Assembly (NCBI RefSeq): GCF_000826645.1
Contig: NZ_JXJP01000008.1
Span: 1-64,000 of the forward strand
DNA length: 64,000 nucleotides
DNA from: Psychroserpens mesophilus
GTDB taxonomy: Bacteria > Bacteroidota > Bacteroidia > Flavobacteriales > Flavobacteriaceae
Direction: 5' to 3'
Below, piece by piece: positions 1 to 64,000 of this stretch. Numbering within the stretch: the stretch's first letter is position 1; every line of letters begins with the position of its first letter. The notes beneath the pieces are model-generated. The model saw only the letters and a list, made by a program, of their open reading frames with translations. It did not search any database and was not told the DNA's origin. A program made the translations under genes and the position numbers.

Positions 1-128
1 CTTTTTTAAAGTATTTTTACTTTAATATTCTAACGCCTTATTCTGAGCTATTTGCAATTAATACTAGAGATTTTAACTATACCTTAGTTAAACAACTTAG
101 CACTTCCTAATTATCTATAACTTTATTA

Positions 129-159
129 TTGTATCTAAATATATAAGATACTATCTTTG
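129..159 (+). promoter_or_regulatory. Predicted promoter of the thrS operon
   Basis: TTG at 129-131 and TATCTTTG at 152-159 are separated by 20 bases. This matches the Bacteroidota housekeeping promoter form TTG / TAnnTTTG. The start of transcription would fall about 15 bases before the thrS ATG at 182. Pattern match only. Confidence 0.6.
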
Positions 160-181
160 CTGTCCTAATTAAAATCATTTT

Positions 182-2125
182 ATGATAAATATTACACTAC
201 CTGATGGGACCATTAAAACTTTTGAGAAAGGAATAACTCCTATGGAAGTTGCTAAAGATATTAGTGAAGGTTTTGCGAGGAATGTTATTTCAGCCAGTTT
301 CAACGATGAAACTATCGAAACTAATACCCCACTAAAAACAGACGGTTCATTAATATTATATACATGGACAAATAACGAAGGAAAAAAAGCGTTCTGGCAT
401 TCAACATCTCATGTTCTAGCTCAAGCTCTTGAAGAACTTTATCCTGGAATCAAATTATCTATTGGTCCAGCTATTGAAAATGGGTTTTATTATGATGTAG
501 ATTTTGGAGATAATACGATTTCAGAAAAAGATTTTAAAACTATCGAGAATAAGATGTTAGAAATCGCCAGAGGAAAACATGATTTCAATATGCGTTCTGT
601 TTCTAAACATGAAGCTCTATCATTATATAAGTCTCAGGATAATGAATATAAGGTAGAGTTAATTGAAAATCTAGAAGATGGTACAATCACATTTTGCGAT
701 CATTCTACATTCACAGATTTATGTCGAGGAGGCCATATTCCAAATACTGGGATTATTAAAGCTGTAAAGATTTTGTCTGTAGCAGGCGCCTATTGGAGAG
801 GAGATGAAAACAATAAGCAATTAACCCGCGTCTATGGCATTTCATTTCCTAAACAAAAAGAATTAACCGAGTATTTACATTTATTAGAAGAAGCAAAAAA
901 ACGTGATCATAGAAAACTTGGTAAAGAACTAGAATTATTCACATTTTCACAGAAAGTAGGTCAAGGCTTACCACTATGGCTACCAAAAGGTGCAGCTTTG
1001 AGAGAACGCTTAGAAAATTTCCTAAAAAGTGCACAGAAAAAAGCTGGTTATGAAATGGTAGTAACTCCACATATCGGACAGAAAGAACTTTATGAAACTT
1101 CTGGTCATTATGCCAAATATGGAGAAGATAGTTTTCAGCCCATTACCACACCTAAAGAAGGTGAAGAATTTTTATTGAAACCAATGAATTGTCCTCATCA
1201 CTGTGAAATATACAATAGCAGTCAATGGTCATACAAAGATTTACCAAAACGTTTTGCTGAATTTGGCACAGTATATAGATATGAACAAAGTGGTGAACTT
1301 CATGGATTAACTCGTGTAAGAGGGTTTACTCAGGATGATGCCCATATTTTCTGTACTCCAGATCAGTTAGATAAAGAATTTAAAGATGTTATTGATTTAG
1401 TGCTTTATGTTTTTGGATCATTAGGGTTCGAGAATTTCACTGCCCAAGTCTCACTTAGAGATCCCGAAAATCCAGATAAATATATTGGTAGCGATGAAAA
1501 TTGGAAAAAAGCTGAAGATGCAATTTTGAATGCTGCAATTGATAAAGGTTTAGATTACGTTGTTGAAACTGGCGAAGCAGCTTTTTATGGACCGAAACTA
1601 GATTTTATGGTCAGAGATGCTCTTGGGAGACAATGGCAACTTGGTACAATTCAAGTAGATTATACACTACCGGAACGTTTTGATTTAACCTACAAAGGCA
1701 GTGATAATGAACTACACCGCCCGATAATGATTCATCGAGCTCCCTTTGGAAGTATGGAGCGTTTTATTGCTATCTTACTAGAACATACTGGAGGAAATTT
1801 CCCGCTTTGGCTTATGCCAGAACAGGTAATTATACTTTCATTAAGTGAGAAATATGAAAAATACACCGAAAAAGTTTTAAATTTGCTAGAAAAACACGAA
1901 ATTCGCGCCCTCGCAGATAATAGAAACGAAACTATTGGGAAGAAAATTCGGGAGGCCGAAATGAATAAGATACCATATATGGTTATTATTGGCGAGAATG
2001 AAGAAAACGAAAACAAAATTTCTGTTCGTCAACATGGTGGTGAAGATTTAGGCATGATTAATGTAGATGAGTTTGCAGAAATTGTTGATAATGAAGTGAA
2101 AAAGACATTAAAAACATTTAAATAA
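182..2125 (+). CDS. thrS: Threonine--tRNA ligase
   Basis: Charges tRNA-Thr with threonine in the cytoplasm. The 647-residue protein has the full family layout: an N-terminal TGS domain (about 1-60), an editing domain with HSTSHVLAQALEE and the CDLxRGGH-like stretch CRGGHIPNTG, and a class II core. The core has MNCPHHCEIY, whose Cys337 should be the first zinc ligand, then RGFTQDDAHIF, GEAAFYGPKLDF and HRAPFGSMERF. An anticodon-binding domain follows from about residue 550. Length is normal. It is the first gene of a thrS-infC-rpmI-rplT block, an arrangement conserved across many bacteria, and a good promoter lies just upstream. Confidence 0.98.
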   Translation: MINITLPDGTIKTFEKGITPMEVAKDISEGFARNVISASFNDETIETNTPLKTDGSLILYTWTNNEGKKAFWHSTSHVLAQALEELYPGIKLSIGPAIENGFYYDVDFGDNTISEKDFKTIENKMLEIARGKHDFNMRSVSKHEALSLYKSQDNEYKVELIENLEDGTITFCDHSTFTDLCRGGHIPNTGIIKAVKILSVAGAYWRGDENNKQLTRVYGISFPKQKELTEYLHLLEEAKKRDHRKLGKELELFTFSQKVGQGLPLWLPKGAALRERLENFLKSAQKKAGYEMVVTPHIGQKELYETSGHYAKYGEDSFQPITTPKEGEEFLLKPMNCPHHCEIYNSSQWSYKDLPKRFAEFGTVYRYEQSGELHGLTRVRGFTQDDAHIFCTPDQLDKEFKDVIDLVLYVFGSLGFENFTAQVSLRDPENPDKYIGSDENWKKAEDAILNAAIDKGLDYVVETGEAAFYGPKLDFMVRDALGRQWQLGTIQVDYTLPERFDLTYKGSDNELHRPIMIHRAPFGSMERFIAILLEHTGGNFPLWLMPEQVIILSLSEKYEKYTEKVLNLLEKHEIRALADNRNETIGKKIREAEMNKIPYMVIIGENEENENKISVRQHGGEDLGMINVDEFAEIVDNEVKKTLKTFK

Positions 2126-2156
2126 AACAATTAAGTTTAACTAAAATATATAAGCC

Positions 2157-2708
2157 ATAGCAATACGTAGAAGAAATTACTCTAAGCGAGTAGTAAAAGA
2201 AGATCAACACAAAATTAACTCTAAAATTAGAGCTGAGAAGGTACGCCTTGTCGGTGATAACATAGAAATAGGAATTTACTCAACAAAAGAAGCACTTGCC
2301 ATTGCGGATGAACAAGGACTGGATTTGGTTGAAATATCTCCTAAGGCTGATCCTCCAGTATGTAAAGTCATGGACTATAAGAAGTTTCTTTACGAACAAA
2401 AGAAACGTGAAAAAGCTCTGAAAGCGAAAGCTTCAAAAGTGACTATAAAAGAAATTCGTTTTGGTCCTCAAACTGATGATCACGATTATGAATTTAAAAA
2501 GAAACATGCGGAGAAGTTTTTAAAAGATGGAGCTAAATTAAAAGCATTTGTATTCTTTAAGGGTCGTTCAATTGTTTTTAAAGAACAAGGTCAAATCTTA
2601 TTATTAAGATTGGCTCAAGATCTTGAAGATTTAGGTAAAGTAGAACAAATGCCTAGATTAGAAGGTAAGCGTATGACCATGTTCATCGCGCCAAAAAAAG
2701 TAAAATAA
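2157..2708 (+). CDS. infC: Translation initiation factor IF-3 (non-ATG start)
   Basis: IF-3 binds the 30S subunit and checks start-codon and initiator-tRNA pairing. The frame encodes [12 protein letters not shown] from base 2160, continues through [20 protein letters not shown], and ends with the C-domain ([28 protein letters not shown] region, [14 protein letters not shown]). The whole N-terminal domain lies upstream of the first conventional start codon in the frame (TTG 2325), so that start would delete a third of the protein. An in-frame TAA at 2151-2153 limits the start to codons 2154 or later. ATA at 2157 gives M-A-I-R-R-R and 183 residues, the normal length. infC in other bacteria uses rare AUU-type starts for autoregulation, which fits. 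The exact start codon is inferred; the gene is certain. Confidence 0.93.
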
Positions 2709-2764
2709 GCTGAAGAGTTCAGCCATTAAGATAATAAGCGAAACGTAAATAAAAATAGGAAACA

Positions 2765-2962
2765 ATGCCTAAAATGAAAACCAAATCAAGTGCTAAGAAA
2801 CGTTTTAAACTAACTGGCACTGGTAAAATTAAAAGAAAGCACGCTTTTAAGAGTCATATATTGACAAAAAAATCAAAAAAGCGAAAGCTTGCTTTAACTC
2901 ATGACACTTTAGTACATAAAGCAGATGAGAACAATATTAAAACCATGTTACGTTTAAAGTAA
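2765..2962 (+). CDS. rpmI: 50S ribosomal protein L35
   Basis: Small basic large-subunit protein. It has 65 residues, opens [20 protein letters not shown] and has the [19 protein letters not shown] core typical of L35. It lies between infC and rplT in the conserved order, 56 bases after infC. Length and composition are normal. Confidence 0.97.
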
Positions 2963-2966
2963 CATA

Positions 2967-3044
2967 GTTTTAATCGGTTAAAACAAATTATAAACCCTGG
3001 AGTTAGGCAAAACCATTTAGCAAGTGTCAATATTTGACCGCCTA
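2967..3044 (+). promoter_or_regulatory. Structured rpmI-rplT spacer, possible L20 autoregulatory leader
   Basis: The 104-base gap between rpmI and rplT holds a perfect 7-bp hairpin, GTTTTAA-TCGG-TTAAAAC (2967-2984). Further on, the pair TAGGC (3004-3008) and GCCTA (3040-3044) encloses a second hairpin, GTCAA-TAT-TTGAC (3026-3038). There is no T tract, so this is not a simple terminator. L20 represses its own operon through RNA leaders in other bacteria. That this RNA does the same is inference. Confidence 0.4.
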
Positions 3045-3066
3045 CTACAAAAAAACAATTTAAGAA

Positions 3067-3411
3067 ATGCCAAGATCAGTAAATTCAGTAGCGAAAAGAG
3101 CCAGAAGAAAAAAGGTTCTTAAGCAAGCAAAAGGTTACTTTGGAAGACGTAAAAACGTTTGGACAGTAGCAAAAAATGCGGTTGATAAAGCGATGCAATA
3201 TTCGTACAGAGACCGTCGAGTAAAAAAGAGAACATTCCGTTCATTATGGATTATGCGTATTAACGCTGGAGCCAGACAACACGGAATGAGCTATTCTAAG
3301 TTTATGGGAAAACTTAAAGCTAACAACATCGAATTGAATCGTAAGGTTCTTGCCGATTTAGCAATGAATAACCCAGAAGCTTTTGAAGCAATAGTAAACA
3401 AAGTAAAGTAA
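3067..3411 (+). CDS. rplT: 50S ribosomal protein L20
   Basis: L20 binds 23S rRNA early in large-subunit assembly and often represses its own operon. The 114-residue protein starts [20 protein letters not shown] and has the [23 protein letters not shown] stretch of the family. Length is normal. It is the last gene of the thrS-infC-rpmI-rplT block and is followed after 35 bases by a hairpin terminator. Confidence 0.98.
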
Positions 3412-3446
3412 GGCGTTTGCCTAAATAATAACAACAATTCGCTTAT

Positions 3447-3479
3447 AAAAACCGATTCAGAAATGAGTCGGTTTTTTTT
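3447..3479. terminator. Rho-independent terminator after rplT, probably bidirectional
   Basis: The stem pairs AAAAACCGATTC with GAGTCGGTTTTT around a short loop, followed by a run of T. One position is a C/A mismatch on the plus strand but G-T on the minus strand. The A tract on the other side would also let it end the convergent cyclase gene. Confidence 0.75.
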
Positions 3480-3548
3480 ATCCATATCCTCCAAACGCTT
3501 ATTTTTAATTTTGGTGATATTCAATATTTGATTCACAATATTCAGTGA

Positions 3549-4628
3549 CTAAGAAGTCTTGTGAATTGCAAACAACTTTAAAGTTTCTGTTTTTCCTTCT
3601 AAAAGTTCTTCACCTAATGGAATGGATTTAAATTTAGAGGGCAATTTAAGATTTACCAGTAACTCTTCAGATATCAACAATGACTCATTATAGTCATTAC
3701 ACTGTTCCTGAATTCTTGATGTTGTATTAATTACATCGCCATGATATGCAAGCTCCTTTTTAATAGTTCCTACCTCTGTAATAATAATTTTTCCAGAATG
3801 AAGACCTGCTTTAAATTCAGGAATAACCCCATACTTTTTTGTAAAGTATTTTGAGTTTCTTTTAAGTCTTCGTTCATATTCAAAAAATAAATGAATACAA
3901 TTCAGTTGCTTTAATCCTTTTTCCAATCGCCAGGTTAATACAGCTTCATCTCCAACATACTGGTAAATTTCTGCATCATATTTACTAACAATTCTATTCA
4001 GATAATAAAAACAATCCTGAATAAATTGACTGTATTTTAAATGGCCCAGTGATTCTGCTATGGTTGTAGACGATTTCAAATCAATAAACATTAAAATACG
4101 CTCTACTTCTCGTGGCTTTCGATAACGACCAATAATCATATTAAAAATTACGCCTCTTCCGAATTTATCATTGGTTAACCTTATAAATGAAAAGATTAAA
4201 GAACAAATAATAAAATACAACGTAACAACCCAAAATATTTTATTGGTAATCCACCAACCTCTTTGATTTGGAAAATCAACTTTTATGTATGATTCTGCTA
4301 AATAAGCTATAAGGGTTAAAGAAAAAATTAAAAATATGAGATAAATAATAGATTTAAATAATAATATTAACCCCAAATGCAATACTTTAGAAAGAAACTT
4401 GTCGAATAAAAATTCGACAATCGCATATACAATACCGACCATCAAGCCTAATATCAGACCAAATATGAGATATTCAGAAGCAGTTGTAACCTCATTGAGC
4501 TCTACTGTTGTGACTTTCTCATGATTTCTACCATAATATCGAATTAGAATAAATGAACAAAAGGCGAACGACCAAAACAGAATCGAATACAATAAAAGTT
4601 TAAAGAATTGTTTTAAAGCGAATTTCAA
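3549..4628 (-). CDS. Membrane class III adenylate cyclase
   Basis: Predicted to make cAMP from ATP at the inner membrane. The N-terminal 165 residues hold about four hydrophobic segments. The C-terminal part (about 175-320) is a class III cyclase domain: metal-binding Asp183 in FIDLKSST and Asp227 in YQYVGDEAV, transition-state Asn301 and Arg305 in HGDVINTTSRIQ. Lys273 (FKAGLHSG) and Asp298 occupy the base-selecting positions and favour ATP over GTP. The frame is limited by an upstream stop, so TTG at 4628 is the likely start, with AGGA just before it. It stands alone on the minus strand. A Crp/Fnr protein is encoded at 27.3 kb, but no direct link is shown. Confidence 0.85.
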   Translation of the reverse strand: MKFALKQFFKLLLYSILFWSFAFCSFILIRYYGRNHEKVTTVELNEVTTASEYLIFGLILGLMVGIVYAIVEFLFDKFLSKVLHLGLILLFKSIIYLIFLIFSLTLIAYLAESYIKVDFPNQRGWWITNKIFWVVTLYFIICSLIFSFIRLTNDKFGRGVIFNMIIGRYRKPREVERILMFIDLKSSTTIAESLGHLKYSQFIQDCFYYLNRIVSKYDAEIYQYVGDEAVLTWRLEKGLKQLNCIHLFFEYERRLKRNSKYFTKKYGVIPEFKAGLHSGKIIITEVGTIKKELAYHGDVINTTSRIQEQCNDYNESLLISEELLVNLKLPSKFKSIPLGEELLEGKTETLKLFAIHKTS

Positions 4629-4717
4629 ATCCTATAGTTTAGATTATTAATGACCTATATTTTAGTATATCGAGTTATCTGTTTTCTAAATGAACAAGAA
4701 ACTAGTTAAAAAAACAA

Positions 4718-5977
4718 TTAGGTTTTCTGTTTCTTCTTTTTAGCAGCTGGAAATAACACATTATTTAAAATAAGGCGATATCCAGGCGATGTTGGATGCA
4801 AGTCTAATTCTGTTTTTGGATCTCCCACTTTATGTGTATAATCTTCCGGATCGTGCCCTCCATAAAACGTAAAAAAGCCTTTTCCTTTTATACCATGGAT
4901 GTATTTTGCTTCTCCATTCGTTTTGTTTTCTCCCATTACTAATACATTAGACTTGATCTCTTCTCGAGTAAACGATGTTGTTTGTCCCATAAAACCTTTA
5001 ACTAATGCCGTATGATTTTGACATAACATTGATGGAATCGGATCCCATTTCGCAGAAAACTCCATTAAGGAAAAATAATCTGTAGTTGGTGGAATACGTC
5101 GTTTTTGTGTCATATCTATGGAAGAAAACTCATAGACGTTCGGATTACGTTCTAATAAATAATCTTTAAACGCAAAAGTTTTATTGTAATCTATTTTACT
5201 TTGATAACTAGGATCACTTCCATCGCCATCAAACATAGGTTCACAAATATCAACACCTTCTGCAGATAATGCAATATCAAAACTATCTGTAGCACTACAC
5301 ATGGCAAACATAAAACCACCTCCTATGACATAATCACGAATTTTTTTTGCAACTGCCAGTTTTTCCTGAGAAACTTTATCATATCCTAATTTTAGTGCAA
5401 GGGCTTCAGCTTCTTTCTTTTCCTGAATATACCATGAAGCCGATTTGTAAGCGCGATAAAACTTTCCGTATTGACCTGTAAAATCTTCATGATGCAAGTG
5501 TAACCAGTCAAACAATAACAACCCATCATTTAATACTTCTTCGTCGTATATCGTTTCGTAAGGAATTTCAGCATAGGTTAATACCATAGTTACGGCATCA
5601 TCCCATGGTTGTAATCCGCTTGGAGAATATACCGCAATTTTAGGTGCTTTTTCCAAAACGACAGCTTCCATATTTTGTGACGGACTAGCGATAAATTCGA
5701 GAATTTCTTCTGCTTTTGAACTTGAAATCACTTCAAAACTAACACCTCTTATCGTGCATTCACGTCGTATTTCTTCAGAATCTGGTAATAAAAATGATCC
5801 ACCTTTATAATTTAATAACCACTTCACTTTTGCCTGCTTTTCTAGTGTCCAATAAGTAACACCATAAGCTTTTAAGTGGTTTTGCTGGCCTTCAACATCC
5901 ATAGGAATTAGAATATAGGACGCATAGCAATTACATGCTAAAAAGATAAATACGATAAGGGCAATTGTCTTCTTCAT
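4718..5977 (-). CDS. Secreted GATase-like protein of unknown function
   Basis: A 419-residue protein with a clear signal peptide (MKKTIALIVFIFLACNCYA). Residues from about 110 onward (PKIAVYSPSGLQPWDDAVTMVL) and the Cys in GGGFMFAMCSATDSFD resemble the flavodoxin-like fold and nucleophile elbow of class I glutamine amidotransferase/ThuA-like proteins. Further on is FTFYGGHDPEDY. I recall homologues in Flavobacteriia labelled asparagine synthetase B, but no ATP-pyrophosphatase domain is visible and the protein is exported, so that label looks wrong. It stands alone between the cyclase gene and the sulfotransferase-like gene. The real substrate is unknown; a role on extracytoplasmic peptides or glycans is only a guess. 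Confidence 0.6.
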   Translation of the reverse strand: MKKTIALIVFIFLACNCYASYILIPMDVEGQQNHLKAYGVTYWTLEKQAKVKWLLNYKGGSFLLPDSEEIRRECTIRGVSFEVISSSKAEEILEFIASPSQNMEAVVLEKAPKIAVYSPSGLQPWDDAVTMVLTYAEIPYETIYDEEVLNDGLLLFDWLHLHHEDFTGQYGKFYRAYKSASWYIQEKKEAEALALKLGYDKVSQEKLAVAKKIRDYVIGGGFMFAMCSATDSFDIALSAEGVDICEPMFDGDGSDPSYQSKIDYNKTFAFKDYLLERNPNVYEFSSIDMTQKRRIPPTTDYFSLMEFSAKWDPIPSMLCQNHTALVKGFMGQTTSFTREEIKSNVLVMGENKTNGEAKYIHGIKGKGFFTFYGGHDPEDYTHKVGDPKTELDLHPTSPGYRLILNNVLFPAAKKKKQKT

Positions 5978-6057
5978 AACCGAAAGATACTCAAAAATTA
6001 GTCCGAAACTAAACGCTTTAATATACTTTTAGGTTTTTTAGTTGAAACGATACGTTT

Positions 6058-6789
6058 TTAAGATAACGCCAATTGCGATAATTGATTATAATATGGCAAA
6101 CATTCGTTTAATAACGGAATTAAATGTTTTGGAAATGGATCTGCTTTAGGTTTATAAGTAGAAAACTTAGACGATTTATGAACATTATCATACCAGTATT
6201 TTGCCCAAACACCATCTTCTTCAAGCTTTTGAGGTTGCCATGCTAACATTGCATTGTTAAATGGGATATCACTATGTTCACAGAGCTGCTTCAGCACACC
6301 TTCAGGATTTAGTAATACATTTTTAGCATCTAACACAACATAATTTATGTCGTTTTTTTCAAAATATTGAATCAAATCTAAGTGTAGCTTATATCCAACA
6401 TCCATCATGGTTGGTTGTTTTATGACTTTAGCAAATGATGGAAGCATTTCTCTAGGATCTCTAGTGAGTATCACATTATACAAACTTTTCATAAAACGTC
6501 TATCTAAATCTAAAAGATGATGTGTCATATTTTTAAAAAATAAGACGGGTTGTTCAGAATAATTAAGCATCATCTTTACGACTTCATCTCCATCATTTTC
6601 CATAGTTTTTAAAATAGTTTCTGCTCCTGGATGATAGTCTTTAGCATTCGAATTCTTAAGGTAATAAGCATATAGGGGCTCATCAAATACTTTGGTATCA
6701 TTTCTTTGGGCAAAACTATACATCAAAGCGGTTGATATATTTCTAGGTCCAGACCATAGTGAAATACGTTTAATTGAATTACTTACCAT
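6058..6789 (-). CDS. Sulfotransferase-family protein
   Basis: A 243-residue P-loop protein. SLWSGPRNISTALMYSF near the N-terminus matches the 5'-phosphosulfate-binding loop of PAPS-dependent sulfotransferases, and VILTRDPREMLPSF matches the 3'-phosphate-binding region. The ATG at 6789 lies 11 bases inside the end of the upstream aminotransferase gene, so the two are translationally coupled. A TTG 18 bases further upstream is less likely because it adds six residues before the conserved MVSNSIKRIS start. The substrate is unknown. The partner suggests an amino-acid-derived molecule. Confidence 0.75.
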   Translation of the reverse strand: MVSNSIKRISLWSGPRNISTALMYSFAQRNDTKVFDEPLYAYYLKNSNAKDYHPGAETILKTMENDGDEVVKMMLNYSEQPVLFFKNMTHHLLDLDRRFMKSLYNVILTRDPREMLPSFAKVIKQPTMMDVGYKLHLDLIQYFEKNDINYVVLDAKNVLLNPEGVLKQLCEHSDIPFNNAMLAWQPQKLEEDGVWAKYWYDNVHKSSKFSTYKPKADPFPKHLIPLLNECLPYYNQLSQLALS

Positions 6790-7699
6790 TGGCAACAGCT
6801 TCTGCAATTAAATCATTATAAAATCCTGAAAGTTTTCTGGTCATATCTCCATATGTCTTCTCTCCTATTGGTCGTCCATCGATTTTAGTCACAGGTGTTA
6901 ATCCACCAAAGGTTCCAGTAACAAAGGCCTCATCTGCACCATACACATCAAATAGCGAAAAGTTTTTTTGATGACAAACAATTCCGTTTCTCTGACAAGA
7001 TTCAATGACTTTTGCCCTTGTGATGCCATTCATACAATATTGACCTGTAGAGGTCCACACTTCACCATTTTTAATGATAAAGAAGTTCGTTGCATTACAT
7101 GTCGATACAAATCCATTAACATCGAGCATTAACGCTTCATCTGCTCCAGCTTCAATGGCCTGAATGAGTGCCTGAACTTCATGAAGTTTACTGTGGCAGT
7201 TTAGTCTAGGATCGAGATAATCTGGAGAACCTCTTCTAATTGTACTCGTGAATAGCGTAATTCCTTTTTCTTTGCTGTCTTCGGAAGCCTTTTTAAATTC
7301 AGGAATTATGACAACATTAGGACCAGAAATGGTTAACCGAGGATCTTGAGATGGTGTTTTTTTGATGCCACGCGTTATCATAATCCTAACATGAACGTGG
7401 TCTGTCATCTTGTTCTCATTGAGCACTTTCCAAATGGTCTGAGTCAATTCTCTTTTAGTAAAGGGAAAGGTCATTCCAACTGAAGCTGCAGACATCCATA
7501 AACGGTCTAAATGGTCTTCAAGAAAAACTAAAACTCCACGATGTAAGCGTAGAGCTTCCCAAATACCATCACCTACGAGATAACCGCTATCGAATACTGA
7601 TATTTTGGCATCGTCTCTTTTGAAGAATTCTCCGTTAATATAAATTTTAATGTCTTTATTTCTGTCGTCAGCAACAGCATTATGCGTTCCATGAACCAT
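6779..7699 (-). CDS. Class IV aminotransferase (branched-chain/D-amino acid type)
   Basis: A PLP-dependent transaminase of fold type IV, 306 residues. It has IYINGEFFKRDDAKISVFDSGYLVGDGIWEALR at the front, written here only as a landmark for residues 19-51, the HSKLHEVQALIQAIEAGADEALMLD stretch including the catalytic-lysine region, and GFVSTCNATNFFII and VTGTFGGLTPV in the C-terminal half. Candidate substrates are branched-chain or D-amino acids; the sequence does not decide. It overlaps the sulfotransferase-like gene by 11 bases, implying a shared pathway. Confidence 0.85.
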   Translation of the reverse strand: MVHGTHNAVADDRNKDIKIYINGEFFKRDDAKISVFDSGYLVGDGIWEALRLHRGVLVFLEDHLDRLWMSAASVGMTFPFTKRELTQTIWKVLNENKMTDHVHVRIMITRGIKKTPSQDPRLTISGPNVVIIPEFKKASEDSKEKGITLFTSTIRRGSPDYLDPRLNCHSKLHEVQALIQAIEAGADEALMLDVNGFVSTCNATNFFIIKNGEVWTSTGQYCMNGITRAKVIESCQRNGIVCHQKNFSLFDVYGADEAFVTGTFGGLTPVTKIDGRPIGEKTYGDMTRKLSGFYNDLIAEAVANGK

Positions 7700-7744
7700 T
7701 TCAATAGATTTTAGATAGGATTCTGAAAGATAAGAAAAAGATAC

Positions 7745-7780
7745 ATAGACCTTAAGTTGCCTTTAAGCCTTAAAGTCTAT
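7745..7780 (-). terminator. Terminator hairpin after the AI-2E family gene
   Basis: Twelve-base arms (7745-7756 and 7769-7780) pair with one G-T wobble in the minus-strand RNA and a C/A mismatch in the plus-strand RNA. A T-rich stretch follows in the minus direction. This points to termination of the gene ending at 7795. Confidence 0.6.
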
Positions 7781-7794
7781 AGAAAAATAAGTGG

Positions 7795-8838
7795 TTATTT
7801 AAGAGGTTTGATAGAACGTTCTGGTCCAGACAATAAGGACGCAATGACTTTTGTACCTGGAAACTGTTCTAAAATAATTTTTATAAATACTGTAATTGGA
7901 ATAGCCATAATTAATCCAGGAATTCCCCAAATAAAGCCCCAAAGCATTAACATAATGAGTACTGTTATGACATTTATAGAAAACGATTTGCCCATAAAGA
8001 CAGGCTCTAGAATAGCTCCGAATAACACCTGTACTCCAGTAATTGATAAAATAAAGAAGAATAACGTACTCGTTGGGTCTAGTTCTACAAAAGCAAAAAT
8101 GGACAATAGTATAACAGAAATAAACGAGCCAACCATTTGTACAAAATTAATTAGGAAAGCGAAAAGTCCCCAGAAAATCGGGAAACTCACATCAAAAAAG
8201 ACACAAGCCAAGCCTGTAAATATTCCAGTTAATAAGCTCACTAAAAACTTAACTTTAATAAAAGTTATTAAGTCTTTTTCAATCTTCATGAACGCTTTTA
8301 TAGACGTATGTTTTCGTTTTAAAATAGTGTCATTCATTACCTTATGCATATTAATAGATTCTGATAACCATAAAATGGTAAAAAAGGTAATCATTAATAT
8401 GTTGGTCAAAAATTTTCTTATAAAGTCAAAAGTTGAACCAATATTATCTTTCTCAAAAAATTGGGCAAATATATTACTATCAGTATCATACACAATTCCG
8501 AATTCATTTTGCAAATACAGCATCAAATCATTAATTTTAACTTCAGCTTTACCAAAGAATCCAGTATTGTTAGATAAGATTTGTCTGCTGGATAATTGCA
8601 CCAACTCGACGCCTATAAAGACACCTATAGCTATTAAAGAAATGACAATAACGATACTTAACAATCTAGGCACATTTCTTCTGCTCAACCAACGCATCAA
8701 GGGCAGAAACAATAATGCTATAAACATTGATGAAATAAGTGGAATAAAGATAAAAGACAGAAGCTTTAGTAAATAAAATACTAAAGGAATTACTATAAAT
8801 AATAAAAGTGTGTTTGTTGTTCGTCTTTCTTCTAACAT
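7795..8838 (-). CDS. AI-2E family transporter (membrane permease)
   Basis: A 347-residue inner-membrane protein with an N-terminal pair of helices (LLLFIVIPLVFYLLKLLSF...), a soluble middle part, and a C-terminal cluster of helices. The C-terminal region contains GLFAFLINFVQMVGSFISV, LEPVFMGKSFSIN and WGFIWGIPGLIMAIPITVFIK, which are marks of the AI-2E/UPF0118 family. Members have been linked to autoinducer-2 export or ion/proton exchange; the sequence alone does not choose. It is a single gene with its own hairpin terminator. A long open frame on the opposite strand is only a shadow. Confidence 0.87.
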   Translation of the reverse strand: MLEERRTTNTLLLFIVIPLVFYLLKLLSFIFIPLISSMFIALLFLPLMRWLSRRNVPRLLSIVIVISLIAIGVFIGVELVQLSSRQILSNNTGFFGKAEVKINDLMLYLQNEFGIVYDTDSNIFAQFFEKDNIGSTFDFIRKFLTNILMITFFTILWLSESINMHKVMNDTILKRKHTSIKAFMKIEKDLITFIKVKFLVSLLTGIFTGLACVFFDVSFPIFWGLFAFLINFVQMVGSFISVILLSIFAFVELDPTSTLFFFILSITGVQVLFGAILEPVFMGKSFSINVITVLIMLMLWGFIWGIPGLIMAIPITVFIKIILEQFPGTKVIASLLSGPERSIKPLK

Positions 8839-8908
8839 GAGGCAATTATTCTGTTCTTAGCTTTAAACAAAATTAAGCTAATATCTTGGTATTCTTCTTT
8901 AAAAAATC

Positions 8909-10447
8909 TTAAAATGGTACATCATTATCGTCATCTTCTGGAGTTCCAAATGCATCAGAAGCCGATGGAAAATTTTCTGGTTTAAATGTATCATCATTGG
9001 CTGCTGCATTCATTTTAGAATGAAACTCTCCAAAAGGTGTATCAAAATCGTCTAGGTTATCAAACTTACCTAAATGACCGATGAATTTCAATCTGATATT
9101 TTCTAAACCACCATTTCTGTGTTTTGCCACGATGAATTCACCCTGACCTTCAGTAGGAGAACGGTCATCATCATCCCATTCATCAATTTTATAATATTCT
9201 GGTCTGTAAATGAAACTCACAATATCAGCATCTTGCTCAATAGCTCCAGATTCACGTAAATCGGATAACAACGGTCGTTTACTTCCTCCACGCGTTTCAA
9301 CAGCACGCGATAATTGCGATAAAGCAATTACTGGAATTGATAATTCTTTTGCTAAGGCCTTAAGGTTTCGAGAAATCGTAGATATTTCCTGTTCACGGTT
9401 TCCTCCTTTCTGACTTCCACCTGCTGTCATTAACTGCAGGTAATCAATCATGATCATTTTGATTCCGTATTGTGACGCTAAACGACGTGCTTTTGCTCTC
9501 AAATCGAAAATAGACAACGATGGTGTATCATCAATAAACAAAGGTGCTTTCTCTAATGTTTTAACTTTAACATTTAATTGTTCCCATTCGTGCTTTTCTA
9601 ATTTACCTGTTCTTAATTTCTCGGAAGATAAATTTGTTTCTGAAGAAATTAAACGTGTAATTAACTGTACTGATGACATTTCTAAAGAGAAAAATGCCAC
9701 AGGAATATTACTATCGACAGCAATATTTCTTGCCATGGTTAAGGTTAACGCTGTTTTACCCATACCTGGACGCGCTGCAATAATGATTAAATCACTCGGT
9801 TGCCATCCAGAAGTTAATCTATCTAATTTGGTAAAACCAGTAGGAATACCACTCATTCCCTCTTTATTGGAAATTTCTTCAATTTTCTTTTTAGCCTGAA
9901 TAACTAAACTTTGTGCTGTTTCAGTTGACTTTTTGACATTTCCTTGTGTAACCTCATATAGTTTCGCTTCTGCATTGTCTAATAAATCGAAAACGTCTTT
10001 GGTTTCATCGTAAGCTTCCTCAATAATTTCATTAGATATTTTAATCAAACTACGCTGAATATATTTCTGAAGAATGATACGCGCATGAAATTCAATATGG
10101 GCAGAAGATGAAACGCGTTGCGTTAAAGAAATCAGATAAAAATCACCTCCAACCAAATCTAATTTAGCATCCTTTTTTAACTGACTGGAAACGGTTAATA
10201 AGTCGATAGGCTCACTGTTTTCAAATAATTTGAAAATGGCTTCAAAGATGATTTTATGAGATTCTTTGTAAAATGCTTCAGCGCTTAAGATATCGATAAC
10301 TTCATCAACACCTTTTTTATCAATCATCATCGCTCCAAGCACAACTTCCTCTAAATCAATTGCTTGAGGAGGTATTTTTCCTTTTTCTAAGCTGATAATT
10401 GTGCTTTTATCAACTTTATAGCCTTGTATTTGGTTGGGTTGTTTCAT
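8909..10447 (-). CDS. dnaB: Replicative DNA helicase
   Basis: A hexameric helicase that unwinds DNA at the fork. It has 512 residues with a DnaB N-terminal domain (about 23-130) and a RecA-type core. Visible motifs are Walker A in IIAARPGMGKTA, Walker B-like KMIMIDYLQLM, LKALAKELSIPVIALSQLSR, and the arginine-finger region SDLRESGAIEQDADIV. No intein interrupts it. The acidic C-terminal tail (SDAFGTPEDDDNDVPF) is usual for Bacteroidota. The ATG is clear. Confidence 0.97.
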   Translation of the reverse strand: MKQPNQIQGYKVDKSTIISLEKGKIPPQAIDLEEVVLGAMMIDKKGVDEVIDILSAEAFYKESHKIIFEAIFKLFENSEPIDLLTVSSQLKKDAKLDLVGGDFYLISLTQRVSSSAHIEFHARIILQKYIQRSLIKISNEIIEEAYDETKDVFDLLDNAEAKLYEVTQGNVKKSTETAQSLVIQAKKKIEEISNKEGMSGIPTGFTKLDRLTSGWQPSDLIIIAARPGMGKTALTLTMARNIAVDSNIPVAFFSLEMSSVQLITRLISSETNLSSEKLRTGKLEKHEWEQLNVKVKTLEKAPLFIDDTPSLSIFDLRAKARRLASQYGIKMIMIDYLQLMTAGGSQKGGNREQEISTISRNLKALAKELSIPVIALSQLSRAVETRGGSKRPLLSDLRESGAIEQDADIVSFIYRPEYYKIDEWDDDDRSPTEGQGEFIVAKHRNGGLENIRLKFIGHLGKFDNLDDFDTPFGEFHSKMNAAANDDTFKPENFPSASDAFGTPEDDDNDVPF

Positions 10448-10559
10448 AACTGCGAATGTAAATAAATTGTAAACAAAAACGATAGTTTAGTTCGTTTACA
10501 ATCTTAACAATTGTTCAACAATTTAACTGTTAATAACTTGAATATATTGTTAATAGCGA

Positions 10560-10596
10560 TAAAAAAAACCGAAACTAAATGTTTCAGTTTTTTCAA
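10560..10596 (-). terminator. Terminator after accA
   Basis: AAAAAACCGAAAC and GTTTCAGTTTTTT pair around TAAAT. The single non-Watson-Crick position is G-T in the minus-strand transcript, and a T tract follows in that direction, 20 bases after the accA stop. Confidence 0.65.
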
Positions 10597-10614
10597 TCCT
10601 TTATGTACTAAGGT

Positions 10615-11568
10615 TTAACCTTTAAAAACTCCCATATTAGTGTATTTATCCATACGCTGTTTGACCAATTCTTTTGGTGATAAGTTTTTAAGATCCTCAT
10701 ATGTTTTTACAATAGCATCTCTAACTGCCAAAAACGTCTTTTCACGATCCGTATGTGCTCCACCTAAGGGCTCTTTAATGATCTCATCTACTAGTTTTAG
10801 TTTTTTCATATCAGGTGCTGTTAGCTTAAGAGCTTCTGCTGCTTGCTCTTTGTATTCCCAACTGCGCCATAAAATAGAGGAGCAAGATTCTGGAGAAATC
10901 ACAGAATACCACGTATTCTCAAGCATCATAACTTTATCTCCTACTCCAATTCCTAGAGCACCTCCAGAAGCGCCTTCCCCAATAATAACTGTAATGATAG
11001 GCACTTTAAGGCGTGTCATTTCCAGAATATTTCTTGCTATAGCTTCTCCTTGTCCACGTTCTTCAGCTTCAAAACCTGGATAAGCACCAGGAGTGTCAAT
11101 AAGCGTCACTACAGGAATCCCAAATTTTTCAGCAGACTTCATTAAGCGCAAAGCTTTGCGATATCCCTCAGGATTAGACATACCGAAATTTCTATATTGT
11201 CTGGTTTTTGTGTTATAGCCTTTTTGTTGACCAATAAACATATAACTTTGATCACCAATCTTTCCTAAACCACCAATCATAGCCTTGTCATCTTTCACAT
11301 TTCTATCACCATGAAGTTCTAAAAAGGAATCGCCACAAAGCGCTTTTATATGATCTAATGTATAAGGCCTGTTAGGATGACGAGACAATTGAACGCGTTG
11401 CCAAGCTGTCAGATTTTTATAAATTTCTTTTTTCGTTTCAACTAATTTTTTTTCAATCTTCTTGCAAGTTTCAGTAACATCAACTTCACTTTCTTCGCCA
11501 ATGATTTGACATTTTTCGAGTTGATCCTGCAATTCTTTTATAGGAAGTTCAAATTCTAAGTATTCCAT
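10615..11568 (-). CDS. accA: Acetyl-CoA carboxylase carboxyltransferase subunit alpha
   Basis: Transfers the carboxyl group from biotin to acetyl-CoA in the first step of fatty-acid synthesis, acting with AccD. The 317-residue protein has the family landmarks: [76 protein letters not shown] and [19 protein letters not shown]. Length is normal. A TAGTTTTG -7-like element lies in the minus direction at 11599-11606. It forms its own unit, ended by the hairpin at 10560-10596. Confidence 0.98.
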
Positions 11569-11697
11569 TTAAACAATTGTTTAGTTTTAGTTAGCGTACA
11601 AAACTACATATTTTTTCGAATGTAGGCACGTGAAAGGTAAGTCTGATTTTAGGGTTTAACAAAAATAATGAATATCCTTATACGAAGACAAAATTTA

Positions 11698-12609
11698 CTA
11701 TATTTTATCAACAAGAGAAGGTTCTTTAATTTTCCGTTTGTAATTCTTCAAAACGGCATCCATTAGCACAGTAACTAAAATCAATATTGCACCATAATAA
11801 AATTGGGCACTCATAATTTCAGTCTCTGGGAATAATAGTAAAGCCAAAGCAATACCATATAAAGGTTCTAAATTATAGGTAAGAATTACAGTGTATGGAC
11901 TAATTAGACGCATCACATGTACAGAACCTATAAATGCATATGCTGTACAAACTGAAGCCAGAATAATAAGATATAACCAATCTTTCGAACTGAGATCAAA
12001 GAAGTCTAAACTAAACCCATCCTGAAAGATGAGAATAAATAGTGTTAAAAATACAACGCCACTAATGAACTCGTAAAACGAAATTACAGTGGCTTGATGA
12101 ACCTCAATAAAACGACCATTAATTACAGCAAATAAGGTTGAAAATAATGCAGATGAAATACCTAATAGTATACCGTTTATGTATTTTATTTCGCTTTGAG
12201 TAATTAAAAACACACCTGCTATGACGATTATTCCGAAGATAATTTCGTACCAAATAATGCGTCGTTTATAAATTAATGGCTCAATAAATGACGCGAAAAA
12301 TGCTCCAGTAGAAAACATAGCTAGAGTAATAGACACGTTTGATTGATTAATAGCTTCGAAAAACGTAATCCAATGCAGAGCGATGATGATTCCAGCTCCG
12401 AAAAACTTGAGTTTGGTTTTCGTATCAATTTTAATTTTGAGTTTAATTAGCTTTATATAGCCATACATTAAAATACCAGCAATAAGCATGCGATACCAAA
12501 CTAATGCTGTAGAACCAATTGAAATCAATTCTCCCAAGATGGCAGTAAAACCAGCAATAAACACTAAAAAGTGAAGATGTAAATAATTCTTGGTTTTAGC
12601 GCTTCGCAT
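11698..12609 (-). CDS. DMT superfamily (EamA) transporter
   Basis: A 303-residue inner-membrane protein with about ten hydrophobic segments in two halves, as in EamA/DMT metabolite exporters. Landmarks are ALVWYRMLIAGILMYGYIKL in the first half and TVILTYNLEPLYGIALALLLFPE in the second. The substrate cannot be read from sequence. Its start overlaps the end of the LptF/LptG-family gene by 14 bases, so it is probably the third gene of a tgt operon. Confidence 0.85.
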   Translation of the reverse strand: MRSAKTKNYLHLHFLVFIAGFTAILGELISIGSTALVWYRMLIAGILMYGYIKLIKLKIKIDTKTKLKFFGAGIIIALHWITFFEAINQSNVSITLAMFSTGAFFASFIEPLIYKRRIIWYEIIFGIIVIAGVFLITQSEIKYINGILLGISSALFSTLFAVINGRFIEVHQATVISFYEFISGVVFLTLFILIFQDGFSLDFFDLSSKDWLYLIILASVCTAYAFIGSVHVMRLISPYTVILTYNLEPLYGIALALLLFPETEIMSAQFYYGAILILVTVLMDAVLKNYKRKIKEPSLVDKI

Positions 12610-13666
12610 TGTACAGAAGATATCCTGCTAATATACCAAAAACCAAATTAGGAAACCAGACCGCGACTATAGGCGAAAAATCTGATTGTTCAGCCATGAC
12701 ACCAAAGACCTTATCAAAAAACACATAAATCATAGCAGTTGTAATACCAAATGCCAAGTTAATACCCATTCCTCCTCTTCGTTTTACAGAAGATACAGCA
12801 ACAGCAATAATGGTTAAAATAAATACAGATACAGGTAAACTCCACTTTTTATATTTTACAACTTCATAACGACCAATATTTGAAGATCCTCTCCGTTTTT
12901 CTTTTTCAATAAAACGAGTAAGTTCACCATATTGTAGTGTTTCAGCAATATATTCTACAGGTGTTAAGTCATCTACATCAAAAGTGAACAAAGTATCCAT
13001 TCGACGTTTCGATTCTATAATATCTTCATGAGCACCAACTGTTCGTTTTGTATAATCAATAAGTCTGTACGTTGAATCGATATAGGTAATTGAATTCGCA
13101 GAAATCTTATACTTCAATTTATTACCTTCAAAATGTTCAAGAGTAAATTTATTTCCTCGTTTCGTATTCGGATCAAAACTACTTACATAGATAAAATCAT
13201 TATCATTAATTTGTCTGTAAATGTTTTGAGTTTGCACAAGATCTTTGTTATTTTTAAGATATTTATATTTAAACGTATTAAATCCTTTACTTGCTTTTGG
13301 TGCTAAATACATTCCAAGTACTAAGGCAAAAGTGGCAACAATGGTAGCACCAATTAAATAAGGTCTTAAAAATCTGGTAAAGGATACTCCTGAACTTAAA
13401 AACGCTACGATTTCCGTATTGTTTGCTAACTTGGATGTAAACCAAATCACAGACAAAAACAAAAATATTGGAAATAGTAAATTAGCGAAATAAATTGTGA
13501 AATCCAGATAATATTGAGCTACAGCAGGAAAAGGAACTTCACGTTCTAATATTTTCCCTATTTTCTCTGCTAGATTTACTGTAATTCCGATAGGAATAAA
13601 CAGGATCAACATCATCAAAAAAGTGAACAAATAACGTTTTAATATGTACCAGTCTAGGATTTTCAA
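12596..13666 (-). CDS. LptF/LptG-family permease
   Basis: Membrane subunit of the lipopolysaccharide export ABC system or a close paralogue, 356 residues. The N-terminus (MKILDWYILKRYLFTFLMMLILF) and three further helices at the C-terminus enclose a large periplasmic beta-jellyroll region (about 120-270), the layout of LptF and LptG. The frame begins with TTG (13666), one base after the tgt stop codon; no ATG precedes the first helix, so translation is probably coupled to tgt. The sequence does not settle whether it is F or G. Confidence 0.88.
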   Translation of the reverse strand: MKILDWYILKRYLFTFLMMLILFIPIGITVNLAEKIGKILEREVPFPAVAQYYLDFTIYFANLLFPIFLFLSVIWFTSKLANNTEIVAFLSSGVSFTRFLRPYLIGATIVATFALVLGMYLAPKASKGFNTFKYKYLKNNKDLVQTQNIYRQINDNDFIYVSSFDPNTKRGNKFTLEHFEGNKLKYKISANSITYIDSTYRLIDYTKRTVGAHEDIIESKRRMDTLFTFDVDDLTPVEYIAETLQYGELTRFIEKEKRRGSSNIGRYEVVKYKKWSLPVSVFILTIIAVAVSSVKRRGGMGINLAFGITTAMIYVFFDKVFGVMAEQSDFSPIVAVWFPNLVFGILAGYLLYNAKR

Positions 13667-13667
13667 T

Positions 13668-14798
13668 TTATAAGCGCTTATCCATTTGTTTAACCATTTT
13701 ATCTTTCCAAGGTCTAAAATCTCCTGCTAAGATATGTTTTCTGGCTTCTCTGACCAACCATAAATAAAATCCGAGATTATGAATGGTTGCAATTTGCTTT
13801 CCTAATAATTCGTTCACAGTAAATAAATGTCTCAGATAAGCTTTGGTGTATTCTGTATCTACAAAAGTGATTCCCATTTCATCAATAGGTGAAAAATCAT
13901 CTGCCCATTTCAGGTTTTTGATATTTATACTTCCATGAGCAGTAAACAACATTCCATTTCTGGCATTTCTGGTTGGCATGACACAATCAAACATATCAAC
14001 ACCCAAAGCTATATTTTCTAGAATATTAATTGGCGTTCCAACTCCCATTAAATATCTTGGTTTATCCCAAGGTAAGATCTCACATACGACATCTGTCATG
14101 GCATACATTTCTTCAGCTGGTTCACCTACTGAAAGTCCACCAATAGCATTCCCTTGTGCTCCAGCATTTGCGATATATTCGGCAGACTGCTGTCTTAAAT
14201 CTTTATATGTACTTCCTTGAACAATAGGAAAAAATGTTTGTTCATAATCGTACTTGAATGGCGTTTTATTTAAATGTGTCAAGCAACGTTCTAACCAACG
14301 ATGTGTCATATGCATTGATCGTTTGGCATAATTATAATCACAAGGATATGGTGTACACTCATCAAATGCCATGATAATATCTGCACCAATACTACGTTGA
14401 ATTTCCATGACGTTCTCTGGTGTAAACACATGGTAGCTTCCGTCAATATGCGATTTAAATTTTACACCTTCTTCCTTAATTTTTCTGTTTGCAGATAAAG
14501 AATACACTTGATAACCACCAGAATCGGTTAAAATATTTCTATCCCAATTCATGAATTTATGCAAACCACCTGCTTTTTCCAGAATTGGTGTTTGAGGTCG
14601 TAAATATAAATGATAGGTATTTCCTAAAATGATATCAGGATTGATATCGTTTTTAAGTTCTCTCTGGTGAACACCTTTTACAGAAGCTACAGTTCCGACA
14701 GGCATAAATATAGGAGTCTCAATTTTACCATGATCTGTAGTTATTACTCCAGCTCTGGCTTTACTTTGAGAATCATTAGCTTTTAATTCAAAATTCAT
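13668..14798 (-). CDS. tgt: tRNA-guanine transglycosylase lacking the zinc cysteines
   Basis: Exchanges guanine-34 for a queuine precursor in tRNAs with GUN anticodons. The 376-residue protein has NILTDSGGYQVYSLS (Asp92), PIVQGSTYKDLR, GGLSVGEP, and MFDCVMPTRNARNG with the nucleophile Asp271. In the C-terminal zinc site, bacterial Tgt has a CxCxxC cluster 26 residues before a His. Here those positions are Gly309, Thr311 and Asp314, while His340 is kept with the same spacing. Activity is likely but zinc binding is doubtful. It leads a tgt-lptF/G-DMT operon. A TATCTTTG element at 14819-14826 (minus) may be part of its promoter. Confidence 0.95.
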   Translation of the reverse strand: MNFELKANDSQSKARAGVITTDHGKIETPIFMPVGTVASVKGVHQRELKNDINPDIILGNTYHLYLRPQTPILEKAGGLHKFMNWDRNILTDSGGYQVYSLSANRKIKEEGVKFKSHIDGSYHVFTPENVMEIQRSIGADIIMAFDECTPYPCDYNYAKRSMHMTHRWLERCLTHLNKTPFKYDYEQTFFPIVQGSTYKDLRQQSAEYIANAGAQGNAIGGLSVGEPAEEMYAMTDVVCEILPWDKPRYLMGVGTPINILENIALGVDMFDCVMPTRNARNGMLFTAHGSINIKNLKWADDFSPIDEMGITFVDTEYTKAYLRHLFTVNELLGKQIATIHNLGFYLWLVREARKHILAGDFRPWKDKMVKQMDKRL

Positions 14799-15010
14799 AA
14801 CATAGGCACATCAGTGGGCAAAGATAATTATCTCACTGTATTATGGTCTTAAACATTTAATAAAATTATACTTTGAAAAACTTAAAACACAGATTCAATA
14901 TTTTAAATTGTTAGCAACTGACGAAAATCGTTAATAAGTGACCCATTTCTATTTTTGATTAGGCTGCTGAAAACTTTATTTTTGAGGCTTAAATTACTCA
15001 CTCTATTTTT

Positions 15011-15856
15011 ATGCCAAACACACAACAATTACAAGACTTAACAACTCAGGTTCGTAGAGATATTTTACGGATGGTACACAAAGTAAATTCAGGTCATCCT
15101 GGAGGTTCTTTAGGATGCGCAGAATTCTTTGTTTCATTATATCAAAACATTATGGATCGAAAAGAAACTTTCGATATGGATGGAATTGGTGAAGACCTAT
15201 TCTTCCTTTCAAACGGCCATATTTCACCTGTGTTTTATAGCGTGCTTGCAAGATCAGGTTATTTTCCTGTAAATGAATTAAATACCTTCAGACTTATTAA
15301 TTCCAGATTACAAGGACATCCAACTACTCACGAAGGTCTGCCAGGCGTGAGAGTTGCTTCTGGTTCTCTCGGACAAGGTTTTAGTGTGGCTTTAGGTGCT
15401 GCTGAAACAAAAAAATTAAATCATGACAAGCATCTTGTTTACAGTTTACATGGTGATGGTGAATTACAAGAAGGACAAAACTGGGAAGGTATTATGTATG
15501 CCGCTGCGAATAATATTGATAATATCATTTCTACAATTGATTTAAACGGTCAGCAAATTGATGGAGCGACAGATGATGTTTTACCCATGGGAAGTCTTAG
15601 AGCTAAATTTGAAGCATTTGGCTGGACTGTAGTTGATATTGAACAAGGAAATGATATTGATGCTATATTAACAGGAATGGCCGAAGCTAAAGCTTTAACA
15701 GGAAAAGGAAAACCAGTTTGCGTTTTACTCAAAACAGTGATGGGGAATGGTGTTGACTTTATGATGCATACGCATGCTTGGCATGGCAAAGCTCCTAATG
15801 ATGAGCAATTAGAAATTGGATTAGCACAAAATCCTGAAACTTTAGGAGATTATTAA
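15011..15856 (+). CDS. Transketolase, N-terminal (thiamine-binding) subunit
   Basis: Half of a split transketolase of the pentose phosphate pathway. The 281 residues cover the diphosphate-binding domain: VNSGHPGGSLGCAEFF, LSNGHISPVFYSVLA, LGQGFSVALGAAE, and the thiamine diphosphate motif HGDGELQEGQNWEG with a downstream ID-N-Q. The C-terminal subunit follows after 18 bases. The two-gene form is common in Bacteroidota and archaea and is not a broken gene. Confidence 0.95.
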   Translation: MPNTQQLQDLTTQVRRDILRMVHKVNSGHPGGSLGCAEFFVSLYQNIMDRKETFDMDGIGEDLFFLSNGHISPVFYSVLARSGYFPVNELNTFRLINSRLQGHPTTHEGLPGVRVASGSLGQGFSVALGAAETKKLNHDKHLVYSLHGDGELQEGQNWEGIMYAAANNIDNIISTIDLNGQQIDGATDDVLPMGSLRAKFEAFGWTVVDIEQGNDIDAILTGMAEAKALTGKGKPVCVLLKTVMGNGVDFMMHTHAWHGKAPNDEQLEIGLAQNPETLGDY

Positions 15857-15874
15857 TCATCAATTAAAAAAACA

Positions 15875-16828
15875 ATGAAAACGTACACAAATACAGGAAA
15901 TAAAGATACACGTTCAGGTTTTGGAGCTGGATTAACGGAATTAGGAAAAACCAATGAAAATGTTGTCGCACTTTGCGCTGATTTAATTGGTTCTTTAAAA
16001 ATGGACGATTTTAAAGCCAATCATCCTGACCGCTTTTTCCAGGTTGGAATTGCTGAAGCTAATATGATTGGTTTAGCTGCCGGAATGACTATTGGTGGAA
16101 AAATTCCATTTACTGGAACATTCGCCAACTTCTCTACTGGTCGTGTTTATGACCAAATCAGACAAAGTGTTGCCTATTCTGATAAAAATGTAAAAATTTG
16201 TGCATCTCACGCTGGATTAACATTAGGTGAAGATGGTGCAACACATCAAATTCTTGAAGATATTGGCCTCATGAAAATGTTACCAGGCATGACCGTTATC
16301 AACACCTGTGATTATAATCAAACTAAAGCGGCTACTATTGCTATTGCTGAACATCATGGTCCCGTTTATTTACGTTTTGGAAGACCAAAAGTGGCTAATT
16401 TCACTCCTGAAAATCAAACATTTGAAATTGGCAAAGCTGTTCAATTAACTGAAGGTAATGATGTTACCATCGTGGCGACTGGTCATTTAGTTTGGGAAGC
16501 TCTTGAAGCAGCAAAAGCACTTCTTGAAAAAGGAATTTCTGCTGAAGTCCTTAATATTCATACCATTAAGCCTTTAGATGATAAAGCCATTTTAGATTCT
16601 GTTTCAAAAACTGGTTGTATCGTAACTGCTGAAGAACATAATTACTTAGGTGGTTTAGGAGAAAGTGTTGCAAGAGTACTTGCGCTTCATCATCCAACTC
16701 CTCAAGAATTCGTAGCTACTGATGATACATTTGGAGAATCAGGAACACCAGAACAACTAATGGAGAAGTATGGCTTAAATGCTGATGCTATTATAAAAGC
16801 TTCAGAAAAGGTCATAAAAAGAAAATAA
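15875..16828 (+). CDS. Transketolase, C-terminal (pyrimidine-binding) subunit
   Basis: The 317-residue partner of the preceding gene. It contains the pyrimidine-binding domain (VVALCADLIGSLKMDDF, FFQVGIAEANMIGLAAGMTIGG with the conserved Glu, TFANFSTGRVYDQIRQ) and the C-terminal transketolase domain (VTIVATGHLVWEALEAA, EEHNYLGGLGESVARVL). It should form an alpha2beta2-type enzyme with the N-terminal subunit. A perfect hairpin terminator follows. Confidence 0.95.
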   Translation: MKTYTNTGNKDTRSGFGAGLTELGKTNENVVALCADLIGSLKMDDFKANHPDRFFQVGIAEANMIGLAAGMTIGGKIPFTGTFANFSTGRVYDQIRQSVAYSDKNVKICASHAGLTLGEDGATHQILEDIGLMKMLPGMTVINTCDYNQTKAATIAIAEHHGPVYLRFGRPKVANFTPENQTFEIGKAVQLTEGNDVTIVATGHLVWEALEAAKALLEKGISAEVLNIHTIKPLDDKAILDSVSKTGCIVTAEEHNYLGGLGESVARVLALHHPTPQEFVATDDTFGESGTPEQLMEKYGLNADAIIKASEKVIKRK

Positions 16829-16850
16829 TACTTCGGTAAAAACAATGTAT

Positions 16851-16884
16851 AAAAATCTAGCTTTAATCGGCTAGATTTTTTTTT
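16851..16884 (+). terminator. Rho-independent terminator of the transketolase operon
   Basis: A perfect 11-bp stem, AAAAATCTAGC / GCTAGATTTTT, with an 8-base loop, followed by a T run. It lies 22 bases after the stop codon. Confidence 0.9.
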
Positions 16885-16988
16885 GATTATACCTCTAAAT
16901 GAACTTAATCTGTTTTCAGGTAAACGAAATAATAATCGTTTGGCAACGTTTTTGATATTATACATCCAAATCACAAAAAACGAATATT

Positions 16989-17630
16989 ATGAAAATTTTA
17001 AAAACAAATAGCAACCACTTAGCTACTAAGAATGGTGTAAGTAAAAAATTAATTATTAGTGCGCTTATATTAGGTTTATTAAGTTTTAATGTCAATGCAC
17101 AGGAAGGAAGCGCTTTTGGTATTAAAGCTGGATTAAATTACAATGCTAATGGTGATTATTTTGAATCTATTGGTGATAATGCCAAACATCCTGATCGTAA
17201 CATTGGTTATCATGTTGGTGTTTTTGGAAAAATTGGAGACCGATTATATTTCAGACCAGAATTACTATACACTGCAACTAAAAGCACCTATAATAGTGAT
17301 GATTTTTCAATGACTAAAATTGATGCTCCTTTGTTAATTGGTGCCAGAATTCTCGGACCAGTTAGTATTTTTGGTGGACCTTCACTACAATATATATTAA
17401 ATACAGAATTTGATGGTATTAATATTAATGATGTTAAAGATGACTTTTCAATGGGTTTAAACTTTGGGATTGGCTTAAACCTTAATAAAATAGGAATTGA
17501 TTTGAGATATGAAAGAGGTTTTAGCAATAATGAAGCTATATTTATTGATAACAATTTAGGCAATGGTGTTGTAAGTAGAATAGACACAAGACCAGATCAA
17601 TTAATCCTTAGTGTATCTCTTGCATTGTAA
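16989..17630 (+). CDS. Outer-membrane beta-barrel protein (porin-like/PorT family)
   Basis: 213 residues. A signal sequence is visible after a charged N-region (KKLIISALILGLLSFNVNAQ), then GSAFGIKAGLNYNANGDY and alternating strands ending RPDQLILSVSLAL, the aromatic/hydrophobic end of an outer-membrane barrel. This matches the small PorT-like barrel family common in Bacteroidota. No ligand is indicated. A single-gene unit between two terminators. The gene at 41.8 kb encodes a similar protein. Confidence 0.8.
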   Translation: MKILKTNSNHLATKNGVSKKLIISALILGLLSFNVNAQEGSAFGIKAGLNYNANGDYFESIGDNAKHPDRNIGYHVGVFGKIGDRLYFRPELLYTATKSTYNSDDFSMTKIDAPLLIGARILGPVSIFGGPSLQYILNTEFDGININDVKDDFSMGLNFGIGLNLNKIGIDLRYERGFSNNEAIFIDNNLGNGVVSRIDTRPDQLILSVSLAL

Positions 17631-17632
17631 AT

Positions 17633-17663
17633 AAAAAAAAGCCGCTAATAGCGGCTTTTTTTT
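17633..17663. terminator. Bidirectional terminator
   Basis: A8-GCCGC, loop TAATA, GCGGC-T8: a perfect stem with a T tract on either strand. It sits between two convergent genes (stops at 17630 and 17667) and should serve both. Confidence 0.92.
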
Positions 17664-17666
17664 AGT

Positions 17667-18632
17667 TTAATTATCGTCTTGGTTTGAAATTGCTGTGCTC
17701 GAATCTAAGTAATTAGGAATACCATCACCATCTGTATCATCATTGGTAGGATCTCCATCATTATCTAAGTCTTCATATTTTGTTAATACTCCATCTCCAT
17801 CATCATCAATATCAAAAAAATCAGGGATATTATCATTATCCGTATCATCATTAAATACATTTCCATCACCATCGATATCTTCTAAAAATGATAGTACTAA
17901 ATCCTGATCGTGATCATTAGGCTCTCTGGTGTATAATTCAAATTTAAAAATAAGGTTTTCGTATTGAGAAATTCCAAAAGGAGGTGCATTAAAATAAGCT
18001 AAACCTGAAGGAACAAACATAACACCCAAACCATAATTACTATAAGAAAATGTACCATCACCATTATCGGTAATTTCGGTTGCCGTTCCAAAATCAACTA
18101 ATACTAATCTCCAGGCTTCGATAAGCGTAATAAGATCTAAATTTTCAGCATTAGCAGTACTATCAAAATCTTCACCATCAAATAGTTGTCCGTAATAATT
18201 GATATTTACAGTATCTGAAGCGTATGGAGAATCTCCTCCTCCTTGATTTAATTTAAGAGTATAGTATTCGTATTCAACATTTAAGTACTCGGCTGTATGC
18301 GTTTCAACGGCATCTATTAGTAATGTATTAATATCTGGATCTGGAAGATCTAAATATTCACCAGTTTCCGTATTAATAGGTAACTCGGTAATAACTATGT
18401 CATCATATGTATAGTCACCAGGTGTTTCAAATATTGAGGAATTGTAATAATGGGTGCTCATATAATTTAACAAAGAGTCTTTATCTCTTGCTTGTTGAAT
18501 TGTTCTGTCTCTTGGTGGTGGAATTTCAAAACCGTCGTCATCATTTTTGCATGAGGTAAAACACAAAACGGAAAGTAGAACTACTATAAGGGTATTTCTA
18601 AACATCATAATTAAGTTTATTTTCTTTAACAT
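17667..18632 (-). CDS. FKBP-like lipoprotein with calcium-binding-type Asp repeats
   Basis: A 321-residue exported lipoprotein; the lipobox is LCFTSC. The start may be ATG 18632 or a later ATG (18608). The middle part contains SDTVNINYYGQLFDGEDFDST and a later GVMFVPSGLAYF stretch, resembling FKBP-type peptidyl-prolyl isomerases. The sequence is divergent and activity is uncertain. The C-terminus (about 255-315) is packed with DxDxDG-type units (DIDGDGN, DIDDDGDGV, DLDNDGD, DTDGDGIPNYLD), like thrombospondin type 3 calcium repeats. Probably faces the periplasm or cell surface. Confidence 0.7.
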   Translation of the reverse strand: MLKKINLIMMFRNTLIVVLLSVLCFTSCKNDDDGFEIPPPRDRTIQQARDKDSLLNYMSTHYYNSSIFETPGDYTYDDIVITELPINTETGEYLDLPDPDINTLLIDAVETHTAEYLNVEYEYYTLKLNQGGGDSPYASDTVNINYYGQLFDGEDFDSTANAENLDLITLIEAWRLVLVDFGTATEITDNGDGTFSYSNYGLGVMFVPSGLAYFNAPPFGISQYENLIFKFELYTREPNDHDQDLVLSFLEDIDGDGNVFNDDTDNDNIPDFFDIDDDGDGVLTKYEDLDNDGDPTNDDTDGDGIPNYLDSSTAISNQDDN

Positions 18633-18749
18633 TCATTCAAAATACTTCAACCTATTTTAAATGATACAATATTGCTTATTTTTAAGGTGCAAGATACAAT
18701 AATATATATTTTTGCATCAAACAATTAACGCCATTTTTATAACTTTAAT

Positions 18750-19130
18750 ATGCGAGTCGATAAATACCTTTGGAGTATTAGATATTTTAAAACCAGAAGC
18801 ATTGCTACTAATGCATGTAAAAAAGGCCATGTAAAGGTAAATGAACAAGTCGTTAAGCCTAGTAGAGAGGTTTATCCAACTGATAAAATTGAGTTACGGA
18901 AAGATCAGATTAACTATATCATCATTGTAAATGACATTCCAGAAAGCCGAGTTGGTGCAAAATTGGTAGATATTTACCGAACAGATATAACTCCAAAAGA
19001 AGCTTTTGAAGCAAAAGAATTATTAAAATATTCTAAAGATTATTACAGAAAAAAAGGAGCTGGAAGACCAACAAAAAAAGATAGAAGAGATATTGATGAT
19101 TTTTATGAAACTCCAGAAGAAGATAATTAA
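18750..19130 (+). CDS. S4-domain RNA-binding protein (HslR-like)
   Basis: 126 residues. The N-terminal S4 domain is clear: MRVDKYLWSIRYFKTRSIA, then CKKGHVKVNEQVVKPSREV and DKIELRKD. The tail is basic (YYRKKGAGRPTKKDRRD). HslR/Hsp15 rescues stalled 50S-nascent chain complexes in E. coli; this protein has the same layout and length, but function here is inferred. It is followed after 54 bases by a phosphoribosyltransferase gene on the same strand. Confidence 0.85.
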   Translation: MRVDKYLWSIRYFKTRSIATNACKKGHVKVNEQVVKPSREVYPTDKIELRKDQINYIIIVNDIPESRVGAKLVDIYRTDITPKEAFEAKELLKYSKDYYRKKGAGRPTKKDRRDIDDFYETPEEDN

Positions 19131-19184
19131 AATTTAAATCAGCATTAACAAACTGTTTTTTATCTTTGAAAAAACCAAAAAAGC

Positions 19185-19688
19185 ATGAGCATTACCAAAA
19201 ACACCATCTTAAATCATCAGGAAATTCAGCACAAAATAAGACGAATTGCTTACCAGATTTATGAAAGTAATGTGTATGAAGAAGAAATTATCTTAGCTGG
19301 AATTCAAGACAATGGTTTTTTGCTAGCAAAAAAACTGAAGCAAAACCTCGAAAAAATTTCTGATATAAAGCCTGTACTTTGTAAAGTGCATATCGTTAAA
19401 AAAAATCCACTTTCAGAAATCACCACCTCGCTTAATAAAGAAGATTACACTAATAAATCTTTGGTTTTAATTGATGACGTTTTAAATTCTGGAAGTACTC
19501 TTATTTATGGTGTAAAACATTTTCTAGATGTTCCGTTAAAACAGTTTAAAACTGCTGTTCTGGTAAATAGAAATCATAAAAAATATCCTGTTAAAGCCGA
19601 CTTCAAAGGGATTTCATTATCGACTTCTTTAAACGAACATGTAGAAGTAACACTGACTGGCAAAACATATGAAGCCTATTTAAAATAG
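19185..19688 (+). CDS. Phosphoribosyltransferase-family protein (PyrR-like)
   Basis: 167 residues with a type I PRTase fold. LVLIDDVLNSGSTL is the PRPP-binding motif with its paired acidic residues, and the front part (EIQHKIRRIAYQIYESN) resembles PyrR and related uracil/hypoxanthine PRTases. The substrate is not determined. A TATCTTTG -7-like element (19161-19168) lies just upstream. Its end overlaps the convergent shikimate kinase gene by 9 bases. Confidence 0.8.
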   Translation: MSITKNTILNHQEIQHKIRRIAYQIYESNVYEEEIILAGIQDNGFLLAKKLKQNLEKISDIKPVLCKVHIVKKNPLSEITTSLNKEDYTNKSLVLIDDVLNSGSTLIYGVKHFLDVPLKQFKTAVLVNRNHKKYPVKADFKGISLSTSLNEHVEVTLTGKTYEAYLK

Positions 19689-20198
19689 TTCAAGTAGAAC
19701 AGACTCTACAACTTCTTCTATAGTTAATAAATCTGTTTTAATGGTGATATCTGACTGTTCATAAAATGGAGCTCTCTCAAATAAATGCTTCCCAATAAAT
19801 TCTAATACTTCAGTTTTAGTATTCAAGTGAGAAATTAGAGGTCTGTTTGATTTTTCTAAAAATAAACGCTCTGTAAGATTATGAATTGATGCTTTAAGGT
19901 AAATCACTTTGGAATCGTCTTCTTCTTTAAGTATATTTAAATTATTTCCATAACATGGTGTACCTCCACCTAAAGCAACTATAGTATTCTTTTTATTTAT
20001 AACTTCTTTTAAGTAAATGCTCTCCTGCTTTCTGAAAAAAATCTCTCCTTTAGTTTCAAAAATCTCACTTATCTTTAAATTTACATTCTCTTCAATATAA
20101 GCATCAAGGTCAATAAAATCATAATTTAAAATTTCTGATAATTTCTTACCTACAGAAGACTTTCCTGAGCCCATATATCCAACTAAAATAAGTGTCAT
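19680..20198 (-). CDS. aroK: Shikimate kinase
   Basis: Phosphorylates shikimate at the 3-hydroxyl in aromatic amino acid synthesis. 172 residues: Walker A GYMGSGKSSVGKKL, substrate residues in DFIDLDAYIEE, FFRKQESIYLKEV (Arg), VALGGGTPCY, and the lid region ERLFLEKSNRPLI. Length is normal. Convergent with the PRTase gene. Confidence 0.96.
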   Translation of the reverse strand: MTLILVGYMGSGKSSVGKKLSEILNYDFIDLDAYIEENVNLKISEIFETKGEIFFRKQESIYLKEVINKKNTIVALGGGTPCYGNNLNILKEEDDSKVIYLKASIHNLTERLFLEKSNRPLISHLNTKTEVLEFIGKHLFERAPFYEQSDITIKTDLLTIEEVVESVLLELF

Positions 20199-20274
20199 TT
20201 TTCTGTTATAAATTGATTATTAAAAACATAAGTATCGCAATCACAAAAAAACAAAAAAATATCCAATAATAGGT

Positions 20275-20304
20275 TTGGAATATTAATTAAACGTTTTATA
20301 TTTG
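20275..20304 (+). promoter_or_regulatory. Predicted promoter of tRNA-Lys
   Basis: TTG (20275-20277) and TATATTTG (20297-20304) are spaced by 19 bases, a full match to the Bacteroidota promoter form. The tRNA begins 24 bases further on. Confidence 0.7.
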
Positions 20305-20327
20305 CACCCTCGTTAGAGAAACTTATT

Positions 20328-20400
20328 GACCAGTTAGCTCAGTTGGTAGAGCATCTCCCTTTTAAGGAGAGGGTCCTGGGTTCGAGCCCCAGACTGGTCA
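20328..20400 (+). tRNA. tRNA-Lys (anticodon TTT)
   Basis: A 73-base cloverleaf. The acceptor arms are GACCAGT and ACTGGTC with discriminator A. The anticodon stem is TCTCC/GGAGA around loop CTTTTAA, with TTT at 20361-20363. The D arm (GCTCAGTTGGTAGAGC) and T arm (CTGGG TTCGAGC CCCAG) are canonical. CCA is not encoded. Confidence 0.98.
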
Positions 20401-20403
20401 CAT

Positions 20404-20437
20404 AAAAAAAGTTAAGCATCCGCTTAACTTTTTTTTT
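20404..20437 (+). terminator. Terminator after tRNA-Lys
   Basis: AAAAAAAGTTAAGC and GCTTAACTTTTTTT pair around a short loop, followed by more T. It lies between the two tRNA genes, so they may be transcribed separately. Confidence 0.85.
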
Positions 20438-20454
20438 ATCTTTATTAAAATTAT

Positions 20455-20538
20455 GCGCACGTGGCGGAATTGGTAGACGCGCCAGCTTGAGGGGTTGGTG
20501 GACATTAGTCCGTGGAAGTTCGAGTCTTCTCGTGCGCA
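20455..20538 (+). tRNA. tRNA-Leu (anticodon GAG)
   Basis: An 84-base class II tRNA with a long variable arm. The acceptor arms are GCGCACG/CGTGCGC with discriminator A. The anticodon stem CCAGC/GTTGG encloses TTGAGGG, with GAG at 20489-20491. The T arm contains GTTCGAGTC. CCA is not encoded. Confidence 0.97.
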
Positions 20539-20612
20539 CAATTACCTTCTTTAGCCGTCTCACCTTGGTCACAAAATCATAAATTACATCTAAATATCAA
20601 TGTTCATTAAAA

Positions 20613-20640
20613 AAAAAGATTATTTTTGTTTAATCTTTTT
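20613..20640 (+). promoter_or_regulatory. Palindromic operator/promoter region of the CarH-like gene
   Basis: A perfect 10-bp inverted repeat, AAAAAGATTA - 8 bases - TAATCTTTTT, ends 9 bases before the regulator's ATG. It contains a TATTTTTG -7-like element (20621-20628) and one TTGTTTAAT box (20626-20634) like those before crtI. Autoregulation is inferred. Confidence 0.45.
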
Positions 20641-20649
20641 ATTTTAAAA

Positions 20650-21549
20650 ATGAACAATATCAAAAGTACCTTCAGTATAAAAGACCTTGAGAATTTAACA
20701 GGCATCAAAGCTCACACTATAAGAATATGGGAAAAAAGGTACAACTTGCTTCAGCCCGAAAGAACTGATACTAACATTAGATATTATAGCCTATCCAATC
20801 TTCAAAAGCTACTAAACATTAGTTACTTAAATAATAATGGCTACAAAATATCAAAAATAGCAGCTCTTAAAAATGACGATATCTCTCAATTAGTAAAAGA
20901 AGTTGCTGAGAACGATACAACAAATAATCATGCTATTGATGCCTTCAAATTATCTATGCTCAACTTTGACCAAAAGTTATTTTATGATACTTATGAAAGC
21001 TTAATTAAAGAAAAATCATTTGGAGAAATTTTTTATCAAGATTTAATTCCACTTTTATCTGAAATAGGAATGCTTTGGCAAACGGATACCATTACTCCTG
21101 CTCACGAACATTTTCTGACCTCTCTTATAAGACAAAAGATATTAGTCAATACCGAGATCATTCAATCTCAAAATCAAGTAAATTCTGATAAAATATTTGT
21201 CCTGTATCTTCCAGATAACGAAATTCATGAATTAGGCCTCATGGTTATTAATTATGAAATTATTGCTAAAGGACATCAATCTATTTTTTTAGGTCAAAGT
21301 GTCCCTCTCGATAGCCTTAAAGATCTTCTTAATTATTACGACGACATCACATTCATATCATACTTTACAGTAAAACCTGAAAAAGATGATATTGCTGATT
21401 ACATCAAAGATTTTTCACAGACATTAATTGTTAAAGATTCTATTAAATTTTGGATTTTAGGTAGAATGTTAGATGAAATTGATTTAAATTCACTACCAAA
21501 GCAAATTATTCCTTTCAAAACCATTAAGGATTTAGTTAAAAAACTCTAA
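20650..21549 (+). CDS. CarH-like MerR/cobalamin-binding photoreceptor repressor
   Basis: A 299-residue regulator. The N-terminal MerR helix-turn-helix (about 8-75) has FSIKDLENLTGIKAHTIRIW and EKRYNLLQPERT. A four-helix bundle (about 95-175) follows, then a Rossmann-like cobalamin domain (about 180-299). Trp143 and Glu153-His154 form the Wx9EH motif, and Glu191-x-His193-x-x-Gly196 is the ExHxxG motif with the lower axial His ligand. CarH uses these to bind adenosylcobalamin, tetramerise on DNA in the dark, and let go in light. ATG 20650 is preferred over an upstream TTG. It stands directly before crtI-crtB-crtZ-crtY. Photoreception is inferred from motifs; a B12-independent CarA-like protein is the alternative. 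Confidence 0.85.
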   Translation: MNNIKSTFSIKDLENLTGIKAHTIRIWEKRYNLLQPERTDTNIRYYSLSNLQKLLNISYLNNNGYKISKIAALKNDDISQLVKEVAENDTTNNHAIDAFKLSMLNFDQKLFYDTYESLIKEKSFGEIFYQDLIPLLSEIGMLWQTDTITPAHEHFLTSLIRQKILVNTEIIQSQNQVNSDKIFVLYLPDNEIHELGLMVINYEIIAKGHQSIFLGQSVPLDSLKDLLNYYDDITFISYFTVKPEKDDIADYIKDFSQTLIVKDSIKFWILGRMLDEIDLNSLPKQIIPFKTIKDLVKKL

Positions 21550-21571
21550 AATTTCATCCCTAAGACTAAAG

Positions 21572-21601
21572 TTGTTTAACTTTTGTTTAAATTTGTTAAA
21601 C
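21572..21601 (+). promoter_or_regulatory. crtI promoter with tandem CarH-type operator boxes
   Basis: The 53-base gap before crtI holds TTGTTTAAC (21572-21580), TTGTTTAAA (21583-21591) and TTGTTAAAC (21593-21601), starting 11 and 10 bases apart. On the opposite strand each reads like TnnACA, the core I recall for the 11-bp direct repeats bound by CarH in Thermus. TAAATTTG (21588-21595) is a -7 element lying inside the boxes, so binding would block RNA polymerase. A good -33 TTG is missing. Confidence 0.5.
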
Positions 21602-21602
21602 A

Positions 21603-23066
21603 ATGAATAAAAATATCGCTATCATAGGTTCTGGATTTTCCGCATTATCTGCTTCTTGCTATTTGGCTCAGAGCGGATATGATGTTAGTTTATTTGAAAA
21701 AAATGCTACTGTTGGAGGTCGTTGCAGACAATTAGTTAAACAAGGATTCACTTTTGATATTGGTCCGAGTTGGTATTGGATGCCAGACATTTTTGAAAAG
21801 TTTTTTGGAGACTTTGGAAAGTCTGTATCCGATTTTTACGAATTAGACAAATTAAGTCCTGCCTACAAAATCTTTTTCAAAGACGAAATTATTACGATAG
21901 GTGATACCTTAGACAAAATATGTAAAGAATTTGAGCGTATTGAGTCTGGAAGTTCCAAGCCCTTAAGAAAATTTATAAGTAAAGCTGCTACCAATTATGA
22001 TATCGCCATAAATAAAGTAGTTCTAAAACCTGGAATTTCTCCATTTGAACTCGTTACACCAGAAACTGCATTACGAGTTGATCAGTTCTTTAAGACTATT
22101 AGTGGAGAGGTGAGAAAGCATTTTAAAAATCCGAAATTAATTTCAACGCTTGAATTCCCAGTATTATTTTTAGGTGCTAAACCCAGCAATACGCCTTCGT
22201 TTTATAGTTTTATGAATTATGCCGATTTCGGTTTAGGTACGTGGCATCCTAAAGGTGGCATGTACGAAGTTATTAAGGCAATGGCAGCTTTAGCTGAAAG
22301 TCTAGGTGTAGTTATTCATACGAATAGTACCGTTCAAAAAATTAATGTCACAAACAATACAGCTTCCTCTGCAATAATCAACGGAGAAATCAAAACTTTT
22401 GACGTCATTCTCAGTGGAGCTGATTATCATCATTCTGAAACGCTATTAGATCAAGAGTTTCGCCAATATTCTGAAAACTATTGGAGCAAGAAAACATTCG
22501 CACCTTCTTCACTCCTATTCTATATTGGCTTTGACAAAAAACTTAATAATGTAGAACATCACAATCTGTTTTTTGATACTGATTTCGAAACGCATGCCGA
22601 AGAAATATATGACAACCCTCAATGGCCAAAAGACCCCTTGTTTTATGCTAATTTCCCTTCAGTAACTGATAAATCTATGGCTCCAGCAAATTGTGAAACA
22701 GGCTTTTTCCTTATTCCGATTGCTCCTGGCATTGAAGATACTAACGAACTGAGACATCAATACTTTGATCTTATTATCTCACGTTTTGAGAAACTAACTC
22801 AACAAAGTGTAAAAAATAATATTATATTTAAGGAGTCCTTCTGTATCAAAGATTTTATTAAAGATTATAATTCTTACAAAGGCAATGCCTATGGAATGGC
22901 TAATACGCTATCTCAAACGGCATTTTTGAGGCCCAAATTAAAAAGTAAAAAGGTAAACAACCTTTATTTCACAGGACAACTAACGGTTCCAGGACCAGGA
23001 GTCCCACCCTCACTAATTTCAGGTAAGTTAGTGTCTGAACTCATTAAAAAACACCACAGCAATTAA
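21603..23066 (+). CDS. crtI: Phytoene desaturase
   Basis: FAD enzyme that converts phytoene to lycopene, at the membrane. 487 residues: dinucleotide-binding IAIIGSGFSALSASCYLAQSG with VSLFEKNATVGGRC at the N-terminus, FDIGPSWYWMPD, and the C-terminal signature YFTGQLTVPGPGVPPSLISG. First gene of the crt operon; crtB begins two bases after its stop codon. Length and motifs are normal. Confidence 0.96.
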   Translation: MNKNIAIIGSGFSALSASCYLAQSGYDVSLFEKNATVGGRCRQLVKQGFTFDIGPSWYWMPDIFEKFFGDFGKSVSDFYELDKLSPAYKIFFKDEIITIGDTLDKICKEFERIESGSSKPLRKFISKAATNYDIAINKVVLKPGISPFELVTPETALRVDQFFKTISGEVRKHFKNPKLISTLEFPVLFLGAKPSNTPSFYSFMNYADFGLGTWHPKGGMYEVIKAMAALAESLGVVIHTNSTVQKINVTNNTASSAIINGEIKTFDVILSGADYHHSETLLDQEFRQYSENYWSKKTFAPSSLLFYIGFDKKLNNVEHHNLFFDTDFETHAEEIYDNPQWPKDPLFYANFPSVTDKSMAPANCETGFFLIPIAPGIEDTNELRHQYFDLIISRFEKLTQQSVKNNIIFKESFCIKDFIKDYNSYKGNAYGMANTLSQTAFLRPKLKSKKVNNLYFTGQLTVPGPGVPPSLISGKLVSELIKKHHSN

Positions 23067-23067
23067 T

Positions 23068-23907
23068 ATGAAAGCTATTTTTGATACCGTTTCAAAACAA
23101 TGTAGTAAGACTGTTACTAAGTCTTACAGTACATCATTTTCTTTAGCAACGAAAATGCTCTCGAATTCAATTCGTCAAGACATATACAACATTTATGGTT
23201 TTGTAAGATTCGCTGACGAAATTGTTGATAGCTTCCATGATTACGACAAAGAATTATTATTTCGTAATTTTTCTAATGATCTGGAATTAGCGCTTGAACA
23301 TAAAATAAGTCTTAACCCTATTTTAAATGCTTTTCAAGAAACTTATCATAGATACGCCATTGACAAAAGTATGGTTGATGCTTTTATGAAAAGTATGCGT
23401 CTAGATTTGCACAAACAAAATTATCTCACTGAAGCAGAATACAAAGACTATATCTATGGTTCTGCAGATGTTGTTGGTTTGATGTGCTTGAAAGTCTTTG
23501 TGAAAGGTGATCAGGAAAAATTTGACGCTTTAAAAGACTCAGCAATGAGCTTAGGCTCTGCCTTTCAAAAAGTAAATTTCTTAAGAGATCTAAAAGCTGA
23601 TTTTGAAGATTTAAGCAGAACATATTTCCCGAATACAGATTTAAATCATTTGGATGAAGTTTCAAAGCAAACTATTATTGATGATATAGAAAATGATTTT
23701 GCAAAAGGTCTAAAAGGTATTAAAAATCTTCCTATTGAGGCTAAGTTTGGTGTATTCATGGCTTACAGATATTACAGTCAGCTACTAAAAAAACTAAAAA
23801 AAACACCTGCTCTTGAAATAAAATCGACCCGAATTAGAGTGCCAAATTATAAGAAATTTGAGTTACTCACCAGAAGTTATGTCAAATATCAATTAAACCT
23901 ATTATAA
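23068..23907 (+). CDS. crtB: Phytoene synthase
   Basis: Joins two geranylgeranyl diphosphates into phytoene. 279 residues with both Asp-rich sites of head-to-head prenyl synthases: VRFADEIVDSFHDY and VNFLRDLKADFEDLSRTYFP. TSFSLATKML and the all-helical pattern also fit. Lies between crtI (one-base gap) and crtZ (four-base gap). No GGPP synthase gene is in the cluster. Confidence 0.96.
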   Translation: MKAIFDTVSKQCSKTVTKSYSTSFSLATKMLSNSIRQDIYNIYGFVRFADEIVDSFHDYDKELLFRNFSNDLELALEHKISLNPILNAFQETYHRYAIDKSMVDAFMKSMRLDLHKQNYLTEAEYKDYIYGSADVVGLMCLKVFVKGDQEKFDALKDSAMSLGSAFQKVNFLRDLKADFEDLSRTYFPNTDLNHLDEVSKQTIIDDIENDFAKGLKGIKNLPIEAKFGVFMAYRYYSQLLKKLKKTPALEIKSTRIRVPNYKKFELLTRSYVKYQLNLL

Positions 23908-23911
23908 TCTC

Positions 23912-24361
23912 ATGCAAACGGTATTATGGATTCTTGTTTTTTTAGGTGTTTTTTGCACCATGGAATTTATGGCGTGGTTTACTCATAAATACGTCATGCA
24001 CGGTTTTTTATGGAGTTTACACAAAGATCATCACCATAAAGATCACGATAGCTGGTTTGAGCGTAATGATGCTTTTTTTATTTTTTATGCGGTCGTAAGT
24101 ATGACGTGTTTTTACTTATGGAGTTACGAAGGTATTTGGTATTGTTTACCAATCGGATTAGGCATTATGGCGTATGGAGCGGCTTACTTTTTAGTACATG
24201 ACATTTTTATTCATCAGCGATTCAAGATGTTTAGAAATGCCAATAACTGGTACGCAAAAGGGGTAAGACGCGCGCACAAAATTCATCATAAACATCTCGG
24301 TAAAGGCGATGGTGAATGTTTCGGAATGTTATTCGTCCCTTTCAAATACTTCAAAAAATAA
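23912..24361 (+). CDS. crtZ: Beta-carotene hydroxylase
   Basis: Di-iron membrane enzyme that adds 3-hydroxyl groups to beta-ionone rings, giving zeaxanthin. 149 residues with all the His clusters of the fatty acid hydroxylase superfamily: HKYVMH (25-30), HKDHHH (37-42), HDIFIH (96-101) and HKIHHKH (122-128), and several hydrophobic segments. Position after crtB and before crtY fits the pathway. Confidence 0.95.
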   Translation: MQTVLWILVFLGVFCTMEFMAWFTHKYVMHGFLWSLHKDHHHKDHDSWFERNDAFFIFYAVVSMTCFYLWSYEGIWYCLPIGLGIMAYGAAYFLVHDIFIHQRFKMFRNANNWYAKGVRRAHKIHHKHLGKGDGECFGMLFVPFKYFKK

Positions 24362-24376
24362 TAGTAAATTTTGTCT

Positions 24377-25522
24377 ATGGCTGAAAGTTCCCATTTCGAT
24401 TATATCATCATAGGAAATGGTTTAGCAGGTCTTCAACTGGCTTTAAAACTTTCGGAAGATAATTTCTTCAGCACTAAGACAATTGCTCTGATAGATCCAT
24501 CAGAAAAAAACACAAACGACAAAACTTGGAGTTTCTGGGAAAAAGAATCTTCTCAATGGGATTCTATAATTTCCAAATCTTGGAATAAAGCCTCTGTTTT
24601 AACTTCCGAAAAGGACATACAATTAGATCTAAAACCATATAATTATAATACCATCAAAGCTTTAGATTTCTATAAGTACGCTAAAACGAAACTTCAAACG
24701 AAAGACAACATACACTTTATTATTGAATCAGTAGTTTCAGTTGAAGAAAATGAAGACCTTTTAGTTACTACAAACAATTCAACTTATTCGGCATCTCACG
24801 TATTTGACAGTCGGGTTCCTGAAGAATTTTCAATTCAAAATAACAAAAGCATTTCAATCATTCAGCACTTTAAAGGATGGATCATAAAAACTGAAAACAA
24901 CTGTTTTGACGATTCAAAAGTAATCATGATGGATTATCGTTTAAAGGATGGCAATCAAACAACGTTTATGTACGTGCTTCCGTTTTCAACAACAGAAGCC
25001 CTTGTTGAATTCACCTATTTTACTGAAAATGTAGTTGAAGAGCACATTTACGACAACTTTATCAAAACATATATCAAAGATTATCTTAAAATTGATACTT
25101 ACACTATCCTTGAAACTGAACAAGGACAGATTCCTATGAGCAACTTTGATTTTTCAAAATTCAATTCAAATAAAATAACAAAAATTGGAACTGGAGGTGG
25201 TTGGGTTAAAGGATCCACAGGATATTCCTTCAAACACACTGAAAAAAAAGTCTCAAAAATAATTGAGAATTTAAAGGCAAACCAAAGACCTTCAAGGAAT
25301 TTATTCAAACAAAAATTTAAGTTTTATGATAAAGTATTTCTTAAAGTTCTAAAAGATGAAAATCATAAGGGCGAATGGATTTTTAAGCAGTTTTATGGTA
25401 AAAATTCAATTCAAACCATGTTTCGCTTCCTGGATGAAGAATCTACACTTTTTGAAGAACTGAAGATCATGTGGTCCTTATTTTCTTGGTCGTTCATTAA
25501 AGCCTTTTTTAAAACGCTTTAA
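24377..25522 (+). CDS. crtY: Lycopene beta-cyclase
   Basis: Closes both ends of lycopene to beta-carotene. About 381 residues: FAD/NAD-binding YIIIGNGLAGLQLALKL, then DKTWSFWEKE, VFDSRVPEE, and GQIPM with a later GTGGGWVKGSTGYSF, all typical of CrtY-type cyclases. ATG 24377 is preferred over TTG 24371. Last crt gene; its end overlaps the convergent thioredoxin-like gene by 14 bases. With crtZ it predicts zeaxanthin as the product, since no ketolase gene is seen. Confidence 0.94.
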   Translation: MAESSHFDYIIIGNGLAGLQLALKLSEDNFFSTKTIALIDPSEKNTNDKTWSFWEKESSQWDSIISKSWNKASVLTSEKDIQLDLKPYNYNTIKALDFYKYAKTKLQTKDNIHFIIESVVSVEENEDLLVTTNNSTYSASHVFDSRVPEEFSIQNNKSISIIQHFKGWIIKTENNCFDDSKVIMMDYRLKDGNQTTFMYVLPFSTTEALVEFTYFTENVVEEHIYDNFIKTYIKDYLKIDTYTILETEQGQIPMSNFDFSKFNSNKITKIGTGGGWVKGSTGYSFKHTEKKVSKIIENLKANQRPSRNLFKQKFKFYDKVFLKVLKDENHKGEWIFKQFYGKNSIQTMFRFLDEESTLFEELKIMWSLFSWSFIKAFFKTL

Positions 25523-26090
25523 GTAAATCTTCAATAGTATTTATAACAGCATCATTATTCCAATCTGCTGGACCTGTTTTATCAATCACAATGTGACCAT
25601 TTTTATCAATAAGAAACGTTCTTGGAATGGACGTCACATCAAATTCGCTTGGATATTTTGTTAACGATTGATAAACGGGAAAACTATAGGCTTTTTTAGA
25701 CATAAACTTTTTAATAACGGATTGGTCTTCATTCGAAACAAATAAGAATTCAACATCTTTATGATCTTTATAGTTTTGATATAGAGCTTCCAGACTTGGC
25801 ATTTCGGCAACACATGGTGGACACCAAGTGGCCCAAAAGTTAATCAGAATCACTTTGCCTTTTGAAGTACTAAAGTCATAAGCAACACCTGAACTATCCA
25901 TTAATTTCCAATTGTAACTCGATACAGCTTGACGCTCATCATCATCTATAGTTGATGGTTTTATAAGTAATACAATCCCTTTATTAATAAAGACTTGAAT
26001 TGGATGTCTTGTTTGAGGAATAAGAATTAATGCAATAGCAATAATGAAAATGATATTATAAACAGTTGCTTTTTTTGATCTAGCCATCAT
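25509..26090 (-). CDS. TlpA-family thioredoxin-like protein
   Basis: 193 residues. One N-terminal membrane segment (VYNIIFIIAIALILIP) anchors a periplasmic thioredoxin domain with ILINFWATWCPPCVAEMPSL; the redox pair is Cys90 and Cys93. The cis-Pro region is TSIPRTFLID. Such proteins reduce or isomerise exported thiols, for example in cytochrome c maturation; the partner is unknown. Convergent with crtY with overlapping ends. Confidence 0.88.
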   Translation of the reverse strand: MMARSKKATVYNIIFIIAIALILIPQTRHPIQVFINKGIVLLIKPSTIDDDERQAVSSYNWKLMDSSGVAYDFSTSKGKVILINFWATWCPPCVAEMPSLEALYQNYKDHKDVEFLFVSNEDQSVIKKFMSKKAYSFPVYQSLTKYPSEFDVTSIPRTFLIDKNGHIVIDKTGPADWNNDAVINTIEDLLKAF

Positions 26091-26106
26091 AAGTGAATTT
26101 AAAACA

Positions 26107-26138
26107 GAAACGCATCATCATAGTCGATAATGCGTTTC
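26107..26138 (-). terminator. Possible terminator after the repeat lipoprotein gene
   Basis: A perfect 9-bp stem, GAAACGCAT / ATGCGTTTC, with a 14-base loop. Only a short T run follows in the minus direction, so termination strength is doubtful. Confidence 0.4.
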
Positions 26139-26173
26139 AAATCTAACAACAAAACTCTAATTATAAAACTCAA

Positions 26174-27256
26174 TTAGTTTCTTGTGACTGTAATTGAATT
26201 TGATAAATGAAATGTTCCAGTTAAGTTATTCGCATTTGTTACTGTTGCAATGTTGGTATCGTTTTCGTAACGTAAGTACCATATTAAGCATACACCAGTT
26301 CCTGCAGCATCAAAATCGACTCCTTCTACTGCTTCTAAAGTTGGAGGCGTTCCTAAAATCATTCCGTTAGCATCAGTAATAACCCAAGTTGCATTAGTAC
26401 CTACTCTGTTATCAGGATTTTCAAAACCAATGCCACTCACCATGTCAGGTGTGCCATCTACTGTGAACATGAATGGGCCACCAGTAAGTACATCTGCATT
26501 CGGACCTCTTTCCACTCGAATCGAATTAGACAAACTAAACGTACCTGTTAAATCAGCTGCATTAGTCACTGTCGATAAATTAGTATCATCTTCATAGCGT
26601 AAATACCAGATTAAACAAACACCACGTCCCGCACCATCAAAATCGACACCTTCTAACATTTCAACTGAACCTGGAGCTCCTAAAATGTTTAAATTAATAT
26701 CTGTAATCACAAATGTACTATTCGATCCAACTGCGTTAGGATCTGTTGCAATTCCACTAACATTATCTATATTTCCATCGACAATAAAGTTAAATGGTCC
26801 TCCACTTAGTGTTCCTGCATTTGGCACTCCTAATCGGTTAACAGCAATAGAATTTGATAAATCGAAATTCCCTTGAAGGTCATTCGCATTCATGCCTTCT
26901 TCTAAGCCTTGTAATCCGTTTTCATAACGTAAATACCAAATTAAACAGGTCCCAACACCTGCGCCATCAAAATTAACACCTTGAAGTGCTTCGTTGGTTG
27001 GTGGTAAGCCCAGGATATTGCCTTGATCATCTGTAACCACAAATGTTCTATTTGAACCCACTGCATCTGGATCTGTCGATATTCCACTTACGAAGTCTGG
27101 TGTACCATCAACGATAAAGGTAAAAGGGCCTCCTGTTAATGTACCAGCATTAGGAACTATTGGATTTTGAACGAAATTTCCATCGTCATCACTACTGCAT
27201 GAAGTGGCTATAAAACCTAAAGCCAAAGCTGCAAAAAACATTTTTCTAATCATCAT
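26174..27256 (-). CDS. Lipoprotein with three tandem repeats, unknown function
   Basis: 360 residues. A lipoprotein signal (FFAALALGFIATSCSSDDDG) is followed by three copies of a 105-115-residue unit (about 33-145, 146-252 and 253-360). Each unit runs NAGTLTGGPFTF.VDG, VSGI, a VGSN.TFVITD stretch, NILG.P, VDFDGAG.G.CLIWYLRYE, and FDLSNSI.V.R. I recall this unit in secreted, often adhesin-like flavobacterial proteins, but know no assigned function. The conserved Cys in CLIWYLRYE is present in all three. It probably sits on the cell surface. Confidence 0.7.
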   Translation of the reverse strand: MMIRKMFFAALALGFIATSCSSDDDGNFVQNPIVPNAGTLTGGPFTFIVDGTPDFVSGISTDPDAVGSNRTFVVTDDQGNILGLPPTNEALQGVNFDGAGVGTCLIWYLRYENGLQGLEEGMNANDLQGNFDLSNSIAVNRLGVPNAGTLSGGPFNFIVDGNIDNVSGIATDPNAVGSNSTFVITDINLNILGAPGSVEMLEGVDFDGAGRGVCLIWYLRYEDDTNLSTVTNAADLTGTFSLSNSIRVERGPNADVLTGGPFMFTVDGTPDMVSGIGFENPDNRVGTNATWVITDANGMILGTPPTLEAVEGVDFDAAGTGVCLIWYLRYENDTNIATVTNANNLTGTFHLSNSITVTRN

Positions 27257-27329
27257 TTATAATTTTAAAGTTTATTTTATGCTTCAAAATTATAGTTTGT
27301 ATTTATGATTAAATGTTAGCTAGCTAACA

Positions 27330-28001
27330 CTAAGCAATTTTTTTTAAAATTCTGATTTCCTTGCGATTGAAGTTGATATAATTCTCCGCTTTAAGTTCAT
27401 TAAGAAGAATGTTTAGTGTTGGTCTTGATGTTCCAATTAAAGAAGCTATATCTTTTTGTGTATAAGGATGCTTGATTATGTGATCACCTGTTTTCGGACA
27501 ATCATAACCATAGTCAGAACAAAGTTCATCTAGAAATTCTATGAGTCTAGTTTTAGTGTCTTTAAATAATAAAAGCTGAAGTCTACGCTCTAGTTTTTTA
27601 AATTTTAATCCGATAAACTTATAAACTTTAAAACTAAAGGTTTGATTATTTCGCATTAATTCGTGCATGGTTGTCACACCAATGTGACAAATGGAAGTTT
27701 CATTGTCAATGGATTGCGCAAACTCATCGCGTTTATTGTCACCAAGAATGGCTTTCTCACCAAACAATTCACCTTTTGACAAAATGGCTTTTACGATTTC
27801 GTCACCATTTTCGTTGTAATAGCCAATTTTAACTTTTCCTTTTTCTATGAGATATACCTTGTTGGCAGAATCCTCTTCAAAGTAGATATAGTCCTTCTTT
27901 TTGTAAGCATCAAAATCATGATTACTTTTATATGCTTTGAATTTATGAGGACAAAGCACCTTAAAAAGATTGACATCATCGAAGAACCAAATGGATTGCA
28001 T
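27330..28001 (-). CDS. Crp/Fnr-family transcription regulator
   Basis: 223 residues: an N-terminal cyclic-nucleotide-binding-type barrel (about 35-130, with GKVKIGYYNENGDEIVKAILSKGELFGE) and a C-terminal winged helix (about 160-223, with YTQKDIASLIGTSRPTLNILLNEL). The RPTLNILLNEL recognition helix is typical. No Cys cluster for an Fe-S centre is seen, so it is not an Fnr-type oxygen sensor. The ligand is unknown; the cAMP-forming enzyme encoded at 3.5-4.6 kb makes cAMP possible, but this is not shown. Lies downstream of acnA behind a terminator. Confidence 0.88.
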   Translation of the reverse strand: MQSIWFFDDVNLFKVLCPHKFKAYKSNHDFDAYKKKDYIYFEEDSANKVYLIEKGKVKIGYYNENGDEIVKAILSKGELFGEKAILGDNKRDEFAQSIDNETSICHIGVTTMHELMRNNQTFSFKVYKFIGLKFKKLERRLQLLLFKDTKTRLIEFLDELCSDYGYDCPKTGDHIIKHPYTQKDIASLIGTSRPTLNILLNELKAENYINFNRKEIRILKKIA

Positions 28002-28067
28002 TTAGGATTTTTTTTGTTAGATAAAACTAAAGTCGTTATAAAACGATAATACTTACAGAGTTATCAT

Positions 28068-28102
28068 AAAAAAAAGCCCTTGACATCTCAAGAGCTTTTT
28101 TA
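28068..28102 (-). terminator. Terminator after the aconitase gene
   Basis: AAAAAGCCCTTGA and TCAAGAGCTTTTT pair around CATC; the one odd position is G-T in the minus-strand RNA, and a T run follows in that direction, 20 bases after the stop. Confidence 0.75.
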
Positions 28103-28121
28103 TATTTGATAATGCAATTAA

Positions 28122-30392
28122 TTATGCTGCATTTTCTCTTTTAATTTTATTTAAAGCCGAACCTTCATTATACCAGTCAATTTGTGCTTGGTTATACGTA
28201 TGGTTTACTTTAATAGTGTCAGAACTTCCATCAGCATGAACCACTTCAATTGTTAATTGTTTATCTGGAGCAAACTCATTTAAATCTAAAAAGTTGAATG
28301 TATCATCTTCTTGAATTAAGTCGTAATCACTCTCATTAGCAAATGTCAATCCTAACATACCTTGCTTTTTAAGGTTGGTTTCATGAATACGTGCAAAGGA
28401 TTTTACTATAACAGCTGCAACACCTAAGTGACGAGGTTGCATAGCTGCATGCTCACGTGAAGACCCTTCACCATAATTATGATCTCCAACTACAATTGAT
28501 TTAATTCCAGCTGCTTTATAAGCTCTAGCCGTATCTGGAACACCTCCATACTCACCAGTTAATTGATTTTTTACGAAGTTTGTTTTCTTTCCAAAGGCAT
28601 TTACAGCACCTATCAAGGTATTGTTTGCAATATTATCGAGATGTCCACGGAAACGTAACCAAGGACCAGCCATACTAATATGATCTGTAGTACATTTTCC
28701 AAAGGCTTTAATTAAAAGTTTAGCACCTGTAATCGAATTTCCAATAGGCTCGAAAGGTGTTAGCAATTGTAAACGTTCAGAATCTGAAGCGACTTTTACT
28801 TCAACGCCACTTCCATCTTCCATTGGTGCTAAGTAGCCATTATCTTTTACATCAAAACCTTTTGGTGGTAATTCCCATCCTGTTGGCTCATCTAACATGA
28901 CTTCTTCTCCATTTTCATTAATTAATGGATCAGTCATCGGATTAAAATCTAAGCGACCAGCAAGTGCAATGGCTGCTGTTAATTCTGGTGATGCAACAAA
29001 GGCGTGTGTATTCGGATTACCATCAGCACGTTTCGCAAAGTTTCTATTGAACGAATGTACAATACTGTTTTTAGGTGCATTCTTCGGATCCTCATATCGA
29101 GCCCATTGCCCAATACATGGACCACAAGCATTCGTAAATATCTTAGCATCTAGTTTCTCAAAAATTTGAAGAATCCCATCACGTTCAGCAGTGTAACGCA
29201 CCTGTTCTGAACCTGGATTAATTCCTAACTCAGATTTCATCTTTACACCTTTATCTAAAGCTTGCTGTGCAACCGAAGAAGCACGAGATAAATCTTCATA
29301 AGATGAATTGGTACAAGACCCAATTAAACCCCATTCTACTTTTATTGGCCAATCGTTAGCTTTCGCTTTTTCTGTCATTTCTTTACCCACTGTTGTCGAT
29401 AAATCTGGTGTAAAGGGACCGTTTAATAATGGACCTAATTCAGAAAGATTTATATCTATTACCTGATCAAAATATTGTTCAGGATTTGCATATACTTCAG
29501 CATCAGCTGTCAAATATGTTTTGATTTTATTAGCTTCATCAGCAACATCTTCTCGATCTGTAGCACGTAAGTAACGTTCCATAGATTCATCATATCCAAA
29601 TGTTGAAGTTGTTGCTCCAATTTCGGCTCCCATATTACAGATTGTACCTTTTCCTGTACAAGACATTCCTGTAGCTCCAGGTCCGAAATATTCCACAATA
29701 GCTCCAGTTCCTCCTTTAACAGTAAGAATTTCAGCTACTTTTAAGATTACATCTTTAGGAGCTGTCCATCCAGATAATTTACCTGTTAATCTTACTCCAA
29801 TAAGTTTAGGAAATTTCAATTCCCAAGCCATTCCAGCCATTACGTCAACAGCATCAGCTCCTCCAACTCCAATAGCTACCATACCTAATCCACCAGCATT
29901 TACGGTATGTGAATCTGTTCCAATCATCATTCCTCCTGGAAATGCATAATTTTCTAAAACAACCTGATGAATAATACCAGCTCCTGGTTTCCAGAAACCA
30001 ATCCCGTATTTATTAGACACCGATTCTAAAAAATTAAATACCTCATTACTTGTATTTATAGCATGCTGTAAATCTGATGTTGCTCCATTTTTTGCTTGAA
30101 TCAAGTGATCACAATGTACAGTCGTAGGAACTGCCACTTTACTTTTACCAGCTTGCATAAACTGTAATAACGCCATTTGTGCTGTCGCATCTTGACACGC
30201 TACTCTATCTGGAGCAAAATCTACATAATCCTTACCTCTAGTAAATGCCTTATTTGGTTTACCATCCCATAGGTGTGAGTATAAAATCTTTTCTGAAAGT
30301 GTAAGTGGTTTACCAACAATATTTCGAGCTGCGTCAACACGCTCAGCCATATTATCGTAAACTTTTTTAATCATGTCAATATCAAATGCCAT
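28122..30392 (-). CDS. Aconitate hydratase
   Basis: Interconverts citrate and isocitrate in the TCA cycle with a 4Fe-4S cluster. The 756 residues match the mitochondrial-type aconitases found in Bacteroidota. Landmarks: [58 protein letters not shown] with the first cluster Cys, [11 protein letters not shown] with the other two, [12 protein letters not shown], and the swivel-domain [23 protein letters not shown] single gene with its own terminator. Confidence 0.96.
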
Positions 30393-30593
30393 ATATGTTA
30401 TTTATAAGAGTGAATATTTGTTTGTTTCCTTGTGGTCAAGGATTGCAAAATTACAAATTTTTAGTCAGATTTAAAAATGTGTAACAAAAAGTGTTAAACA
30501 CTGAATATAAATCAATAAAAAGCTCTTTTACTGATATAAAAATACATTATTGTTAGTTTTTTAAGATATAAAATAATAAATTAACAATATCAC

Positions 30594-31730
30594 TTATTTA
30601 AAATACGATTTAATTTTTGGTGAATCCCTTAAATCGGTCATTGGTTTTTCATAGAAGCGATACACTAAATAAGAGACCACAAAAGTGATCAGCACATAAA
30701 CTAATAGGTAAATAATTAAATCAAACCCTTCCATTGGTTCCGAAGGAATAAAGTATTTCATTAACTGCATTATAATTGAATAATGAAATACATAAATGGA
30801 ATAAGATAAAATACTTATGTATGTTATTGGTATTCTAATTGATTTTGGAGCTGTTTTCATGTCACTTAGAAGTGGCAATGTACAAGCAATAGCTAATGAT
30901 TTTATCACAAAATACCATACATTCCAAAATTGAGGATAATATTCAATAAACCATCCTTTAATAGGTATCAGGAAATTTATTGCAATCAAGACAACAACTC
31001 CAAAAGCAAATGCCAAATTCTTAATCTTATACCAAAATTGTGGTTTAACTATTGAAATATATGCAGCTAAAACGCCGTAATAGATGGCATCAATTCTATA
31101 AATCACAATCGATTTCACATTGAGTGTCCAATGCCTCATGTGACGAATTGCTTGTTCATGATTATACATCAACTTGGTCAAGACAAACAGTACTAAAATA
31201 AAGAGTGTGACTTGCAAGAATAACCTAGGTCGAGAGGCTTTTTTTCTAATAAACAAAACCAGATATAAGAGTAATGGACCTAGAATATAGGCAAATTCTT
31301 CTACAGATAAACTCCACGATTCAGGGTAAAACCAAGGCAATTGTGTACTAAAATTATGAAGAAAAAAACCATACTTCCACAATTGATCTGGTAGCTGACT
31401 TCCTATGTAAATAGCCACCAAAATATTGATAACCAGAGTGAGGTAATAATTTGGTAAGGTTCTAAACCAGCGTCTCACCCAAAAATAGGTTACCTCTTTA
31501 AAACGGAATGCTTTTGAGACATACATTTTGTATAAAATTCTTCCGATTAAAAAACCGCTTAATACAAAAAACACATCAACACCTAAAATCCCACCTATAC
31601 TAAACAACTTTCGGGTAATTCCTCTCATTTCAGGAGTAATCCAAAGCGTATGCGAACACATGACCATAATAATGGCTATAGCTCTCATGAGGTCTAAGCC
31701 AAAAATTCGTTTTTCATAATCTATTCGCAT
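30594..31730 (-). CDS. Acyltransferase family 3 membrane protein
   Basis: 378 residues with about ten membrane segments. It has the OafA/YrhL-type features: GLDLMRAIAIIMVMCSHTLW with the likely catalytic His, FFVLSGFLIGRILYKMY, and WSLSVEEFAYILGPLL. Such enzymes O-acylate surface polysaccharides or glycolipids; the target is unknown. ATG 31730 is preferred over the TTG one codon earlier. A single gene. Confidence 0.85.
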   Translation of the reverse strand: MRIDYEKRIFGLDLMRAIAIIMVMCSHTLWITPEMRGITRKLFSIGGILGVDVFFVLSGFLIGRILYKMYVSKAFRFKEVTYFWVRRWFRTLPNYYLTLVINILVAIYIGSQLPDQLWKYGFFLHNFSTQLPWFYPESWSLSVEEFAYILGPLLLYLVLFIRKKASRPRLFLQVTLFILVLFVLTKLMYNHEQAIRHMRHWTLNVKSIVIYRIDAIYYGVLAAYISIVKPQFWYKIKNLAFAFGVVVLIAINFLIPIKGWFIEYYPQFWNVWYFVIKSLAIACTLPLLSDMKTAPKSIRIPITYISILSYSIYVFHYSIIMQLMKYFIPSEPMEGFDLIIYLLVYVLITFVVSYLVYRFYEKPMTDLRDSPKIKSYFK

Positions 31731-31856
31731 CAAAAAAAGCCTTAGTTTTGTTTAGGTAGTAAAATAAAAAAATGAGATCCCACTTTTTACTGGGATTAGT
31801 TCAATTTGCAATTGTCAACATGCCTTTTAGGCGTCTCAAAATTGAATTTCACTAAA

Positions 31857-32999
31857 ATGAAGTCCAAAATACTAAAATATACATTGTGGTTCATAGTTTT
31901 ATTAACTATTGTTGGAGGCATCTACTATTTAAAGTTACCAAACAGACATAAAGCCATTGTTAAAACCAAGCTTTATCATGGATTCGGTATTGTTGATGGG
32001 CAATGGAATATTCAAAGCAACGATTCATCAATTAGTCTAATAACACCTACTTTGGTTATCGACAACATTTACAAGTCAATGGAAGGTCCAAAAGTAGTGC
32101 GTACTTTTCAGTTGGATGCTACCAAAAATGAACTGGTTTGGATAACTTCTTTTGAAACCAAAGCCTTGAGCACCAATGAAGTTGATCAGCTTTCTAATGA
32201 TTACATCTGTCATACAAATATTGATTTATACGAAGGCGAGCATTATTCAAGATGGCAACTTAACCACAGAATTGGTGAGCAATATCCTCGTTTAACCTCG
32301 ATGAGTAATGGTATTGAAAGTTATGCCTTTCCTGACGGGTTTGGGTTTCCTGTGTTCACAAATGAAAATTTACTATTGGCTACTCAGTCTTTAAACCATA
32401 ATATCACAGGTGATCCATTCGACATTAAACATCAGGTAATTATAGGATATAAACCTCATGAGCAAGCCATGAAACCTCTAATGAGCAAAACCGTTTTTGT
32501 AATGCTTCCTTATGACTCTGAAAACCCATTTCAAGGTCCTACAGAGAACAATCCTAACATGTGTTTGCCTGTTGAAACGAAAAACCATTCTTACAAAAAT
32601 GAAAATGGTGAATCACTTTCTGGTCATTGGGTAATTTTCCCAGGAAGGGATACATATCGTTACGATATTACGCATCAACTTCAGTTGAAAGACAGTACAA
32701 CCATGCATCAAATTGCAACCCATTTGCATCCTTTTGCCGAGCGCTTAGCGTTTAGAGATAAAACTGCAGATGCTACCTTATTTGTTTCAGAAGCTGAAAA
32801 TTATACTGATAAAATCGGACTTAAAAGCGTGTCTTATTTCTCAAGTACTGAAGGCATCATGTTGTATCCAGATCATAAATACGAATTGGTGCTTGAAACA
32901 AATAACACCACAACTATCAATCAGGATATGATGGCAAGTATGTTTGTGTTTTTATATGATAAAGAAATGCATGATAAATTAAAAGCCTACAAACCTTGA
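31857..32999 (+). CDS. Membrane-anchored protein, possible copper monooxygenase fold
   Basis: 380 residues with one N-terminal membrane segment (YTLWFIVLLTIVGGIYYL) and an exported body. I recognise no family with certainty. The C-terminal half resembles the type II copper domain of ascorbate-dependent (PHM/DBH-like) monooxygenases: His289-x-His291 in IATHLHPFAERLAF, a G-x-x-LYP turn, and DMMASMFVFLYD, where Met358 or Met359 could be the Met ligand. His119 and His181 might serve the first copper, but the usual adjacent His pair is missing. The next gene, overlapping by 4 bases, is an SCO copper chaperone, which supports a copper protein. ATG 31857 is chosen over an upstream TTG because it gives a proper anchor. 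Confidence 0.5.
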   Translation: MKSKILKYTLWFIVLLTIVGGIYYLKLPNRHKAIVKTKLYHGFGIVDGQWNIQSNDSSISLITPTLVIDNIYKSMEGPKVVRTFQLDATKNELVWITSFETKALSTNEVDQLSNDYICHTNIDLYEGEHYSRWQLNHRIGEQYPRLTSMSNGIESYAFPDGFGFPVFTNENLLLATQSLNHNITGDPFDIKHQVIIGYKPHEQAMKPLMSKTVFVMLPYDSENPFQGPTENNPNMCLPVETKNHSYKNENGESLSGHWVIFPGRDTYRYDITHQLQLKDSTTMHQIATHLHPFAERLAFRDKTADATLFVSEAENYTDKIGLKSVSYFSSTEGIMLYPDHKYELVLETNNTTTINQDMMASMFVFLYDKEMHDKLKAYKP

Positions 33000-33586
33000 G
33001 ACCTTTTGCCAGTTTAATACTTTTACTTTTTTTGAGTTGTCATACTTCAACCGATAACTTACCAATATTAAGCTATAAGGTAGATGATACTGGACAAAAA
33101 AAATTTTACACAATCACATATGATGGGTTTACCAATCAATTAGGTGAAACATTTTCTACGGAACACACAAAAAGCAACATATACATTGCTAATTTTTTTT
33201 TCACACGTTGCCCAAGTATTTGTCCGCCAATGCGAAACGAATTAATTTCAATTGCTGAAGAATTTTCAGAAGAACCGGATTTTATGATGATCTCACATAC
33301 GATAGATCCTGAACATGATTCAGTTTCGGTGTTAAAAGCGTATGGTGAAGCTACTGATATTCCGGAAAGTAAATGGCAATTTTTAAGAGCTTCAGAAGAC
33401 AAAACAAAACAGCAAGCAGAACTGTATATGACGAATTTTAAACCTCATGAAGACGGTTCAGACTTTTATCATAGTAGTTTTGTTGCTTTAGTTGACAAAC
33501 AGCAACACATTCGTGGGTTTTATAATATATTGGTTCCTGAGGACGTTGAGCGATTAAAAAATGACATTCAAATCCTGTTGAATTAG
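32996..33586 (+). CDS. SCO1/SenC-family copper chaperone lipoprotein
   Basis: 196 residues. A short lipoprotein signal ends in LFLSC, followed by a thioredoxin-like domain with the copper pair Cys72-x3-Cys76 in FFTRCPSICPPMRNEL and a later His in DFYHSSFVALVD. SCO proteins deliver copper to cytochrome oxidase CuA or other cuproenzymes. The start is TTG, overlapping the previous stop as TTGA, so the two genes are coupled. The tail overlaps a small convergent gene by 4 bases. Confidence 0.88.
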   Translation: MRPFASLILLLFLSCHTSTDNLPILSYKVDDTGQKKFYTITYDGFTNQLGETFSTEHTKSNIYIANFFFTRCPSICPPMRNELISIAEEFSEEPDFMMISHTIDPEHDSVSVLKAYGEATDIPESKWQFLRASEDKTKQQAELYMTNFKPHEDGSDFYHSSFVALVDKQQHIRGFYNILVPEDVERLKNDIQILLN

Positions 33587-33771
33587 TCCATTTTCTTATA
33601 CATTTTGAAAAGAACAACAATGGTGTAAATCGCTGCAATTGCTTTTACAAGCATTCCAATAGTAAAAATTTGACTTCCGTAAGGCCAATGTTGTATTTTG
33701 AATAGTGAACCCACAACAATTAATATAAATCCTATGAGAAATAGTACTATTGCTGGAATAACGGCTTTCAT
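33583..33771 (-). CDS. Small GldL-like membrane protein
   Basis: 62 residues with two hydrophobic helices. GSLFKIQHWPYGSQIF resembles the FKxxHWPG-type stretch of the gliding/type IX secretion motor protein GldL, but the cytoplasmic part of GldL is absent. Its ATG directly follows the moxR stop codon, so it belongs to the SurA-moxR operon. Function unknown. A related WPYG segment is in the protein at 42.9 kb. Confidence 0.6.
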   Translation of the reverse strand: MKAVIPAIVLFLIGFILIVVGSLFKIQHWPYGSQIFTIGMLVKAIAAIYTIVVLFKMYKKMD

Positions 33772-34725
33772 TTAGAATAAACTCTTGATGATTTGCTCAT
33801 CTGAGATTCCTTCAGCTTCCGCCTTGTAGTTTTTAATAATTCTGTGACGCAAAATTCCCTGAGCTACCGCTTGAACATTTTCGATATCTGGAGAAAACTT
33901 ACCATTTATCGCTGCGTGCGTTTTAGAAGCGAGAATTAAATTTTGAGATGCTCTAGGTCCAGCTCCCCAATCTACGAACTCTTTTACCAAATCTGAAGCA
34001 GTATCAGCGTTAGGACGTGTTTTACTTACCATTTTTACTGCATATTCAATCACGTTATCAGCAACAGGAATACGACGAATAACGTTTTGAAAACCAATAA
34101 TTTCTTCAGCAGTAAATAGAGAATTAACGGTTGCCTGAATATCTGTTGTTGTTGCTTTTACCACTTGAACCTCTTCTTCAAACGAAGGATATTCTAAATT
34201 AATAGCAAACATAAAACGGTCTAATTGTGCTTCAGGTAAAGGATAAGTTCCTTCTTGTTCAATTGGGTTTTGAGTAGCCAGTACAAAATAGGGTAAATTT
34301 AATTTGTATTGATGTCCAGCAACAGTTACAACACGTTCCTGCATGGCTTCTAATAAAGCTGCTTGTGTTTTTGGAGGTGTTCTATTTATTTCATCTGCAA
34401 GAATGATATTAGCGAATATTGGACCTTTAATAAATTTAAAATGTCTGCTTTCGTCTAAAATTTCACTACCTAAAATATCACTAGGCATTAAATCTGGTGT
34501 AAACTGAATACGTTTAAAATCTAAGCCAAGTGCTTGAGCAATAGTATTAACCATCAGGGTTTTTGCCAGACCCGGAACACCAATTAACAACGAGTGTCCT
34601 CCAGAAAAAATTGAAATCAATATTTGATTAACAACCTCATCCTGACCAACAATAACTTTGGCAACTTCGGTTTTTAGGGCGTTATATTTTTTAACAAACT
34701 GTTCTATTGCAGCAACATCAGACAT
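33772..34725 (-). CDS. MoxR-family AAA+ ATPase
   Basis: 317 residues. Walker A in LIGVPGLAKTLMVN, Walker B region IILADEINRTPPKTQAALLEAMQE, sensor 1 in FVLATQNPIEQEGTYPLPEAQLDRF, and an Arg-rich C-terminal lid with GPRASQNLILASK. MoxR proteins act as chaperones, often with von Willebrand-domain partners; none is encoded beside it here. It sits 3 bases after the SurA-like gene in the same operon, which suggests a link to envelope protein quality control. Confidence 0.92.
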   Translation of the reverse strand: MSDVAAIEQFVKKYNALKTEVAKVIVGQDEVVNQILISIFSGGHSLLIGVPGLAKTLMVNTIAQALGLDFKRIQFTPDLMPSDILGSEILDESRHFKFIKGPIFANIILADEINRTPPKTQAALLEAMQERVVTVAGHQYKLNLPYFVLATQNPIEQEGTYPLPEAQLDRFMFAINLEYPSFEEEVQVVKATTTDIQATVNSLFTAEEIIGFQNVIRRIPVADNVIEYAVKMVSKTRPNADTASDLVKEFVDWGAGPRASQNLILASKTHAAINGKFSPDIENVQAVAQGILRHRIIKNYKAEAEGISDEQIIKSLF

Positions 34726-34728
34726 ACT

Positions 34729-36186
34729 TTATTGTTTTTCTTTTTTTAACCAGTTACTCGTAAATTCACAATCTCTATATTCGCCATTAATCTTAATATA
34801 CGTATCATTGATTTTCTCTTCCTGCCACTTAGCAATTTCCTGAATCTGTTTATCCTGAAGCGCTAAATTTTTGATTTTAAGGTAATCTTTAGCAAAATTT
34901 GCTTCGTGCTCATCAATTCTATCTGTAACCGTTAATAATTTATATTTTACTTCATTAACACGATCCTGATCTTGTAAGACCAAACTGACTTCGTTATCTT
35001 TTAAATCCTGAATTTGTCCGTACAATTCCGGATCCATCTTTGTCAGTTCAAAATTAAAATCCTGTGTATATGGGTTAATTAATTGTCCACCATCGTTTTT
35101 AGTTTCTTTTTCATCACTAAATTCTTTTGCAGCGGCTTCAAATGTTAATTCCCCAGCAATAATACGTTCCCTTATGGTATTGATTTTATCTTTAGCAGCA
35201 GTTTTAGCTTCTTCAGTAACCTTTGGTCTTAGCAAGATGTGTCTAACATCATATTCTTGTCCTCTAATTTTTTCTAACATCACGATATGATATCCGAAAT
35301 CAGTTTCAAAAGGATCAGAGATTTCACCTTCCTGTAAGGAGAAAGCCACATCTCTAAACTCTTTAACCATTCGAGGCCGCTTCTTATTTAAGGTATATTT
35401 ACCTCCATCTTTACGAGATGCAATGTCATCAGAATAAAATACTGCTTTGGTAGTAAAGCTTGCCCCATTTTCAATGACATCTGCTTTAAACTCTTTCAGT
35501 TTATCAATAACCCTTTGCTTTTCAACCTCAGAAATTTCAGGAATAATAACAATTTGAGCTACTTTCAATTCTGTACCAAAGGTTGGTCGTTCCTCCTCTG
35601 GAATGTCATTAAAGTACTCCCTCACTTCCTCTGGAGTAACTTCAATTTCAGAAACTATTTTCCGTTGCATGTCTCCTGCTAACTTAGCATTTTTGTTAAG
35701 TTCAAACATTTCATCACGCAAACTTTGTTCACTGTCTTTATTATAGAAAGACAAGAGCTCTTGCATAGTTCCACCTTTGGTTTCCAAAAACGCATTGATT
35801 TGTTGTTCGATACTAGAGCGAATCTCTAATTCGTTAATAGGAATACTATCCTGAATAGCATGATGTGCATACAATTTATCTTCTAATAATTTACCAAACA
35901 ACTGGCAACGCGTGATGTCTGCCGTAGAAACACCTCTAGCCTCAAGCTGAATAAATTCCTTATCTATATCTGAATCGAGCACTACAAAATCACCAACAAC
36001 TGCTGCAACACCATCAATTTTAACGCGATCACTCGCCATTGATGTGTCTATTTTAGTTTTCGACTCTGTCACCTCATCTTCAATGATTTCTTGTCCTGTA
36101 ACAAATTGCGCACAAAGCACGAAGGCCATAGCGACTATAAGTTTTGAATTATTTATAAATTTCAAATTGTTTATTTTTAATAGCAT
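34729..36186 (-). CDS. SurA-like periplasmic peptidyl-prolyl isomerase
   Basis: 485 residues from ATG 36186. A signal sequence (SKLIVAMAFVLCAQFVTGQ) precedes a SurA N-terminal domain starting VDGVAAVVGDFVVLDSDID, then two parvulin (PpiC) domains (about 205-300 and 310-410; VKEFRDVAFSLQEGEISDPFETDFGYHIVMLE marks the first, written as a landmark). This is the closest of the three neighbours to E. coli SurA, which escorts outer-membrane proteins. A TTG at 36207 is a less likely start. It overlaps the preceding lipoprotein gene by 38 bases. Confidence 0.88.
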   Translation of the reverse strand: MLLKINNLKFINNSKLIVAMAFVLCAQFVTGQEIIEDEVTESKTKIDTSMASDRVKIDGVAAVVGDFVVLDSDIDKEFIQLEARGVSTADITRCQLFGKLLEDKLYAHHAIQDSIPINELEIRSSIEQQINAFLETKGGTMQELLSFYNKDSEQSLRDEMFELNKNAKLAGDMQRKIVSEIEVTPEEVREYFNDIPEEERPTFGTELKVAQIVIIPEISEVEKQRVIDKLKEFKADVIENGASFTTKAVFYSDDIASRKDGGKYTLNKKRPRMVKEFRDVAFSLQEGEISDPFETDFGYHIVMLEKIRGQEYDVRHILLRPKVTEEAKTAAKDKINTIRERIIAGELTFEAAAKEFSDEKETKNDGGQLINPYTQDFNFELTKMDPELYGQIQDLKDNEVSLVLQDQDRVNEVKYKLLTVTDRIDEHEANFAKDYLKIKNLALQDKQIQEIAKWQEEKINDTYIKINGEYRDCEFTSNWLKKEKQ

Positions 36187-37003
36187 CTTTGGTAATATCT
36201 TTTTCAAGCTTTTTGATAAGCTCTAGTTTTCTTTTATTGATGATTATCTGATCAATCGTAGGTTTTACATAGTCTAAAGGCGCTGTATCGTTCTGAAACA
36301 AAACATCTTTAATTTGCACCAAATATAGGTCTAATGAATCTTTGAGTTGTATAAAATTAGATTTTTTTAACAGTTCTTTTTTATTATCTGAGTTTACTGC
36401 CGGAATTTTGTTTACAATCTGTGACGTCTGTATCCATAAGGAGTCGTTAAGTGAATACGATTTGAATTGAACGGAAATCGAATCCAGAAATCTTTTATCC
36501 TCATCATTAAATCGCTTGAATTTCTCTTTGATTTCCTCTTCATTAATAGCATTATTAGGTAGTGTAATATACCTGAACCTTACCAACTCTTCGTTGAGTT
36601 TAAAGGTTTCTTTATTGGCTTCATAAACCTCCTGAGCCTCATAATCATTAATAACGGTATCAATACTCTTTTTTACCAATGCTTCAAGATATGCTTTGGT
36701 ATACAGGTCTTTTTTGTATTGTTCAACGAGCTTTTCAAAATTCTCTTGTTTCTCTTCAGAAAGGTTGCGTTCTGCACCATCAACAAGAAGTAATTGTGTT
36801 GCCCAACGATTTATAAACCCATTGACAACAAATGTACTGTCTTCTTTAGAAACACCTTCACCTACTAGCGCTTTAATATCGTCTTCATACAAATACGATT
36901 CATTAACTCTAGCTACAGGAACCCTATCGTCAGTTGTTTTAAAAAAACTGCATGACGATACTCCAAAGGCACATGATATGACTATGATATACTTTTTGAA
37001 CAA
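36149..37003 (-). CDS. SurA N-domain-like lipoprotein
   Basis: 284 residues. The lipoprotein signal is MFKKYIIVISCAFGVSSC. The body begins RVPVARVNESYLYEDDIKALV, like the N-terminal domain of SurA/PpiD chaperones, and is mostly helical; no complete parvulin domain is visible. The gene starts with TTG directly after the stop codon of the upstream PPIase gene, with no ATG available before the signal. It is the middle member of a three-gene chaperone set. Probably a periplasmic chaperone without isomerase activity (inferred). Confidence 0.75.
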   Translation of the reverse strand: MFKKYIIVISCAFGVSSCSFFKTTDDRVPVARVNESYLYEDDIKALVGEGVSKEDSTFVVNGFINRWATQLLLVDGAERNLSEEKQENFEKLVEQYKKDLYTKAYLEALVKKSIDTVINDYEAQEVYEANKETFKLNEELVRFRYITLPNNAINEEEIKEKFKRFNDEDKRFLDSISVQFKSYSLNDSLWIQTSQIVNKIPAVNSDNKKELLKKSNFIQLKDSLDLYLVQIKDVLFQNDTAPLDYVKPTIDQIIINKRKLELIKKLEKDITKDAIKNKQFEIYK

Positions 37004-38944
37004 TTAGTTTAGTATTTGTGATTTTACCTTTTTAAGAACTTTAGAATTTACGTTTACCGTGTAACGTTGGTTAAGCGACTTGATCCAATCATCTTCTATT
37101 TGATTCTGGTAATCACTAACAACTTTACCTCTGGCTGAATCTAGGGTTTTATAGCTTTTAGAAATTACATCTTTAACCAAAATGACGTGAAACGAATCGT
37201 TATGCTTATAAATTTTTGATATTCCTTTTTTAAATTCAAAGTCTTCTGGTAAAGTTTGATCTCCCAATTCAAAGATACCACTGGTAGAAATTATGTTCTG
37301 TGCATCTTTGCTATTGAGATTGGTATTTATATCGTCTACAGATTTACCTTTATTCAAAAGATCAACTGCTTTTTCTACATTTTTTTTGTTGGCTGAAGAA
37401 AAGATAACTGCATCTACTCTATCGTTCCACATGTAATCATCCTTATGTTTTTCATAAAAGGCCTTTAAACCAACTGTATCTTTTGATGCAGCATTCCATA
37501 CTTGTTTTTCCATAAGCTCAAACAAAAGCAAGCCATCTCTGTATTCTTTTAGAACATGTGCAAATTCTTCATTCTCAAACTCTAAATTCTCGCGATTATA
37601 TTGTATGATTTGATCTTCTTTAAATTTATTATAAACACCACTAACTAATGCATTTGCACTCATGGTCTTGTTAGCATAGTTTCTCTGATTTTTAAACAAA
37701 TGCTGTGCAAAATCACCATAGGTAATCGTGCTTTTACCTATGGTCATGAAGGCTTTATCATTATCTAAATCTTCAGGAACTATCCAAGCTTGCTTAAAGT
37801 AACTATCATTAATAGTATTTTCAAAGTAAATCAAAGCCTCTTTGTTATCGACCACTTTATACTTTTCATTAAGCTTTTTTGCTAATGCCGAATTAATTAA
37901 TTGCGAACGAGAATCACGTCTCACTTTATTTTCAAATACCGCTTTAACATCTTCATAAGGTTGTGTATCCTTTTTGCTAATCAATTTCACGATATGCCAG
38001 CCAAAATCTGTTTTAAACGGTGTGGATACCTCATCTTTATTTTTAAGGCTGAATGCAACATCCTCAAATTCCTGAGAACCTAGTTGTCCACCTGTAAAAG
38101 GAGCTAAAACGCCTCCCTTAGCCGAAGAGCTTTTATCATCTGAAAATTGTTTCGCTAAAGATTCGAATTTTTCGCCTTGCTTTAGTTTCTGATAAATTTC
38201 TTTGATACGAGTTTCAGGATTTAACAGACTGTCTTTCTGGTTATTTGCTACCATGATATGTGCAACAGTAACTTCTCCTAGTGACGGACGCTTATCTGTT
38301 ACATTTACAATATGAAATCCGAAACGTGTTCTAAACGGCATAGAAACCTCTCCGACTTTGGTATTAAAAGCAGCTGTTTCAAAAGGATATACCATTTTAA
38401 ATGCCGAAAAGTAACCTAAGTCCTCAGCAAAAATAGTTTTACCATCATGTACTTCTTTTTGAACTGGAGCATAGCCCTCTTCAAGAATTCGATCACGTAA
38501 TTCTAATAATCTGTTATAGACTTGAATTGTATCTTTTTCATTTTCTTCTATTCTAATGAGAACGTGAGAAGCTTTAACATCCATCGTAGATCGATCATAA
38601 GCTTCTTTAACAAGAGCCTCAGTCACTTCACTATCAGACATATAATTCTTAGTCAATTGCGATTTATAATTGGAAAACTCTCTTATATACTTGGCGTCTT
38701 TATCAAGTTCAAGACGCTTAGCTTCTTTCACTTTTAATTGATAATTAATGAAAAGTTCAAGATAGGCATCGACATCTTTTTGTGATTCGTCTTTCACTAA
38801 ATCTAAATTCTTGTTATAAACTCTAATAAATTCTGAAGCCATAACAGGCTCATCATCAACTGTAAACAATACATCATCTTTGTCAATTTGTGAAAAAGCA
38901 GTAATTGAAAAGCAAAATAAAATTGCGGTAATAAGGTATTTCAT
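37004..38944 (-). CDS. Periplasmic peptidyl-prolyl isomerase with tandem parvulin domains
   Basis: 646 residues. Signal peptide MKYLITAILFCFSITAFSQ; a SurA-like N-terminal part with LFTVDDEPVMASEFIRVYNK; two PpiC domains (about 120-215 and 220-320) with ASHVLIRI, FGFHIVNVTDKRPS, VAHIMVAN and FGWHIVKLISKKD; and a long C-terminal region. First gene of the operon with the lipoprotein, SurA-like protein, MoxR and GldL-like protein. A role in folding outer-membrane or surface proteins is likely from family and company. Confidence 0.88.
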   Translation of the reverse strand: MKYLITAILFCFSITAFSQIDKDDVLFTVDDEPVMASEFIRVYNKNLDLVKDESQKDVDAYLELFINYQLKVKEAKRLELDKDAKYIREFSNYKSQLTKNYMSDSEVTEALVKEAYDRSTMDVKASHVLIRIEENEKDTIQVYNRLLELRDRILEEGYAPVQKEVHDGKTIFAEDLGYFSAFKMVYPFETAAFNTKVGEVSMPFRTRFGFHIVNVTDKRPSLGEVTVAHIMVANNQKDSLLNPETRIKEIYQKLKQGEKFESLAKQFSDDKSSSAKGGVLAPFTGGQLGSQEFEDVAFSLKNKDEVSTPFKTDFGWHIVKLISKKDTQPYEDVKAVFENKVRRDSRSQLINSALAKKLNEKYKVVDNKEALIYFENTINDSYFKQAWIVPEDLDNDKAFMTIGKSTITYGDFAQHLFKNQRNYANKTMSANALVSGVYNKFKEDQIIQYNRENLEFENEEFAHVLKEYRDGLLLFELMEKQVWNAASKDTVGLKAFYEKHKDDYMWNDRVDAVIFSSANKKNVEKAVDLLNKGKSVDDINTNLNSKDAQNIISTSGIFELGDQTLPEDFEFKKGISKIYKHNDSFHVILVKDVISKSYKTLDSARGKVVSDYQNQIEDDWIKSLNQRYTVNVNSKVLKKVKSQILN

Positions 38945-39232
38945 TGTTTTGTAATTATGAATTAAATGTTGAATACGATTGAAACAAAGTTCAGCAAAAA
39001 TAACACAAATAAGAGATTTAACAAGATGCTTTTTTCTAAACGTTTCTCAGACCAATTTAGTATCTTCTAAAAGTTCTTAAAATGTTGATTTGTAAAAGTA
39101 AGCCTGCATAAGACGATTACAATCATCCGATATTACTTACCAATCAACTAAAACAGGCATTTAAAGTATATGTTCCGTGTTTTTATTTTAAAAAAAGACA
39201 GTATCTTTAGAGTCTTAAATTAATCCCTCGTA
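38945..39232. other. Divergent intergenic region with an inverted repeat
   Basis: 288 bases without a gene between the PPIase operon and the SRPBCC gene. It contains GTTGATTTGTAA (39084-39095) and TTACCAATCAAC (39137-39148), an 11/12 inverted match with about 41 bases between, and a near-consensus TATCTTTA (39202-39209) before the plus-strand gene. No RNA gene recognised. Confidence 0.35.
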
Positions 39233-39688
39233 ATGCTTTATACTACAGAAATTATAGTTAAAGTCCCTCTTGATGTATTTGTCAATAAAATGAATAACAT
39301 CGACAACCTGAAACATTGGCAAAGAGGACTTAAGTCTACCGAACATATTTCAGGTAATCCAGGAGATTTAGGTTCAAAAATTAAACTCAATTATCAATTT
39401 GATAAACGAAAAATGGAAATTATTGAAACAATTACAAAAAGTAATTTTCCAAAGGAGTTTCATGCAACCTATGCAACAAAAGGCATGAATAATATTCAAA
39501 AAAATTATTTTTCCGAAACATCAGATGGTCATACGAAATGGATTTCAATAAATGAATTTACACCACTTAGTTTTTCAATGCGGATTATGCTATTTTTAAT
39601 GCCAAGTGCCTTCAAAAAACAATCGTTAAAATATATGCAGGATTTTAAAAATTTTGTTGAAAAAGGAACCTCTGTAGCCAATGCGTAA
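39233..39688 (+). CDS. SRPBCC-superfamily protein
   Basis: 151 residues of the START/polyketide cyclase-like helix-grip fold. It opens with TTEIIVKVPLDVFVNKMNNIDNLKHWQRGL, cited as a landmark, followed by GDLGSKIKLNYQFDKRKMEIIETI and a long C-terminal helix. The family binds hydrophobic ligands; no ligand can be named. Its last 8 bases overlap the next small gene, and both lead into the M1 peptidase gene. Confidence 0.75.
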   Translation: MLYTTEIIVKVPLDVFVNKMNNIDNLKHWQRGLKSTEHISGNPGDLGSKIKLNYQFDKRKMEIIETITKSNFPKEFHATYATKGMNNIQKNYFSETSDGHTKWISINEFTPLSFSMRIMLFLMPSAFKKQSLKYMQDFKNFVEKGTSVANA

Positions 39689-39917
39689 ACTAAAACTCAT
39701 CTGGGATTTTCGTGGTCCTAACGCATTAAAGACTGCTGAACATCATACTATTCACCTAAAAGAATACGTTTCAATTGAAAAATTAAATATAGACATCACT
39801 GGTTTCGAAATTTTAAGTGATATGCATGCCATTGCATTTATGGTTGTAGATGAACAGGATATGAAACCTATTAGAGATGCTTTAAAACCTCATAGAGGAC
39901 AACTATATCAAGAATAA
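39681..39917 (+). CDS. Conserved small protein, unknown function
   Basis: 78 residues, not recognised. It opens MRKLKLIWDFRGPNALKTAEHH and looks like a small alpha/beta protein of ferredoxin-like size with no signal or membrane segment. It overlaps the SRPBCC gene by 8 bases and lies 15 bases before the M1 peptidase gene, so the three probably form an operon. Confidence 0.6.
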   Translation: MRKLKLIWDFRGPNALKTAEHHTIHLKEYVSIEKLNIDITGFEILSDMHAIAFMVVDEQDMKPIRDALKPHRGQLYQE

Positions 39918-39932
39918 TTTAACACCTTTATA

Positions 39933-41792
39933 ATGATTAAAATTAAAAAAGTAGCACTTTTTACACCATTACTATTTGTCCTATTTTCAAGTTGTAAAAC
40001 TGAAAGCAAAGACCAAAAACAAGTTGTGAATTATGCTGAAGAATTACATTCATATGCTCAGCCTAATAAAAGCGTCATCAAGCATTTAAACTTAGACATT
40101 ACTGTGAATTTTGAGGATCAAGTCATAGATGGCGTGGCTACGTATACTATTGACAATAACAAGGCTTCTGAAATCATTTTAGATTCAAAATTTTTAGATA
40201 TTGTTAAAGTTGAAGCTGATGGTAAAATTACCGAATATGAACTGGGTGAAGTTAATGAACAATTAGGACAACCATTGACGATTCATATTACCGAAGATAC
40301 TAAAACCATTTCTGTTTACTACAAAACAACGAATAAAACGGAAGCCTTACAATGGCTAAGTCCGCAACAAACTGCAGATAAAACACATCCATTTCTTTTC
40401 ACTCAAGGGCAAGCGATTTTAACACGAACATGGATTCCAATTCAAGACAGTCCACAAATTCGAATTACTTATGATGCAACGGTTCGTGTGCCAAAAGAAT
40501 TAATGGCAGTCATGAGTGCTGAAAACCCAAAAACCAAGACAGTAGATGGTGTTTATTCATTTAAAATGGAACAACCCATTTCGCCTTACTTAATTGCGCT
40601 AGCTGTTGGTGATATTGAGTACAAAGCTGTGAGTGAACGAACAGGTGTTTATGCTGAAAAATCGATGATTGACAAAGCTCATTATGAATTTTCAGATATG
40701 GAAAAAATGGTTGTTGCTGCCGAAAATTTATATGGCGATTACGATTGGGACCAATTTGATGTGATTGTCTTGCCGCCTAGTTTTCCTTTTGGAGGCATGG
40801 AAAATCCACGTTTGACGTTTGCCACTCCAACCGTTATTGCTGGTGACAGAAGCTTGACATCTTTAATTGCACATGAACTTGCGCATTCGTGGTCTGGAAA
40901 TTTAGTAACCAATGCAACATGGAATGATTTCTGGCTCAATGAAGGCTTTACAGTGTATTTTGAAATTCGAATCATGGAAGCGCTCTACGGAAAAGACAGA
41001 GCTAATATGATAGCGTTAATTGGCAGACAAGACTTAGATGACGAAATTGAAAGTTTCAAGAATGAACCAAATCGTACAAAACTAAAACTGGATCTTAAAG
41101 GCAAAAATCCCGACGATGGCATGAACAGCATTGCCTACGATAAGGGATATCTGTTCTTAAGAACTTTAGAAGAAACTGTAGGTCGCGACAAATTTGACGC
41201 TTTTTTAAAGGATTATTTTAAAACGCATGCATTTTCAACCATTACAACTGAAAAGTTTATCGATTACATCAATACCAATCTTTTAGAACCAAATAAGGTC
41301 ACCTTCAATACTGAAGAATGGATTTACCAGCCAGGAATTCCTTCAAACCAGGCAATCATAAGTTCTGATAAGTTCGCGAACGCTGAAAAAGTACTAAAAC
41401 AATTTTTGTCTAACGATACCATTGATGCATCAATCACCAAAGACTGGACAACTTTAGAATGGGTTCATTTCATTAGAAATTTCCCAGATACAATGACAAC
41501 AGAAGATATGGCACGCATAGACAAGGCATTTGATTTAAGCAACGCTACAAATTCACACATTGCCATGGTTTGGTATGAACAAGCCATCAATAAGGATTAT
41601 CATGGCAATAATGTCGATCAAAATATTGAAGATTTTTTGATTAGAGTTGGTAGACGTTGGTATGTAAACACACTTTTCAAAGCATTTAAAAATAATGACA
41701 AAATTGATGAAGCCATAGCTATTTATGAAAAATCTAGAGGCAACTATCACTCGGTTACTGCCAGTACAATTGATGAATTATTGGGCTTATAA
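39933..41792 (+). CDS. M1-family zinc metallopeptidase
   Basis: 619 residues with a lipoprotein-type signal (LFTPLLFVLFSSCKTES). The fold is that of leukotriene A4 hydrolase/aminopeptidase enzymes: PFGGMENPRLTFATP (substrate-binding GGMEN), zinc site His314-Glu315-x2-His318 in AHELAHSWSG, the third ligand Glu337 in WLNEGFTVYFE, and a C-terminal helical domain. An exported aminopeptidase that trims peptides is likely. Third gene of its operon. Confidence 0.92.
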   Translation: MIKIKKVALFTPLLFVLFSSCKTESKDQKQVVNYAEELHSYAQPNKSVIKHLNLDITVNFEDQVIDGVATYTIDNNKASEIILDSKFLDIVKVEADGKITEYELGEVNEQLGQPLTIHITEDTKTISVYYKTTNKTEALQWLSPQQTADKTHPFLFTQGQAILTRTWIPIQDSPQIRITYDATVRVPKELMAVMSAENPKTKTVDGVYSFKMEQPISPYLIALAVGDIEYKAVSERTGVYAEKSMIDKAHYEFSDMEKMVVAAENLYGDYDWDQFDVIVLPPSFPFGGMENPRLTFATPTVIAGDRSLTSLIAHELAHSWSGNLVTNATWNDFWLNEGFTVYFEIRIMEALYGKDRANMIALIGRQDLDDEIESFKNEPNRTKLKLDLKGKNPDDGMNSIAYDKGYLFLRTLEETVGRDKFDAFLKDYFKTHAFSTITTEKFIDYINTNLLEPNKVTFNTEEWIYQPGIPSNQAIISSDKFANAEKVLKQFLSNDTIDASITKDWTTLEWVHFIRNFPDTMTTEDMARIDKAFDLSNATNSHIAMVWYEQAINKDYHGNNVDQNIEDFLIRVGRRWYVNTLFKAFKNNDKIDEAIAIYEKSRGNYHSVTASTIDELLGL

Positions 41793-41811
41793 TTTTAATA
41801 CTCTATCAAAA

Positions 41812-42453
41812 ATGCAATTATTCAAATCTCTAATAATTCTTTTATTTCTGATAATTTCCTTTTCAGCTCAAGGACAAAATGATGGTAACATTAATCAGTT
41901 CGGACTTAAAGCTGGAATAAATTCTTCAAAATATACTCCAAGTACAGTGTTGACAGATTATAATAACCATATAGGTTTCTACGCTGGTGTATTTTATGAA
42001 TTACGACTAGATGAACGATTCAGCTTTAAACCTGAATTATTATTTTCTTTGCAAGGAAGCTCTATTACGCATAAAGATATTCAGATTAATAATGGAAACT
42101 TACCCTTTTACGTGGAGCCTTATGACTTTGATTTTGAAGTCTATGATTATGTTGTAGCAATTCCTCTAACAATTAAATATCATTTAATTAAAGATTTATA
42201 TCTTGGAGCTGGACCTCAATTTAATTTTATAATAGATCAAACGTTTCAAACTGATCAACAACTTTTAGATGGTACAGGTTTTGGACGTATTTACGAAGAT
42301 GGTGAGAATTTTGAATTTGGGTTTCATCTGGTCTTAGGTTATGATATCTCAAATACGATTTCATTTCAAGTTGGCGCTTTTTCAGCTGTTGGAAATAGAA
42401 ATAACGATGCTAAATCCTTTGTTTTAAATTCAGGTTTAGAGTTTAAATTATAG
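41812..42453 (+). CDS. Outer-membrane beta-barrel protein (porin-like/PorT family)
   Basis: 213 residues from ATG 41812; a frame opening at 41725 inside the peptidase gene would lack a proper signal peptide. Signal FKSLIILLFLIISFSAQGQ, then NQFGLKAGINSSKYTPS and alternating strands ending SFVLNSGLEFKL. Same family as the gene at 17.0 kb, even the same length. Ligand unknown. Confidence 0.8.
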   Translation: MQLFKSLIILLFLIISFSAQGQNDGNINQFGLKAGINSSKYTPSTVLTDYNNHIGFYAGVFYELRLDERFSFKPELLFSLQGSSITHKDIQINNGNLPFYVEPYDFDFEVYDYVVAIPLTIKYHLIKDLYLGAGPQFNFIIDQTFQTDQQLLDGTGFGRIYEDGENFEFGFHLVLGYDISNTISFQVGAFSAVGNRNNDAKSFVLNSGLEFKL

Positions 42454-42555
42454 CATATTGTTTGATCTGGGCTTATTTATTGTAAATTCATTATTTTAGT
42501 TATTATCAACTAGCATTCAGGAATTAATACGCCTGACTATTCAAACTACCATGAT

Positions 42556-42918
42556 ATGAACACAACACCTGAACACAACGAGCGTATTGCACAAATGACC
42601 TTTGGATCAGTCTATCCACATTATGTCACTAAAGTTGAAAAAAAAGGACGAACTACAGATGAACTTCACCAAGTGATAGAATGGTTAACTGGTTTTGATG
42701 AACAGCAACTCAAACAATTCATTGATGAAAAAGCTACATTTAAAACTGTTTTTGCAAAAGCAAACTTAAATCCTAATGCGCATTTAATTAAAGGGGTTAT
42801 TTGTGGTTATCGCATTGAAGACATCGAAAATACACTGACACGACAAGTGAGGTATTTAGACAAATTGATTGATGAACTTGCTAGAGGCAGAAAGATGGAA
42901 AAAATATTAAGAGAATAA
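42556..42918 (+). CDS. DUF2200-family protein
   Basis: 120 residues matching the DUF2200 pattern I recall: RIAQMTFGSVYPHYVTKVEKKGR, HQVIEWLTGF, LIKGVICGYRIEDIENTLTRQVRYLDKLIDELA (cited as landmarks). A soluble, probably helical cytoplasmic protein with no known biochemical role. A membrane protein gene follows after 18 bases. Confidence 0.8.
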   Translation: MNTTPEHNERIAQMTFGSVYPHYVTKVEKKGRTTDELHQVIEWLTGFDEQQLKQFIDEKATFKTVFAKANLNPNAHLIKGVICGYRIEDIENTLTRQVRYLDKLIDELARGRKMEKILRE

Positions 42919-42936
42919 TTACAAAAGATATAACGC

Positions 42937-43539
42937 ATGACATGGATTGAAAAACTACTTGGAGCCTTAATCATTATCGTGATGGTAACTCGTTTGATTT
43001 TTCCGTTTGCGTATTCTTCGATTGTAATAACGCTATTAATGCTCATATTAAGTATGTTATACTTTTGGTTTGGATTTGCTATACTTAACAATATTAGATT
43101 CAGACATATATTTAAAAATAAATTCTATAAAGATATCAGTGTACTACGAATATTAGGAACAATCGTAACTGGATTTGTTTTATCATTAGTCATTATTTAT
43201 GCTTTATTTAAGTTTCAAAGATGGCCATACGGCAACATTGGTTTACGCATCTCGCTTTGTGGCTTATTGATAATTGCCATCGTTGTTTTTATGAAATATT
43301 TGAGTTCAAAACATCAATTTTATTCTAATTTCTTAATCAGATTGTTTCTAATTGGAATTCTAGCAACATCGCTTTATTTTGTTTCTTCCGAAACACTTTT
43401 AGAACTGCAACATAGAGATTATCCTGAGTATGTTGAAGCTGAAAAGAATTTAATGAAAGACCCACAAAATAGAGAGTTACTACAAAAAGCCAATGAAGAA
43501 CGACAAAAAATGGATCTGAACAGCAGTCATAAAAATTAA
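42937..43539 (+). CDS. Membrane protein with a GldL-like WPYG segment, unknown function
   Basis: 200 residues and about five hydrophobic helices. ALFKFQRWPYGNIGLRISLCG resembles the segment found in the small protein at 33.6 kb and in GldL. A charged, helical C-terminal tail (about 155-200) follows. Not otherwise recognised. Probably co-transcribed with the DUF2200 gene. Confidence 0.55.
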   Translation: MTWIEKLLGALIIIVMVTRLIFPFAYSSIVITLLMLILSMLYFWFGFAILNNIRFRHIFKNKFYKDISVLRILGTIVTGFVLSLVIIYALFKFQRWPYGNIGLRISLCGLLIIAIVVFMKYLSSKHQFYSNFLIRLFLIGILATSLYFVSSETLLELQHRDYPEYVEAEKNLMKDPQNRELLQKANEERQKMDLNSSHKN

Positions 43540-43669
43540 AAAATGAGCAATTCTACATTGCTACTATAGCATAATCTGTTTCAATTCATAATCTAACAGC
43601 ACTTACCCTAACCCATTTATTGGTTAATTTTCATTAATTTCGTTGAAGAAATCTAAAAATGCGCTCAAT

Positions 43670-44050
43670 TTGAAAACAATCATAAACACATCCAAAGCTC
43701 CTGCTCCGATCGGACCTTATAATCAAGCAGTTTTAACTGGAAACACTTTATATACTTCAGGTCAAATTGCTATAGATGCTGAAACAGGAGCGCTTGTAAT
43801 GGACAATATTCAGGTTGAAACTAAGCAAGTTATGGAAAATCTGAAAGCCGTTTTAGAAGCTGCAGAAATGACGTTCGAAAATGTGGTTAAAACATCCATT
43901 TTTATCAGTGATATGCATAATTTTTCCCAAATAAATGACGTGTATGCTCAATATTTTGATACTGATTCTGCTCCTGCACGTGAAACAGTTGAAGTTGCTA
44001 ATCTTCCAAAATTTGTTAATGTTGAAATTAGCATGATTGCTGTTAAGTAA
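43670..44050 (+). CDS. RidA-family reactive intermediate deaminase
   Basis: Hydrolyses reactive enamine/imine intermediates released by PLP enzymes. 126 residues if begun at TTG 43670 (MKTIINTSKAPAPIGPYNQAV), the normal family length; a TTG 27 bases earlier would add an unusual basic extension. Conserved parts: GNTLYTSGQIAID, TKQVMENLKAVLEAAEM, PARETVEVANLP (with the key Arg) and VEISMIAVK. The next gene starts 12 bases later. Confidence 0.93.
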   Translation: MKTIINTSKAPAPIGPYNQAVLTGNTLYTSGQIAIDAETGALVMDNIQVETKQVMENLKAVLEAAEMTFENVVKTSIFISDMHNFSQINDVYAQYFDTDSAPARETVEVANLPKFVNVEISMIAVK

Positions 44051-44062
44051 CTATATCATATT

Positions 44063-44845
44063 TTGGCAAAGACTTTAAAATTATCCAAAAAAGAACTCAA
44101 AGAATTTCTTGACGCTAAAGTCGAACAGTACAATCACCCTAAATTTATAGAGAGTGATCCAATACAAATACCACATCAGTTTTCTAAAAAAGAAGATATT
44201 GAAATTTCTGGATTTTTGACGGCTACAATTGCATGGGGAAATCGTAAAAGCATCATCAATAATGCGCACAAAATGATGCAACTTTTGGAGCAATCACCAT
44301 ACGATTTTGTGATGAATCATCAAGAATCAGATTTAGAGAAATTAACCAATTTTGTACATCGTACGTTTAATGGTGACGATTTTGCTCAGTTTATACGCAG
44401 TCTTAATCATATTTATAAATCTCACAATGGTCTTGAAGCTGTATTTTCATCAACTAAGGAAACGCAATCGCTTCAGAATGCCATCCATAAATTCAAAACC
44501 CTTTTTTTTGAAATTGAACATCTACCCAGAACACAAAAACATGTAAGCGATCCTTTAAAAAATTCAGCGGCAAAACGTATCAATATGTATTTACGCTGGA
44601 TGGTACGGCAAGATCAAAATGGTGTGGATTTCGGTATATGGAATTCGATGAGTCCATCACAACTATCTTGTCCCTTGGACGTTCACTCTGGAAATGTTGC
44701 TCGAAAACTGGGCTTACTAAAACGCAAACAGAATGATGGCAAAGCATTATCTGAATTAGACAATGCCTTAAGAAAACTAGATGCTCAAGATCCTGTTAAA
44801 TATGATTTTGCCCTATTTGGCTTAGGTGTTTTTGAAGGCTTTTAA
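44063..44845 (+). CDS. TIGR02757-family protein
   Basis: 260 residues matching the TIGR02757 (DUF2400) family as I recall it: LDAKVEQYNHPKFIESDPIQIPH, EISGFLTATIAWGNRKSIINNA, AAKRINMYLRWMVRQDQNGVDFGIW, and CPLDVHSGNVARKLGLL. The last parts recall helix-hairpin-helix base-excision glycosylase folds, so a nucleic-acid role is possible but unproven. The start is TTG 44063. Convergent with the M61 peptidase gene, 10 bases apart. Confidence 0.82.
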   Translation: MAKTLKLSKKELKEFLDAKVEQYNHPKFIESDPIQIPHQFSKKEDIEISGFLTATIAWGNRKSIINNAHKMMQLLEQSPYDFVMNHQESDLEKLTNFVHRTFNGDDFAQFIRSLNHIYKSHNGLEAVFSSTKETQSLQNAIHKFKTLFFEIEHLPRTQKHVSDPLKNSAAKRINMYLRWMVRQDQNGVDFGIWNSMSPSQLSCPLDVHSGNVARKLGLLKRKQNDGKALSELDNALRKLDAQDPVKYDFALFGLGVFEGF

Positions 44846-44855
44846 AAGACCTAAA

Positions 44856-46787
44856 CTATGGCTTACTTCTTTCACTTGAGTTTTCACGATTAGGATTAAT
44901 GTTTAACCAAGCGTTGCGCAAACTAATTTGAGATTTTGTCGCATTCTTATTTTCAACAAGATCAGCTTTAGTTGTATAAGCTTGAGTCATTTTTGTATTT
45001 ATGATAACTTCTTCACCATTCCTATTTAAAACAAGTGAAATATCCTCTCCTAGTTTGGCACCATAAAGTTTTATTATGATGGCTCTGGCTGTATCGTAAG
45101 ACACATCTACACCATTTACAGACTTAATAATATCGTTTTCAAGAACACCATTTTCTACCCAGAAACTATTCTCACTGACGTTTGAAGAGAAAAACAAAAT
45201 ATCATTGTCTTTATCTGCCTCAAAAACAGAACCTTTTCCAGATTGAACAAATCCGGTTTCAACTTTAGATTCTTCAAAAGTTAATCCGACTTTTTCTAAA
45301 AAAGCACTGTAATCAATAGGAGTTCCATTCACAATATGTGTATTTAGAAACTCGCCAATGGAAGGATATGTCATTTCGGTAATTTCAGATATTAGTGAAT
45401 CGTCATCAAATGGTTTTTCAACGCCATATTTACTAGATAATTCTTTCATTAAACTCAACATACTTCTATTTCCATTACTCGCTTCTCGCAACAAAATATC
45501 CATACACATTCCTATTAAAGCGCCTTTTTGATACACATTAGAATAATTCTTCTGATATGGCGACTCTAAAACATGTTCGCTCATTTCAGTAAAACTCATG
45601 GTATCATCATAGTAAGTTATAGATCTTAAAATTTGAGAGTTTATCACTTTGTAATAATCTTCAGGAGTCAGCAAACCTTCATACACTTGAAAATGTTGGG
45701 CAAAATATTCGGTTACGCCTTCATACATCCATAAATGCTTTGAAAATGTCGGCTCATAATAATCAAAATAGTGAACATCCTCAGAGTGAACTGTGAGTGG
45801 TGTTACAATGTGGAAAAATTCATGTGAAATGATATCGATTATAGATTGCGCTATACGATCTGGAGTATATGTTTCCATCAAAACTGCCACTGTAGATGTA
45901 TGGTGTTCTAGTGCACCTATACCTTTTGGCTGACCTTGACTTCTATCTGTCAAATACAAATAAATATCATAACGTGAAGTTGTATTTATGTCACCCAAAT
46001 AAGTCTTTTGAGCCTCCATCATTTTAGCAACAACTTCTTTTAAGGTTGATGCCTTATGTTTTTTATTTGGCGAATATACACTGAGTACAATTTTAATATC
46101 ATCAACCATAAATTCTTCAACATCTAATTTCCCATACATCATTGGATTATCTGTGATATCAAAATATCGTGGTGCAAAATAACTTGTCGTAATTTTAGTA
46201 CCATCTGGACTTGATTTTATATTCGTGTTTTGAAGTGCAGATGTGCGTTCAAAAGTTGCAGGAGCAGTAACATCTAGTGTGTATTGTGCTTTTTTTAATG
46301 ATTCAAAATAACCTATAAATCCGTGTAAATTTAAAACATAATTCTCTGGAGAAATATTTGTTCCTCCTGGAGAAAATGGAATATCTTCTGCTAGTCCACC
46401 AGAAATTTCTAAATCGTATGTATCATTTACAAAATACTCCAATTTGTCTAATTGTGTTGCATTAACGATTTGCCAGGTATTGTCATCCAGTTTTGTAACT
46501 GTTAAATGGTTTCCATCATAATCTATAGCTTTAATATCCTCAATATATTTTCCAAAATTATCTACAGCATAACTTCCTTGTATTATTCTTGGCATTCTGT
46601 AAATAACCGTATCTTGAATAAAACGACCAGGATTAATCGTTACAGGAGCTTTATCGTCAATAATTTGTGTTAAGTCAATGGAAGTTGCAATCGGATGTGC
46701 AGTCGCTAAATCATTGTCAATGTCTTTTGGAGAACCACAGGCTAAGAGTATCACACTCAAAAGGATTGTGGATAGGGCGTATTTCAT
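44856..46787 (-). CDS. M61-family metallopeptidase with PDZ domain
   Basis: 643 residues from ATG 46787. Lipoprotein signal STILLSVILLACGSPKD; an N-terminal domain; a glycyl aminopeptidase-type catalytic domain with zinc site His322-Glu323-x2-His326 in SHEFFHIVTPL and downstream WMYEGVTEYFAQ providing the third ligand; and a PDZ domain near the C-terminus (about 510-610; GVLENDIIKSVNGVDVS). An exported peptidase; substrate unknown. A GTG 27 bases upstream is an unlikely start. Confidence 0.9.
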   Translation of the reverse strand: MKYALSTILLSVILLACGSPKDIDNDLATAHPIATSIDLTQIIDDKAPVTINPGRFIQDTVIYRMPRIIQGSYAVDNFGKYIEDIKAIDYDGNHLTVTKLDDNTWQIVNATQLDKLEYFVNDTYDLEISGGLAEDIPFSPGGTNISPENYVLNLHGFIGYFESLKKAQYTLDVTAPATFERTSALQNTNIKSSPDGTKITTSYFAPRYFDITDNPMMYGKLDVEEFMVDDIKIVLSVYSPNKKHKASTLKEVVAKMMEAQKTYLGDINTTSRYDIYLYLTDRSQGQPKGIGALEHHTSTVAVLMETYTPDRIAQSIIDIISHEFFHIVTPLTVHSEDVHYFDYYEPTFSKHLWMYEGVTEYFAQHFQVYEGLLTPEDYYKVINSQILRSITYYDDTMSFTEMSEHVLESPYQKNYSNVYQKGALIGMCMDILLREASNGNRSMLSLMKELSSKYGVEKPFDDDSLISEITEMTYPSIGEFLNTHIVNGTPIDYSAFLEKVGLTFEESKVETGFVQSGKGSVFEADKDNDILFFSSNVSENSFWVENGVLENDIIKSVNGVDVSYDTARAIIIKLYGAKLGEDISLVLNRNGEEVIINTKMTQAYTTKADLVENKNATKSQISLRNAWLNINPNRENSSERSKP

Positions 46788-46881
46788 AATAAATTTTTCT
46801 TTTTTTAGACGCACAAAATTACAATAGGTTACACTTAATTTAGCAAAGGTTTTGTTAAATTAGAAGTCGTATTTTAGCGTC

Positions 46882-47889
46882 ATGTCTAAACCTCTCATTA
46901 GTATTCTTACACCTTTCAAAAACACATCTGCATTCATACCAGAATGTATTTGTTCGATTATTCAGCAAACCTATGAGCATTGGGAATTATTGATTGTTGA
47001 CGATCACTCTTCAGATAATAGCTATGACATTGTAAACAAATTTGCTCAGGAAGACGCTCGTGTAAAATTATTTAAAAATTCAGGTTCAGGAATTATAGAC
47101 GCTTTGCGTATAGCTTTTGAAAAAAGTTCTGGGACATATATTACACGCATGGATAGTGATGATATTATGCGTCCTGAAAAATTAGATTTTATGTTGAATG
47201 ATCTTCAGAAATATGGTAGAAAACATATCGCTCTGGGTTTAGTAAAATACTTTAGCGATTCTGGCATTGGTGATGGTTATGCCAAGTACGAATCCTGGCT
47301 AAATAAACTTTCAACTGAAGGCGCAAACTATTCAGAAATTTATAAAGAATGTGTCATTCCTTCACCTTGCTGGATGGTACATCGAGAAGACTTGATAGCC
47401 TGTGAAGCATTTTATCCAAATCGTTATCCTGAAGATTACGACTTAACATTTCGGTTTTATAAAAATAACATCAGGTGTATTCCCAGCAGGAAGCTTTTGC
47501 ATTACTGGAGAGATTATAGTACAAGAGCATCACGAACAGATAGCAACTATGCTGAAAATCATTTTCTTGAGTTAAAATTACATTACTTTTTAGACCTAAA
47601 TCACGAGGCGTCGAGACCTCTTGTGATTTGGGGAGCTGGACAAAAAGGAAAAACTATTGCGAAGCTATTACAGAAAAACAAAATTAGTTTTATATGGATC
47701 TGCGACAATCCGAAAAAAATAGGCAAACATATTTATGATGTAGAACTGTATAATTTTGAACATTTAAAAGCACTTAAAAATCCGCAAAGTATCATAACAG
47801 TTGCCAATTCAAAAGAACAAAAAATCATCAAATCGTATTTTAAATCTATAGCGATGCAACCTATGGAAGACTACTTTTTCTTTTGTTAA
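46882..47889 (+). CDS. Family 2 glycosyltransferase with C-terminal Rossmann segment
   Basis: 335 residues. The GT-A domain has ISILTPFKNTSAFIPECICSI, WELLIVDDHSSDNSY and ITRMDSDDIMRPEK (the DxD site). A later PEDYDLTFRFY fits the catalytic-base region. From about residue 250 a second part begins LVIWGAGQKGKTIAKLLQKN, a dinucleotide-binding-like GxGxxG segment. Such two-part proteins occur in surface polysaccharide synthesis; donor and acceptor are unknown. A single gene, followed by the large secreted protein. Confidence 0.88.
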   Translation: MSKPLISILTPFKNTSAFIPECICSIIQQTYEHWELLIVDDHSSDNSYDIVNKFAQEDARVKLFKNSGSGIIDALRIAFEKSSGTYITRMDSDDIMRPEKLDFMLNDLQKYGRKHIALGLVKYFSDSGIGDGYAKYESWLNKLSTEGANYSEIYKECVIPSPCWMVHREDLIACEAFYPNRYPEDYDLTFRFYKNNIRCIPSRKLLHYWRDYSTRASRTDSNYAENHFLELKLHYFLDLNHEASRPLVIWGAGQKGKTIAKLLQKNKISFIWICDNPKKIGKHIYDVELYNFEHLKALKNPQSIITVANSKEQKIIKSYFKSIAMQPMEDYFFFC

Positions 47890-47956
47890 TTAAAGTAACA
47901 CTGAGATAACATGAATTCTTCAAAATATTAGTTATTTTGCCCGATATTTTCAAATA

Positions 47957-50900
47957 ATGTACAGATATTTTCCAATCTTATTAATTTTCTATTGTTTCTT
48001 GACTCTAAACGATTTGAATGCATCTAATGTTTCAATTTATAATACCTCAATATTCTGTCCAGCTCCAATTATGACAAGCTTTTCTCCATCATCTGGACCA
48101 GAAAACACATTGGTAACTATAACTGGAAATAATTTTAATGCGGTAACATCTGTAGATTTTGGTGGAATAAATACTTCTTTCAATATCATAAGTGACACGG
48201 AATTAGTAGTTGTAGTTCCTGCTGGATTAACAACGACTTCAACTATTACTATGACAAGTTCTGGTGGATGTACTGGAACATCTCCAACTATGTTTTCTTT
48301 AATTGAATCAGATTGTAACTCTACGAGTAATGATGACATCTATATGTCTGAAGTTTATGATTCTGATGGTGGAAGTTATGGTGTTATCGAACTTTACAAT
48401 CCAACGAATACTGTTATTGTCTTAGATGGTGTCTATCAAATTGACCGTTATGGTGATATTGGGAATGCTGCTCCAAGCTATTCTATTTTACTAACAGGTA
48501 CGATAAACCCATTAGATACATTTATTATAGAAATGGGTAGCACAGGAAACACTTGCAGCGGATTAGTTAGTGACTTGGATCAAGGTGCAGGAATCAATGC
48601 GAATGATGAAATAGTACTTCTTAAAAATTCTATTCAAATTGATGTTTTATATACTGATGTCAATATTGGTTACACTTACATAAGAAATTCTGATGCTGCT
48701 GCACCCTCAACCACATTCGATATTAATGAATGGACATTTTCCGATACTGAAGATTGTTCTGACTTAGGAATGCATACGGAAGACCCAGTTAACACACCAG
48801 TTATAACGCAACCTGATTCTCAAATAGTTTGCGAAAATACCAGCACAAACTTTACCGTTTCAGTTGATGTCGGAACGTATACGTATCAATGGAAAGTTTT
48901 AGATGCTTCAGGAAATTGGATCGATGTTGTTGATAATGCAAATTATTCTGGAACGACTACCAATACATTAATGGTTAATAATATACCTTTTAACTTTGAC
49001 GGAAATCAATATTATTGTGAAATTACTTCCACCTCGTGCGATTTATTAAGTATTGCAGTCCAGTTGGAAGTTCTTAATCCGGAAGTCGATACCATTGCGA
49101 ATCAAACCGTTTGCACAGATTATACCTTACCTGTGTTGACTAACGGAAATTATTTCTCTGCTTCTGGTGGCACTGGAACACCGTTTAATGCTGGTGATAT
49201 CATTTCAACCTCGCAAACCATTTTCATTTATAATGAAATCGGAACTGCGCCTGATATCTGTTCTAACGAGAGTAGTTTTACGGTTACAGTTTCAGGAACT
49301 CCTTTGGTCGATACGATTGCGAATCAAACGGTTTGTACAGATTTCACCTTACCTGTGTTGACTAACGGGAACTATTTCTCTGCTTCTGGTGGAACTGGAA
49401 CATTGTTTAATGCTGGTGATATCATTTCAACGTCGCAAACGATTTACATTTACAATGAAGTCGGAACTGTGCCTGATACCTGTTCTAACGAATCTAGTTT
49501 TACGATTACAGTTTCCGGAACACCTTTGGTCGATACGATTGCGAATCAAACGGTTTGTACAGATTTCACCTTACCTGTGTTGACTAACGGAAATTATTTC
49601 TCTGCTTCTGGTGGCACTGGAACAATGTTTAATGCTGGTGATATCATTTCAACCTCGCAAACGATTTTCATTTATAATGAAGTCGGAACTGCGCCTGATA
49701 CCTGTTCTAACGAGAGTAGTTTTACGGTTACTGTTTTAGGAACTCCTTTAGTCGATACCATTGCGAATCAAACGGTTTGCACAGATTACACCTTACCTGT
49801 TTTAACCAATGGGAACTATTTCTCTGCTTCTGGTGGCACTGGAACAACGTTTAATGCTGGTGATGTCATTTCAACAACACAAACGATTTACATTTATAAT
49901 GAAGTCGGAACTGCGCCTGATACCTGTTCTAACGAATCTAGTTTTACAGTGACAGTTTCAGGAACTCCTTTAGTCGATACCATTGCGAATCAAACGGTTT
50001 GTACAGATTATACCTTACCTGCTTTAACCAATGGGAATTATTTCTCTGCTTCTGGTGGCACTGGAACAACGTTTAATGCTGGTGATGTCATTTCAACCTC
50101 GCAAACCATTTTCATTTACAATGAAGTCGGAACGGCTCCTGATATCTGTTCTAACGAATCTAGTTTTACAGTTACTATTTCAGGAACACCTTTAGTCGAT
50201 ACCATGGCGAATCAAACGGTTTGCACAGATTATACCTTACCTGTGTTGACTAACGGGAACTATTTCTCTGCTTCTGGTGGCACTGGTACAATGTATAATG
50301 CTGGTGATGTCATTTCGACAACTCAAACCATTTTCATTTATAATGAAGTCGGAACGGCTCCTGATATCTGCTCTAACGAATCTAGTTTTTCAATTACAGT
50401 CTTCGGAACACCTTTGGTCGATACGATTGCGAATCAAACGGTTTGTACAGATTTCACCTTACCTGTGTTGACTAACGGAAATTATTTCTCTGCTTCTGGT
50501 GGCACTGGAACGACTTTTAATGCTGGTGATGTCATTTCAACATCGCAAACCATTTTCATTTATAATGAAGTCGGAACTGCGCCTGATATCTGTTCTAACG
50601 AATCTAGTTTTACAGTGACAGTTTCAGGAACACCTTTGGTCGATACCATTGCGAATCAAACCGTTTGCACAGATTATACCTTACCTGTGTTGACAAACGG
50701 AAACTATTTCTCTGCCTCTGGTGGCAATGGAACAACGTTTAATGCTGGTGATGTCATTTCAACCTCGCAAACCATTTTCATTTATAATGAAATCGGAACT
50801 GCGCCTGATATCTGTTCTAACGAATCTAGTTTTACAGTGACTGTTTCAGGAACTCCTTTAGTCGATACCATTGCAAATCAAACGGTTTGCACAGATTATA

Positions 50901-51550
50901 CCTTACCTGCTTTAACCAATGGGAACTATTTTTCTGCTTCTGGTGGCACTGGCACAATGTTTAATGCTGGTGATGTCATTTCGACAACACAAACCATTTT
51001 CATTTATAATGAAATCGGAACTGCGCCTGATATCTGTTCTAACGAATCTAGTTTTACAGTGACAGTGGGTTCATCGGTTGATTTCAATCTTTCCGAATCA
51101 AACATTGATGTCATCAATGGAAGCTTAACAATCAATATGGACGATCCATCGCTTAGCTTTGAGTATTCATTAAATGGTGTAGAATTTCAAACCAGCAATA
51201 CATTTACAAATTTACCTAATGGATCTTACACCTTGTTCGTTAGAGAAGTTAATGGTTGTCTTATAAAATCAATTACTTTTGAAATCACCTTAGATTTATA
51301 TATTCCAAATTTTCTAACACCAAATGGCGATGGTTTTCATGATACCTGGAAAATCACTGATAGGAATAACATCGTTATTGACGTGTATATTTTTGATCGC
51401 TACGGAAAACTTCTAAAACATATTATTGGTACTGAAGCTTCATGGAATGGGACTTATAATGGAAAAACTCTTGAAACCAATGACTATTGGTACATTATTA
51501 ATTTAAGAACTGGACAAGCAATAAATGGTCACTTTACTTTAAAGCGATAG
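47957..51550 (+). CDS. Type IX-secreted surface protein with nine 74-residue repeats
   Basis: 1197 residues. In order: signal peptide (RYFPILLIFYCFLTLNDLNA); IPT/TIG domain (about 35-115; ITSFSP-like MTSFSPSSGPENTLVTITG); lamin-tail-like domain (about 120-275; DDIYMSEVYDSDGGSYGVIE); an Ig-like domain (about 285-372); nine tandem 74-residue repeats (377-1042); a SprB-like segment (LNGVEFQTSNTFTNLPNGSYTL); and the gliding-type C-terminal sorting domain (about 1115-1197; IPNFLTPNGDGFHDTW, VYIFDRYGKLL). The last marks type B substrates of the type IX system, usually anchored outside through a PorP-like partner. No enzyme domain is seen; adhesion or gliding is the likely role. Confidence 0.9.
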   Translation: MYRYFPILLIFYCFLTLNDLNASNVSIYNTSIFCPAPIMTSFSPSSGPENTLVTITGNNFNAVTSVDFGGINTSFNIISDTELVVVVPAGLTTTSTITMTSSGGCTGTSPTMFSLIESDCNSTSNDDIYMSEVYDSDGGSYGVIELYNPTNTVIVLDGVYQIDRYGDIGNAAPSYSILLTGTINPLDTFIIEMGSTGNTCSGLVSDLDQGAGINANDEIVLLKNSIQIDVLYTDVNIGYTYIRNSDAAAPSTTFDINEWTFSDTEDCSDLGMHTEDPVNTPVITQPDSQIVCENTSTNFTVSVDVGTYTYQWKVLDASGNWIDVVDNANYSGTTTNTLMVNNIPFNFDGNQYYCEITSTSCDLLSIAVQLEVLNPEVDTIANQTVCTDYTLPVLTNGNYFSASGGTGTPFNAGDIISTSQTIFIYNEIGTAPDICSNESSFTVTVSGTPLVDTIANQTVCTDFTLPVLTNGNYFSASGGTGTLFNAGDIISTSQTIYIYNEVGTVPDTCSNESSFTITVSGTPLVDTIANQTVCTDFTLPVLTNGNYFSASGGTGTMFNAGDIISTSQTIFIYNEVGTAPDTCSNESSFTVTVLGTPLVDTIANQTVCTDYTLPVLTNGNYFSASGGTGTTFNAGDVISTTQTIYIYNEVGTAPDTCSNESSFTVTVSGTPLVDTIANQTVCTDYTLPALTNGNYFSASGGTGTTFNAGDVISTSQTIFIYNEVGTAPDICSNESSFTVTISGTPLVDTMANQTVCTDYTLPVLTNGNYFSASGGTGTMYNAGDVISTTQTIFIYNEVGTAPDICSNESSFSITVFGTPLVDTIANQTVCTDFTLPVLTNGNYFSASGGTGTTFNAGDVISTSQTIFIYNEVGTAPDICSNESSFTVTVSGTPLVDTIANQTVCTDYTLPVLTNGNYFSASGGNGTTFNAGDVISTSQTIFIYNEIGTAPDICSNESSFTVTVSGTPLVDTIANQTVCTDYTLPALTNGNYFSASGGTGTMFNAGDVISTTQTIFIYNEIGTAPDICSNESSFTVTVGSSVDFNLSESNIDVINGSLTINMDDPSLSFEYSLNGVEFQTSNTFTNLPNGSYTLFVREVNGCLIKSITFEITLDLYIPNFLTPNGDGFHDTWKITDRNNIVIDVYIFDRYGKLLKHIIGTEASWNGTYNGKTLETNDYWYIINLRTGQAINGHFTLKR
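49085..51082 (+). repeat. Nine tandem 222-bp in-frame repeats
   Basis: Units of exactly 222 bases start at 49085, 49307, 49529 and so on. Each encodes VDTIANQTVCTDYTLP, LTNGNYFSASGGTGT, FNAGDVIST.QTIFIYNE and DICSNESSFTVTVSGTPL. Differences are few and mostly silent, with mixed patterns between copies, as expected from unequal crossing-over or gene conversion. The final unit is less clear at its 3' end. Confidence 0.95.
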
Positions 51551-51586
51551 TTACTTTTACATTTAAGTTTTGTGTAACTTTGTGAA

Positions 51587-53593
51587 ATGCGTTTCAAAGT
51601 ACAATCCGAATTCAAACCTACAGGTGATCAACCTCAAGCCATTCAGCAATTAGTTGATGGTATAAATTCTAATGAAAAATATCAGACTCTACTTGGAGTC
51701 ACTGGTTCTGGTAAAACATTTACGGTTGCTAATGTGATTGAAGAGGTTCAAAAGCCGACTTTAGTTTTAGCACATAATAAAACACTGGCTGCTCAATTGT
51801 ACTCTGAGTTTAAGCAGTTTTTTCCAGAAAATGCTGTTGAGTATTTTGTATCGTATTATGACTACTATCAACCTGAAGCTTACATTCCAGTTTCTGGTGT
51901 TTACATTGAAAAGGATTTATCCATAAACGAAGAAATTGAGAAAATGCGATTGAGTACAACCTCTTCCCTTTTGTCTGGACGTCGTGATGTCATTGTGGTG
52001 GCTTCAGTATCGTGTTTATATGGTATTGGAAATCCTGTAGAATTTCAAAAGAATGTAATTTCCTTAGAAATTAATCAGGAAATTTCAAGAACCGAATTAT
52101 TACATCGCTTGGTACAAAGTTTATATTCGAGAACTGAAGCCGATTTTAATCATGGAAACTTCAGAATAAAAGGCGATACCGTTGATGTATTTCCAAGTTA
52201 TGCTGATGACGCCTTTCGGATTCACTTTTTTGGTGATGAAATTGAAGATATCGAGCAGTTCAATATTCAAACCAATGAAGTTATTGAACATTATGACCGA
52301 TTGAATATTTATCCTGCAAACATGTTCGTTACTTCTCCTGATGTGCTTCAAGGTGCTATTCGGGAAATTCAAGATGATCTGGTAAAACAACACGATTATT
52401 TCAAAGACATCGGTAAACATTTAGAAGCCAAACGTTTAAAAGAACGCACCGAATTTGATTTGGAAATGATTCGAGAATTGGGCTATTGCTCAGGAATTGA
52501 AAACTATTCCAGATATTTAGATGGACGACAACCTGGTACACGACCATTCTGTTTGCTTGATTATTTTCCAGACGATTATTTGATGGTTGTTGATGAGAGT
52601 CACGTGACCATTTCACAAGTTCACGCGATGTATGGTGGTGATAGAAGTCGTAAAGAAAATCTTGTGGAATACGGATTTAGATTACCTGCTGCTATGGACA
52701 ACAGACCATTAAAGTTTGAAGAATTTGAGGCGCTGCAGAATCAGGTGATTTATGTGAGTGCAACACCAGCCGATTACGAACTACAAAAAACAGATGGTGT
52801 GTATGTTGAGCAAGTGATTAGACCAACCGGTTTATTAGATCCTGTTATTGAAGTGCGTCCGAGTTTGAATCAGATTGATGATTTAATTGAAGAAATACAA
52901 GTACGAGTTGAAAAAGATGAACGCACCTTGGTTACAACATTGACCAAACGTATGGCTGAAGAACTGACTAAATATTTAGATCGTATCCAAATCCGTTGTC
53001 GCTATATTCACAGTGATGTGGACACGCTTGAACGTGTTGAAATCATGCAGGATTTGCGAAAAGGTTTATTTGATGTTTTGGTTGGTGTTAACTTACTTCG
53101 TGAAGGTTTAGATTTACCTGAAGTCTCTTTAGTTGCTATCATTGATGCTGACAAGGAAGGCTTTTTACGATCAACGCGATCTCTAACACAAACTGTTGGT
53201 AGAGCTGCACGACACCTTAATGGAAAAGCCATTATGTATGCTGATAAAATTACGAAAAGCATGCAAAAAACGATTGATGAAACAGAATACAGACGTGAAA
53301 AACAAATTGCGTATAACACCAAGCACAATTTAGTTCCAAGAGCACTAAATAAGAGTTTGGACAATGCATTGACCAAAAATTCAGTAAGTACATATAGTTA
53401 TGAATTAGAAGCTGCAAAAGCTGCAGAGCCAGAAAGTGAGTATCTCACTAAAGCTCAATTGGAAAAGAAAATTCGTGAAAAACGAAAACTCATGGAGCAG
53501 GCTGCTAAGGCCCTAGACTTTATTATTGCAGCTCAACTTCGGGATGAAATTAAGAGCTATCAAAACAAATTAGAAAAAGTAAATCGGTCTTAA
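51587..53593 (+). CDS. uvrB: Excinuclease ABC subunit B
   Basis: Damage-verifying helicase-like subunit of nucleotide excision repair. 668 residues: Walker A LLGVTGSGKTFTVAN, the beta-hairpin YYDYYQPEAYIP, DESHVTISQVHAMYGGDR, helicase motifs VGVNLLREGLDLPEVSLV and RSLTQTVGRAARH, and the C-terminal UVR motif (KKIREKRKLMEQAAKALDFI). Length is normal. TAACTTTG (51575-51582) sits only a few bases before the ATG, so if it is the -7 element the mRNA would be almost leaderless. Confidence 0.98.
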   Translation: MRFKVQSEFKPTGDQPQAIQQLVDGINSNEKYQTLLGVTGSGKTFTVANVIEEVQKPTLVLAHNKTLAAQLYSEFKQFFPENAVEYFVSYYDYYQPEAYIPVSGVYIEKDLSINEEIEKMRLSTTSSLLSGRRDVIVVASVSCLYGIGNPVEFQKNVISLEINQEISRTELLHRLVQSLYSRTEADFNHGNFRIKGDTVDVFPSYADDAFRIHFFGDEIEDIEQFNIQTNEVIEHYDRLNIYPANMFVTSPDVLQGAIREIQDDLVKQHDYFKDIGKHLEAKRLKERTEFDLEMIRELGYCSGIENYSRYLDGRQPGTRPFCLLDYFPDDYLMVVDESHVTISQVHAMYGGDRSRKENLVEYGFRLPAAMDNRPLKFEEFEALQNQVIYVSATPADYELQKTDGVYVEQVIRPTGLLDPVIEVRPSLNQIDDLIEEIQVRVEKDERTLVTTLTKRMAEELTKYLDRIQIRCRYIHSDVDTLERVEIMQDLRKGLFDVLVGVNLLREGLDLPEVSLVAIIDADKEGFLRSTRSLTQTVGRAARHLNGKAIMYADKITKSMQKTIDETEYRREKQIAYNTKHNLVPRALNKSLDNALTKNSVSTYSYELEAAKAAEPESEYLTKAQLEKKIREKRKLMEQAAKALDFIIAAQLRDEIKSYQNKLEKVNRS

Positions 53594-53594
53594 A

Positions 53595-54032
53595 ATGAAA
53601 GTCAGTGAACCTGTTATTAAGGTGAAACAAAATTTTCATCAGCCAGTTGAAACTGTTTGGAAAGCCATAACAGAAATCAAAGAAATGCGACAATGGTTTT
53701 TTGAAAACATTCCAGCTTTTGAACCATCTGTCGGATTTAAAACTCAATTCACTGTCACTTCTGAAAACAGACAATTTCCGCATCTATGGGAAATAACAGA
53801 AGTTATTCCTCTTCAAAAAATTGTTTATAATTGGAGATATGAAGGTTACGAAGGTAATTCGTTTGTAACTTTTCAATTATCTGAAATTAACAGTCAACTT
53901 ACAGAACTCACTTTAACAACTAAAGTTACCGAAGACTTTCCTGATGACATTCCAGAATTTAAAAAAGAAAGTTGTGTTACAGGCTGGAACTATTTTATAA
54001 AAGAAAGACTGTTAGAGCATCTTAAAGAATAA
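53595..54032 (+). CDS. AHSA1/SRPBCC-domain protein
   Basis: 145 residues with the Aha1-type START fold: VIKVKQNFHQPVETVWKAITEIKEMRQWFF, cited as a landmark, and a C-terminal helix GWNYFIKERLLEHLKE. Family members bind hydrophobic ligands or act in stress; no specific role can be assigned. Starts one base after the uvrB stop, so probably co-transcribed. Confidence 0.8.
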   Translation: MKVSEPVIKVKQNFHQPVETVWKAITEIKEMRQWFFENIPAFEPSVGFKTQFTVTSENRQFPHLWEITEVIPLQKIVYNWRYEGYEGNSFVTFQLSEINSQLTELTLTTKVTEDFPDDIPEFKKESCVTGWNYFIKERLLEHLKE

Positions 54033-54072
54033 TAAGACAAAATTATATGTAATATTATAAATTATAGGTTGT

Positions 54073-54153
54073 GTCATTCCGAACAAGATACGAGGAGGAA
54101 TCTCATTATTATAAGATTACTCGTCACTCATTATTCGCTCTGTCGAAATGACA
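54073..54153. repeat. Short interspersed repeat with imperfect terminal inverted ends
   Basis: The left end reads TGTCATTCCGAAC... with GAGGAGGAATCTCA; the right end, read on the minus strand, is TGTCATTTCGACAGAGCGAA with an AATCT-type motif further in. TGTCATT-CGA...GGAATCTCA elements of this type are common between genes in Flavobacteriaceae. A second, decayed copy flanks the terminator at 56.0 kb. No coding capacity. Confidence 0.7.
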
Positions 54154-54180
54154 AAGACGTTTTAGATCTCTGATTGTATA

Positions 54181-54582
54181 TCAATTATATTGTACTTTGA
54201 AAATATCAATTAAGAAATCTGGTGGTACAACTTTATTAGGAAAACTTTCCATCAAATCAAGAACTCTATTTATAGATTCATGACTCAAACCCATTCGGAG
54301 TCCGAAATTATGTAGCTTCACCAATTCCTTAGAACTGATTTCGTGATCAAGATTCATTAATAAGACTAGTCTGTGAAATTGAACAATGCGCTCACTATGC
54401 GATTTTAGGTGTACATAGGTCACAGGATGCTCAATGAGATAATCAAAATCTTCTTTTGAAATATCCAATTGCTTGGCTACACCAAAAAGGAATCTATATT
54501 CAATGGACTTTATATTTTCATTTGTCTGTGCGAAAGCAATCATTTCTGAAAGCAAGCTCAATTTTTCAACGCGATTTATCAT
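54181..54582 (-). CDS. Small helical protein, possibly TerB-like
   Basis: 133 residues, almost wholly helical, no signal or membrane segment. The pattern of short helices (LSLLSEMIAFAQTNENIKSIEYRFLFGVAKQL; MNLDHEISSKELVKLHNFGLRMGL) recalls the TerB/TerB-like fold, which has two acidic metal-binding positions, but the match is weak. Function unknown. Transcribed away from a repeat-rich intergenic region. Confidence 0.55.
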   Translation of the reverse strand: MINRVEKLSLLSEMIAFAQTNENIKSIEYRFLFGVAKQLDISKEDFDYLIEHPVTYVHLKSHSERIVQFHRLVLLMNLDHEISSKELVKLHNFGLRMGLSHESINRVLDLMESFPNKVVPPDFLIDIFKVQYN

Positions 54583-54890
54583 GACGAGGGATTATGATTT
54601 TTACTTTTTTAAAGTTAATAAGTTTAATTTGCCGTAAACCTTGATAAATTGTAGCTTATCGAAAAATATAATGCCTTTCATCGGTTTTTTCCTACTTTCA
54701 TATAAAAACCATATTCAATACATTGATTATTAAAGGTTTACAAAAAACATGCATTTCATCGATTTTTGAATCGTTAAAAATTATTATCGATGAAATACAC
54801 ATTAAATAATTATTAAATTTTGTGTACATTCGTTTTAATCAATTCTTAGATGAAAAATATAAGGTAAAATTTAAACACCAAACAGATACT
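54583..54890. other. 308-base divergent intergenic region with repeated ATTTCATCGAT boxes
   Basis: No gene seen. It holds ATGCCTTTCATCGGTTTTTT (54671-54690) and a near copy, ATGCATTTCATCGATTTTTG (54749-54768). The second forms a perfect 11-bp inverted repeat, ATTTCATCGAT (54753-54763) / ATCGATGAAAT (54786-54796). GTAAACCTT (54634-54642) is inverted as AAGGTTTAC (54733-54741). These look like regulator-binding boxes or RNA structure; nothing identifies the factor. Confidence 0.5.
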
Positions 54891-55133
54891 ATGACCAATA
54901 ACGACATATTTAAAAAACTAAGAGTTGCACATAAGCTACGTGATGATGATATTATTAAAATTTTAGAACTTGTTGACTTTAGAGTTACTAAAAGCGAATT
55001 AAATGCTATGTTTAGACGTGAAGATCATCCTAATTATATGGAATGTGGTGATCAGATATTAAGAAACTTCCTTAACGGATTGATAATTCATCTACGTGGT
55101 CCATTACCGAAACCTCAAAAAAAGAAGCCTTAA
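54891..55133 (+). CDS. DUF1456-family protein (YehS-like, single unit)
   Basis: 80 residues from ATG 54891 (MTNNDIFKKLRVAHKLRDDD). The DUF1456 features are clear: ILELVDFRVTKSELNAMFRREDHPNYMECGDQILRNFLNGLI. E. coli YehS has two such units, this protein one. An earlier in-frame start at 54822 would add 23 residues outside the family. Function unknown; preceded by a repeat-rich regulatory-looking region. Confidence 0.85.
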   Translation: MTNNDIFKKLRVAHKLRDDDIIKILELVDFRVTKSELNAMFRREDHPNYMECGDQILRNFLNGLIIHLRGPLPKPQKKKP

Positions 55134-55215
55134 ATTATCAGTATCGCAAAAATAGGCTTCTTAACATATACTTTAGATTTAAGACTGTAAATTGCATATT
55201 GATTAAAATGTCCCT

Positions 55216-55917
55216 ATGCTTGAGATTCCTAATGCAACTAAAGTGATTCCAAATATTTCAGAAACTGAAATAAAAGCACTTAATACCAAATACAAATCCC
55301 TTTCAGCTACCGAAAGAATTAAAGAACTATATAAAGACTTTGACGTTACAGAGGTGATGTTAACAAGCTCTTTTGCAGCTACTTCAGCATTTTTATTAAA
55401 ATTGTTTTCTGAAATTAATCAAAAGCAGGAAGTTTTTTTTATTGATACTGGATATCATTTTGAAGATACGTTAGATTATAAGGAACAGTTGACTAAACAA
55501 TATGGACTCAATGTAAATTCTATTAGTGCATTAAAAGAAGAACATGATTTCACTACAAAAGATGAGACCTGGAAAAAGAATCCTGATTTCTGTTGCTCCA
55601 TTAACAAAGTTAGACCTTTAGATATTATAAAGAATAACTATAAGGTTTGGGTTTCAGGTTTAATGGAATGGCAAAGTGATCATCGTTCAACTTTAGATAT
55701 TTTTGAATTACGTGGCGAAATTTTAAAATTTTATCCACTCTTAGATATTACCAAAGCACAACGTGATACTTATATCAAAGAACACGATTTACCTTTTCAT
55801 CCTCTAGTAGCTAAAGGGTATAATTCAATTGGTTGTAAACACTGTACTGTTCCAGGTGAAGACCGAAGTGGTCGCTGGAATAATAATCCGAAGACAGAAT
55901 GTGGATTACATTTATAA
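55216..55917 (+). CDS. cysH: 4Fe-4S APS/PAPS reductase (assimilatory)
   Basis: Reduces adenylyl sulfate (or PAPS) to sulfite for cysteine synthesis. 233 residues: PP-loop-like MLTSSFAATSAFLLKLF (divergent from SGGKDS), VFFIDTGYHFEDT, the Cys pair Cys126-Cys127 (DFCCSINKVRPLD) with Cys207-x2-Cys210 (GCKHCTVPGEDRSGRW) as 4Fe-4S ligands, and catalytic Cys229 in the tail ECGLHL. The cluster cysteines favour APS as substrate. No other sulfate assimilation genes lie next to it. Confidence 0.93.
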   Translation: MLEIPNATKVIPNISETEIKALNTKYKSLSATERIKELYKDFDVTEVMLTSSFAATSAFLLKLFSEINQKQEVFFIDTGYHFEDTLDYKEQLTKQYGLNVNSISALKEEHDFTTKDETWKKNPDFCCSINKVRPLDIIKNNYKVWVSGLMEWQSDHRSTLDIFELRGEILKFYPLLDITKAQRDTYIKEHDLPFHPLVAKGYNSIGCKHCTVPGEDRSGRWNNNPKTECGLHL

Positions 55918-56084
55918 AGTTGTCCTTCCGACCGAAGTGAAGGAATCTATAACGATAATTAGTTTTCTCAATCTGTTCGACATAACAATTAATTCAATTT
56001 AGTTCATAAAAAAAGCTCTCAAAATTGAGAGCTTTTTTTTATTATGTTGAGATTCTTCGCTTTTGCTCAGAATGACATTTATAC
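55918..56084. repeat. Decayed interspersed-repeat pair flanking a terminator
   Basis: GTCCTTCCGACCGAAGTGAA with GGAATCT follows the cysH stop; on the other side of the terminator the minus strand reads TGTCATTCTGAGCAAAAGCG with AATCTCA. Both resemble the element at 54.1 kb and face each other, so the whole may be one diverged, loop-carrying repeat unit. Confidence 0.55.
56008..56040. terminator. Bidirectional terminator between cysH and sucC
   Basis: A perfect stem AAAAAAAGCTCTC / GAGAGCTTTTTTT with loop AAAATT and a T run. It lies between two convergent genes and works on paper in both directions. Confidence 0.92.
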
Positions 56085-56085
56085 C

Positions 56086-57276
56086 TTAAGCTAAAACCTG
56101 TTGTACTTTGTCAGCTGCTTCCTGAAATTCAGTAGCACTCATTACATCCAACCCAGAGTTGTCAATTAATTCTTTAGCGACATCAGCATTGGTTCCTTGT
56201 AAACGAACAATAATTGGTACTTCAATATTACCCATATTTTTATAAGCATCAATAACACCTTGTGCAACACGATCACAACGTACAATTCCACCAAAGATGT
56301 TTATCAAAATAGCTTTAACTGCTGGATCTTTTAATATGATTTGAAAAGCTGCTTCAACTCGAGCTGCATCAGCAGTACCACCAACATCTAAAAAGTTAGC
56401 TGGCTCTCCTCCTGCTTGTTTAATCAAATCCATCGTTGCCATTGCTAATCCTGCTCCATTCACCATACAACCAACATTTCCGTCAAGGTCAACATAGTTT
56501 AAACCAAGCTTTCCTGCTTCAACTTCAATTGGATTTTCTTCACGTAAATCACGAAGTGCAGCTAAATCTTTATGTCTGAAAAGCGCATTATCATCTAAAG
56601 AGACTTTGGCATCTACAGCCATGATTTTATCATCACTGGTTTTTAACACAGGATTAATTTCAAATAATGAAGAATCAGATTTATCGTATGCCGTGTATAA
56701 TGAAGTTACAAACTTTGTCATTTCTTTAAACGCAGTTCCTGACAACCCTAAATTAAAAGCAATTTTACGTGCTTGAAAAGGTAATATTCCAGTAGCTGGA
56801 TCAATTTCTTCATGAAAAATCAAATGAGGTGTTTCTTCAGCAACTGTTTCAATATCCATTCCACCTTCTGTAGAATACATAATCATATTGCGACCATTAG
56901 CTCTGTTTAACAACACAGACATGTAATATTCTTCAGGTTCTGAATCTCCAGGATAATAAACATCTTCAGCAACTAACACTTGATGAACACGTTTTCCTTC
57001 AGCAGATGTCTGAGGTGTCACTAAATCCATTCCAATAATTTGTCCAGCAATCGTTTTTACCTCATCTAAGTTTTTAGCCAACTTAACTCCACCACCTTTT
57101 CCACGACCACCTGCGTGAACTTGAGCCTTAATTACGTGCCAACCTGTTCCTGTTTCTTCAGTTAATTTCTTTGCTGCAGTAACAGCTTCATCTGCATTTT
57201 GTGCAACAATACCACGTTGAATGCGTACACCAAAACTGCTTAATAATTCTTTTCCTTGATATTCGTGTAAATTCAT
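56086..57276 (-). CDS. sucC: Succinate--CoA ligase (ADP-forming) subunit beta
   Basis: TCA-cycle enzyme subunit that binds the nucleotide. 396 residues: ATP-grasp N-terminus MNLHEYQGKELLSSFGV, KAQVHAGGRGKGGGVKLAKN, EINPVLKTSDDKIMAVDAKVSLDDNALFR, and the C-terminal CoA-ligase domain with GAGLAMATMDLIKQAGGEPANFLDVGG and INIFGGIVRCD. Length is normal. sucD is not adjacent. Confidence 0.97.
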   Translation of the reverse strand: MNLHEYQGKELLSSFGVRIQRGIVAQNADEAVTAAKKLTEETGTGWHVIKAQVHAGGRGKGGGVKLAKNLDEVKTIAGQIIGMDLVTPQTSAEGKRVHQVLVAEDVYYPGDSEPEEYYMSVLLNRANGRNMIMYSTEGGMDIETVAEETPHLIFHEEIDPATGILPFQARKIAFNLGLSGTAFKEMTKFVTSLYTAYDKSDSSLFEINPVLKTSDDKIMAVDAKVSLDDNALFRHKDLAALRDLREENPIEVEAGKLGLNYVDLDGNVGCMVNGAGLAMATMDLIKQAGGEPANFLDVGGTADAARVEAAFQIILKDPAVKAILINIFGGIVRCDRVAQGVIDAYKNMGNIEVPIIVRLQGTNADVAKELIDNSGLDVMSATEFQEAADKVQQVLA

Positions 57277-57303
57277 CTTTCTTAGAGTAAAATTTTAGAT
57301 ACG

Positions 57304-57334
57304 CAAAAGTAGTTAACCTATGGCGTTTTACCAA
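57304..57334 (-). promoter_or_regulatory. Predicted sucC promoter
   Basis: On the minus strand TTG (57334-57332) and TACTTTTG (57311-57304) are spaced by 20 bases, matching the Bacteroidota TTG / TAnnTTTG form, about 28 bases before the ATG. Confidence 0.65.
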
Positions 57335-57390
57335 TAGTTTTTAATAATGATTTATACAGTTTTATTATTTCGTTTCAGAAATTAAGGATC

Positions 57391-58047
57391 TCAACCTTTT
57401 AAACGTTTAATAATAGAAAATGCATGATCAACCAAATGATCTTCTACAACTATGGTAAATTCATTTGTTGTAGAAACAACTTCATATAAGGTGATGTTTT
57501 CCCAGGCTAACTGCTTAAATATTTGGTAGTATAAGCCTGAAATATTTGAATTCCCTTTTGGTAAATAAATACTAATAGCAGATAATTTATCTTTAAATCC
57601 TATTTGTTTCTCGTTTTTAAAAGCGTTCAAAATACTCTCCTTTTCAGATGTTGAAATAATAATATTGCTCTCAAATATACCACGAGTAAAAGCATAGAAA
57701 ATTTGATGATTAGCACTTATGGATTCCAAAATATGTGAATGATTTTGAATTAAAGACGGTGAATTTTGAAATGTAAAGTCACTTAAATTCGATCGAACAG
57801 TAATATCTCCTAAATTCTCAAATATTTTTGTCAGTCGTTTCGTATTATTAATATACAAGGGCTGATGATAACGTCGTAAAGCCATCATGATAGCGCCATC
57901 TTTTACGGGTCGTCTCAACATTTCGGAAATTTGCTTATTCAAATCTTTGGCTAAAGCAGAATAGTTAATAATTTCTCGCGACAAACCTTCTTCTAAAAAA
58001 GGACTCGAAACTATAATACGTTCTACACAAGAGGCGATTGTTTTCAA
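57391..58047 (-). CDS. Conserved protein beside lysA, ACT-like C-terminal part
   Basis: 218 residues. The N-terminal half (ALAKDLNKQISEMLRRPVKDGAIMMALRRY) looks like a helical/winged-helix region. The C-terminal half (AISIYLPKGNSNISGLYYQIFKQLAWENITLYEVVSTTNEFTIVVEDH, cited as a landmark) has the beta-alpha-beta pattern of ACT domains as in aspartate kinase. A sensor role for lysine or another amino acid is possible given the divergent lysA, but no family is certain. The start appears to be TTG 58047. Confidence 0.55.
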   Translation of the reverse strand: MKTIASCVERIIVSSPFLEEGLSREIINYSALAKDLNKQISEMLRRPVKDGAIMMALRRYHQPLYINNTKRLTKIFENLGDITVRSNLSDFTFQNSPSLIQNHSHILESISANHQIFYAFTRGIFESNIIISTSEKESILNAFKNEKQIGFKDKLSAISIYLPKGNSNISGLYYQIFKQLAWENITLYEVVSTTNEFTIVVEDHLVDHAFSIIKRLKG

Positions 58048-58167
58048 TTTGTTTATTATTTAACAATTTGTGCAAAATTAGCAATATTTTTGCATTTTTA
58101 TGTTTAGACTACTGATTACATCTATTTTTGAATTCTGAAATACATTATATTTTAATAGTTCAAACTA

Positions 58168-59379
58168 ATGAAACGAACCACCTTATTACAAATCGCTAAA
58201 GACTATGGCAGTCCAGTATATGTTTATGATGCTGATAAAATTCAATCGCAATACCAACGATTAACATCTGCTTTTAACAAGGTTAAACACGTGAAATTGA
58301 ACTATGCTGTAAAGGCATTATCCAATATTTCAGTTTTGAAATTGTTTAATTCATTAGGCTCGGGATTAGATACCGTTTCAATTCAGGAAGTACAACTCGG
58401 ACTTATTGCTGGGTTTAAACCTGAAGACATTATATTTACTCCAAATGGTGTTTCACTTACTGAAATTGAAAAAGCTGCCAGTTTAGGAGTGCAGATTAAT
58501 ATTGATAACCTTTCAATTCTAGAACAATTTGGCACAAAACACCCTAAAACTCCAGTTTGTATTCGTATTAATCCTCACGTGATGGCAGGTGGAAACACTA
58601 ATATATCTGTTGGACATATTGATAGTAAATTTGGCATTTCAATTCATCAGATTCCACATTTACTTCGTATTGTTGAAAATACCAAAATGACTATTAACGG
58701 CATTCACATGCATACTGGAAGTGATATTTTAGATATTGATGTATTCCTTTACGCAAGCGAGATTTTATTTGAAACTGCTAAAAACTTTAAAAATTTAGAG
58801 TTTATTGATTTCGGATCTGGTTTTAAAGTGCCTTATAAAGTTGGCGATATTGAAACAAATATTGAAGAATTGGGCGACAAACTATCCGAACGATTTAATG
58901 AGTTTTGTAAGGATTACGGCAAACAACTAACCTTAGCATTTGAACCAGGTAAATTTTTAGTCAGTGAAGCAGGTTCCTTTTTAACGAAGGTCAATGTCGT
59001 TAAACAAACCACTTCAACCGTTTTTGCTCAAGTAGATTCTGGCTTTAATCATTTGATTAGACCAATGCTCTATGGTTCGCAACATGACATCATCAATATT
59101 TCAAACCCAAAAGGTCGCGAACGTTTTTATTCTGTTGTAGGTTATATCTGTGAAACGGATACATTTGCCAATAATAGACGTATTAGTGAAATTAGCGAAG
59201 ATGATATTTTAGCATTTAAAAATGCTGGAGCCTATTGTTATTCGATGGCATCAAATTATAATTCACGTTATCGTCCTGCAGAAGTACTCTGGTATAAAAA
59301 CAAAGCACATCTAATCAGGAAACGTGAAACCTTTGAAGATATCATAAAAAACCAAGTAGAAATTTCATTCGCATCTTAA
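58168..59379 (+). CDS. lysA: Diaminopimelate decarboxylase
   Basis: Last step of lysine synthesis, PLP-dependent. 403 residues: Lys49 in KLNYAVKALSN binds PLP; GINIDNLS-like VQINIDNLSIL; NPHVMAGGNTNISVGHIDSKFG; GIHMHTGSDI; FIDFGSGFKVPY; LAFEPGKFLVSEAG; CETDTFA with the active-site Cys; and NAGAYCYSMASNYNSR. Length is normal. Divergent from the ACT-like gene; the gap contains TATTTTTG (58085-58092) as a possible -7 element. Confidence 0.96.
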   Translation: MKRTTLLQIAKDYGSPVYVYDADKIQSQYQRLTSAFNKVKHVKLNYAVKALSNISVLKLFNSLGSGLDTVSIQEVQLGLIAGFKPEDIIFTPNGVSLTEIEKAASLGVQINIDNLSILEQFGTKHPKTPVCIRINPHVMAGGNTNISVGHIDSKFGISIHQIPHLLRIVENTKMTINGIHMHTGSDILDIDVFLYASEILFETAKNFKNLEFIDFGSGFKVPYKVGDIETNIEELGDKLSERFNEFCKDYGKQLTLAFEPGKFLVSEAGSFLTKVNVVKQTTSTVFAQVDSGFNHLIRPMLYGSQHDIINISNPKGRERFYSVVGYICETDTFANNRRISEISEDDILAFKNAGAYCYSMASNYNSRYRPAEVLWYKNKAHLIRKRETFEDIIKNQVEISFAS

Positions 59380-59508
59380 TCAACTATTAATTTTTTATAT
59401 TTTACAATCTAAGTGGTTTATAATAGTTAAGGTAATGTTAATATTGTAGGAAAAATTTACTATCTTTAACATTCCCTAAAGTCTTTTCAATAGCTATATT
59501 AAAGACTG

Positions 59509-61395
59509 ATGACTAAAAAACTAATCCTTATAATTGTACTTAGCTGTACACTAAATAATCTTGCGCAAAATTCTAATTCAAGCAGATCACTAGATTCTGT
59601 TCTGAATTGGTTAGAAACTCACCATAGCAGTATTAAAGATTCAAGTGCTTTTAAAATCAATTCAAGAATCGCTATTAACCTTTCTAAACAAGCTAATGAT
59701 AGTAACAGGCTTGCACAATCTTATAGCTTTTTGGCTAGTTACCATGAAGAATATTCTAATTTAGATTCGGCTGTTTTCTACCTAAACACTGTAAAAGATA
59801 TTTACACAAATCTTGATGAATCACTTAATCTTGCCGATACCTATCTTGATATTACAGCGCTCTATACTATAAAAGCAGACTACAACAAAGCTAAAAGTAA
59901 CGTTTATAAAGCCTTAAGTATTTATGAGGCACTAGACAATCAAAAAGGAATTGCTAAGTGTTATGCTCATATTTGCGATTTGCAATATTATGAAAACGAT
60001 TATAATGAAGCCATAATACATTGTGATAAAGCTATTACTATTCAAAAAGAAATTAATGCTAAAGAAGATTTAGCTCTTACCTATCGGTTTAAAGCTAATA
60101 GTCAATTATTTACGGGTTTTAACTTGGAAGACGCATTAGAATCTATTAACACTTCAATTGATTTATACAAGGAATTAGGTGAAACTGGAGCTCCGATGAT
60201 GGCTTCAGTAAACTGGAGAGGTAATATTTACAAATATATGGAACGTTATGATGAAGCCATTGCAGATTATCAAGCTAATTATGACAACTCTAAAGCTATG
60301 GGATTAGAGCAATACTTGATTCCGTCGTTGGGCAACATCGGACATGTTTATGTCATGCAAGGCCAATATGAAGATGCGTTACCATACAATCTCAAGGCTA
60401 TTGAGCTCATAAAAAAAACAGGAAGATCTCGAAATTTGTGGGAAAACTACATGCATGTTTCAGAAATTTATGAATCTATTGGAGACCACACAAAAGCCTT
60501 GTATTACCATCAACTATATGCTTCAGAATTGGAATCTTTTAAAGATAATATCATCTTAAGTCTCGAAAGTAAAACACAGTCTGAGTACGAAGTGGGTCAA
60601 AAAAATGCTACAATTTTGTTTCAGAATGAAAAAATCAGTCAGCAAAAACGAACTAAAGTCTTATATATTATACTTACTGGATTACTGGCAGTCATTCTTT
60701 TTGGAGTTGTTTATAATTTCAGAAAAAATCAACAAAAAAATAAAAAACTAGAATCGTTAAATAGTGAATTAGACAGTAAGAATCAGCAAAATGAATTGCT
60801 ACTAAAAGAAATACACCATCGTGTCAAAAACAATCTGGAATTAGTGAAAAGTTTAATTGCATTGCAATCTGCGCAATTAGAAGATTCTCCAACCAGAGAT
60901 GCCATGATTGCAAGTCAGAACAGAGTTCAATCTATGGGAATTATTCATCAAAAGTTATATCAAGGCGAAAATTTAGGAAGCATCGATATGAAGGATTACT
61001 TTATTAATTTGAGTAATGGTATTTTAGATACGTTTAATGCTGAAGACAAAGTTAAGATTGAATGCGCAATGGATGAGTTAGAATTAGATGTTGACACAGC
61101 TGTACCTATCGGACTTATCGTAAATGAATTACTGACCAATGCACTCAAATATGCATTTCCGAAAGATAGCAAAGGAACAATTGAAATTTGCTTATCAAGA
61201 CCAAACCCTGAGACGATTGCTTTAAAAGTAATAGACAATGGTGTAGGAAAAATGTCGAATACTACTCCTAAAGGTACAGGCTTTGGAACACAACTCATCA
61301 AATTACTTACACAACAACTCAATGGACATATGAAAGAAAGCCATGACCATGGTACATCAATATCATTCGAATTTAAAATTAAATCCGCAGCCTAA
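59509..61395 (+). CDS. TPR sensor histidine kinase (HisKA_2 type)
   Basis: 628 residues. Signal peptide (KLILIIVLSCTLNNLAQ), then about six TPR-like helical repeats in the periplasm (about 30-360; NIGHVYVMQGQYEDALPYNLKAIEL is typical), one membrane helix (about 384-402), a coiled-coil linker, a HisKA_2 phosphoacceptor region with LLLKEIHHRVKNNLELV (His436 or His437), and an ATPase domain with VPIGLIVNELLTNALKYAF and GTGFGTQLIKLL. The input signal is unknown. The LytTR regulator gene begins directly at its stop codon. Confidence 0.93.
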   Translation: MTKKLILIIVLSCTLNNLAQNSNSSRSLDSVLNWLETHHSSIKDSSAFKINSRIAINLSKQANDSNRLAQSYSFLASYHEEYSNLDSAVFYLNTVKDIYTNLDESLNLADTYLDITALYTIKADYNKAKSNVYKALSIYEALDNQKGIAKCYAHICDLQYYENDYNEAIIHCDKAITIQKEINAKEDLALTYRFKANSQLFTGFNLEDALESINTSIDLYKELGETGAPMMASVNWRGNIYKYMERYDEAIADYQANYDNSKAMGLEQYLIPSLGNIGHVYVMQGQYEDALPYNLKAIELIKKTGRSRNLWENYMHVSEIYESIGDHTKALYYHQLYASELESFKDNIILSLESKTQSEYEVGQKNATILFQNEKISQQKRTKVLYIILTGLLAVILFGVVYNFRKNQQKNKKLESLNSELDSKNQQNELLLKEIHHRVKNNLELVKSLIALQSAQLEDSPTRDAMIASQNRVQSMGIIHQKLYQGENLGSIDMKDYFINLSNGILDTFNAEDKVKIECAMDELELDVDTAVPIGLIVNELLTNALKYAFPKDSKGTIEICLSRPNPETIALKVIDNGVGKMSNTTPKGTGFGTQLIKLLTQQLNGHMKESHDHGTSISFEFKIKSAA

Positions 61396-62145
61396 ATGAG
61401 CACTCCTATTAAAATTTTAATTGTTGAAGATGAAATGATTATTGCAGCAAACATCTCATTACAACTTACTATGCTTGGCTATGACGTTGTAGGCATTGTT
61501 CCACGAGCAGAAGACGCCTTAACGTGTGTTAAACAAGATCATCCAGATATTGTTTTAATGGATATTAATCTCAAAGGAGACTTAGATGGCATTGACACGG
61601 TTAAACTTATTAAGGAAATTCAAGATATTGCCGTCATTTATTTAACTGCAAATGCTGATGAAACGCATTTTAATAGAGCAAAAAGCACACATCCGCATGC
61701 CTTCATCTCTAAACCCTTTAAAAAACTTGATTTACAACGTGCTATTGAATTAACTGTAGATCGAATTCAACAGGAAAAAAATGAGTATGTTGAGGATAAT
61801 CTATCAAAAACAGAACCTTCGCCATTTATGTTAAGTAATTGTATTTTCGTAAGACACAATGAAAAAATGGTAAAAGTTGATATTCAAGACATTCTGTACA
61901 TAGAAGCTGAACGAAATTATTGTCGCATATATTCAAAAGACAAAGAATACTTGCTGGTAATGACCTTAAAAGATATGGATGAAAAACTTCCAAACAAACA
62001 TTTTTTGAGAGTTCATCGCTCATTTATAATCAATTTGTCTCAAATAGATGAAATTGCCACAAGCCACATAGTTATTGCCAAAAAAGCTATTCCTGTTAGT
62101 AAATCTTTAAAAGAAGAATTACTAAAACGACTACAAACCATATAG
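61396..62145 (+). CDS. LytTR-family response regulator
   Basis: 249 residues. Receiver domain (1-120) with acidic pocket Glu11-Asp12, phosphoacceptor Asp56 in DIVLMDINLK, Thr in VIYLTANAD and Lys in SKPFKKLDL. LytTR DNA-binding domain (about 145-245) with FVRHNEKMVKVDIQDILYIEAERNYCRI and FLRVHRSFIINLSQID (landmarks). Should be phosphorylated by the kinase encoded immediately upstream (TAA then ATG with no gap). Targets are unknown; LytTR sites may lie before the next gene. Confidence 0.95.
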   Translation: MSTPIKILIVEDEMIIAANISLQLTMLGYDVVGIVPRAEDALTCVKQDHPDIVLMDINLKGDLDGIDTVKLIKEIQDIAVIYLTANADETHFNRAKSTHPHAFISKPFKKLDLQRAIELTVDRIQQEKNEYVEDNLSKTEPSPFMLSNCIFVRHNEKMVKVDIQDILYIEAERNYCRIYSKDKEYLLVMTLKDMDEKLPNKHFLRVHRSFIINLSQIDEIATSHIVIAKKAIPVSKSLKEELLKRLQTI

Positions 62146-62312
62146 CCAAAATACATACAGTTACTTCAAAATAATTTCCGATAAATAAATCGATGCGTTC
62201 GGACAAATTATCTATCAATTCGTCCTTGACAGATTTTTTTATAATAAGATAATAGGTTACTTAGTCAATGAATGTAAATCATTTATTAATCAACCATTTA
62301 AATATAATTATT

Positions 62313-63056
62313 ATGAAAATTTCTAAAACAATTTTAAGTATTGCATGCTTTTTATTAATGCTACCTTTAACAATACTGGCTCAAGAAGATGAAAGTTTTA
62401 TAATGAACACGACTGCGTTCACTATAAAATTTGGTCATGATTCAGACTTTACAGAAGGTGTAAAAAAATGGAACAAATGCTACAAAGACAATAAAGGAAC
62501 AGAAAGCTGGAATGTTTGGCATCGCCTACAAGGAAAAGGAAATGTTTACGTATTGACATCAACTATGGAAAACTGGGCTGAAATGGATAAAAGTGATGAA
62601 GCAGGAAAAGCATGTCGCTCAATAGCTGAAGATCTAATCATTCCTCACATTGAAAATTCTGAATTTAATACGAATAGATTTATGCCTAACTATAGTCGTA
62701 AAACAAACCTAGAAGGCATGAGCATTGTTTGGGTTTACAGCTTTAAAGTAAATAACTCATTAGTTTTTAATGAAGTAGTAAAAGATGTGACAACAACTAT
62801 CGCTCAAAAAGAAGGTGATAAACGAGGGTTTTGGTACGCAGTAATGGCTGGAGAAGGTGCTAATTATTTTGTATCGACGCCTTATAAAAGTTTTGCAGAT
62901 TTAGATACTGATACCGACAATGTATGGCAAGTATATGAGAGCGCTCATGGCGCAGCTAAAACTAAAGCAATTCGTGAAAAATTCAATGCAGCATTAGAAG
63001 ATGTTTGGAGCTATACTTACACGCTTGAAACGGAATTAAGCATGAGCCAAAATTAA
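62313..63056 (+). CDS. Secreted protein of unknown function, two ferredoxin-like halves
   Basis: 247 residues from ATG 62313 (signal KTILSIACFLLMLPLTILAQ); an ATG at 62268 would add 15 residues before the signal. The body looks like two similar alpha/beta halves (about 30-130 and 140-240), each with a strand such as TAFTIKFG or VWVYSFKV, recalling dimeric alpha-beta barrel proteins. No family recognised. It follows the two-component pair and precedes another secreted protein gene by 19 bases, so it may be co-transcribed with it. Confidence 0.6.
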   Translation: MKISKTILSIACFLLMLPLTILAQEDESFIMNTTAFTIKFGHDSDFTEGVKKWNKCYKDNKGTESWNVWHRLQGKGNVYVLTSTMENWAEMDKSDEAGKACRSIAEDLIIPHIENSEFNTNRFMPNYSRKTNLEGMSIVWVYSFKVNNSLVFNEVVKDVTTTIAQKEGDKRGFWYAVMAGEGANYFVSTPYKSFADLDTDTDNVWQVYESAHGAAKTKAIREKFNAALEDVWSYTYTLETELSMSQN

Positions 63057-63075
63057 CCATTAAAACTTATTAATT

Positions 63076-63603
63076 GTGAAAACTTTAAAAACAACAATAT
63101 TAGTCTTATTTCTTTGTATTGGTCAAATTACTTTAGCCCAGGAAACAAAGAGTTTCAATGAAATCGTCTCTCAAAATCCAACTGCCGAAGAAGACCTTAA
63201 GGTCGTTTCAAATTACTTAGATGCGATTATTAGCAACAAAATGGATGTCGTTGCAAGTTTATTATCAGATGATTATATATCATCTGGACCAAGTAATGGT
63301 GAAACTTCAACAAAAGCTGAAGAAATTACGAACTGGAAAGAAGCACATAAAGTGCGTACCAATCAAAAAAATGAATACGTGGTTAATTCCTGGAGAGTAT
63401 TAGATGGAGAATATAAAGGTGATTGGGTGTCAATATGGGGAACTTATACATTTACAGAAAATGGTAAAGATATCGTATTACCTTATCAATATACAGCAAT
63501 GGTTGATGGTGGAAAAATACAAAAAGCAGTGATTTACTATGATAATTTGGCTGTAGCTACTGCAATGGGTTATACTTTAACTCCTCCAGAAAAGAAAGAA
63601 TAA
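63076..63603 (+). CDS. Secreted NTF2-like (SnoaL/DUF4440-type) protein
   Basis: 175 residues, GTG start. Signal LKTTILVLFLCIGQITLAQ. The body fits the NTF2 cone fold: helix AEEDLKVVSNYLDAIISNKMDVVASLLSDDYISSGPSNGE, cited as a landmark, then strands with EYVVNSWRVLDGEYKGDWVSIWGTYTF and a final AVIYYDN strand. Ligand or reaction unknown. Probably in one transcript with the preceding gene. Confidence 0.7.
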   Translation: MKTLKTTILVLFLCIGQITLAQETKSFNEIVSQNPTAEEDLKVVSNYLDAIISNKMDVVASLLSDDYISSGPSNGETSTKAEEITNWKEAHKVRTNQKNEYVVNSWRVLDGEYKGDWVSIWGTYTFTENGKDIVLPYQYTAMVDGGKIQKAVIYYDNLAVATAMGYTLTPPEKKE

Positions 63604-63628
63604 CCATTTTCTTCTAGAACATATAACT

Positions 63629-63739
63629 AACAGGCAGAAACGATTTTTGTGGAGAGGGTCGCGATAACTAAAAAAAAGATTTCGTTTTAGTGTTTTAAAA
63701 GCAAATCAACCAATTAGGTTATCATCTGCCTGTTTTTTT
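63629..63739 (+). ncRNA. Candidate structured RNA ending in a terminator-like stem
   Basis: AACAGGCAGA (63629-63638) pairs perfectly with TCTGCCTGTT (63725-63734), which is followed by a T run. Nested inside, GATAAC (63663-63668) pairs with GTTATC (63718-63723), and a small CTAAAA / TTTTAG hairpin (63668-63673 / 63685-63690) follows. Between the 5' strands lies a 24-base segment rich in G. The enclosed length is far larger than a normal terminator loop. It could be a small RNA, a leader of the next gene, or just a long terminator. No known family recognised. Confidence 0.35.
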
Positions 63740-63778
63740 AGTAATCAAATTACAATCATACATTCTTTTAATAAAAAC

Positions 63779-64000
63779 ATGAAAAAAGTAGGTGTTATAG
63801 GAGGTTCTGGTTTTATTGAAAGTGATGTTATTTCGCTTTTACTACTTCATAATTTCAATATTAAAGTTTCAACTATTGATATTTCAATAAAAGAAAACTA
63901 CGAACATCTTATGGAGTTAGATCATTCAGAAAACCTATACGTCTGTGAAATAGACACTCAGCAAAAGTCAGCTATATCTAATTTTACTAAAGATTGTGAT
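63779..64000 (+). CDS. NAD(P)-binding Rossmann-fold protein, cut by the window end
   Basis: The first 74 codons are seen and remain open to base 64000. MKKVGVIGGSGFIESDVISLLL has the GxxGxxG-like loop of epimerase/dehydratase or short-chain reductase proteins, then VSTIDIS, where the acidic residue after the second strand suggests NAD rather than NADP. The type of enzyme cannot be set from this part. Confidence 0.7.
   Translation, partial: MKKVGVIGGSGFIESDVISLLLLHNFNIKVSTIDISIKENYEHLMELDHSENLYVCEIDTQQKSAISNFTKDCD

Follow-up and report, generated by a model that had tools for sequence, protein, structure and literature searches.

Genes at the locus

The window, i.e. the whole stretch of 64,000 nucleotides that was analysed, carries a regulator gene followed directly by four carotenoid (crt) genes on the same strand of the Psychroserpens mesophilus genome:

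20650..21549, + strand, CarH-like MerR regulator of 299 aa (open reading frame, Pfam, predicted model); ATG at 20650, stop codon at 21547-21549
21603..23066, + strand, crtI-type phytoene desaturase (NCBIfam CrtID, 713.5 bits, cut-off 640)
23068..23907, + strand, crtB-type phytoene synthase (SQS_PSY, 1.1e-48)
23912..24361, + strand, crtZ-type hydroxylase (FA_hydroxylase, 6.7e-11)
24371..25522, + strand, crtY-type lycopene cyclase (Lycopene_cycl, 1.2e-54)

The order crtI-crtB-crtZ-crtY directly behind the regulator, as read in a first-pass annotation, was borne out by Pfam and NCBIfam, with crtZ recognised by FA_hydroxylase only and giving no NCBIfam match. The same annotation spoke of a zeaxanthin operon. 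Zeaxanthin is treated here as a putative product, taken from the gene names, since the NCBIfam CrtI entry that scores above its cut-off bears the title bifunctional phytoene desaturase/3,4-desaturase. Rfam returned two tRNAs over the whole window and nothing else.

For comparison, the window protein and those of 80 further loci were aligned. A crtI-like GSGF motif occurs within 2.5 kb downstream of the regulator in 80 of the 81 loci, and a homologue of the regulator was found in 327 of 397 Flavobacteriaceae genomes. Judged from these sequences, the arrangement is common, the usual one in Flavobacteriaceae. A MerR gene likewise stands first in the crt cluster of the flavobacterium Nonlabens spongiae, where the part of the source consulted only names it (PMC11855829).

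A CarH-like regulator with an incomplete B12 motif

The regulator comprises a DNA-binding domain (residues ~1–75; MerR_1, PF13411, 2e-16), a four-helix cap (~93–175; B12-binding_2, 1.7e-8) and a Rossmann domain (~181–299) with five strands in the predicted model. The Pfam model of the B12-binding Rossmann domain, PF02310, gave no match on the protein, and the NCBIfam model NF052513 (CarH) reached 76.9 bits, below its cut-off of 400. Still, the predicted model (pLDDT 86.5) adopts the CarH fold: CarH is the top PDB match in Foldseek, and the best 50 matches listed are all Thermus thermophilus CarH or CtMerR of Chloracidobacterium (best E 8.5e-14).

The two motifs that had suggested a photoreceptor, Wx9EH (Trp143, Glu153-His154) and ExHxxG (Glu191, His193, Gly196), were confirmed. 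GxxWx9EH and ExHxxG are conserved in all 81 proteins, each of the six named residues is invariant, and a chance occurrence of the motifs is thereby ruled out. All nine named positions of the cobalamin pocket are invariant, as compared with 28 of 207 positions across residues 93–299. Other features associated with CarH are missing. The residue after Trp is Gln in 81/81 proteins, so that the His of the bis-His light state, present in many but not all CarH, is absent. The SxT/V-then-GG part of the B12 motif is not preserved: Ser237 is kept in 71 of the 81 proteins and position 239 is mostly Phe, while Gly271 is invariant and position 272 is mostly R, H, K or Q in place of the second Gly. Three of the four elements of the light-response signature described in PMC11796333 (GxxW, EH and GxxxP) are retained, whereas the fourth, GxxH, is replaced by NxxH in 75/81. 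Thus, the fold and the invariant pocket speak for the proposed CarH photoreceptor, and the Gln after Trp, the lost second Gly and NxxH speak against it. Given these three gaps, light and B12 can only be inferred as the controlling signals.

Thermus CarH (class I LitR; PDB 5C8D-F, 8C31-37) shares with the regulator the MerR domain, cap and Rossmann domain, the overall fold, and Wx9EH, ExHxxG and GxxxP; it differs in the His after Trp, the complete GG and GxxH. Its gene likewise lies beside crt, and its DNA site has a TnnACA core, as here (PMC8156234). A loss of the bis-His residue is known from CtMerR (8JBS, 8JBT), a CarH-like protein of another phylum that is described as light-responsive and carries Arg at the position of the Gln found here (PMC11796333). 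Unlike the regulator described here, CtMerR retains GxxH (Gly201, His204).

Predicted operators at the crt and regulator promoters

Inspection of the intergenic regions revealed the following candidate elements:

20621..20628, + strand, predicted promoter of the regulator gene, TATTTTTG, fitting the flavobacterial -7 box TAnnTTTG
20627..20656, no strand assigned, predicted own-promoter operator (pattern in 81 loci), with half-sites TGTTTAAT (20627-20634) and, 14 nt on, AATGAACA (20649-20656), the latter overlying the start codon
21573..21602, no strand assigned, predicted crt operator, exact dyad TGTTTAAC-N14-GTTAAACA (genome scan, locus comparison)
21588..21595, + strand, -7 box of the crtI promoter, TAAATTTG, within the dyad

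The crt dyad is an inverted repeat with half-sites 22 bp apart; it straddles the crtI promoter, and its last base immediately precedes the crtI ATG. The half-sites keep the TnnACA core of CarH sites in inverted orientation, whereas in Thermus the operator is made up of three 11-bp direct repeats in tandem (PMC8156234); among the predicted sites, the tandem pattern nAnnTnnACAn was not found beyond this core. With up to two mismatches, the dyad occurs in 31 of 81 carH-crtI gaps, as compared with 0.02 expected from shuffles of dinucleotide blocks, in statistics that, here and below, ignore the kinship of the species. Six of the 81 loci have none of the tested sites. As a predicted element, the promoter site of the crt operon fits the regulator.

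At the regulator gene itself, TAnnTTTGTT[TC]A was found within 60 nt upstream in 73/81 loci and TGTT[TC]A followed by 17 nt and ATG in 72/81. The gene begins with ATGAACA in 71/81, the Asn2 codon is AAC in 74 of 74 cases, and the complete pattern is present in 68/81. The control reading frames of the start-codon test were open frames of at least 200 aa, as distinct from curated genes.

A photolyase and folE island carries the same dyad

The genome of 3.68 Mb contains the exact dyad at three places. One of these lies at the head of an island of TetR, ABC1, flavin reductase and cryptochrome/photolyase genes, and a one-mismatch dyad precedes the folE arm of this island. Allowing up to two mismatches gave seven dyad sites versus nine control sites, and the loose pattern was rejected as a regulon finder. 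Genes are therefore assigned to the regulon only if they have an exact site, a one-mismatch site that is also present in relatives, or a site in front of orthologues. katG has a one-mismatch site in this genome; as the site did not turn up in relatives, it is treated as no more than a lead.

Across 40 genomes, 48 exact sites were counted versus one for the reversed control, and five recurring gene classes hold 44 of the 48. Upstream of TetR genes (150-nt windows, dinucleotide-preserving shuffles), the dyad was detected at 29 of 30 loci with 0.055 expected, 32–51 nt before the TetR match. This survey left out the matches in G201 and G218 as well as second matches in G338 and G009, and a match in G030 (8.2e-4) was not counted as an orthologue. 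G191, read separately, has an exact dyad at a distance of 158 nt from the TetR Met. The island of G212 is headed by the regulator gene itself. The photolyase/folE island thus probably shares a switch with crt, and much of the cell's protection against sunlight is probably under this single control. A functionally similar regulon is described for class II LitR of Pseudomonas (PplR, PmlR), which controls a light-induced photolyase, a cryptochrome-like protein and folE (PMC9758184).

The protein predicted to bind the dyad

Palindromes upstream of their own genes are common targets of TetR proteins. This family habit and the position of the dyad at 29/30 TetR loci would suit a reading in which the site belongs to the island TetR, repressing its own operon and crt, with the CarH-like gene merely adjoining crt. 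Several observations make this the least probable of the explanations weighed. Four of the six clade-A genomes without a TetR match retain the exact crt dyad. Conversely, in both genomes that lack clade-A and clade-B regulators (G059, G180), the TetR genes have no dyad. Some genomes whose CarH-like regulator belongs to a divergent clade (clade B) have a variant half-site, TGTCTAA, in place of the usual one, and this favours the MerR protein as the one that binds; in 8 of 15 genomes, the variant site lies directly ahead of the gene for the clade-B regulator. The site at the regulator's own start likewise argues against TetR. Sites before TetR were compared between clades in 250-nt upstream windows, and two counter-examples were noted: the clade-B genome G025 has an exact A-type dyad, and the clade-A genome G026 has no dyad before TetR. 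On these grounds, TetR as sole binder was rejected. The MerR protein rather than TetR is thus supported as the predicted binder.

Both repression and activation are known for MerR proteins (PMC8156234), and some of these promoters may instead be activated by the regulator. In keeping with activation, a TAnnTTTA-like box is located downstream of the dyad at TetR promoters, but at crt and at the regulator gene the predicted sites overlap the -7 box and the start codon, as would suit a blocking role. Activation is regarded as highly improbable.

B12, light and the proposed mechanism

The switch of crt by light and B12 had been proposed from motifs and gene order. In its favour, the promoter site fits the regulator, and the genome encodes B12-binding (PF02310) proteins and a PduO-type adenosyltransferase. 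The latter enzyme was found in 367/397 genomes, so few genomes are informative for co-occurrence. Among 32 chosen genomes, six have no PF02310 match; a clade-A regulator is absent from five of these (G023, G252, G187, G216, G272) but present in the sixth, G280. Two of the five, G023 and G252, belong to one genus and might just be unpigmented.

We consider it rather probable that a CarH-type repressor controlled by light and adenosylcobalamin runs a photoprotection regulon. Comparison of sequences and predicted structure supports the fold, the conserved pocket, the operator, the members of the regulon and the choice of the MerR protein over TetR; binding to DNA itself, repression and the roles of adenosylcobalamin and light would then come together as follows. 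In the dark, the repressor with bound adenosylcobalamin would sit on inverted pairs of TnnACA half-sites 22 bp apart: the pair over the promoter and start codon of its own gene, the pair spanning the -7 box of crt, and the pairs that head the TetR-ABC1-flavin reductase-cryptochrome/photolyase island and precede the folE arm. There it would block RNA polymerase. Light would split the Co–C bond and release the protein from its sites, and pigment formation, photorepair of DNA and pterin synthesis would be induced jointly.

The same operator and regulon could also be served by a regulator that does without B12 in the cell, in the manner of Myxococcus CarA or class II LitR, with stable dimers on the palindrome and a light signal from elsewhere, e.g. 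an antirepressor or the island cryptochrome. The incomplete GG, the missing His after Trp and the Asn in NxxH would agree with this, and an operator of two half-sites suits a dimer. Furthermore, G064 (99% complete) keeps the regulator with no match to a PduO-type adenosyltransferase, and G280 (96% complete) keeps it with neither this match nor one to PF02310, although the absence of the adenosyltransferase may reflect another enzyme type or assembly gaps. Against this stand the six invariant motif residues. CarA, for which B12 is not needed, is described as lacking the Trp of Wx9EH (PMC9304148), whereas the motif is whole here with Trp143 in every protein; class II LitR is described as a four-helix bundle alone that works with a LOV protein (PMC9758184), whereas a Rossmann domain is present here. 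A B12-independent regulator is judged unlikely, though less so than TetR or an activator. CarA and Cystobacter CarH of the Myxococcales are CarH-like crt repressors, as predicted for the regulator, and Cystobacter CarH combines a dimer with direct B12-based photoregulation (PMC9304148, PMC8156234).

Implications

Flavobacteria are major light-exposed heterotrophs. No treatment of a CarH-type switch for flavobacterial pigment or photolyases was found in the literature searched. In Chryseobacterium lacus, carotenoid is formed in light but not in the dark, and the authors of that study detected neither car nor lit genes (PMC7064467). The new part of the present analysis is at the DNA level: the predicted operator dyad, the start-codon half-site and the photolyase/folE island. 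More tentatively, and as a possibility rather than an expectation, Flavobacteriaceae may possess an adenosylcobalamin- and light-sensing repressor with a DNA code of its own (inverted TnnACA, one half at the start codon), with pigment, photorepair and pterins in one regulon and two co-varying pairs of regulator and operator. With a predicted operator of 30 bp and a named regulator that most of the family possesses, the question is open to direct test. If the proposed CarH-type control is true, vitamin B12 supply would be tied to UV repair as well as pigment, and a shortage of B12 would leave the entire programme switched on even in darkness.

The regulator gene and its relatives

The gene heading the crt operon is the following:

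20650–21549, + strand: CarH-like MerR regulator (carH), 299 aa, ATG at 20650; MerR domain and cap matched by Pfam

The first-pass annotation had described a CarH-like gene at the head of a crt operon and read the motifs Wx9EH and ExHxxG in its product. Both motifs are found in the protein sequence, and the gene order is correct, an arrangement that is ordinary for Flavobacteriaceae. On the same strand follow crtI, crtB, crtZ and crtY, preceded by gaps of 53, 1, 4 and 9 nt, respectively. Two tRNA genes (window 20328–20538) lie just 5' of the regulator gene; the tRNA end sequence recurs identically in the upstream part of many related loci.

A regulator match was obtained in 327 of 397 Flavobacteriaceae genomes, with one copy in the P. 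mesophilus genome. Judged by the E-values of this family-wide search, 293 belong to clade A (window type, <1e-60) and 27 to a divergent clade B (1e-42 to 1e-50), while 7 are weak. The closest named relative is that of Psychroserpens jangbogonensis (89%). crtI adjoins the regulator gene in 29 of the 30 best-matching loci, and a crtI-like gene stands beside it in 80/81 of a named set (the window protein and 80 named loci). Fifteen clade-B loci (L046–L060) retain Wx9EH throughout and the ExHxxG type in 14 cases; five contain a crtI-like gene. A metagenome bin labelled Klebsiella pneumoniae (L141) contains a flavobacterial regulator with crtI and is probably mislabelled.

Fold, pocket and cofactor supply

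The best PDB sequence match is Thermus thermophilus CarH (TtCarH, 3e-14), with an alignment that ends at residue 227 of 299; a profile built from 41 relatives stops at the same residue. The NCBIfam CarH model is the top-scoring family, at 76.9 bits far below its cut-off of 400, and a B12 Rossmann domain was not recognised by Pfam, which did recognise the MerR domain and cap. The C-terminal half has diverged. An AlphaFold2 model (41 sequences, mean pLDDT 86.5) contains five Rossmann strands. In a Foldseek search of the PDB, the best 50 of 96 matches (E up to 0.001) were all TtCarH or CtMerR (top E 8.5e-14), and TM-scores by target length against the TtCarH cobalamin domains were about 0.75–0.8.

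G140, W143, E153, H154, E191, H193, G196, G215 and P219 are invariant in all 81 proteins, against a background of 28 invariant positions among the 207 of residues 93–299 (hypergeometric 4e-9 for the nine, kinship ignored). Three features speak against CarH: Gln144 replaces the His of the bis-His light state, the position corresponding to 272, Gly in CarH, is mostly not Gly, and GxxH is NxxH in 75/81. PMC11796333 describes relatives that respond to light and have Arg, Gln or Tyr in place of the bis-His residue, as well as a TtCarH H132A mutant unable to monomerise.

A PduO-type adenosyltransferase is present in 367/397 genomes, including that of P. mesophilus. The latter also encodes three PF02310 proteins (frames of 923, 713 and 1165 aa), whose sizes we take to fit MetH and mutases. 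Because both kinds of protein are present, AdoCbl is probably available to this bacterium. Across the 397 genomes, six with a clade-A regulator gave no PduO-type match. PF02310 proteins occur in five of the six, with a single one of 900 aa in G064; the sixth, G280, has neither match.

Predicted operators at crtI and carH

Alignment of the carH–crtI gaps revealed a dyad, TGTTTAAC-N14-GTTAAACA, immediately 5' of the crtI ATG (window copy 21573–21602), with half-sites 22 bp apart. At ≤2 mismatches it occurs in 31 of 81 gaps, 16 of them exact (shuffles expect 0.02), and all 31 come from gaps at least about 35 nt long, of which there are 40. The flavobacterial -7 box (consensus from PMC6847099 and PMC9723704) lies within the dyad, TAHHTTTG being fused to the half-site preceding the ATG in 26/81. 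With the box placed at -12 to -5, a crtI leader of about 3 nt is predicted for the window (21588–21605); in F. psychrophilum, only 5.5% of mRNAs examined are leaderless (PMC9723704). At short carH–crtI gaps, we infer that crt is probably transcribed from the carH promoter.

A related site marks the start of the regulator gene itself. Exactly 17 nt separate TGTT[TC]A from the downstream ATG in 72/81 loci, the gene opens with ATGAACA in 71/81, and both coincide in 68/81; the 22-bp spacing of the crt dyad places the second half-site on xATGAACA. The Asn2 codon is AAC in 74/74 regulators, compared with 32% of later Asn codons, 19/72 at codon 3, and 12/39 where Asn is the second codon of another open frame in the same loci. 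The DNA here, as well as the protein, seems conserved. At least one of crt dyad, own-start site or full dyad upstream of carH is present in 75/81 loci; six have none of the three.

A putative regulon

Dyads in the P. mesophilus genome (G000; C, contig; L, locus)
C71:21573, exact: crt
C12:70033 (L149 site 4034), exact: GLPGLI-family gene
C13:227899, exact: head of the photolyase island
C13:219322, one mismatch: after the second photolyase/cryptochrome-like gene, ahead of the folE arm
C13:310227 (L150 site 3728), one mismatch, TATATTTG inside: 227 nt ahead of katG catalase-peroxidase
L151 site 3817, one mismatch: ahead of a fasciclin-domain gene

The first arm of the island comprises TetR, ABC1 kinase, flavin reductase, NAD-binding/DUF2867, DASH cryptochrome, photolyase-related PF04244 and a second photolyase/cryptochrome-like gene; the folE arm comprises a hypothetical gene, DUF2805, folE, SDR and glutathione peroxidase.

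Of 40 genomes surveyed, 38 have a clade-A regulator, one a clade-B regulator and one neither; 29 of the 40 carry exact dyads, 48 in all, versus 1 in the reversed control. We assign 21 of the 48 to crt, 12 to positions upstream of TetR, 6 upstream of the folE arm, 3 upstream of fasciclin-domain-like genes, 2 upstream of GLPGLI genes and 4 elsewhere, one of which heads an SDR and photolyase-like cluster (G191). A dyad (≤2 mismatches, within 150 nt) precedes TetR in 29/30 loci, 12 exact (shuffles expect 0.055); the sole exception is the clade-B genome, G007. The regulator gene stands at the head of the island in G212, where TetR and the folE arm are each preceded by a one-mismatch dyad.

The exact dyad lies 22–23 nt ahead of the GLPGLI-family gene in both P. 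mesophilus and G267 (L268 site 2590). Fasciclin-domain genes are preceded by a one-mismatch dyad in P. mesophilus and by an exact dyad in G133, G006 and G157 (L269, L271, L272).

MerR protein or TetR as the binder

Either the MerR protein or the island's TetR could bind the dyad. The TetR loci of nineteen further genomes were examined (5 clade A, 12 clade B, 2 without either regulator). Clade A showed the dyad within 150 nt in two, at about 200 nt in two more, and none in one. Within clade B, a variant, TGTCTAAy-(14 or 15)-rTTAGACA, precedes TetR in 5/12 (G038, G261, G345, G262, G040); G230, G253 and G241 have mixed or diverged forms, G025 an exact A-type dyad, and G014, G168 and G393 neither A-type nor variant site. 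No site was found at TetR in the two genomes without either regulator (G059, G180). Genome-wide, TGTCWAA-N16-TTWGACA occurs in 17/26 clade-B genomes (26 sites, control 8), 1/18 of clade A (1, control 2) and 2/8 without either clade (2, control 4), and lies 59–142 nt upstream of the regulator match in 8/15 clade-B genomes with known regulator coordinates.

Six of 38 clade-A genomes gave no TetR match (G130, G141, G221, G048, G226, G021), and four of them retain the exact crt dyad. The CarH repeat nAnnTnnACAn has TnnACA as its core (PMC8156234), and both half-sites, TTAAACA and TTAGACA, contain it. DNA-binding-domain residues 24, 26 and 66 distinguish clades A and B (I/L, I/K, K/R). From the clade-linked variants, the crt dyad without TetR, the shared core and these residues, we take the MerR protein to be the binder.

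Relation to known systems

In Pseudomonas putida, class II LitR proteins govern phrB, cryB and folE among 19 light-induced genes, resembling the island in gene content (PMC9758184). A photolyase gene cluster of marine flavobacteria was noted earlier, and the searched text of that paper does not mention MerR or TetR alongside it (PMC5932025). A Nonlabens crt cluster headed by a MerR gene has been named (PMC11855829). A search by title or abstract start, with subscription literature mostly outside it, found no work with flavobacterial CarH as its subject; what is new, measured against the literature searched, is the predicted operator, the half-site on the start codon and the common putative regulon.

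Control of the regulator by light and B12 is the likeliest reading of the conserved pocket. Our confidence in the full mechanism is slightly lowered because the clade-B evidence is mixed, with the variant in five of 12 loci and not in most. Still, on balance we lean towards a CarH-type, AdoCbl-bound repressor from which light would release a photoprotection regulon of crt, photolyase and folE genes.
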